Positions 1 through 30,762 of a stretch of 30,762 nucleotides of DNA are shown piece by piece. Origin of the DNA: Prevotella sp. (lineage in GTDB: Bacteria; Bacteroidota; Bacteroidia; Bacteroidales; Bacteroidaceae); contig JAFXZF010000027.1 in assembly GCA_017541365.1 (NCBI GenBank), positions 1-30,762 of the forward strand, read 5' to 3'. The notes beneath the pieces were generated by a model. That model was not told the origin of the DNA, did no database searches, and was given only the letters and a program-made list of their open reading frames with translations. Each line of letters begins with the position of its first letter. Position 1 is the stretch's first letter. Both the position numbers and the translations under genes were made by a program.

Positions 1-2927
1 TCACCACCGATAATCCACTGTGAACGCTTGATGAGATAGTGGTCGAGAGTCTTCAGCTCAGAGCATACAGGGCAACCGTTAGCTGCACCCTTAGCGATTT
101 CTGGCTTCAGGATTGCTGCGAGGCGCTTTGTCTCGTCGGCATCTTCCTTCTTCTCTATCCATTCAGCAGCTGCTGCCTGGTACTCTGCTGAGCCCATCTT
201 CTCGTCAACAACCTTCTGGAGAAGCATTGCAACGCGCTCCTTCATCTTCTTGTTACCGATTACCATACCGAGACCGAATTCGCAGAAGTCCTCGAACAGA
301 GAGTTGTCGAATGCAGGACCCTGACCCTTCTCGTTAGTAGTATAAGGTGTAGAAGGTATAGAAGCTGAGTAGATTGAAGAACAGCCTGTAGCGTTAGCGA
401 TTACCTCGCGGTCGCCGAAGAGCTGAGAGATAAGCTTAACGTATGGTGTCTCACCGCAACCAGAGCAAGCGCCTGAGAACTCGAAGAGAGGTGTAGCGAA
501 CTGAGAGTTCTTTGGATTAGCCTTGATGTCAACGAGTTCCTGCTTGGTCTTAACGTTCTTTACGAGGTAATCCCAACCTGCTGCGAGATCTATCATCTCC
601 TGAGCGTCTGGGTTGTAAGGAACCATCTTGAGAGCCTTCTCGCCCTTCTTGCCTGGACATACGTCAACACAGTTGCCGCAACCGAGACAGTCGAGTGGTG
701 ATGGCTCGATAACGAAGTGCATGCCCTTCATGGCTGCTGGTGCCTTCATCTCCTGAGTAGCGCCGTTGAAGCCCTTGAGCTCCTCGTCGGTGAGGACGAA
801 TGGACGGATAGCTGCGTGAGGACAAACGAATGAACACTTGTTACACTGGATACAGTTCTCTACGTTCCATACAGGTACGAATGCCTCTACGCCACGCTTC
901 TCGTAAGCTGCAGTGCCGTTCTGCCATGTACCATCAACAGTGTCGAACTTAACGAAGTCTGAAACCTTGAGGTCGCCACCCATCTGAGCGTTGATAGGAC
1001 GAACGAGTTCCTTAACGAATGCTGGTGCATCGTCAGCCTTTGGAGCGTCGTCTGGAAGGTTAGCCCATGCTGGGTCAACGGTGAGCTGCTTGTACTCGCC
1101 GCCACGATCTACAGCCTGATAGTTCATGTTGACAACGTCATCACCCTTCTTGCCGTAAGACTTCTTGGCGAATGCCTTCATCTGCTCTACTGCGAGATCT
1201 ACAGGGATAACCTCTGAGATGCGGAAGAATGCAGACTGCAGGATGGTGTTGGTACGGTTGCCCAGACCTATCTCCTGTGCTATCTTTGTAGCATTGATAT
1301 AGTAAACCTTGATGTTCTTCTGAGCGAAGACGCGCTTTACCTTATTAGGGATGAAGTTAACGAGTTCCTCGCCGTCGAAGATGGTGTTGAGCAGGAATGA
1401 ACCGTTCTCACGGATACCACGTGTTACGTCGTACATGTGCAGGTAAGCCTGTACGTGACATGCTACGAAGTTAGGTGTGGTGATCTGATATGTAGAGCGG
1501 ATTGGCTCGTCACCGAAACGGAGGTGTGAACATGTGAAGCCGCCTGACTTCTTAGAGTCGTAAGAGAAGTATGCCTGGCAGTACTTGTCAGTGTTCTCAC
1601 CGATAATCTTTACTGAGTTCTTGTTAGCACCAACGGTACCGTCAGCACCCAGACCGAAGAACTTACACTCCTGAGTTGACTTGCCACCAAGAGCGATTTC
1701 CTCAACCTTCTCAAGTGAGAGGTTGGTAACGTCGTCAACGATACCAACAGTGAAGTGATTCTTTGGCTGTGGGAGAGCGAGGTTGTTGAATACTGAGATA
1801 ATCATGGCTGGTGTAACGTCTGAAGAACCCAGACCATAACGACCACCCACGATGAGAGGACGATTCTCGCACTCATAGAATGCAGACTTAACGTCGAGGT
1901 AGAGAGGCTCACCCTCAGCACCTGGCTCCTTGGTACGGTCAAGAACGGCAATCTTCTTGCATGTAGCAGGAACAGCCTTCATGAGGTACTCGATAGAGAA
2001 TGGGCGATAGAGGTGAACGGCAATCATACCTACCTTCTTACCCTCGGAAACGAGGTAGTCGATAGCCTCGCGAGCAGCCTCAGTAGCTGAACCCATGAGG
2101 ATGATTACGTTCTCAGCATCCTTGGCACCGTAGTAGTTGAAGTTGTGATACTCACGGCCAGTAATCTTTGAAATCTCGCCGAGATACTTCTCTACTACGT
2201 CAGGTATTGCGTCATAGTATGCGTTACAAGCCTCACGATGTGTGAAGAATGTCTCTGGGTTCTCAGCTGTACCACGTGTTACAGGACGCTCTGGAGTAAG
2301 TGCACGGTCGCGGAACTCCTTAACGAACTCCTGTGGTGTGATAGCCTTGATGTCCTCCATGTCCATTACCTCAATCTTGTGATACTCGTGAGAGGTACGG
2401 AAACCATCAAAGAAGTTGATGAATGGCACCTTGGTCTCGAGAGTAGCAAGGTGAGGAACAGCTGTGAGGTCCATAACCTCCTGAACTGAACCTGAGCAGA
2501 ACATAGCGAAGCCAGTCTGACGGCAAGCCATTACGTCCTGGTGGTCACCGAAGATACAGAGAGAGTGAGAAGCCAGTGTACGAGCTGATACATCGAATAC
2601 ACAAGGGAGAAGCTCACCTGCAATCTTATACATGTTAGGAATCATCAGGAGAAGACCCTGAGATGCTGTGAATGTAGTGGTAAGTGCACCTGCCTGCAGA
2701 GAACCGTGTACTGCGCCGGCAGCACCGCCCTCTGACTGCATTTCTTGTACAAGTACCGTCTGACCCCACATGTTCTTACGACCACGTGCAGCCCAGTCAT
2801 CAGTGTGCTCCGCCATTGGAGACGATGGTGTGATAGGGTAGATAGCAGCTACCTCCGAGAACATATAGCTCACGTGAGCCGCAGCCTCGTTACCATCACA
2901 GGTGATAAACTTTTTTTCTTTAGCCAT
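1..2927 (-). CDS. nifJ: Pyruvate:ferredoxin (flavodoxin) oxidoreductase, C-terminus cut by window edge
   Basis: Oxidises pyruvate with CoA to acetyl-CoA and CO2 and passes electrons to ferredoxin or flavodoxin in the cytoplasm; this is the central pyruvate step in anaerobic Bacteroidales. About 975 codons are visible from the ATG at 2927, against roughly 1,180-1,200 for the family, so about the last 200 residues lie beyond position 1. Seen in the translation: an N-terminal pyrimidine-binding domain (AAAHVSYMFSEVAAIYPITP near residue 15), the gamma-type domain, two [4Fe-4S] motifs (CIQCNKCSFVCP near residue 689 and CLGCGNCVDVCP near 745), and the start of the thiamine-diphosphate domain with CSGCGET near 819. 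The reading frame is open throughout. The upstream gap to the AAA+ gene is only 53 bp and shows no good promoter, so read-through from that gene is possible. Confidence 0.95.
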   Translation of the reverse strand, partial: MAKEKKFITCDGNEAAAHVSYMFSEVAAIYPITPSSPMAEHTDDWAARGRKNMWGQTVLVQEMQSEGGAAGAVHGSLQAGALTTTFTASQGLLLMIPNMYKIAGELLPCVFDVSARTLASHSLCIFGDHQDVMACRQTGFAMFCSGSVQEVMDLTAVPHLATLETKVPFINFFDGFRTSHEYHKIEVMDMEDIKAITPQEFVKEFRDRALTPERPVTRGTAENPETFFTHREACNAYYDAIPDVVEKYLGEISKITGREYHNFNYYGAKDAENVIILMGSATEAAREAIDYLVSEGKKVGMIAVHLYRPFSIEYLMKAVPATCKKIAVLDRTKEPGAEGEPLYLDVKSAFYECENRPLIVGGRYGLGSSDVTPAMIISVFNNLALPQPKNHFTVGIVDDVTNLSLEKVEEIALGGKSTQECKFFGLGADGTVGANKNSVKIIGENTDKYCQAYFSYDSKKSGGFTCSHLRFGDEPIRSTYQITTPNFVACHVQAYLHMYDVTRGIRENGSFLLNTIFDGEELVNFIPNKVKRVFAQKNIKVYYINATKIAQEIGLGNRTNTILQSAFFRISEVIPVDLAVEQMKAFAKKSYGKKGDDVVNMNYQAVDRGGEYKQLTVDPAWANLPDDAPKADDAPAFVKELVRPINAQMGGDLKVSDFVKFDTVDGTWQNGTAAYEKRGVEAFVPVWNVENCIQCNKCSFVCPHAAIRPFVLTDEELKGFNGATQEMKAPAAMKGMHFVIEPSPLDCLGCGNCVDVCPGKKGEKALKMVPYNPDAQEMIDLAAGWDYLVKNVKTKQELVDIKANPKNSQFATPLFEFSGACSGCGETPYVKLISQLFGDREVIANATGCSSIYSASIPSTPYTTNEKGQGPAFDNSLFEDFCEFGLGMVIGNKKMKERVAMLLQKVVDEKMGSAEYQAAAAEWIEKKEDADETKRLAAILKPEIAKGAANGCPVCSELKTLDHYLIKRSQWIIGG

Positions 2928-2980
2928 TTTTGTTATTAAGATAAATGTAGTAAATAAAAATTGTGTAAATACTTCTTTGT

Positions 2981-4162
2981 TTAATATAAGAATCCCAGTA
3001 GCCACAGCGGTACTATATTATCGCCTACCGTATTGTCCGCATACTGAAAGAATATATCATCTCCCATTATCATTTTCGGTGTCACCGTGTTACATACCCT
3101 GAAACGACTGGTGCCATCAATAGTATAGTGCGTCTCTTTGCTTGCTTGGTTGACCTTATGGTCTTTCCATAGAGTATTAACAAAAAAAGTCTCCATCTGC
3201 GTCTGCACGTCGTAGGCTATCGGGTATATTGCTTGGTAGAGATTCGGATTATGAAGCATCACCTTAGTAGGTTTCTTAGGAAATCGCTGCCCTACTGGAT
3301 ATATCATATTTATCAGTCTAGCATCTGCAAGATACTTTATGTAGTTCATCACAGTAGCCCTGCTTGTCTCGATCTCTTTTGCCAGTTTACTTACGTTTGG
3401 CGCATGCGGACCAGCTACAGCGAGAAGGTAGAATAATTTCTTTATCTTAGTGAGGTACTTCAGCTCTATCTGCTTTATGAGCAGTATATCAACCTCTGTC
3501 ATCATATTCATCGACTTCAGCAGGTTGTCCGAGAAATCATCATGCTCGCGAAACAGGGGGTAAAAGCCGTGCTCTATGTATTCCTTGAAATACCTTTGCG
3601 GGTCAACCTTTGCTACTATCTCCTCCACTATCTGCTTCTTGTGTATCAATAGTTCGCTCAGAGGAATCCATCTAAAATGTAAGCCTGTACGCAGATTCAG
3701 ATATTCCCTAAACGAAAAGCCCCTGAGATTATAACTCTTCACTATGTCACAGAGCTCTGGGTTTTCTTTTTTCAGTCGCATCACGCTGGAGCCAGCAAAA
3801 ACGATCTTCAGTTTTGGGTATAGGTCATAACAGCGACGGAGTTCCCTACTCCAATCAAACTGTTTGAACACCTGATCTATCAGCAGCACTCTTCCACCCT
3901 GCTTGTAGAATTCACCAGCAAAGTCTGCTATGCCACGTCCCTGGAAATAGAAGTTGTTCATGTTGACATACAGGCAGCGCCTGTCTGTGGAACTGAACCG
4001 CTCCTTTGCATACTGCAAGAGAAATGTGGTCTTGCCTACACACCGCGTTCCCTTTATGCCTATCATGCGCGCACTCCAGTCTATCTCGTCCATAAGGACG
4101 CGGCGCACAGGGGCATTACAATGCTCAACAAGGTATCTGTGAGTGCGGTAAAAATCCTCCAT
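2981..4162 (-). CDS. AAA+ ATPase with winged-helix/DUF4143-like C-terminus
   Basis: A 393-residue protein resembling the Bacteroidetes family of solitary AAA_14-type ATPases with a DUF4143-like C-terminal half; the cellular role of this family is poorly known. The Walker A loop is GTRCVGKTT (residues 38-46). The Walker B strand reads VLLIDQV (92-98), so the usual Asp-Glu pair is Asp-Gln. A sensor-like strand is VFAGSS near 121-126. A helix-turn-helix-like stretch (SKLAKEIETSRATVMNYI) lies about two thirds along. It is transcribed alone from its own promoter (4191-4221) in the gap behind atpG. Its low-GC wobble choice and position between two core energy operons suggest a late insertion, which is inference. 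Confidence 0.8.
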   Translation of the reverse strand: MEDFYRTHRYLVEHCNAPVRRVLMDEIDWSARMIGIKGTRCVGKTTFLLQYAKERFSSTDRRCLYVNMNNFYFQGRGIADFAGEFYKQGGRVLLIDQVFKQFDWSRELRRCYDLYPKLKIVFAGSSVMRLKKENPELCDIVKSYNLRGFSFREYLNLRTGLHFRWIPLSELLIHKKQIVEEIVAKVDPQRYFKEYIEHGFYPLFREHDDFSDNLLKSMNMMTEVDILLIKQIELKYLTKIKKLFYLLAVAGPHAPNVSKLAKEIETSRATVMNYIKYLADARLINMIYPVGQRFPKKPTKVMLHNPNLYQAIYPIAYDVQTQMETFFVNTLWKDHKVNQASKETHYTIDGTSRFRVCNTVTPKMIMGDDIFFQYADNTVGDNIVPLWLLGFLY

Positions 4163-4190
4163 TTCTGTCCGACAGTATAATTTTGAGCTA

Positions 4191-4221
4191 CAAAGTTATT
4201 AAAAAAATACCAAATTGCAAA
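4191..4221 (-). promoter_or_regulatory. Promoter of the AAA+ ATPase gene
   Basis: Reading the minus strand: TTTG (4218-4221), a 19-bp spacer, then TAACTTTG (4191-4198). This matches the Bacteroidetes sigma-ABfr pattern TTTG-N19-TAnnTTTG. Transcription would begin near 4184, about 20 nt before the ATG at 4162. The -33 box lies inside the stem of the atp operon terminator. Confidence 0.75.
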
Positions 4222-4239
4222 GCCGAGATTGCATTTTGG
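4199..4239 (-). terminator. Intrinsic terminator of the atp operon
   Basis: On the minus strand an 11-bp stem with one mismatch (CCAAAATGCAA pairing with TTGCAATTTGG, plus coordinates 4229-4239 and 4210-4220) encloses an 8-nt loop. It is followed by TATTTTTTT. It lies about 25 bp after the atpG stop codon and overlaps the promoter of the next gene. Confidence 0.75.
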
Positions 4240-4264
4240 GCAAACTTTTAATATTCTTTAAACA

Positions 4265-5227
4265 TTAGTTGTTTATGGAACCGCCTACGATGTCGAGGAG
4301 CTCGCTGGTGATAGCCTGTTGGCGTGACTTATTGTACTGCAGGTTGAGCGTACGCAGCAATTCGTCGGCGTTGTCCGTTGCCGTCTGCATAGCCACCATG
4401 CGTGCCGCATGTTCTGAGGCGTTACTGTCCAACAGCGCAGTATAAATCATAAGGTTGACGTAGCGTGGCACGAGCATGGAAAGAATGGTCTGCATATCGG
4501 GCTCCACGATGAAGTTGTCGTTGAGCGCCTTACCCTGTTCGTTCTCGTACTCACGCTTCTTCTGGTGTTCCTGCAGGTAGCGTGTTGCCTCCTCGGAGGC
4601 TATGGTACTCTTCAGGTCACGGAAGTGGTCATAGTCCATCGCCGACTCTATGTCTATCGGCAAGAGCGTCTTGTTCTGGAGTATCTGGCTGCCTGCGCTC
4701 TTGAAATGGTGGTATATCATCACCACCTTGTCGATGATACCCTTATCAAAGTCCTCCTGCAGTTTTCTTCCTATCTCGGCACACTGGATGGAGTTGGGTT
4801 TGTCGGCAAGCTGCATGAAGTTGCCCGCCGATACAAGTCCCATCTTCTGTACCTTCTCAGCCACTTTCCTACCTATGGGATATACAGTCACCTCTACACC
4901 TTTAGCCTGGTAACCCTCCACCGTTTTCTGTGTGAGTTTCAACACGTTAGCGTTAAATCCTCCACAAAGACTTGAATTACTTGAAAAGGCGAGGACAGCA
5001 ACCCTCTTGACAGGACGCGCCTGAGTTATACTGCCTTTTGCATCGACATCGCTGGCAAGGAACGTCTTGAGAATGTGCTCCAGCATACCTTCGTACGGGA
5101 GCATACTCTCTATCATCTGCTGAGCATGATGCAACTTACTTGATGCCACCATCTTCATGGCACTCGTAATCTTGCGCGTGCTCTGTACAGACGTGATACG
5201 ATTTTTTATTTCTTTTAAACTTGCCAT
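4265..5227 (-). CDS. atpG: ATP synthase F1 subunit gamma
   Basis: Central rotor shaft of F1, coupling c-ring rotation to the catalytic alpha3-beta3 head on the cytoplasmic side of the membrane. The 320-residue product starts MASLKEIKNRITSVQSTRKI, the conserved N-terminal helix, and ends with the matching C-terminal helix (ARMVAMQTATDNADELL, then the stretch ending LDIVGGSINN). It is longer than the roughly 287 residues of the E. coli protein; the extra length is mainly in the central Rossmann-like part (around residues 205-225, charged and Glu/Lys-rich), which is common in Bacteroidetes. It is the last gene of the operon, 50 bp behind atpA, and is followed by an intrinsic terminator. Confidence 0.97.
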   Translation of the reverse strand: MASLKEIKNRITSVQSTRKITSAMKMVASSKLHHAQQMIESMLPYEGMLEHILKTFLASDVDAKGSITQARPVKRVAVLAFSSNSSLCGGFNANVLKLTQKTVEGYQAKGVEVTVYPIGRKVAEKVQKMGLVSAGNFMQLADKPNSIQCAEIGRKLQEDFDKGIIDKVVMIYHHFKSAGSQILQNKTLLPIDIESAMDYDHFRDLKSTIASEEATRYLQEHQKKREYENEQGKALNDNFIVEPDMQTILSMLVPRYVNLMIYTALLDSNASEHAARMVAMQTATDNADELLRTLNLQYNKSRQQAITSELLDIVGGSINN

Positions 5228-5277
5228 TCCTTATTCTGTTAGGAATATTTTTTTTTTCAAAATGAAGTTTGACTCAT

Positions 5278-6861
5278 TTATTTATAGCTCTCTGCTACAT
5301 TAGCCATCGTTTCCTCTATGGCATTTGTCGCTGAGTCGTCAATCTTTCCCGAACCGAGGAAGTCGAGCACATCCTGATGCTGGTTGCGCATAGTCTCAAG
5401 GAAGGTGTCCTGACACTCACGCACCTTATCGACGGGTACATCTTTCATCAAGCCCTTGGTGCCGCAATACAGGATGGCAACCTGCTCTCCCACCGGCATA
5501 GGACTGTACTGTGGCTGTATGAGCAACTGGTTGTTCTTGCGTCCGCGGTCAAGTGTCATGGCCGTTACGGCATCCATGTCGCTTGAGAACTTTGAGAATG
5601 CCTCCAGCTCGCGGTACTGCGCCTGGTCAATCTTCAGCGTACCAGCCACTTTCTTCATGGACTTTATCTGAGCCGAGCCACCCACACGGGAAACTGAGAT
5701 ACCCACGTTGATAGCGGGGCGGAAGCCCTGGTTGAACAGGTCAGACTCAAGGTATATCTGTCCGTCGGTAATGGAGATTACGTTTGTAGGGATATATGCT
5801 GACACGTCGCCTGCCTGTGTCTCGATGATAGGCAGGGCAGTAAGTGAGCCGCCACCCTTCACCTTGCCTTTGAGACAAGCTGGAAGGTCGTTCATCTGCT
5901 CGGCAACCTCCTGCTGCTCGTTGATCTTGGCAGCACGCTCCAGCAGACGGGAGTGGAGATAGAACACGTCACCCGGATACGCCTCACGTCCAGAAGGACG
6001 ACGCAGGATGAGTGACACCTCACGGTAAGCCACCGCCTGCTTTGAGAGGTCGTCGTACACCACGAGGGCATGCTCGCCCCTGTCGCGGAAATACTCACCG
6101 ATGGCAGCACCGGCAAACGGTGCATAATACTGCATGGCAGCAGGGTCGCTGGCTGTAGCTGCAACGATGATAGTGTAAGGCAGGGCTCCGCGCTCCTTGA
6201 GGTTCTGCACGAGGGCAGCCACCGTTGATGCCTTCTGGCCGATAGCCACGTATATACAGTAAACGGGCTTGCCAGCCTCGTAGAACGACTTCTGGTTGAT
6301 GATGGTATCAATCGCAATAGCGGTCTTACCTGTCTGGCGGTCGCCGATGATAAGCTCACGCTGTCCCCTTCCTATAGGAATCATGGAGTCAACAGCCTTG
6401 ATACCCGTCTGCAGAGGCTCCTTTACCGGCTGACGGTATATCACGCCTGGCGCCTTGCGGTCAAGCGGCATCTCGAAGGCATCGGTGAGGTCTATGTCGC
6501 CACCGCCGTCGATAGCCTGTCCGAGAGGGTTGATTACGCGTCCCAGCATATTGTCGTTGACACGTATCGAAGCGATGCGCTTGGTGCGCTTCACCACCTG
6601 TCCCTCCTTGATACCGCTGGTAGGACCCAGCAGCACACAACCGACGTTGTCTTCCTCCAGGTTCATCACGATAGCCATCGTGCCGTTCTCAAATTCCAAC
6701 AGCTCACTCGCCTCCGCGTTGCGCAGGCCGTAGATGCGTGCCACGCCGTCGCCGACCGTCAGCACCGTACCCACCTCGTCGAAGTTGGCAGACGTTGAGA
6801 TTCCCTTAAGTTGGTCAAGCAAGACCTGTGAGACTTCACTTGGTTTGATTTTATCTGACAT
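5278..6861 (-). CDS. atpA: ATP synthase F1 subunit alpha
   Basis: Non-catalytic nucleotide-binding subunit of the F1 hexamer. The 527-residue length is normal for Bacteroidetes. The P-loop GDRQTGKTA lies near residue 170-180, followed by the conserved [12 protein letters not shown] and by [28 protein letters not shown], with the alpha-signature serines and arginine ([14 protein letters not shown]) near residue 375. The start at 6861 gives the expected N-terminus ([14 protein letters not shown]) that contacts subunit delta. The 93-bp gap to atpH is the longest within the operon, and I see no promoter in it. Confidence 0.98.
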
Positions 6862-6954
6862 TGTTAGTTTTTTTGTTTTATTGGTTAAGGCGGCAACATC
6901 TCCGCCACTATTGACAAGTGTTCAGTTTGAGGATAAAAGATGAGGGTGCCCCTC

Positions 6955-7488
6955 CTACCCCAACTGTTTGAGAATTCTGCTGAGTTGCGACTTCACCGAG
7001 GTGTCCATCCTGTAGGTGTCATATTCGAGCACGAAGCCTCCTATGATGTCGGGGTCCACCTCTGTGGAAAATTCCACAGTTCCCTTTGTACGGTTTTCCA
7101 CCATACTGCGCATCTTCTGCTCCATGGCATCCGACACGGGAACCGCCGTAGTGAGCTTTCCACGGGTGATATTCTTCTGTTGACGGTAAAGCGTGACAAA
7201 GGCATTGGCGATAAACTGCAGTACCGACTCACGCGACTCTTGCAGTACGAGGTCTATAAATCTCTCTGTCACCTTGCATATCTTGCCTCCGGCAGCAGCC
7301 TTTATGAGCTCTGCCTTCTTTTCACGGGCTACCATGGGATTGTCGATGGCGTAACGTATCTCAGGCACCTTGATGTAACTCTCTGCCAGAGTCTGCATCT
7401 CCTGATACACCTGGTCCTCAGCCTTCGACTCCACGCTGCACTTGAGCAGCGCGCGGGCATACCTTACTGATATCACTCCTATATCCAT
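6955..7488 (-). CDS. atpH: ATP synthase F1 subunit delta
   Basis: Peripheral-stalk (OSCP-like) subunit linking subunit b to the top of alpha. The 177-residue product begins MDIGVISVRYARALLKCSVE, the family's N-terminal helix, and ends with the typical C-terminal strand region (GGFVLEYDTYRMDTSVKSQLSRI) followed by a short helix. It starts 8 bp after the atpF stop codon, so the two are probably translationally coupled. Confidence 0.95.
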   Translation of the reverse strand: MDIGVISVRYARALLKCSVESKAEDQVYQEMQTLAESYIKVPEIRYAIDNPMVAREKKAELIKAAAGGKICKVTERFIDLVLQESRESVLQFIANAFVTLYRQQKNITRGKLTTAVPVSDAMEQKMRSMVENRTKGTVEFSTEVDPDIIGGFVLEYDTYRMDTSVKSQLSRILKQLG

Positions 7489-7496
7489 AGTTCGCG

Positions 7497-7997
7497 TTAC
7501 TGCTTGTCAACAGAAACCTCATCCAGCAGTTTGTCTATAAGCACCATCTGCGCCTTGTCGTCTGAAAGGTCCTTTCGTATCACCTTCTCTGCCACCATTA
7601 CTGAGAGCTGTGCCATCTCTGCACGTATCTCGCGCAGGGCTGACGCTTTCTCGGCGTCTATCTGTGCCTTGGCGTCGGCGATGAGGCGTGCTGCCTCTTC
7701 CTTTGCCTTGTCCTGGGCTTTCTCCACGATGGCATCGCGGGTGGCGGTAGCCTCTTTCAACAACTGGCCCTGTTTCTCGCGGGCCTCACGCAGGATGGAC
7801 TCACTTTCTTTCTGTATGTTGGCAAGCTTCTCGTTGGCCTCCTGTGCCTTACGCAGGCTGTCGTCAATGAACTGTTTGCGCTCATTGACCATACCCACGA
7901 TGGCGGGGAACCCAAACTTCCACAGGAGCGCAAGCACTACGAAGAACGTGATGCACATCCAGAAAAGCAAGCCGGTACTCGGAATCAACAAATCCAT
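7497..7997 (-). CDS. atpF: ATP synthase F0 subunit b
   Basis: Membrane-anchored peripheral stalk. The 166-residue protein has one N-terminal membrane helix (about residues 8-30, GLLFWMCITFFVVLALLWKF) and then a long, highly charged coiled coil rich in Ala, Lys and Glu to the C-terminus, as expected for the b dimer. It sits between atpE (49 bp gap) and atpH (8 bp gap). Confidence 0.97.
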   Translation of the reverse strand: MDLLIPSTGLLFWMCITFFVVLALLWKFGFPAIVGMVNERKQFIDDSLRKAQEANEKLANIQKESESILREAREKQGQLLKEATATRDAIVEKAQDKAKEEAARLIADAKAQIDAEKASALREIRAEMAQLSVMVAEKVIRKDLSDDKAQMVLIDKLLDEVSVDKQ

Positions 7998-8046
7998 ACG
8001 CTGTATAGAGTTTTCTTTGTTAGTTTATTCTTTCTGTTGGTATGCG

Positions 8047-8295
8047 TTAGAAAGAGCATAGCAGGGCGATAACTGCGCCGAAGAGGGCAACACCCTCGAT
8101 GAGGGCTGCAGCAACGATCATGTTAGTAAACAGCTTGTTCATCACCTCTGGCTGACGAGCCATAGCATCCATAGCGCTACCGCCGATCTTACCAATACCA
8201 ATACCTGCACCAATAGCTGCGAGACCAGCGCCGAGACCAGCGCCCAACTTAGCAATACCTGCAGCTGCCTCAGCTGCCAAAATCATAGAAATCAT
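8047..8295 (-). CDS. atpE: ATP synthase F0 subunit c
   Basis: Subunit of the rotor ring, 82 residues forming a helical hairpin. The first helix carries the glycine repeat (LGAGLGAGLAAIGAGIGIGK, residues 17-36), the polar loop is ARQPE (46-50), and the ion-binding carboxylate is Glu67 in ALIEGVALF. The Gln and Ser/Thr ligands of Na+-binding rings are not seen around Glu67, so proton coupling is more likely; this is inferred from known ring families. A second Met at codon 4 could also be the start. Confidence 0.97.
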   Translation of the reverse strand: MISMILAAEAAAGIAKLGAGLGAGLAAIGAGIGIGKIGGSAMDAMARQPEVMNKLFTNMIVAAALIEGVALFGAVIALLCSF

Positions 8296-8331
8296 AGCCT
8301 TAAAATTTTAGTTATAAATTTGTTATTGTTA

Positions 8332-8378
8332 TTATTCCGTTATTTCGTTATTCGTTATTTCGTTATGACGTTATTCCG
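8332..8378. repeat. Six-unit 7-8 bp tandem repeat between atpB and atpE
   Basis: The plus strand reads TTATTCCG, TTATTTCG, TTATTCG, TTATTTCG, TTATGACG, TTATTCCG back to back. The array lies in the transcribed gap of the atp operon, 3 bp after the atpB stop codon and about 35 bp before the atpE start. Confidence 0.85.
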
Positions 8379-8381
8379 AGA

Positions 8382-9428
8382 TTATTCCTCCTCGGGGTGT
8401 ATTCTTGCCAGTCCGATGAATGTTGCCGAGAGTTGTGTGAACACCATCGCCTGTATGAAGCATACGAGGCACTCCAGCGTAAGCATGAAGACGCTCATCA
8501 GCATGCTCACCGCACCGAGTCCTGCCAGCATGCCGTAGCCCATCGTGGCTGCCACGAATATCACGCACGTTATGGAGAGCGCTATGGCGTGGCCTGCCAT
8601 CATGTTGGCAAAGAGACGGATCATCAGCGCAAACGGCTTGGTGAATATTCCCACAAACTCTATCAGGGGCATCAGCGGTATGGCTTTGAGCGCCAGTGGC
8701 ACCTCAGGCCAGAAAATGTCCTTCCAGTAGTGCTTCGAACCTGAGAACTGCGTTATCACGAACGTGCAGAATGCCAGGAAGAACGTGCAGGCAATATTGC
8801 CCGTCAGGTTGCCGCCGAACGGTGGGAACGGTATGATGCCGAAGACGTTGGCGAAGAATATGAAGAAGAAGCACGTCAGCAGGTACGGCATATACTTCTC
8901 GTAGCCCTTGCCTATGCTTGGCTTTATCATATTGTCAACCACATACATCACGAGCATCTCTATGAAGCCTACGAAGCCTTTCGGGGCTTCGTCGCTTGGC
9001 TTGCGGTTTTTATACCAGCGTGCCGGCAGCAATATGATGAGCAGCAGGAGGAAAGAGTCGATGAACAGCACGCATACCGTCTTCGTGATACTGATGTCGA
9101 ATACGCTCTGCTCTGCGTCGCCCACCTTCTCCACTATCTTGCCTGCGTTGGGACCTTCCTCTGCTATTGTCAGTCCCTCATACACTTTTCCCTCAAGTAT
9201 CCTGTCGCTGAGGAATACGTGCCATCCTGTGGAGCTGTGCACTATCACGGGCAGCGGTATTGCCACGGCGTTCTCGTGGCTGCCTATGATGTGCCATTCG
9301 TAGGAGTCCTTTATATGTCCCAGCACGGTGCCATTGACGTCAACCTTGCCCTCCTCCTCGCTTGCCGTTGCGGGCGTGAGGCACAGCAGTAGTGCTGCCA
9401 GGCAAAGTATGTATTTCAGTTTATTCAT
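8382..9428 (-). CDS. atpB: ATP synthase F0 subunit a, with N-terminal signal peptide
   Basis: Stator subunit forming the proton half-channels against the c-ring. I chose the ATG at 9428 (348 residues) because it begins a clean signal peptide (MNKLKYILCLAALLLCLTPATA, probable cleavage before SEEEGK). The frame stays open further upstream to 9710, but only by overlapping the gene in front. An extended N-terminal periplasmic segment of about 120 residues precedes the membrane helices, as in other Bacteroidetes. The essential arginine lies in MIRLFANMMAGHAI (Arg271), and the C-terminal helices end IGLARIHPEEE. It is 11 bp behind the small membrane protein gene. Confidence 0.95.
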   Translation of the reverse strand: MNKLKYILCLAALLLCLTPATASEEEGKVDVNGTVLGHIKDSYEWHIIGSHENAVAIPLPVIVHSSTGWHVFLSDRILEGKVYEGLTIAEEGPNAGKIVEKVGDAEQSVFDISITKTVCVLFIDSFLLLLIILLPARWYKNRKPSDEAPKGFVGFIEMLVMYVVDNMIKPSIGKGYEKYMPYLLTCFFFIFFANVFGIIPFPPFGGNLTGNIACTFFLAFCTFVITQFSGSKHYWKDIFWPEVPLALKAIPLMPLIEFVGIFTKPFALMIRLFANMMAGHAIALSITCVIFVAATMGYGMLAGLGAVSMLMSVFMLTLECLVCFIQAMVFTQLSATFIGLARIHPEEE

Positions 9429-9439
9429 ATATTGACTAA

Positions 9440-9712
9440 TCAATGTTTTAACATTATCGAGATAATCACCATCGCCACGTACATCAGCGAGAATGTCAGG
9501 CAGAACGTTACCGCCTCCTCGTGTGTATGGCGTGAAAAGAGCATGTAGAGTGCCACTACCGTGAGCGCCATCACAAAGCGTATCGACGCCATGATGAAGT
9601 AGTATGTCACCGCCTTTTCGGGCTGGTATCTCTGTACCGCTCTGAGCCCCACCACCCATGCGTATATGAGTAATGTGTAGAAAAAGACGGAGAATACGAG
9701 CCAGGGCCACAT
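9440..9712 (-). CDS. Small membrane protein embedded in the atp operon (AtpI-like position)
   Basis: A 90-residue protein with three predicted membrane helices (about residues 2-24, 36-60 and 68-88) joined by short basic loops (RAVQRYQPEK and SRHTHEE). It lies between atpC and atpB with short gaps (15 bp and 11 bp), so it must be co-transcribed. Its position just before subunit a resembles that of AtpI/AtpQ-type assembly factors, which help build the c-ring, but I see no sequence motif that proves this. A role in ATP synthase assembly is inferred from position only. Confidence 0.75.
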   Translation of the reverse strand: MWPWLVFSVFFYTLLIYAWVVGLRAVQRYQPEKAVTYYFIMASIRFVMALTVVALYMLFSRHTHEEAVTFCLTFSLMYVAMVIISIMLKH

Positions 9713-9727
9713 CGCTCTATCTTTTTT

Positions 9728-9979
9728 TTATGCGCTTTCACGCTCTATGCAGAGTGACACGTTGTTGTGCAGCACCTCCACAAAACCGCCTGCCACCTGT
9801 ATCTCCTCCACCGTACCTTCGGCGTTGGTGTATGCCACCTTGCCCTCGGCAAGGGCTGATATCAGCGGGGCATGGTTCTGCAATATCTCCATCGCTCCGA
9901 GCACGCCAGGCACCTTCACGCTGGTTGCCTCGCCCTCGTAGAGGATCTTCTCTGGTGATACTATCTTCAGTCTAAGCAT
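9728..9979 (-). CDS. atpC: ATP synthase F1 subunit epsilon, short form
   Basis: Connects the gamma shaft to the c-ring. The 83-residue product contains only the N-terminal beta-sandwich (MLRLKIVSPEKILYEGEATS, ending EVLHNNVSLCIERESA). The C-terminal helical hairpin that gives the usual length of about 135 residues and acts as an inhibitor of hydrolysis in E. coli is absent. Bacteroidetes epsilon subunits are often this short, so it is probably not a truncation. It lies 63 bp behind atpD. Confidence 0.93.
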   Translation of the reverse strand: MLRLKIVSPEKILYEGEATSVKVPGVLGAMEILQNHAPLISALAEGKVAYTNAEGTVEEIQVAGGFVEVLHNNVSLCIERESA

Positions 9980-10042
9980 TCTTTCTTACCTTTTCTTAAA
10001 ATAGGGGTTTTGCTACAGTCCTTCTGGTCAAAGGGGCTCGTC

Positions 10043-11587
<1,545 letters not shown>

Positions 11588-11609
11588 TTAGAAGACTGTA
11601 TAGTGACCG

Positions 11610-11640
11610 CAAATTTAGCAAAAGTTTTTGAAACTGCAAA
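11610..11640 (-). promoter_or_regulatory. Promoter of the atp operon
   Basis: On the minus strand TTTG (11637-11640), a 19-bp spacer and TAAATTTG (11610-11617) match the Bacteroidetes housekeeping promoter exactly in both boxes and spacing. Transcription would start near 11603, giving a leader of about 50 nt before the atpD ATG. Confidence 0.85.
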
Positions 11641-11678
11641 CTTTTCTTGACAAAAATAACATTTTTCATAAAAAAATC

Positions 11679-11709
11679 TTGCAGAATACAACAAATATCC
11701 TTAACTTTG
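11679..11709 (+). promoter_or_regulatory. Promoter of the candidate small RNA
   Basis: TTG (11679-11681), a 20-bp spacer and TAACTTTG (11702-11709) fit the Bacteroidetes promoter pattern. It points away from the atp operon. The next gene on this strand starts 196 bp downstream and has its own promoter, with a terminator between them. Confidence 0.65.
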
Positions 11710-11715
11710 CCACCA

Positions 11716-11796
11716 AGTATAGATTTCGTGTTTTTTATTTTTATATAAACGAAATCGCCTTGGAGGTTGATGCGTCCTGTATCAACCTCTTTTTTC
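11716..11796 (+). ncRNA. Candidate small RNA (~80 nt) between atp operon and nhaD
   Basis: A promoter at 11679-11709 predicts a 5' end near 11716. The transcript would contain an 8-bp hairpin (GATTTCGT 11722-11729 with ACGAAATC 11749-11756, with an A/T-rich loop) and end at a strong intrinsic terminator (11763-11795). No credible reading frame or start codon is present, and nhaD has a separate promoter beyond the terminator. A short independent transcript is therefore the simplest reading. I do not recognise it as 6S, SRP or any named Bacteroidales RNA. A constitutively attenuated nhaD leader is the main alternative. Confidence 0.55.
11763..11795 (+). terminator. Strong intrinsic terminator
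   Basis: Perfect 9-bp stem GAGGTTGAT (11763-11771) / ATCAACCTC (11781-11789), a 9-nt loop and a run of six T. It lies upstream of the nhaD promoter, so it serves the short transcript rather than a coding gene. Confidence 0.85.
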
Positions 11797-11825
11797 GTTT
11801 ACAAGCACAATTTTTCCTTTTTTTC

Positions 11826-11856
11826 TTGCTGATATTAAAAAAATGTATTATTTTTG
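11826..11856 (+). promoter_or_regulatory. Promoter of nhaD
   Basis: TTG (11826-11828), a 20-bp spacer and TATTTTTG (11849-11856) match the Bacteroidetes promoter. Predicted start near 11862 leaves a leader of about 43 nt before the ATG at 11905. Confidence 0.65.
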
Positions 11857-11904
11857 TGTCCGAAATTATTTTACACACTACACATTACTCACAAATACAA
11901 GTGT

Positions 11905-13281
11905 ATGACAATACTCATCACAGCAATCCTCCTGGTAAGCCTCTTACTTATAGCCACTGAGCGGCATACCCACATCAACAAGGCAGCAGTAGCCGTCTTT
12001 GCGTGCACACTGGGATGGGTGCTGTATATCAGTTTCGGCGCCGACTTTGTCGAGAGGCAGCACATGGCCGACTATACGTCGTTTCTCGACGGCATACAGC
12101 CCAACAGCCTCGCAGTCAAGCAGTACATCGCCAAGAGCATCTTCCTGCCCTACCTCGGCCAGGCAGCCGCCGTAGTACTGTTTCTGCTTGCCACGATGAG
12201 TATCGTCAGCATCCTACATACCAACGGCTGTTTCGACTTCCTCACCCTTTGGATGCGCACGCGCAATAGCCGTCTGCTCCTATGGAAGCTCACAGCATTC
12301 ACTTTCTTTCTCTCAGCCAATCTCGACAACATCTCCACCATCGTGCTGATGCTCACCGTCACTAATAGCATACTGCCCCGCACCAAGGACCGCAAGCTCT
12401 ACGGCACCATGGTGCTCCTGGCTGTCATCTTCGGCGGTGCCCTCACCGTCATCGGCGACCCTACGGGACTCGTCCTGTGGAATAAGGGCGCCATCACGGC
12501 ATCCGACTACACCCTCTCCATGGCCATTCCCTGTGCCCTGGCGTGGATTATCCCCACGGTGCTGGTCAGCCTGCGTCTGCGTCCCAATATCGATATAGAG
12601 CGCCCCACTCTGCCCTATCGTGGTGACGACACCAATCTCCGTGTATGGCAGCGCTTCGTGATGTTCCTCGTAGGCATCGGCGGACTGTGGTTCATCCCCA
12701 CCTTTACCACCATCACCCAATTGCCTCCGTTCCTCGGAGCCCTCTGTACCCTCAGCCTCCTGTGGATTGTCAATGAGATGTTCAACCATTCCCTCTTCGA
12801 CAATCACAAGCGTCGCATCAGTTTCGACGACACCCCTCAGAAGATGCAGTACAACACCATACAGCAGATACTATATATAATAGGTGTGATGCTTGCCCTC
12901 GGCGTAGTCACCGAGACGGGCGCCATCAGTTGGTTTGCTAACCAGATAGACATGCTCATCGGCAACATCTGGACAATAGGCATCATCACAGCGTGCATCA
13001 GCACCCTGCTTGACAGCTTCGCCTCATGCCTCACCATGGTATCCCTGCATGATGTCTCCGACACCATCTCCTACTACTCCGTCGGCGGAGCATACTGGAA
13101 GGTACTCTCCTTTGGCACCGCCGTAGGCGGCAGCATACTCGCCGTCGGCTCCATCAGCGGCATCATCATGATGCAGATGCAGGGCGTCAGTCTCAAGTGG
13201 TACTTCAAGCACATCACCCCCCTCACCCTCATCTCAGGCATCATCGCCTTCGTGGTGCTGTGCCTGCAATTGACGGTTTAA
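11905..13281 (+). CDS. nhaD: NhaD-type Na+/H+ antiporter
   Basis: Exports Na+ in exchange for H+ across the inner membrane. The 458-residue protein is almost entirely hydrophobic, with about a dozen membrane helices. The family-typical stretches are FFLSANLDNISTIVLMLTV and GGALTVIGDPTGLVLWNKG in the first half, with the polar residues (Asn-Leu-Asp-Asn, Gly-Asp-Pro-Thr) expected in the transport path. A second half-site, ISTLLDSFASCLTMVSL, lies near residue 370. The frame is open 17 codons further upstream, but the ATG at 11905 follows the promoter at the right distance and starts directly with a membrane helix. It is divergent from the ATP synthase operon; a role in adjusting Na+ and H+ gradients alongside it is inferred. 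Confidence 0.92.
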   Translation: MTILITAILLVSLLLIATERHTHINKAAVAVFACTLGWVLYISFGADFVERQHMADYTSFLDGIQPNSLAVKQYIAKSIFLPYLGQAAAVVLFLLATMSIVSILHTNGCFDFLTLWMRTRNSRLLLWKLTAFTFFLSANLDNISTIVLMLTVTNSILPRTKDRKLYGTMVLLAVIFGGALTVIGDPTGLVLWNKGAITASDYTLSMAIPCALAWIIPTVLVSLRLRPNIDIERPTLPYRGDDTNLRVWQRFVMFLVGIGGLWFIPTFTTITQLPPFLGALCTLSLLWIVNEMFNHSLFDNHKRRISFDDTPQKMQYNTIQQILYIIGVMLALGVVTETGAISWFANQIDMLIGNIWTIGIITACISTLLDSFASCLTMVSLHDVSDTISYYSVGGAYWKVLSFGTAVGGSILAVGSISGIIMMQMQGVSLKWYFKHITPLTLISGIIAFVVLCLQLTV

Positions 13282-13329
13282 CAGTTCACAGTTCATAGTT
13301 TTCAATATTCAATCTTCATGTAATCCTCA

Positions 13330-14307
13330 ATGAGCAAGATAAAAACAATAGGAATAATGACATCAGGCGGCGATGCCCCTGGCATGAACGCCGCCATACG
13401 CGCAGTGACACGTGCAGGCATCTGCAACGGCTTCACCATCAAGGGCATCTACCGCGGATGGGAGGGCCTTATCAACGGCGACATCAAGACCTTCACCACG
13501 GAGGACGTATCAGGCATCATCACCCTCGGCGGCACCATTCTCAAGACTGCACGTTCCACCGAGTTCCGTGAGTACGAAGGCCGTAAGAAAGCCTACGACA
13601 CCATGGTGCGCGAAGGCATCGACGCCCTCGTCGTCATCGGCGGTAACGGCTCCCTGTCCGGCGCACGCGAGTTTGCACAGGAGTTTGACGTATGCTGCAT
13701 CGGGCTGCCCGGCACCATCGACAACGACCTCTACGGCACCGACTCCACCATAGGCTACGACACCACCATGAATACCATCATGGAGTGCGTCGATCGCATC
13801 CGCGACACCGCGCAGTCACACGAGCGCATATTCTTCGTCGAGGTCATGGGACGCGACGCAGGCTTCCTCGCCCAGAACAGCGCCATAGCATGCGGTGCCG
13901 AAGCAGCCATCATCCCCGAGGAGGAGACCGACGCCGACCAGCTCGCCGAGTTTATGAAGCGCGGCATACGCAAGTCAAAGAAGTCATGCATCGTGATAGT
14001 GTCCGAGTCGCCCAAGTGCGGCGCCATGTACTACGCCGAGCGCGTCAAGAAGGAGTTTCCTGGGTACGACGTCCGCGTATCCATACTCGGTCACCTGCAG
14101 CGAGGCGGCTCACCCACGGCACGCGACCGCATACTTGCCAGCCGCACAGGCGTAGGCGCCATCGAAGCCATCATGCAGGGACAGCGCAACGTCATGATAG
14201 GCGTGCGCAACAACGAGGTAGTCTATGTGCCCTTCTCCGAGGCAATACGCTCCGACAAGCCCCTCGACAAGAAACTGTTTACCGTGCTCAATGAGCTAAG
14301 TATATAA
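13330..14307 (+). CDS. pfkA: 6-phosphofructokinase
   Basis: Phosphorylates fructose 6-phosphate to fructose 1,6-bisphosphate in glycolysis. The 325-residue protein has the phosphate-binding [13 protein letters not shown] (residues 13-25), the catalytic [12 protein letters not shown] near residue 128 with the general-base Asp, the [14 protein letters not shown] substrate-binding segment, and [14 protein letters not shown] near residue 254. The nucleotide-contact loop reads VIGGNGSL, with Asn where E. coli has Asp in GGDGS; the glycine that marks ATP (rather than PPi) as donor is kept, so ATP use is likely but not proven. It starts 48 bp after nhaD with no visible promoter or terminator between them. 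Confidence 0.95.
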
Positions 14308-14340
14308 CTCCCCTTTAACTCCTAAAAAAATTCAATCTAT

Positions 14341-15720
14341 ATGAAACATCTACTCATTTCACTCAGTCTGTTGCTCTCAACAGCAACGGCATCAGCTGCC
14401 GACTACAGCAACTACTACAAGAACCTGCCCATCGGTATCGAACAGGCACAGCAGCCCACCATCAAGGACGCACGTTCCATCATAACCGACTTCGGCGCCA
14501 AGGGCGACGGCACCACCGACTGCACCCAGGCCATACAGAGCACCATTGATGCCCTCGCTGCCAAGGGCGGCGGACAGGTATATGTGCCAGCAGGCTCATG
14601 GCTCACGGCCCCCATATACCTCAAGTCAGGCATAGACCTGCACCTTGCCAAGGGCGCCATGCTCGTCATCACCCCCGACCGCACCAAGCACCTCAAGCCA
14701 GGCGCTACCAAGCCCCTGCACGGCATACAGGCACTCGGCTGCAATAACGTGGCAATCACTGGCGAGGGCATCATCAACGGCAACGGCATATACTGGCGCG
14801 CAGCAAAGCGCTCCAAGTACTCCGCTACCGAGTGGGACCAGCTCAAGTCACTCGGAGGCACCACAGCCATGAAGGGCAACGATGAGATATGGTACCCCTT
14901 CAACCTCAAGTCACTCCCCAACTTCGACGAGTCGGTATTACGCCAGGAGGCACTCCGCCAGTCAGTAGTATATATACAGGGCTGCCATAACGTACTCGTA
15001 CAGGGCGTCACCATCGTCGACTCACCCAAGTTCCAGCTCGAACTCGAAGACTGCACAGACCTCATCGTTGACGGCATCACCGTCAATTGCCCATGGAACG
15101 CCCAGAACGGCGACGGCATAGTGGTCAAGACCAGCCAGAAGGTGCTCATCGCAGGCTGCACCATCGACTGCGGCAACGACGGCATCTCGCTCAAGGCAGC
15201 CACCGGCAAGCGCGCCTTCGACCACCAGCCCATGAAAGACGTCGTCATAGCCGGCAATACGGTGCTCTATGCCCACGGCGGCTTCGACATCGGTTCAGAA
15301 TTTGCCTCAGGCATCAGCAACGTATGCGTATATGACAACACCCTCGTCAATACCGAGACAGGCCTTCGCTTCAAGAGCTACACCAGCCGCGGCGGCAAGA
15401 CCGACAACATCTACATCTGGAACATGCTCCTCGACAAGGTACGCGACGAGGCAATAGGCTTCCAGACCGACTACATCAACGAGGCCATCTACAAGACCGA
15501 GGGAGCCTCAGGCACCGACTGGATACCAGAGTTCCAGGGCATACACATCTACAACCTCACGTGCAACAAGGCACGCATCGGTATCAGCGCAAAGGGCGCA
15601 CGCGGCACCGTACACAATATCGACATCCACGACTGCCATATCACGTACACCGAGACAAACACCGACATTGACCCCGATTGCGAAATCAGCGTGAAGAACG
15701 TAACACTCAGAAAGTTCTAA
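14341..15720 (+). CDS. Secreted GH28-family glycoside hydrolase (polygalacturonase-like)
   Basis: Probably hydrolyses a pectic or related galacturonide linkage in the periplasm. The 459-residue protein has a signal peptide (MKHLLISLSLLLSTATASA, cleavage before ADYSNYY), the opening motif IITDFGAKGDGTTDCTQAIQ, and a right-handed beta-helix. GH28 signature sites present: QNGDGI (Asp258), GNDGISLK (Asn279-Asp280), AHGGFDIGSE (His312) and RFKS (Arg343/Lys345). The residue before Asp280 is normally Asp and is Asn here, which is unusual because that position is the general acid in fungal polygalacturonases. It lies 33 bp after pfkA. No SusC/D genes are nearby, so this is not a typical polysaccharide utilisation locus. 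Confidence 0.88.
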   Translation: MKHLLISLSLLLSTATASAADYSNYYKNLPIGIEQAQQPTIKDARSIITDFGAKGDGTTDCTQAIQSTIDALAAKGGGQVYVPAGSWLTAPIYLKSGIDLHLAKGAMLVITPDRTKHLKPGATKPLHGIQALGCNNVAITGEGIINGNGIYWRAAKRSKYSATEWDQLKSLGGTTAMKGNDEIWYPFNLKSLPNFDESVLRQEALRQSVVYIQGCHNVLVQGVTIVDSPKFQLELEDCTDLIVDGITVNCPWNAQNGDGIVVKTSQKVLIAGCTIDCGNDGISLKAATGKRAFDHQPMKDVVIAGNTVLYAHGGFDIGSEFASGISNVCVYDNTLVNTETGLRFKSYTSRGGKTDNIYIWNMLLDKVRDEAIGFQTDYINEAIYKTEGASGTDWIPEFQGIHIYNLTCNKARIGISAKGARGTVHNIDIHDCHITYTETNTDIDPDCEISVKNVTLRKF

Positions 15721-15743
15721 ACTTTCTTAGTTAAGATACTATT

Positions 15744-15792
15744 AAAAAAAACATTCACCCGTGCAGGCTCTTGTGTGTCCTACACGGGTGAA
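15744..15792 (-). terminator. Terminator between the GH28 gene and the HU-like gene
   Basis: Perfect 10-bp stem TTCACCCGTG (15754-15763) / CACGGGTGAA (15783-15792) with a 19-nt loop. On the minus strand it is followed by a run of eight T (15744-15751), so it serves the HU-like gene. On the plus strand the following ACTTTTAA is a weaker tail that may also stop transcription from the GH28 gene. Confidence 0.8.
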
Positions 15793-15821
15793 ACTTTTAA
15801 CTGTGCACTGTGCACTGTGAA

Positions 15822-16283
15822 TTACTCTCCATCGTCCTCCTTCTTTGGCTTCTCAGCCAGATCGACGATCTTGTAGCTGAAGCCCGTGCCAGAGATGGAG
15901 CGTGAGCTCAGACCCGACATCTTGCCGTCAGCAGCACTCTCTACCGAACGAGTGTAGTCAGGGGTGAAGCGTACGCGGCCGCTCTTCACGTTCTCCGCAA
16001 TGTTATACTCGTCCTTGGCGAGCGAACCGCTGGAACGGATAGATGGGAAGAAATAGCCGATACGCTCCAGGTGCACCTTGCTCGAGTTGGCGATCTCGTA
16101 AGCCATCACGTTGGCGAGTTCGATGAGCACGGCATACACGTCTGACTCCTTCACACTGACGTTGGCCTCGATCTTCTTAGCCAACTCGCGCGTGCCGATG
16201 ATGTTCGGGCAGTAGGTCCTGCCGTAGAAGAGCTTGTTGGAATTCTTGCGCCTGTCTTGGCGCACAGCAATAAAAACTGCCAT
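15822..16283 (-). CDS. HU-family DNA-binding protein (HU-HIG type)
   Basis: A 153-residue histone-like protein of the Bacteroidetes HU-HIG kind. The first ~125 residues form an HU-like fold (NSNKLFYGRTYCPNIIGTRELAKKIE, VSVKESDVYAVLIELANVMA, HLERIGYFFPSIRSSGSL), and the tail is short and charged (AEKPKKEDDGE). These proteins bend or coat DNA and are very often found next to a BT4734-like primase and VapE helicase in Bacteroidales, as here. The start at 16283 is supported by an unusually good Shine-Dalgarno sequence 9 nt upstream. The stop codon is followed by a strong terminator. Confidence 0.85.
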   Translation of the reverse strand: MAVFIAVRQDRRKNSNKLFYGRTYCPNIIGTRELAKKIEANVSVKESDVYAVLIELANVMAYEIANSSKVHLERIGYFFPSIRSSGSLAKDEYNIAENVKSGRVRFTPDYTRSVESAADGKMSGLSSRSISGTGFSYKIVDLAEKPKKEDDGE

Positions 16284-16292
16284 AATAGTAGT

Positions 16293-16300
16293 CTCCTTTC
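16293..16300 (-). promoter_or_regulatory. Strong Shine-Dalgarno before the HU-like gene
   Basis: The minus strand reads GAAAGGAG, 9 nt before the ATG. Most genes in this window lack a recognisable Shine-Dalgarno sequence, as is usual in Bacteroidetes, so a strong one suggests high expression or a foreign origin. Confidence 0.6.
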
Positions 16301-16351
16301 TTTAAAGGGTTAAACATAAAAAATAACTTTGCATAGACAATTCCGGCACTT

Positions 16352-16435
16352 CCTGCAGTCGCTTTGCTCCTGGCTGCGGATGCTTAGCATCCCCGGGTAG
16401 TTGCTTAGCATCCTTGGCTGGTTACTTAGCTCCTG
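16352..16435. repeat. Degenerate ~21-bp tandem repeat in the HU-like gene leader
   Basis: About four units of 20-22 bp share the core TTGCTTAGCATCC or variants (TTTGCTCC, TTACTTAGCTCC). One unit contains the 15-bp palindrome GGATGCTTAGCATCC (16378-16392). The array falls within the predicted 5' leader of the HU-like gene, between its promoter and start codon. It has stops in the minus-strand frames checked and is probably non-coding. Confidence 0.65.
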
Positions 16436-16456
16436 CACTCCTTCATTATCTACATA

Positions 16457-16488
16457 CAAAGTTACTAAAAATCAGCGAATTATGCAAG
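16457..16488 (-). promoter_or_regulatory. Promoter of the HU-like gene
   Basis: On the minus strand CTTG (16485-16488), a 20-bp spacer and TAACTTTG (16457-16464). Transcription from about 16450 gives a leader of roughly 165 nt that includes the tandem repeat. Confidence 0.6.
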
Positions 16489-16553
16489 TTTTTCGTGCAT
16501 TATTTTCGCTGTTTTCTGCAACTTTTTGCGGTAGCTATGCGAGGAGCTAATCG

Positions 16554-16680
16554 GGGGTGTGGGGTGTGGTGAAATTCCTTATATAGTATAAAAATAAATA
16601 AGAATATAGTGTTCACTATCTATATTGATTTTTTGATTTATTTTTAAATCCCATAAGGAAAGTACCTCACCCCACACCCC
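16554..16680. repeat. Large multi-stem inverted repeat directly behind vapE
   Basis: The outer arms are a perfect 13-bp match, GGGGTGTGGGGTG (16554-16566) with CACCCCACACCCC (16668-16680). Inside are GGT/ACC, a second perfect 8-bp stem TTCCTTAT (16575-16582) / ATAAGGAA (16653-16660), and an apical ATAGTG/CACTAT hairpin (16606-16619). The structure ends 6 bp from the vapE stop codon. With the repeat and promoter of the HU gene it accounts for the 403-bp gap 16284-16686, where no gene is seen. It could be a terminator, a replication or packaging hairpin, or a MITE-like element; the sequence does not decide. Confidence 0.75.
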
Positions 16681-16686
16681 TCAGAC

Positions 16687-18249
16687 TTAGAATGGCTCAG
16701 GGGCTACAGCAACATTGAATTCCACTACATCCTCCTTTGACTGGGCATCATACGCACTAGGATCAATCTTCACTACATGGTATTTATGCCTGCCCTTACT
16801 GAGTATTGAAGGAAAGCCCAACAGCTTCATGCACTTGCCTATCTTAGACGATGTGAACTCTTTTCCACGAAAACCACGATAACCCAGCTCCTTCAATATG
16901 TCGCCAGCATACATGGTAGTGGATGCTTCCGCGCCATCGGGCACTTTGAGGAATGTCTGTATCGCCTCGGCACAGTCCTCTGCCTCCATGTAGGGTTGGT
17001 TGTGCTGGGTTATCAGCATACTCTCGTCCTGGTCGGGCTTAGGCACGAAACCGTGGTTGAGCAGATAGAGAGCCTGAGCGTAAGCACCCTCATAAGGCAA
17101 GGGGAAGTTCTCGAGGTCAACGGTGTCCTTGAGGTCAACCACCAAGTAGCGGCGGCTACCCTCACCATTGCGTATGGGACAGTCATCGTTGGTGGTGGCT
17201 ATGAGTGAAGCCCTGCGCTCACGCGACTCACGGAATCGGGCGTAGGCATCACGCACGTTGGAACGATTTGAGGTGACGATAAACTTGAACGCCTCGTTCT
17301 TCTGCGTAGAGCCAAAGGATATCTCGTCGAACACTATGAGCGGTGTTTCCGACAGCGAGATGATGAAGTCCTTGTCGATACGTTCCGATGGCGACACCTC
17401 GAGGCGGTAGTCGCGCAGGTGAGGTGGCAGGATGTGGCGTGCAAAGTAGGTCTTGCCTATGTGCTGCATACCCTTGAATATGGGCATCAGCGGGTTCTCA
17501 TGAAACTTGCCCCGCATCATACCCACCAGCGCCACGTGCCACTTCTTCATCATCAGTTCATAGAAGTCTTCGTTCTCTGGGTCGTTGAACTCCATGTGAC
17601 CTACGTAGAAATCGCGCAAGTAGTCAGGGTCCGTGTCAGGGTTCCAAGGCGCCAGACTGTCGAGCCACTCGTTAACGGCATCATAGTCGGTACAGAAATC
17701 GCGACTGAAGATGAGCGCCTTAACATCTTGCTGTCTTGCCTTGATGCCCTGCTCATTGAGCCGGCAGTAGAAGGTGTCCAGGTCGCGGTCCTGAAATGGT
17801 CGCCATGGCTGCCCTTCCTCCTTAAACTCAGGACGCTGACGCCACACATTGAAGCGCCATTCGCCCTGTTTCTTCAGAGCCTCCTTCATGAGCTCCATGC
17901 GGTTCTGCTGCTCCTTCAGCTTCTGCGCCTGCGTCTTGGTGCGCCGTCCACGGGGCAACGTCAGCGTTATGCCGTGCTCCTTGGCAATCTTCACCAATGA
18001 GCCCAGACTGACGCAGTTCTTGCTCGTCTTGAGGCAGTAGCTGAAGTGCTTGTCGCACTCCTCACGGCTGTACTTGGGGTGATTACTACTAATAAGGTGG
18101 AACGCCTCACGCCCTGCCTCACCCTGCGATGCACAGGCGTAGGCTATCTCCGTCCACTCTGTCTTCTGGTCCTGCGTTATGTCAACGCCCGAATCCTTAA
18201 TCTGCTGGGCATATAGCTCCAGCTTCTCTTTTTCTGTGTAATGCATCAT
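16687..18249 (-). CDS. VapE-family P-loop helicase with PriCT-2-like N-terminus
   Basis: A 520-residue protein of the virulence-associated protein E (VapE) kind, related to superfamily 3 helicases of phages and satellites. The first ~100 residues resemble the primase C-terminal 2 (PriCT-2) domain (YAQQIKDSGVDITQDQKTEW, EAFHLISSNHPKYSREECD). The ATPase core has a P-loop GMQHIGKTYFARHIL, a Walker B LIVFDEIS, an arginine-containing ASLIATTNDDCP sensor region and GSRRYLVVDL. The C-terminal ~100 residues look like a winged-helix tail. It starts 2 bp after the stop codon of the primase-like gene, so the two form one unit, probably a primase-helicase pair. Related pairs occur as small integrated units in Bacteroidales, often with an HU-like gene. 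Confidence 0.88.
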   Translation of the reverse strand: MMHYTEKEKLELYAQQIKDSGVDITQDQKTEWTEIAYACASQGEAGREAFHLISSNHPKYSREECDKHFSYCLKTSKNCVSLGSLVKIAKEHGITLTLPRGRRTKTQAQKLKEQQNRMELMKEALKKQGEWRFNVWRQRPEFKEEGQPWRPFQDRDLDTFYCRLNEQGIKARQQDVKALIFSRDFCTDYDAVNEWLDSLAPWNPDTDPDYLRDFYVGHMEFNDPENEDFYELMMKKWHVALVGMMRGKFHENPLMPIFKGMQHIGKTYFARHILPPHLRDYRLEVSPSERIDKDFIISLSETPLIVFDEISFGSTQKNEAFKFIVTSNRSNVRDAYARFRESRERRASLIATTNDDCPIRNGEGSRRYLVVDLKDTVDLENFPLPYEGAYAQALYLLNHGFVPKPDQDESMLITQHNQPYMEAEDCAEAIQTFLKVPDGAEASTTMYAGDILKELGYRGFRGKEFTSSKIGKCMKLLGFPSILSKGRHKYHVVKIDPSAYDAQSKEDVVEFNVAVAPEPF

Positions 18250-18251
18250 AA

Positions 18252-18854
18252 TTATATAAACTTTTCGTTAATAAAACAATCTTTATCCCAAGGCAGGAAG
18301 CAAAGCCTGTTGACGTTGGAGCAAGAGGCATCTGCCAATACGCCATAATTAAAACCGATGTAGCGGCTCAGCACGGCATACTGCGTGGCGAAGTCCATAT
18401 CCCTGCACCACTCAGGCACCACCGCCCACCATTTCACGCCCAAGCCCTTAGGCGACACGAAGCACAGCGCCGTCTCCACCGCCTTATCAGCGATTAAGGT
18501 CTGCTGCACCCTGCGAGCCTCTTCCGTAGAGCTAAGCCCGTCGATGTCGAGCACAATGAACGGTGAACGCTCCACCAGCCCCTTAGCATTGCCATAGCTG
18601 AACACTCCCGCGCCAGCCACCGCGTCAAACTTGAGCAGCTTATAGTCACGCAACTCCTGCTCCGTAGCCGTCGCCATCATGCGCCTGAGCTCCAGCGTCT
18701 GCGCCTTGGCGCAATCCGAAGTTATGTACCTACCAGTCCATGCTATATCCACGCTCTCGACTGGTTTTGTCGAGGGCACTACCTTGCCCGTCTTCTTGTT
18801 CAAGTACCCCTTACCAAACAAGGTGAAGGTACCGTTTTTAATTGAACAATCCAT
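18252..18854 (-). CDS. BT4734/VirE N-terminal-like primase-polymerase domain protein
   Basis: A 200-residue protein resembling the N-terminal domain of Bacteroidetes VirE/BT4734 proteins, a primase-polymerase-like fold. Key stretches are FIVLDIDGLSSTEEARRV, with the acidic Asp-x-Asp pair, TALCFVSPKGLGVKWWAVV, and SNVNRLCFLPWDKD near the C-terminus. I placed the start at 18854 (MDCSIKNGTF) because the promoter at 18893-18924 would begin transcription near 18886, leaving the 28-codon upstream extension largely untranscribed. In many relatives this domain is fused to VapE; here the two are separate coding sequences 2 bp apart. Confidence 0.8.
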   Translation of the reverse strand: MDCSIKNGTFTLFGKGYLNKKTGKVVPSTKPVESVDIAWTGRYITSDCAKAQTLELRRMMATATEQELRDYKLLKFDAVAGAGVFSYGNAKGLVERSPFIVLDIDGLSSTEEARRVQQTLIADKAVETALCFVSPKGLGVKWWAVVPEWCRDMDFATQYAVLSRYIGFNYGVLADASCSNVNRLCFLPWDKDCFINEKFI

Positions 18855-18892
18855 ACTTTTCTTTCTTTTTGTAAAGTTTACTAATGATGCTG

Positions 18893-18924
18893 CAAAATTA
18901 CTCCTTTTGCGACTTTCATACAAG
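18893..18924 (-). promoter_or_regulatory. Promoter of the primase-vapE operon
   Basis: On the minus strand CTTG (18921-18924), a 20-bp spacer and TAATTTTG (18893-18900). It decides the choice of the downstream start codon for the primase-like gene. Confidence 0.6.
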
Positions 18925-18993
18925 AAAAACGAAGTCATTTGGTTTACGACGGAAAGTGCTGTTTTTTAAGTATTTACAACGGTGCGTAAAGAG

Positions 18994-19103
18994 GTTTTTA
19001 CAGATTTTCCTCGCGCTTTCCTTTGATAGTAGCAGAAGTTTTTACGGAAGCAATGTTTCCTGTAAAAACTTTGAAATAAAACCATTCTTTTTGCCGTAAA
19101 AAA
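18994..19103. repeat. Reiterated TTTTTAC motif, direct and inverted, upstream of the primase operon
   Basis: GTTTTTACAG (18994-19003), GTTTTTACGGAA (19038-19049), the inverted TTCCTGTAAAAAC (19057-19069) and the inverted CCGTAAAAA (19094-19102) lie within 110 bp. The second and third form a 12-bp hairpin with one bulged base. They fill the gap between the primase promoter and the end of the 393-residue gene (18855-19175), where no gene is seen. Such spaced copies can be operator or iteron-like sites; function here is unknown. Confidence 0.55.
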
Positions 19104-19107
19104 ATGC

Positions 19108-19139
19108 AAAAAAAAAACAGATTCCGAAGGGGAACCTGT
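19108..19139 (-). terminator. Terminator of the 393-residue protein gene
   Basis: On the minus strand ACAGGTTCCC pairs with GGAATCTGT (one mismatch, tight loop) and is followed by an uninterrupted run of about ten T (19108-19117). It lies about 40 bp behind the stop codon at 19176. Confidence 0.8.
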
Positions 19140-19175
19140 CAAAACAATTTTATACTATGATAGCCTTATTGTGCT

Positions 19176-20357
19176 TTATTGGGGTAAAATATTTTCAACA
19201 TACGATTCAAAATTCTTTGCAAACCACTCATGTGATACATTCTGACTATATAGGTATTTTCTCTCACGACATACTGCTGGCCATGTAGGAAAGAGATAAT
19301 CACCATCAAAATTCTTAATACAATAATTATAGAAACGTCTTTCCTTTTCTTCATCCTTTATTCTACCTTCAGTATCAGTACTGCTTACACCACTCCATTT
19401 TATCATATAAACCATCACACGAGAGTCATAGGTGCCTTTTTTTCCTCTTTCAGCCGCCTTCTTGCTGTTCTTATATGGCAAGCCGAGAGTGTCGAGTTTG
19501 GGGAGTATGCTACACACCGTTTGCCCCCATTCCGGATTGTTATTCCAAAGCAGTGCCGCCTCGTTATCTAATCCATACTGATTGCCTGTGGCTATTCTGA
19601 TTTTTATGCCCTCAGTCTTAATCCACTGTCTATCATATCTATGATAATCACGCGGCAGCCACACCTCCATGGGAGTAGCATTTTTGCGACGTTCTGCCAG
19701 TTCTTCCTCTGAAACCAACTGTATCTTGTCAAATGTACTGAATACCTCTCGCACGCTATGAAGAACCTCGTCACAGTCTTTCTCAAATATAGCCTTTAGT
19801 TTTTGGACATCTTTCCTTGTTTCCTCCTCCTTGCGTATCATATCCTTGCATATCTTCATCGTGGTCACGAGATGATAGAAAAAGGAAGCAAGTTCATGCA
19901 GTAGAGTCTTCACTGATTCTATGTATGGTTCCACTCCGAAGAACTGACCATGAAACTGACGGAACGTAAGACGACTATAATCAAGCACAGGAACTATATT
20001 ATGACGTTCATCCAATCTGCGACGCACAACAGGACAGAAAGAGCGGAATATCTTCATGCTGCCAGTCATCGTAGTCCCAATACGCCGTATGAGTTTCTCT
20101 GTCAGGCGGAAACACTCGTTATGGTCAGTTGCATACTGCTCGATGAAGTTCTCAGAGAACTCCACCAAGTCCATTGACTCGTTATTGAGCCTATACTGAT
20201 AATGACGCAAGAGATTCAGCGTCTTTTCTATTTTCTTTTGGTCAAACTTACAGGTCAATATCGCCTCCAGCACATTCTCTGCTTCAAACTCCTGCGCTGC
20301 CTCATATATATTGTTAAAGCCTGTTTCGTCTCTTTGAACTATAGTAGAGTATAACAT
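19176..20357 (-). CDS. Uncharacterised 393-residue protein
   Basis: I do not recognise this protein. It is soluble-looking and charged, with no signal peptide or membrane helix. The N-terminal ~240 residues are mostly helical and Lys/Glu/Leu-rich (for example TLNLLRHYQYRLNNESMDLV and a possible coiled coil around residues 170-215). The C-terminal ~150 residues are aromatic-rich and look like a separate globular domain (WIKTEGIKIRIATGNQYG, VMVYMIKWSGVSS, FPTWPAVCRERKYLY). It is a single gene with its own terminator and a palindrome just upstream, divergent from the methyltransferase locus. A regulatory or mobile-element role is possible; nothing in the sequence establishes it. Confidence 0.7.
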   Translation of the reverse strand: MLYSTIVQRDETGFNNIYEAAQEFEAENVLEAILTCKFDQKKIEKTLNLLRHYQYRLNNESMDLVEFSENFIEQYATDHNECFRLTEKLIRRIGTTMTGSMKIFRSFCPVVRRRLDERHNIVPVLDYSRLTFRQFHGQFFGVEPYIESVKTLLHELASFFYHLVTTMKICKDMIRKEEETRKDVQKLKAIFEKDCDEVLHSVREVFSTFDKIQLVSEEELAERRKNATPMEVWLPRDYHRYDRQWIKTEGIKIRIATGNQYGLDNEAALLWNNNPEWGQTVCSILPKLDTLGLPYKNSKKAAERGKKGTYDSRVMVYMIKWSGVSSTDTEGRIKDEEKERRFYNYCIKNFDGDYLFPTWPAVCRERKYLYSQNVSHEWFAKNFESYVENILPQ

Positions 20358-20368
20358 AGATTTAGAAA

Positions 20369-20387
20369 ATTCGTTTATAAAACGAAT
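20369..20387. promoter_or_regulatory. Palindromic operator-like site before the 393-residue gene
   Basis: Perfect 8-bp arms ATTCGTTT (20369-20376) and AAACGAAT (20380-20387) around a 3-bp centre, 12 bp upstream of the start codon. A TATATTTG box on the minus strand (20406-20413) would start transcription near 20400, placing the palindrome in the first 35 transcribed bases. I see no matching -33 box, so the promoter itself is uncertain. Confidence 0.5.
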
Positions 20388-20464
20388 CTCTTACAACAAG
20401 TGTGCCAAATATATAATCTGTCATGGTAAGTTTTCTCGTCTTACAAAAAAAGTTGCAGAATTTT

Positions 20465-20496
20465 TTTGGAGGTTACGATTTATCTTCGTATCTTTG
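20465..20496 (+). promoter_or_regulatory. Promoter of the methyltransferase-nuclease operon and its leader
   Basis: TTTG (20465-20468), a 20-bp spacer and TATCTTTG (20489-20496) match the Bacteroidetes promoter. The predicted start near 20503 coincides with the first base of the first hairpin of the leader. No second promoter is seen between here and the ATG at 20815. Confidence 0.75.
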
Positions 20497-20502
20497 CAAA
20501 TG

Positions 20503-20809
20503 GTTCGGGGAGAAATCCGAACTAACAATATAAAGCATTCGCTATTATTTCGCGTTAAGCCAAAATGCCCAGGAAACAGTTTGGAATAAGAAACGCTCTG
20601 AAGTAATAGAGATAAGGGTGTCAGGTAATGGCATCCCTGTTCCTCATCATATATAGCAATGCATTTGCGCCAACAGGCGTGATGCATTCTTATTAGATGA
20701 GGTGGGGTTCCTTTCCTGGGCATGCCCTAAGCTTAACGCATAAGAGGCATCACGCTTTTCTTGTGCGTGGCGATTGATAGTTGATGCCTGACTTAATAAC
20801 TATCAATCG
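20503..20809 (+). ncRNA. Highly structured leader RNA upstream of the EcoRI-family methyltransferase
   Basis: The ~310-nt leader folds on paper into nested helices. A 5' hairpin is GTTCGG/CCGAAC (20503-20522). A closing helix is GCGTTAAGC (20552-20560) with GCTTAACGC (20731-20739). A second is a 12-bp helix ATGCCCAGGAAA (20565-20576) with TTTCCTGGGCAT (20712-20723). Inside are a hairpin at 20615-20638, a 7-bp helix CCTCATC/GATGAGG (20642-20648, 20696-20702), and within that AATGCAT..CGCC/GGCG..ATGCATT (20658-20688). Further 3' are CACGC/GCGTG (20751-20769) and a 12-bp hairpin before the start codon. I recognise no known riboswitch, retron, tmRNA, RNase P or 6S consensus. An inserted MITE-like element (20552-20739) is the alternative reading. 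Confidence 0.65.
20771..20809 (+). promoter_or_regulatory. Perfect 12-bp inverted repeat abutting the methyltransferase start codon
   Basis: CGATTGATAGTT (20771-20782) and AACTATCAATCG (20798-20809) with a 15-nt loop end 5 nt before the ATG at 20815. In RNA this hairpin would cover the ribosome-loading zone; in DNA it would be a good operator for a dimeric protein. No T run follows, so it is not a terminator. Confidence 0.7.
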
Positions 20810-20814
20810 CATCT

Positions 20815-21930
20815 ATGGCAAACAAGAACCTGAACAACGCTAAGATTGCTAAAAAAGACGAGTTCTACACGCAGTTGACTGACATCGAGAGGGAGTTGCA
20901 GCATTACTGGCAGCACTTCAAGGATAAGGTGGTATTGTGCAACTGTGATGACCCGTATGAAAGTAATTTCTTCAAGTATTTTGCGCTTCGCTTCAACCAG
21001 CTCGGTTTGAAGAAGCTCATCTGCACATGCTATAACGGTTCGCCTGTACAAGGTAACGAACTAATGATTGACTTTGGCGACTTCTTTGACGAGCCAAAGA
21101 AGATAGCCTACAAGGTGGAGATAACGGAAGTGAAGGACATGAACGGTGACGGTGCCGTTGACCTCAGCGATGTGCAGTATCTGCTGAAGAACGACAAGAA
21201 TGTGCTCTCTACGCTGAAGACGGGCGACTTCCGTGACCCTGAGTGCATCGAACTGCTGAAGCAGGCAGACATAGTCGTAACCAATCCGCCGTTCTCCTTG
21301 TTTAGGGAGTATATTGGGCAGCTGCTTGAATACAAAAAGAAATTCCTTATTGTGGGCAATCAGGGAGCAATCATCTACAAAGAGATTTTTCCTCATGTCA
21401 TAAACAATGAGATATGGCTTGGGTATGGTTTCAAGGGTGGTGCTGCTCACTTCGTTTCTCCTTATGAAGACACAGCTACAGCAGGAGACCACAGGGCTGG
21501 CATGATACGAGTTTCTGGTGTCCATTGGTTTACGAATTTAGAGACACAAAAGAGAAATGAACCGATTGATTTGGTTTGTAAATATTCGCCAGAGGAATAT
21601 CCCACCTATGACAACTATGATGCAATTGAGATAAATAAAACTTCTGATATTCCTGCGGACTATGCAGGAGTAATGGGGGTTCCAATTACCTTCCTTGACA
21701 AATATGACCCCAATCAATTTGAAATTCTTGGAATGTGTGAGAATATGGATTTGTATAAACTAAAAACAAAGGTATATACGTCAGAGGAATGCAAAGACGC
21801 CTATTATAAGAAATTCTCAAAAAAAGGTACTTATGATTTAAATGCAAGTGGTGTAATTATAAAGAATGGTATCAAAGAAAAAGTCTATTCAAGAATTCTC
21901 ATCCGCAACAAACACCCACAAAAGATATGA
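20815..21930 (+). CDS. EcoRI-family DNA adenine-specific methyltransferase
   Basis: Probably transfers a methyl group from S-adenosylmethionine to adenine N6 in a specific DNA sequence. The 371-residue protein matches the EcoRI methylase family: NAKIAKKDEFYTQLTDIERE at the N-terminus, VVLCNCDDPYESNFFKYF (about residues 40-57, the cofactor-binding region) and the catalytic NPPF motif at residues 156-159 in ADIVVTNPPFSLFREY, followed by KKFLIVGNQGAI. An EF-hand/dockerin-like segment, DMNGDGAVDLSDV, lies near residue 108. Its stop codon overlaps the start of the DUF262-HNH gene (ATGA), so the pair is one operon. Roughly the last third of the gene is more A/T-rich than the first part. The recognition sequence cannot be read from the protein. 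Confidence 0.9.
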   Translation: MANKNLNNAKIAKKDEFYTQLTDIERELQHYWQHFKDKVVLCNCDDPYESNFFKYFALRFNQLGLKKLICTCYNGSPVQGNELMIDFGDFFDEPKKIAYKVEITEVKDMNGDGAVDLSDVQYLLKNDKNVLSTLKTGDFRDPECIELLKQADIVVTNPPFSLFREYIGQLLEYKKKFLIVGNQGAIIYKEIFPHVINNEIWLGYGFKGGAAHFVSPYEDTATAGDHRAGMIRVSGVHWFTNLETQKRNEPIDLVCKYSPEEYPTYDNYDAIEINKTSDIPADYAGVMGVPITFLDKYDPNQFEILGMCENMDLYKLKTKVYTSEECKDAYYKKFSKKGTYDLNASGVIIKNGIKEKVYSRILIRNKHPQKI

Positions 21931-23051
21931 TGACGATAAAGCAAATAGAAGTGACCGTTGGCGAGATAACCAAGGGTTACGTTAACAACGACGAGCAGGG
22001 AGTGAGGGGGTATGACGGGAAGTTAGATATCCGCCCTCCATACCAGCGTGAGTTTATATACAACGAGAAGGAGCAGCAAGCGGTGATAACTACCGTGCTG
22101 AACGGCTATCCGCTGAACGTGATGTACTGGGTGAAGCGTGCTGACGATGCCGAGTGCCCATACGAGGTGATGGACGGACAGCAGCGCACGCTGTCGCTCT
22201 GCGAGTATGTGGCAGGAAAATTCTCGTATGATTTCAAGAATTTCTTCAATCAACCAGAGGACATACAGAAGAAGATACTGGACTATAAACTGACAGTGTA
22301 TGTGTGCGAGGGCGAGGCTTCGGAAAAACTAAAGTGGTTTCAGACTATCAATATAGCAGGCAAGCCCTTGAACGAACAGGAGATAAACAACGCCATCTTT
22401 GCAGGACCTTTCGTGACGGATGCCAAGAAGCACTTCTCTAAGAGCAACTGCGGAGCTTACCGACTGGGTAAAGACCTTGTGAACGGTACACCGATACGTC
22501 AGGACTTTCTGAAGAAGGCACTGGAGTGGATGGCGGAGCACGAGACGCGCGAGGGACATCGCATGAGTGCCGTGCAGTATATGGCTGACCATCAGCATGA
22601 CCCTAACGCCAACAACCTGTGGTCGTACTTCCAGACGGTATTGAACTGGGCGATAACGAACTTCGACATGAAGAAGTTTCGCAAGATAATGAAGGGCTTG
22701 GACTGGGCTTCGCTCTACGACAAATATGGCAAGGAAACACTCAACACCGTAGAGCTGGGCCAGCGCATATCACAATTGATGCGCGACAGCGAGATACAGA
22801 AACAGCAGGGCATCATCCCCTACGTACTGACGGGCGATGAGCACCACCTTGACCTGCGTGCCTTCCCTGACGACATAAAGCTGGCGGTATGGGAGAAGCA
22901 GAACCACATTTGCCCCATCTGCGGCAAGGAGTTCGACTACGAATTTATGGAGGGCGACCACATCACTCCTTGGCGCGATGGAGGCAGGACAGTAATAGAG
23001 AACTGCCAGATGCTCTGCCGAGAGTGTAACCGCAGGAAGGGAGCGAAATAA
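21927..23051 (+). CDS. DUF262 (GmrSD-N/ParB-like) protein with C-terminal HNH nuclease domain
   Basis: A 374-residue two-domain protein. The N-terminal DUF262 region has RPPYQREFIYNEKEQQAVI and the signature DGQQRTLSLCEYV (about residues 82-94), a fold that binds or hydrolyses nucleotides in GmrSD and SspE. The C-terminal domain is HNH with paired cysteines: CPICGKEF, then GDHITPWRDGGRTVIENCQMLCRECNRRKG, ending the protein. It is therefore probably a DNA endonuclease with a nucleotide-dependent control domain. The first ATG overlaps the methyltransferase stop codon; a second ATG follows directly. Pairing with a methyltransferase suggests a restriction partner cutting unmethylated DNA, but DUF262-HNH enzymes can also attack modified DNA, so specificity is open. 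Confidence 0.88.
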   Translation: MMTIKQIEVTVGEITKGYVNNDEQGVRGYDGKLDIRPPYQREFIYNEKEQQAVITTVLNGYPLNVMYWVKRADDAECPYEVMDGQQRTLSLCEYVAGKFSYDFKNFFNQPEDIQKKILDYKLTVYVCEGEASEKLKWFQTINIAGKPLNEQEINNAIFAGPFVTDAKKHFSKSNCGAYRLGKDLVNGTPIRQDFLKKALEWMAEHETREGHRMSAVQYMADHQHDPNANNLWSYFQTVLNWAITNFDMKKFRKIMKGLDWASLYDKYGKETLNTVELGQRISQLMRDSEIQKQQGIIPYVLTGDEHHLDLRAFPDDIKLAVWEKQNHICPICGKEFDYEFMEGDHITPWRDGGRTVIENCQMLCRECNRRKGAK

Positions 23052-23076
23052 AAACAAACAATACGATGTTGAAGCC

Positions 23077-23187
23077 ATGAATAAAGACTATGACCGCTTC
23101 TGCCAATTGGAAGAAGCCGAAATCAGGAGATATAAGAATAAGGAGAAAAAAGATGACCGCTCCACCATCGGAGCAGAAAAACTATAA
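23077..23187 (+). CDS. Possible 36-residue charged peptide at the end of the methyltransferase operon
   Basis: An ATG 25 bp after the nuclease stop codon opens a 36-codon frame (MNKDYDRFCQLEEAEIRRYK, then KNKEKKDDRS and GAEKL). It is strongly charged and predicted helical. A hairpin follows 8 bp after the stop codon. Small size and lack of a clear ribosome-binding site make it uncertain; it could be a tiny partner or regulator, or chance. Confidence 0.35.
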   Translation: MNKDYDRFCQLEEAEIRRYKNKEKKDDRSTIGAEKL

Positions 23188-23195
23188 AACCAACC

Positions 23196-23226
23196 AGCGC
23201 CCTGCTCAAAGATAGAGCGGGGCGCT
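23196..23226. terminator. GC-rich hairpin between convergent genes
   Basis: AGCGCCC-T-GCTC (23196-23207) pairs with GAGC-G-GGGCGCT (23215-23226), 12 pairs including one wobble, 7-nt loop. It separates the plus-strand nuclease operon from the minus-strand toxin remnant. T runs are poor on both sides, so it may act as a weak bidirectional terminator or an RNA 3' end stabiliser. Confidence 0.55.
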
Positions 23227-23231
23227 GAGTG

Positions 23232-23384
23232 TTACAGTTTCTTCAATGCTTCTATAAAACGAAGAATATTGATTACTTCTACACGAGGGAAGGAAATGTT
23301 TCTCAATTCGTTGAAATGCCTGTCATTTGACACAATGTAACGTGCATTGGCCTTGATGGCGCAATCTAAGACTATGTTTTCCAT
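23232..23384 (-). pseudogene. C-terminal remnant of a PIN-domain toxin
   Basis: A 50-codon frame reads MENIVLDCAIKANARYIVSN, then DRHFNELRNISFPRVEVINI and a short helix. This matches the last third of PIN-family toxins (TIGR00305-like, normally about 135-140 residues). The third and fourth acidic positions survive (Asp in VLDCA and in SND), while the N-terminal half with the first catalytic Asp and Glu is missing. It begins 3 bp after the antitoxin stop codon and in the same frame. A deletion that removed the start and first half of the toxin is the likeliest origin, so RNase activity is not expected. Confidence 0.75.
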
Positions 23385-23387
23385 ATC

Positions 23388-23681
23388 TTAATGGGCATAA
23401 GGAGTGCGATCATGACCAGAACTCCATGATTCTATCTCTTTGACAGAAAGCTTGCCCTCATCGCACAGTTTATCCATTGCATCAAGAGCCTTGTTTGAAA
23501 AATATTCGGCAATAATATCACGTATATCCTTCAATTCTTTTTCTCTCCTCACCTTTGAGATACTATCCAGTATCTGCATCTGGTAGGGAGAGAAAACTGG
23601 AGTAGGACTCACATTGTATGCAGCAACAGGTTCGCTTGCCATCTGTGGCTCCTCATTGATTATGTCGTATTCTTTTGCCAT
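23388..23681 (-). CDS. Probable antitoxin of a PIN toxin pair
   Basis: A 97-residue protein with a disordered, Pro/Val-rich N-terminus (residues 1-30) and a helical C-terminal part of the kind seen in Bacteroidetes antitoxins beside PIN toxins: FSPYQMQILDSISKV, then KELKDIRDIIAEYFSNKALD, AMDKLCDEGKL and an ending with RTPYAH. The pattern of a Gln-Leu-hydrophobic helix followed by an Asp-x-Leu-Cys-Asp-Glu-Gly-Lys helix is the main clue. It has its own promoter 29 bp upstream and directly precedes the toxin remnant. With the toxin truncated, it is an orphan antitoxin. Confidence 0.65.
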   Translation of the reverse strand: MAKEYDIINEEPQMASEPVAAYNVSPTPVFSPYQMQILDSISKVRREKELKDIRDIIAEYFSNKALDAMDKLCDEGKLSVKEIESWSSGHDRTPYAH

Positions 23682-23709
23682 TCTTGTCTCGCTATCAATT
23701 ATCTGTTTG

Positions 23710-23741
23710 CAAAATTAAATAATTATTTTTATTTCTCCAAA
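23710..23741 (-). promoter_or_regulatory. Promoter of the antitoxin gene
   Basis: On the minus strand TTTG (23738-23741), a 20-bp spacer and TAATTTTG (23710-23717). Transcription would begin near 23703, about 22 nt before the ATG. Confidence 0.65.
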
Positions 23742-24018
23742 CAAAGGGAAGAAAAAGTATAGAAAAGAAAGAATTTTTCATTTTAACCTCACTTACTCAC
23801 TTAGGGGCTCTCAAAGCGCATGAATACTGAACGGCAATTTTCCTATCAAAGTGAGTTTTTGGGAAGCCGCGAGAGTGAAGAATTTTGAATGAGCAGAGTG
23901 TCACAAAAAGGGGCATTTTGATTGCATTTTGTTAATCTAATGGCAAGGATTTCAAATAATTTATGCGTTCATTATTATTTTTATAAGGAAAAAGTTAGGC
24001 TGAATGTTGTTTTTTTTG
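23742..24018. other. Gene-free A/T-rich spacer at the island edge
   Basis: This is most of the 377-bp gap before serS. It is A/T-rich and shows no credible reading frame. The only structure noticed is a distant 8-bp inverted repeat, ACTCACTT (23794-23801) with AAGTGAGT followed by TTTT (around 23850). No integrase attachment site or direct repeat to the other side of the island was found by eye. Confidence 0.4.
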
Positions 24019-24026
24019 TACCTTTG
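24019..24026 (+). promoter_or_regulatory. -7 box of the serS promoter
   Basis: TACCTTTG matches TAnnTTTG and lies 33 bp before the serS ATG. The -33 position (around 23995-23999) reads TTAGG, only a partial match. Confidence 0.5.
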
Positions 24027-24058
24027 CAGACTAATAGGACAACAAATTACATTTATAT

Positions 24059-25375
24059 ATGCTTACACTTAAACTTATCACAGAAGAGAGAGAACGAGTA
24101 ATTAAGGGTCTCGAGAAGAAGCATTTCGCTAATGCAACTGAGGCTATCGACAAGGTGCTCGACATAGACAAGAAGCGCCGTGAGGCCCAGCAGGCTCTCG
24201 ATGCCTGCCTGAGCGAGCAGAAGAAGGCTGCTGCACAGATAGGTCAGCTGATGAAGGCTGGCGATAAGGCTGCTGCAGAGCAGGCGAAAGCTGAGGTGGC
24301 GCAACTGAAGGAGAAGTCAAAGGACTACGAGGCGGAGATGGCTCAGGCTCAGCAGGAGCTGACTACCCTACTCTGCCAGATACCTAACATACCATACGAC
24401 GAGGTGCCTGAGGGTGCTACGGCTGAGGATAACAAGGTCGTAAAGAGTAATCTCAAGGAATGCGACGGCACTGACACCGTGGGCAACTGGACAGCTAACC
24501 CTGTGGTGGAGACAGCCAAGTTGCCTCACTGGGAGCTTGCCAAGAAGTATAACCTCATAGACTTTGACCTGGGTGTGAAGATTTCTGGTGCTGGTTTCCC
24601 TGTCTATGTGGGTTTGGGCGCACGTTTGCAGAGGGCTCTTATCAACTTCTTCCTCGACGAGGCTCGCAAGTCAGGATACACTGAGATTATGCCTCCAACG
24701 GTGGTGAACCAGGCTTCTGGCTATGGCACAGGACAGCTTCCTGACAAGGAGGGACAGATGTACCATTGCGAGATAGACGACCTCTACCTCATACCTACTG
24801 CTGAGGTACCTGTGACAAACATATACCGCGACGTGATACTGGATGAGAGCGAACTGCCTATCAAGAACTGCGCCTACACGCAGTGCTTCCGCAGGGAGGC
24901 TGGCTCATACGGCAAGGACGTGCGCGGACTGAACCGTCTGCATGAGTTCTCAAAGATTGAGATCGTGCGCATAGACAAGCCTGAGCATTCCAAGGAATCA
25001 CACAAGGAGATGCTGGAGCACGTAGAGGGACTGCTGAAGAAACTGGAGCTGCCTTACCGCATACTGCTGCTCTGTGGCGGCGACCAGTCGTTCACCTCTT
25101 CTATATGCTACGACTTCGAGGTTTATTCTGAGGCTCAGAAGCGTTGGCTGGAGGTTTCATCAGTTTCCAACTTCGACACATATCAGGCTAACCGCCTGAA
25201 GTGTCGCTATCGCAACAAGGAGACGAAGAAGACTGAGCTCTGCCACACTCTGAACGGTTCGGCTCTGGCTCTGCCTCGCATCGTGGCTGCCATACTGGAG
25301 AACAACCAGACAGAGGACGGCATCAAGGTGCCAAAGGTGCTGGTTCCTTATATGGGATGCGAAATCATTAAATAA
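24059..25375 (+). CDS. serS: Seryl-tRNA synthetase
   Basis: Charges tRNA-Ser (and tRNA-Sec where present) with serine in the cytoplasm. The 438-residue protein begins with the long antiparallel coiled-coil arm that grips the tRNA (residues about 5-110, Ala/Glu/Lys-rich). The class II core follows, with motif 1 around PPTVVNQASGYGTGQLPD, motif 2 FRREAGSYGKDVRGLNRLHEF near residue 278, and motif 3 NGSALALPRIVAAILENNQ near residue 398. It is the first housekeeping gene past the accessory island and is followed after 20 bp by the NfnAB-like gene. Confidence 0.97.
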   Translation: MLTLKLITEERERVIKGLEKKHFANATEAIDKVLDIDKKRREAQQALDACLSEQKKAAAQIGQLMKAGDKAAAEQAKAEVAQLKEKSKDYEAEMAQAQQELTTLLCQIPNIPYDEVPEGATAEDNKVVKSNLKECDGTDTVGNWTANPVVETAKLPHWELAKKYNLIDFDLGVKISGAGFPVYVGLGARLQRALINFFLDEARKSGYTEIMPPTVVNQASGYGTGQLPDKEGQMYHCEIDDLYLIPTAEVPVTNIYRDVILDESELPIKNCAYTQCFRREAGSYGKDVRGLNRLHEFSKIEIVRIDKPEHSKESHKEMLEHVEGLLKKLELPYRILLLCGGDQSFTSSICYDFEVYSEAQKRWLEVSSVSNFDTYQANRLKCRYRNKETKKTELCHTLNGSALALPRIVAAILENNQTEDGIKVPKVLVPYMGCEIIK

Positions 25376-25395
25376 AGATATAACACAAAAACATT

Positions 25396-27741
25396 ATGTT
25401 CAAGATTGTAACCAAGAAGCAATTCTCTGAAAAGGTGTTCCTTTTCGAGATTGAGGCTCCGCTGATAGCTAAGAGCCGTAAGCCTGGCAACTTTGTCATT
25501 GTGCGTGTGGACAAGCACAGCGAGCGTATGCCGCTGACCATTGCAGATGCTGACATAGAGCGTGGCACTATCACATTGGTAATTCAGGAAGTGGGATTGT
25601 CATCAACTAAGTTGTGTAACCTCAACGTGGGCGATGAAGTGGCTGACGTAGTGGGACCTCTGGGCAACCCGACACACATTGAGAAGTTTGGCACCGTTAT
25701 CTGCGCCTGTGGTGGCGTGGGAGCTGCTCCTATGCTGCCTATCGTTCGCGGACTGAAGGCCGCTGGCAACAGGGTGCTCACCGTACTGGCTGGTCGTACT
25801 GCCGAACTGGTGATACTCGAAGACGAACTGCGTGCTTCTTCTGATGAGCTCATCATCATGACTGATGACGGCTCAAAGGGCGAGAAGGGCGTAGTGACCA
25901 TCGGCATTGAGAAGTTTGCCGAGCAGGAGCACATCGACAAGGCATTTGCCATCGGCCCTCCTATAATGATGAAGTTCTCTTGTCTGACAACACAGAAGTA
26001 CGGCATCTCTACCGACGTTTCTCTGAACACCATCATGGTGGATGGTACGGGTATGTGTGGTGCATGTCGTCTGACTATCGGTGGCAAAACCAAGTTTGTC
26101 TGCATCGACGGACCTGAGTTTGACGGTGCCCTCGTTGATTGGGACGAGATGTTCAAGCGCATGGGAACCTTCAAGAAGGCTGAGCTCGACGAGATGGAGC
26201 ACTATGCAGAGCATGTGTATAGCGACTCTGAGACGGGCAAGGCTGAGAAGACTGACGTCACAATGGACGTAGAGCCCACCAACGACTCTATCGAGGTGCT
26301 GACCGACCGCAAGGCTCCTTGGCGTGAAGAGCTCCGCAAGAGCATGAAGCCAAAGGAGCGCACAGCCATAGAGCGCGTGAAGATGCCTGAACTCGACCCT
26401 GTATATCGTGCTACCACCCGTGCTGAGGAGGTGAACATTGGTCTGACCAAGGAGATGGCACTGACTGAGGCTAAGCGCTGTCTGGACTGCGCCAACCCAT
26501 CATGTGTAGAGGGCTGTCCTGTTAATATCAACATTCCTTCATTCATCAAGAATATAGAGCGCGGACAGTTCTTAGCTGCTGCTAAGGTGCTGAAGAACAC
26601 TTCTGCCCTGCCTGCTGTCTGTGGTCGTGTTTGTCCTCAGGAGAAGCAGTGTGAGAGCAAGTGTATCCACCTGAAGATGAACGAGCCTGCTGTGGCTATA
26701 GGCTATCTGGAGCGCTTCGCAGCTGACTACGAACGCCAGTCTGGTCAGATGTCTCTGCCTGAGATAGCACCATCTAACGGCATCAAGATTGCTGTGGTGG
26801 GTTCTGGTCCTGCAGGACTTTCTTTCGCTGGCGATATGGTGAAGAAGGGCTATGACGTATATGTGTTTGAGGCTCTGCACGAGATTGGCGGTGTGCTCAA
26901 ATACGGTATCCCTGAGTTCCGTCTGCCTAACGCAATCGTTGACGTAGAGATAGAGAACCTCCGCAAGATGGGTGTTCACTTCCAGACTGACGTCATCATC
27001 GGCAAGACCATTTCTGTTGACCAGTTGGAGAAGTCTGGCTTTAAGGGCATCTTCGTGGGTTCAGGCGCTGGTCTGCCTAACTTCATGAACATCCCTGGCG
27101 AGAATCTCATCAACATCATGTCTTCTAACGAGTACCTCACTCGTGTGAACCTCATGGATGCTGCCAACCCAAAGACCGATACCCCAATGAATCTGGGCAA
27201 GAACGTCCTCGTTGTAGGTGGTGGTAACACTGCTATGGACTCTTGCCGCACGGCTAAGCGTCTGGGTGCTAACGTAACACTCGTATATCGTCGTTCTGAG
27301 GCTGAGATGCCTGCTCGTCTTGAGGAGGTGAAGCACGCTAAGGAGGAGGGTATCAACTTCCTCACTCTGCACAACCCAGCTGAGTACATAGGCGATGAGA
27401 AGGGTGCAGTAAGCAAGGCAGTGCTCGAGGTTATGAAGCTTGGCGAGCCTGATGCTTCAGGACGTCGCTCTCCAGAACCAACTGGCGAAAAGATCACCAT
27501 CGACGTTGACCAGGTAGTAGTGGCTGTAGGTGTATCTCCTAACCCACTCGTTCCTACTTCTATCAAGGGACTGGAACTGGGCAGGAAGAACACCATAGCC
27601 GTTGGCGACGACATGCAGTCATCACGCCCAATGCTCTTCGCTGGTGGTGACATAGTACGTGGCGGTGCTACCGTTATCCTCGCTATGGGTGACGGACGCA
27701 AGGCTGCTGCCAACATGCACGAAGCACTGCAGGCTAAGTAA
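25396..27741 (+). CDS. NfnAB-like fused ferredoxin-NADP+ oxidoreductase (SudAB/GltD type)
   Basis: A 781-residue fusion of the two subunits of NADH-dependent reduced ferredoxin:NADP+ oxidoreductase (also annotated as sulfide dehydrogenase or DHOD electron-transfer subunit plus GltD). Residues 1-280 form a ferredoxin-reductase-like FAD/NAD module (CACGGVGAAPMLPIVRGLK) with a [2Fe-2S] site (GTGMCGACRLTIGGKTKFVC). After a linker, the GltD-like part has two [4Fe-4S] motifs (CLDCANPSCVEGCP near 362, then CGRVCPQEKQCESKC), the first dinucleotide fold VVGSGPAGLSFAG near 467 and a second, VVGGGNTAMDSCRTA, near 606. It probably couples ferredoxin, NADH and NADPH pools, and ferredoxin is also the product partner of the PFOR in this window. 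A strong terminator follows. Confidence 0.92.
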   Translation: MFKIVTKKQFSEKVFLFEIEAPLIAKSRKPGNFVIVRVDKHSERMPLTIADADIERGTITLVIQEVGLSSTKLCNLNVGDEVADVVGPLGNPTHIEKFGTVICACGGVGAAPMLPIVRGLKAAGNRVLTVLAGRTAELVILEDELRASSDELIIMTDDGSKGEKGVVTIGIEKFAEQEHIDKAFAIGPPIMMKFSCLTTQKYGISTDVSLNTIMVDGTGMCGACRLTIGGKTKFVCIDGPEFDGALVDWDEMFKRMGTFKKAELDEMEHYAEHVYSDSETGKAEKTDVTMDVEPTNDSIEVLTDRKAPWREELRKSMKPKERTAIERVKMPELDPVYRATTRAEEVNIGLTKEMALTEAKRCLDCANPSCVEGCPVNINIPSFIKNIERGQFLAAAKVLKNTSALPAVCGRVCPQEKQCESKCIHLKMNEPAVAIGYLERFAADYERQSGQMSLPEIAPSNGIKIAVVGSGPAGLSFAGDMVKKGYDVYVFEALHEIGGVLKYGIPEFRLPNAIVDVEIENLRKMGVHFQTDVIIGKTISVDQLEKSGFKGIFVGSGAGLPNFMNIPGENLINIMSSNEYLTRVNLMDAANPKTDTPMNLGKNVLVVGGGNTAMDSCRTAKRLGANVTLVYRRSEAEMPARLEEVKHAKEEGINFLTLHNPAEYIGDEKGAVSKAVLEVMKLGEPDASGRRSPEPTGEKITIDVDQVVVAVGVSPNPLVPTSIKGLELGRKNTIAVGDDMQSSRPMLFAGGDIVRGGATVILAMGDGRKAAANMHEALQAK

Positions 27742-27758
27742 TACAACACAAAAGAATA

Positions 27759-27815
27759 AGTCCATAGCTGAGCACACTTCACATTAGTGAAAACACTGCT
27801 CGCTATGGACTTTTT
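27759..27815 (+). terminator. Intrinsic terminator of the serS-nfn unit
   Basis: AGTCCATAGC-T-GAGCA (27759-27774) pairs with TGCTCGCTATGGACT (27797-27811), 15 pairs with one bulged T, followed by TTTTT. It lies 17 bp behind the stop codon. Confidence 0.9.
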
Positions 27816-27887
27816 ACTAACTCCCACCCTCCCAAAGAAGAGGAAGCATTGCTGAAAACCTATATAACTTTAACACATAACTAAAGA

Positions 27888-28775
27888 ATGATACCTCCCT
27901 CAGAACTTCCCATCAATGCCGACGGCAGCGTATTTCACCTGCATCTGCGACCAGAGCAACTGGCAGAACGCATAATACTCGTAGGCGATCCCGACAGGGT
28001 AAAGACGGTTGCCTCGTTCTTCGACAGTGTAGAATGTGATGTCCAGTCACGAGAGTTTCACACTATCACCGGCTCCTACAAAGGAAAGCGCATCTCGTGT
28101 GTCTCTACAGGTATAGGATGCGACAACATCGACATAGTGATGACGGAACTCGATGCACTTGTCAATATCGACCTCGAGCAACGTCAGTTTAAGACTGACC
28201 ACACCACCCTCACATTGGTGCGCCTCGGCACTTGCGGCGGCATACAGCCCTACACCCCACTCGGCTCGTTCATAGCCAGCGTCAAGAGCATCGGTTTCGA
28301 CGGATTGCTAAACTACTACGAGGGACGTGATGAGGTGTGCGACCTCGAACTCGAAGAGGCTTTCTGCAAGCACATGAAGTGGAACCCCAAGAAGGGTGCG
28401 CCATACGTGGCTGTTGCTGATAAGGAACTCATCGACCGTGTGGCAGCAAGCGACATGATTAGGGGCATCACTATTTCTTGCGGAGGATTCTACGGTCCGC
28501 AGGGACGCTTCGTGCGACTCATCCCTCAGGACTACGAGCAAAATCTAAAGGTTGAGACCTTCTCCTACATCGACCCCCTCCATCCCGATGCCCCACCACT
28601 CGAGATATGCAATTTCGAGATGGAGTCATCAGCCGTAGCAGGCATGTCGGCCCTCCTCGGCCATAAGGCTATGACCTGCTGCATGGTAGTAGCCAACCGC
28701 TACACCATGGAAATGGATACAGGATACAAATCCACCATCGACAACCTCATACAGATCGTCTTGGAAAGAATATAA
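27888..28775 (+). CDS. udp: Uridine phosphorylase-like nucleoside phosphorylase
   Basis: Phosphorolysis of uridine (or a related nucleoside) to the base and ribose 1-phosphate in nucleoside salvage. The 295-residue protein is of the PNP/UDP family: the phosphate loop ILVGDPDRVKTVASFF near residue 30, VSTGIGCDNIDIVMTELDAL near 75, LVRLGTCGGIQ near 108, and the substrate-binding NFEMESSAVAGMSALLG near 245. Bacteroidetes members are a little longer than the ~250-residue E. coli enzyme. Substrate choice between uridine and purine nucleosides cannot be fixed from the motifs alone. It lies behind a strong terminator and must have its own promoter, which I could not identify with confidence. Confidence 0.88.
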   Translation: MIPPSELPINADGSVFHLHLRPEQLAERIILVGDPDRVKTVASFFDSVECDVQSREFHTITGSYKGKRISCVSTGIGCDNIDIVMTELDALVNIDLEQRQFKTDHTTLTLVRLGTCGGIQPYTPLGSFIASVKSIGFDGLLNYYEGRDEVCDLELEEAFCKHMKWNPKKGAPYVAVADKELIDRVAASDMIRGITISCGGFYGPQGRFVRLIPQDYEQNLKVETFSYIDPLHPDAPPLEICNFEMESSAVAGMSALLGHKAMTCCMVVANRYTMEMDTGYKSTIDNLIQIVLERI

Positions 28776-28793
28776 AACTGTCAGCAAAGCTTC

Positions 28794-28870
28794 TTGAACC
28801 AGCACCGTAGGTGCGTTTGAACCACTCTTAAACTCCCCTTGAACCAGCTCGCACGAGCGAGCGTTTGAAC
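28794..28870. repeat. Two copies of a ~31-bp palindrome-centred repeat
   Basis: Each unit begins TTGAACCAGC and ends GCGTTTGAAC (28794-28823 and 28839-28870), with a different short palindrome in the middle: GCACC-gta-GGTGC in the first and GCTCG-cac-CGAGC-like in the second. The conserved ends with variable self-complementary centres resemble short interspersed repeats rather than a terminator. They are followed by tandem TCAATCT units (about 28872-28890). Confidence 0.65.
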
Positions 28871-28895
28871 TTTCAATCTTCAATCTTCAATAAAA

Positions 28896-29264
28896 TTGAA
28901 CGCCCTCTACACCATAGCCCTACTCATCCTCAGCAACGTCTTCATGACATTTGCATGGTACGGGCACCTAAAACTGCAGCAAAGCGGCATATCCACACAC
29001 TGGCCGCTACTGCTCGTCATAGCATTTTCATGGCTCATAGCTTTCTTTGAATACTGCTGCCAAGTACCTGCCAACCGTATCGGATTCATAGGCAATGGAG
29101 GCCCCTTCTCGTTAGTACAGCTAAAGGTAATACAAGAATGTGTGTCGCTCGTCGTCTTTGCCATACTGGCAAACATAATGTTTCAGCACGAAAGTCTGCA
29201 TTGGAACCACGCAGCAGCATTTCTATGCCTCGTTGCCGCCGTCTATTTCGTCTTCATGAAGTAA
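28896..29264 (+). CDS. DUF486 family small membrane protein, TTG start
   Basis: A 122-residue protein with four membrane helices, matching the DUF486 family of the drug/metabolite transporter superfamily (LILSNVFMTFAWYGHLK at the start, FFEYCCQVPANRIGF in the middle, QLKVIQECVSLVVFA, then the C-terminal helix). Its substrate is unknown. The start must be TTG at 28896: the frame is closed by TGA at 28866-28868, the codons between contain no ATG or GTG, and the first internal ATG (codon 17) would remove most of the conserved first helix. Confidence 0.82.
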   Translation: MNALYTIALLILSNVFMTFAWYGHLKLQQSGISTHWPLLLVIAFSWLIAFFEYCCQVPANRIGFIGNGGPFSLVQLKVIQECVSLVVFAILANIMFQHESLHWNHAAAFLCLVAAVYFVFMK

Positions 29265-29278
29265 TTTAGAATTTAGGT

Positions 29279-30637
29279 TTGAGATTTGAGTATACCATAT
29301 GCGCACTTGCCACTCCCCCAGCTGGAGCACTCGCCATAATACGAGTGTCAGGAGCAAGAAGTCTTTGCATCGTATCTGATATCTTCAGCAAGAATATCAC
29401 CGATGCAAAAGGCTACACCATGCATTACGGCAACATACTCGACAAAGACGGCACACGGATAGACGAAGTACTCATTACCGTTTTTCGTGCCCCACACTCT
29501 TACACTGGCGAAGACAGCGTAGAAATATCATGTCATGGTTCACGCTATATAGTAAATAAAGTATTGGAAAGGCTCGTGAACAATGGATGCCACATGGCAG
29601 AACCAGGCGAATACACTATGCGTGCCTATCTCAACGGGAAAATGGACCTCTCGCAGGCTGAGGCAGTAGCAGACCTCATAGCCTCAACAAACAAAGCAAC
29701 ACACCAACTTGCCATGAACCAGCTACGAGGACACTACTCAACAAAACTGGTACAACTGAGAGAACAACTGCTCAAACTGACATCTCTATTAGAACTGGAA
29801 CTCGACTTCTCAGACCATGAAGAGTTGGAATTTGCCGACCGTTCGGAACTTATCACCTTAGCAAAGCTAATTGACGAGCACATAACAACACTATACAAGT
29901 CATTTGAAACAGGGCAGGCAATAAAACAAGGCATTCCCGTAGCAATAACAGGAAAGACAAACGTGGGTAAATCCACATTGCTCAATGCACTGCTCAACGA
30001 CGAGAGAGCTATCGTGTCTGACATACACGGCACCACACGCGACACCATCGAAGACACCATCGACATTCATGGCGCAACCTTCCGCTTTATTGATACGGCA
30101 GGCATACGCCAGACCTCTGACACCGTAGAGCAAATAGGCATTGAGCGCACCTACCAAGCCATCAGAAAAGCAAACATCATCATTTGGATGGTTGATCAAG
30201 AGCCCACACAAAAAGAGCTCCACGAAATGACAGCATTATGCAAAGACAAAGCCGTCATTCCTGTGTTCAACAAGTCCGACATCAAAGAAATCACAAATCT
30301 TCATTTTTCAATTTCCGATACTCAAATATTAAGACTCAGCGCAAAAAAAGGAACAGGCATAGAAAACCTGAAAAATGAAATATACAAACAAGCACATCTG
30401 GACAGTCTGATGACAAACGAAGTCATCGTCACCAATGCCCGTCACTATGACGCACTACTCCGTGCCCACGAAAGCATACAACACGTCATTAACGGACTTC
30501 AAGATCAAATCACAGGCGACCTCCTCGCCGAAGACCTGCGCCAAGCCCTCTCCATACTCTCTGAAATCACCGGCGGCCAAATAACCCCACAAGAAACCCT
30601 TAACAACATCTTCTCACATTTCTGCGTGGGAAAGTGA
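29279..30637 (+). CDS. mnmE: tRNA modification GTPase MnmE, TTG start
   Basis: With MnmG it adds the carboxymethylaminomethyl (or aminomethyl) group to uridine 34 of certain tRNAs. The 452-residue protein has the formyl-THF-binding N-terminal domain (TICALATPPAGALAIIRVSG), a helical domain into which the Ras-like G domain is inserted (P-loop ITGKTNVGKSTLLNAL near residue 225, GTTRDT, DTAGIRQTSD near 272, NKSD near 332), and the C-terminal FCVGK with the catalytic cysteine. The start is TTG at 29279: TAG closes the frame at 29267-29269 and only three codons lie between. The nearby ATG at 29298 is out of frame. It follows the DUF486 gene by 14 bp. Confidence 0.95.
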   Translation: MRFEYTICALATPPAGALAIIRVSGARSLCIVSDIFSKNITDAKGYTMHYGNILDKDGTRIDEVLITVFRAPHSYTGEDSVEISCHGSRYIVNKVLERLVNNGCHMAEPGEYTMRAYLNGKMDLSQAEAVADLIASTNKATHQLAMNQLRGHYSTKLVQLREQLLKLTSLLELELDFSDHEELEFADRSELITLAKLIDEHITTLYKSFETGQAIKQGIPVAITGKTNVGKSTLLNALLNDERAIVSDIHGTTRDTIEDTIDIHGATFRFIDTAGIRQTSDTVEQIGIERTYQAIRKANIIIWMVDQEPTQKELHEMTALCKDKAVIPVFNKSDIKEITNLHFSISDTQILRLSAKKGTGIENLKNEIYKQAHLDSLMTNEVIVTNARHYDALLRAHESIQHVINGLQDQITGDLLAEDLRQALSILSEITGGQITPQETLNNIFSHFCVGK

Positions 30638-30650
30638 TTTTCTATACTAT

Positions 30651-30714
30651 CTGCAAAATAAAGACCTTTAAACTGCATATTTTCAATCGTTATTGCATAT
30701 GGTCATTTTTGCAG
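30651..30714. repeat. Imperfect inverted repeat behind mnmE
   Basis: CTGCAAAATAAAGACC (30651-30666) and GGTCATTTTTGCAG (30701-30714) are complementary except for a short bulge, around a 34-nt A/T-rich loop that itself holds two GCATAT copies. It begins 13 bp after the mnmE stop codon. It may be a terminator-like 3' hairpin; no gene is seen from here to the window end. Confidence 0.4.
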
Positions 30715-30762
30715 ATTATTTCTTTTTAACTTATGGGGGTTATCCAATAGAAGTTATCGGAA

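Follow-up and report, generated by a model that had tools for sequence, protein, structure and literature searches.

A conserved leader RNA with mutually exclusive pairings, shared by genes of restriction-modification and phage defence in Prevotella-like bacteria, as a probable translational switch

Control over when restriction-modification acts is usually attributed to proteins. Translational riboswitches and orphan riboswitch candidates combine a conserved structured 5′ leader with mutually exclusive helices, one of which lies over the start codon. Structured RNAs also occur beside nuclease genes, as in the case of the omega RNA of IscB, and the defence protein AbiF reportedly has an RNA partner. 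Within restriction-modification systems, a hairpin limits access to the start site of the restriction gene of Cfr9I (cited in a passage of the review PMC12707154), and a passage of PMC3874152 describes antisense RNAs of EcoRI and Eco29kI that arise from reverse promoters inside one system. Literature searches and passages of PMC8040213 and PMC2864571 gave no description of the RNA analysed here, and an unnamed entry in the supplementary tables of PMC8040213 is possible; in these sources the family was not found described.

The window, i.e. the whole stretch of Prevotella sp. DNA that was analysed (30,762 nt), contains a methyltransferase–nuclease operon (Table 1) for which a preliminary description had proposed that a large structured RNA precedes it as a leader and that its control differs from that by C-proteins or methylase autorepression. 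Both proposals are supported. The segment 20503–20814 (312 nt) has a minimum free energy of −117.6 kcal/mol compared with −79.6 kcal/mol (sd 4.8) for 100 dinucleotide shuffles, none of which folds as well (z −7.99). The two long-range complementarities of the preliminary description are exact (9 bp, here P1; 12 bp, here P2, equivalent to inverted repeat I3), the nested helices inside them correspond to P3, P4 and P5, and the 5′ hairpin coincides with the predicted transcript start. The covariation among relatives is strong, which excludes a chance origin of the fold. The leader belongs to no known Rfam family: as had been anticipated, the window contains no match at the Rfam gathering thresholds, and a search of 20400–20900 with E values up to 10 produced just three matches, all far below threshold.

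Transcription is predicted to start near 20503 from the position of the element at 20465–20496, which has the form of a Bacteroidetes promoter. Of 155 related places, 146 have a TAnnTTTG motif no more than 110 nt 5′ of the core, at a median of 36 nt before it, compared with a mean of 12.7 and a maximum of 22 places in 100 mononucleotide shuffles and with five of 151 downstream of the core. The hairpin at the transcript start has the form GGGGAGAAATCC in many relatives and is replaced by different hairpins in others.

Table 1. Features of the leader and of the operon behind it (positions in the window).
Feature	Position	Strand	Basis
Promoter, Bacteroidetes type (presumed)	TTTG 20465-20468, 20 nt, TATCTTTG 20489-20496	+	Read from sequence
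5′ hairpin, 7 bp, at predicted transcript start	20503-20522	+	Fold
5′ switch strand (putative), conserved	20535-20553	+	Alignments, duplex tests
P0, pseudoknot across P1-P3	20543-20551 with 20600-20608	+	Pair counts; own- versus exchanged-subfamily energies
P1	20552-20560 with 20731-20739	+	Four pair types at one position; double changes
P2	20565-20576 with 20712-20723	+	Double changes
P3	20583-20586 with 20708-20711	+	Compensatory changes, 4/6 pairs, in both A3 and A4
P4 hairpin	20616-20623 with 20629-20636	+	Folds, sequences
P5 hairpin, outer stem	20642-20648 with 20696-20702	+	Folds
P5, apical	20658-20664 with 20682-20688; 20668-20671 with 20676-20679	+	Folds, pair counts
P6 (with the P5 3′ arm)	20677-20685, 20687-20692 with 20747-20755 and 20741-20745	+	Pair counts in family A; sequences in family B
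Hairpin T, overlapping P1′ and P6	20736-20745 with 20759-20768	+	Read from sequence
PX 3′ strand	20770-20787	+	16 PX pairs; first 13 nt are the P7 5′ side
P7 hairpin, start region	20770-20782 with 20798-20810	+	Inverted repeat I1, 13/13 complementary
EcoRI-type adenine-specific DNA methyltransferase, 371 aa	20815-21930	+	PF13651, E 3.4e-143; PADLOC MTase_II
GmrSD_N (DUF262) + HNH nuclease, 374 aa	21927-23051	+	PF03235, PF01844; PADLOC REase_II, residues 2-373

Among 18 leaders, RNAalifold predicts 35 pairs, with compensatory changes in 18 of them. The covariance model R1, built from these leaders, recovers all 18, a further locus (L039) and, weakly, the leaders of family B (five loci, E 2e-4 to 8e-3). 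In alignments fitted to the model, 23 of the 35 pairs are doubly changed both among 91 sequences (96.7% of cells paired, compared with 36–46% when one strand is slid) and among 63 further sequences (93.4% compared with 33–45%). Since model-fitted alignments favour the model, 107 non-redundant leaders, exclusive of the divergent type C, were realigned by MAFFT alone. In that alignment the doubly changed cells number 106 for P1 and 98 for P2, compared with no more than 40 and 45, respectively, among 300 strand swaps.

The pairing P6 is mutually exclusive with apical P5 and with hairpin T, the latter being an alternative fold in the PX-forced structure of the window and in L033. Within family A, the alignment suggests moderate support for P6: 94.6% of cells are paired compared with no more than 93.2% in swaps, the 28 doubly changed cells equal the highest swap, and the outer part does not surpass its slid versions. 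The pairing is kept in family B with a different sequence, as read from the sequences. A first test of P6 by whole-segment duplex energies gave weak separation (own −29.7, exchanged −27.1), because the segments contain other complementary parts. P4 is absent from family B and from one family-A leader (L178).

A feature that goes beyond the preliminary description is that the most conserved part of the RNA, the 5′ strand 20535–20553, is complementary to two places, the P0 segment and an element before the ATG. This strand can pair with 20770–20787 (PX) or, partly, with 20600–20608 (P0). In both family A and family B, a hairpin (P7) is present at the start codon; that of the window ends 4 nt short of the ATG. 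PX joins the 5′ strand to the 5′ side and loop of P7 (16 bp in the window) and so excludes it; PX and P7 share 20770–20782, and P0 and PX share the 5′ strand. When the 55 nt before the ATG were dinucleotide-shuffled 100 times, PX surpassed at least 95% of the shuffles in 98 of 102 family-A and all 24 family-B leaders and in three of 23 of type C, the start codon having been taken as that nearest to 77 nt after P1′, which could favour PX slightly. These mutually exclusive conserved pairings, like the RNA with its main helices and its sharing among genes, are results of the computation.

The strands of PX differ in step between subfamilies, own partners pairing better than exchanged ones. Duplexes of the A strand reach −18.0 kcal/mol with A, −9.3 kcal/mol with B1 and −12.8 kcal/mol with B2 partners; those of the B2 strand reach −21.8 (B2), −12.4 (A) and −12.6 kcal/mol (B1). 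For the B1 strand the values are −20.4 (B1), −13.8 (A) and −17.9 kcal/mol (B2), the B2 partners being almost as good as its own. P0 behaves similarly, with −13.0 for A compared with −8.8 for B1 segments, −17.1 for B1 compared with −11.0 for A segments and −15.7 for B2 compared with −8.3 for A segments. In family A, P0 has a modest advantage over dinucleotide shuffles (mean z −1.5, 60 leaders), and in type C no P0 was found, only 18 of 33 leaders being better than the shuffled mean. There is no P0 covariation within family A because P0 is near-invariant there; P0, P7 and the 5′ strand are all nearly constant within that family and their support therefore rests on few subfamilies.

PX and P7 are predicted to be close in energy across leaders. 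In energies computed without pseudoknots, a fold constrained to contain PX lies above the minimum fold by a median of 1.0 kcal/mol among 107 family-A leaders (35 already contain it) and by 0.0 kcal/mol among 25 family-B leaders (14 already contain it); for the window the difference is 5.0 kcal/mol in favour of the P7 state. By computation, PX/P7 and P0/PX provide the mutually exclusive expression platform that characterizes riboswitches, and structure, promoter and spacing place a conserved structured leader in a position from which it would act in cis.

The leader is probably a cis-acting translational switch RNA that many genes of restriction-modification and phage defence have in common in Prevotella-like bacteria. 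We infer that it acts in cis, on translation rather than on transcription and in answer to a signal, with the ON and OFF states assigned as follows. Transcription would begin at about 20503, continue through a pseudoknotted core made up of P1–P5 together with P0 and P6 and enter the first gene; the switching element would be the conserved 5′ strand. In the OFF state the 5′ strand would be held in P0, the bases before the start would close as P7 and the methyltransferase start would be hidden. In the ON state it would pair with the 5′ side of P7 (PX), leaving the 27 nt before the AUG single-stranded and allowing translation to start. P5, P6 and T would form a second set of alternatives, probably deciding the fold of the core, and the choice of core fold could answer a putative ligand, protein or other signal.

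R1 matches are present in at least 162 of 398 genomes of the genus, at up to four places per genome among the matches listed. With a broader covariance model, R2, matches were obtained in 20 of 295 genomes at the level of the order, representing 16 of 184 genera and in part weak (E up to 4e-4), and in two of 296 genomes at the level of the phylum, namely G001 itself and, weakly, L234 (E 7e-4). Within the genus, the family-B model R3, built from eight leaders, has matches in 143 of 249 genomes at up to eight places per genome. The ATG mostly lies 68–89 nt 3′ of P1′ in family A, some cases being blurred by upstream in-frame ATGs, and 217–245 nt 3′ of the 5′ motif in 26 of the 28 best places of family B. 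No match to the leader was found by blastn in phage and plasmid records, and the exact family-A and family-B 5′ motifs gave no matches in viral contigs; the evidence against phage carriage is weak, because in viral contigs the exact motifs alone were searched.

At the places examined, the genes directly behind the RNA are mostly those of restriction-modification (types I, II, IIG and III) and of SNF2-type anti-phage helicases, with genes for exported proteins in a sister subtype. Among the R1 matches listed, 142 entries were examined, representing 141 distinct places (one was entered twice): 65 precede an EcoRI-type methyltransferase and 66 another ORF, five (four places) have no ORF by the start rule and six lie at contig ends. 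In two of the places without ORF (L173 and L180), an open frame begins inside the RNA. Sixteen of the 66 other ORFs are restriction- or defence-type genes (11 by family search and five by blastp cluster), namely HsdM-type, N6/N4 MTase, MTase–HSDR fusion, PglX-like, MmeI, PDC-S11 and SNF2-PLD helicase genes and two DEDDh exonucleases, for which a defence role is less sure. Eight encode long proteins of ∼770–840 aa in two clusters (L118, L137, L163, L142 and L217; L125, L216 and L219); the three tested have no Pfam, NCBIfam or PADLOC family, and their position directly behind family-A leaders makes these proteins candidates for defence genes. Four further ORFs comprise two that are unassigned and two short ones located at methyltransferase loci.

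The remaining 38 of the 66 comprise 33 behind leaders of the divergent type C (92–117 bits) and five behind high-scoring leaders (136–155 bits). They include BspA-type LRR (5), DUF285 (4) and CsgG (3) proteins, an acyltransferase, a phosphoglucose isomerase and other proteins, for the most part exported. High-scoring leaders are therefore mostly, not solely, defence leaders, and with type C taken into account the regulon is not purely defensive. Type C (L179, L181–L190, L192–L212 and L214) keeps P1–P3 and lacks PX, and P0 is unsupported in it; exported, LRR/BspA-type, CsgG-like and other proteins are encoded behind it.

For family B, the best 30 R3 loci (five of them training places) comprise 22 EcoRI-type methyltransferases (one ∼30% identical to that of the window and one with a broken N-terminus), five type IIG genes (three by family search), one PLD-SNF2 gene and two places without an ORF. 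Twenty lower places add 12 restriction or helicase genes, three acyltransferases (one searched), four others and one contig end. Eight of these 12 were assigned by family search (ResIII, N6/N4 MTase, MTase_II, HKD+SNF2 and type III Mod), one by blastp (L320) and three by resemblance. Both R1 and R3 were trained solely on leaders of EcoRI-type methyltransferases, so that this class is inflated and the others are not.

The window is 91% identical over 16332–21725 to a contig of Prevotella sp. RGIG9994 (L033). Upstream of many methyltransferase relatives, which were collected by protein search, the leader is recognizable by blastn, with 70–82% identity over its length in the best cases. It is ∼79% identical in L015 and L017, whose methyltransferases are only 38–43% identical, and L035 has a methyltransferase that is 90% identical, yet a leader of another family. 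This disagreement between leader and methyltransferase similarity indicates that leaders and genes have been reshuffled. Homologous loci lacking the complementarity, which the preliminary description had held to speak against a functional leader, do exist, but at a distance, in Patescibacterial operons. Upstream folds are weak in 10 of 12 of these (−22 to −73 kcal/mol, unnormalized values from AT-rich sequence, one on only 150 nt), and the sole R1 match among the 12 loci is at chance level (L046, 13.4 bits, E 0.19).

Several further observations concern the operon. In L040, L045, L046, L064 and L069 (Patescibacterial and similar operons), an extra ORF, differing between loci, lies between methyltransferase and nuclease. 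The nuclease is better conserved than the methyltransferase in 11 of 14 relatives with a nuclease match and a methyltransferase at least 60% identical, contrary to the expectation for two enzymes with a common target. In L015:1489–3598, a family-A leader and an EcoRI-type methyltransferase are followed by an apparent cytosine-C5 methyltransferase (identified by eye) in place of the DUF262–HNH nuclease. A second leader copy lies 3′ of a methyltransferase operon at L144:5243–5448 (equivalent to L153:1501–1706), with no intact gene behind it, and is possibly a remnant of cassette exchange. Neighbours of the operon on the minus strand (window 15822–18938) encode HU-HIG, VapE-like/PriCT and BT4734-like proteins, and this region looks like the remnant of a mobile element.

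Rumen Alphaproteobacteria have another multi-copy class of structured leaders (L061, L066, L072 and L235–L271), found by blastn in 37 of 126 genomes of one family, with many of the matches short. The genes behind it include EcoRI-type methyltransferase relatives (L061, L066 and L072, and, judged from the N-termini, L246 and L247), an R-M-like gene (L245, by eye) and genes for lipoproteins, pilin-like proteins and glycosyltransferases. Of 55 pairs predicted for 32 sequences, 24 are doubly changed. L061, L066 and L072 have a terminator-like hairpin whose U-tract is located ∼20 nt ahead of the ATG. A search of ten of these loci against Rfam yielded two tRNAs above threshold and nothing else.

Control of transcription is the main rival to a translational switch. 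The leader might serve defence and surface-protein operons as an attenuator or a processive-antitermination RNA, of the types represented by put RNA, EAR RNA and NusG-like factors. Its length ahead of long genes and operons would suit such a role, as would the type C leaders without PX and P7 and the intrinsic terminator shortly before the ATG in the comparable Alphaproteobacterial class. However, no terminator-like site was found in 20340–20840, the interval between core and ATG included, and PX and P7, located at the start codon, are confined to families A and B; control of transcription is thus considered unlikely.

It is improbable that the RNA is released and acts in trans, either as a stand-alone regulator or as part of the restriction system, for instance a guide or scaffold. 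Its own promoter and its size and pseudoknots, which resemble those of known functional RNAs, would agree with this. The many unrelated proteins behind the same RNA, the mostly constant distance of its 3′ end from start codons, the lack of a terminator-like site after it in the window and the lack of an obvious variable guide segment argue against it. The suggestion in the preliminary description of a stand-alone RNA component is unsupported because the same RNA precedes so many unrelated genes; the idea of a guide RNA was dropped once this had been found. Rather than being tied to one protein family, as would be expected of a guide or other RNA part belonging to a single restriction system, the RNA is found ahead of genes for HsdM, N6/N4 MTases, type IIG and type III Mod proteins, SNF2-PLD helicases and others.

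It is very improbable that the unit is a mobile element, such as a MITE, and folds by accident: it does recur elsewhere in genomes, with several copies per genome, which the preliminary description had named as a sign of a MITE, and leaders and genes are reshuffled, but the copies are diverged, covary far beyond controls, lie in sense orientation at a mostly constant distance from the ATG, and have a conserved promoter. Placement independent of gene orientation or start was not seen among the matches with flanks examined.

More speculatively, one RNA sensor family might coordinate an anti-phage and cell-surface regulon through a shared signal, possibly made during infection; we regard this as a tentative possibility. 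Type I, II, IIG and III restriction systems would then be held back or released jointly with SNF2-PLD helicases and with surface acyltransferases and adhesins, each at its own leader, and the leader would flag unrecognized defence genes, for example those for the ∼770–840 aa proteins of L118, L125, L142 and their cluster mates. A large, widespread and switch-like RNA across restriction types would add a new level to the regulation of bacterial immunity. It would make directly testable the question of when, and to what signal, gut bacteria turn restriction up or down, and it offers a sequence handle for new anti-phage genes and a riboswitch-like candidate in a dominant gut genus.

In comparison with described systems, the leader resembles translational riboswitches in its conserved structured 5′ position, its pseudoknotted core and its exclusive helices, one of which covers the start codon. 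It differs in that its genes are those of restriction and anti-phage functions rather than of one metabolic pathway and in that it has no Rfam match. The predicted pairings suggest that it works like a translational riboswitch, and it is a riboswitch-like candidate whose membership of that class would depend on a ligand. The AbiF RNA and the IscB omega RNA likewise adjoin defence or nuclease genes as structured RNAs, but each serves one partner protein, whereas the leader RNA precedes many unrelated ones. With Cfr9I it shares a hairpin at the translation start of a restriction-modification gene; the relevant passage of PMC12707154 describes one hairpin at the restriction-enzyme start, whereas the leader is a large shared RNA whose alternative folds are conserved and which sits at the first gene, usually that of the methyltransferase. 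The antisense RNAs of EcoRI and Eco29kI provide a further instance of RNA control of restriction-modification, from which the leader is distinguished by being a sense RNA common to many systems.
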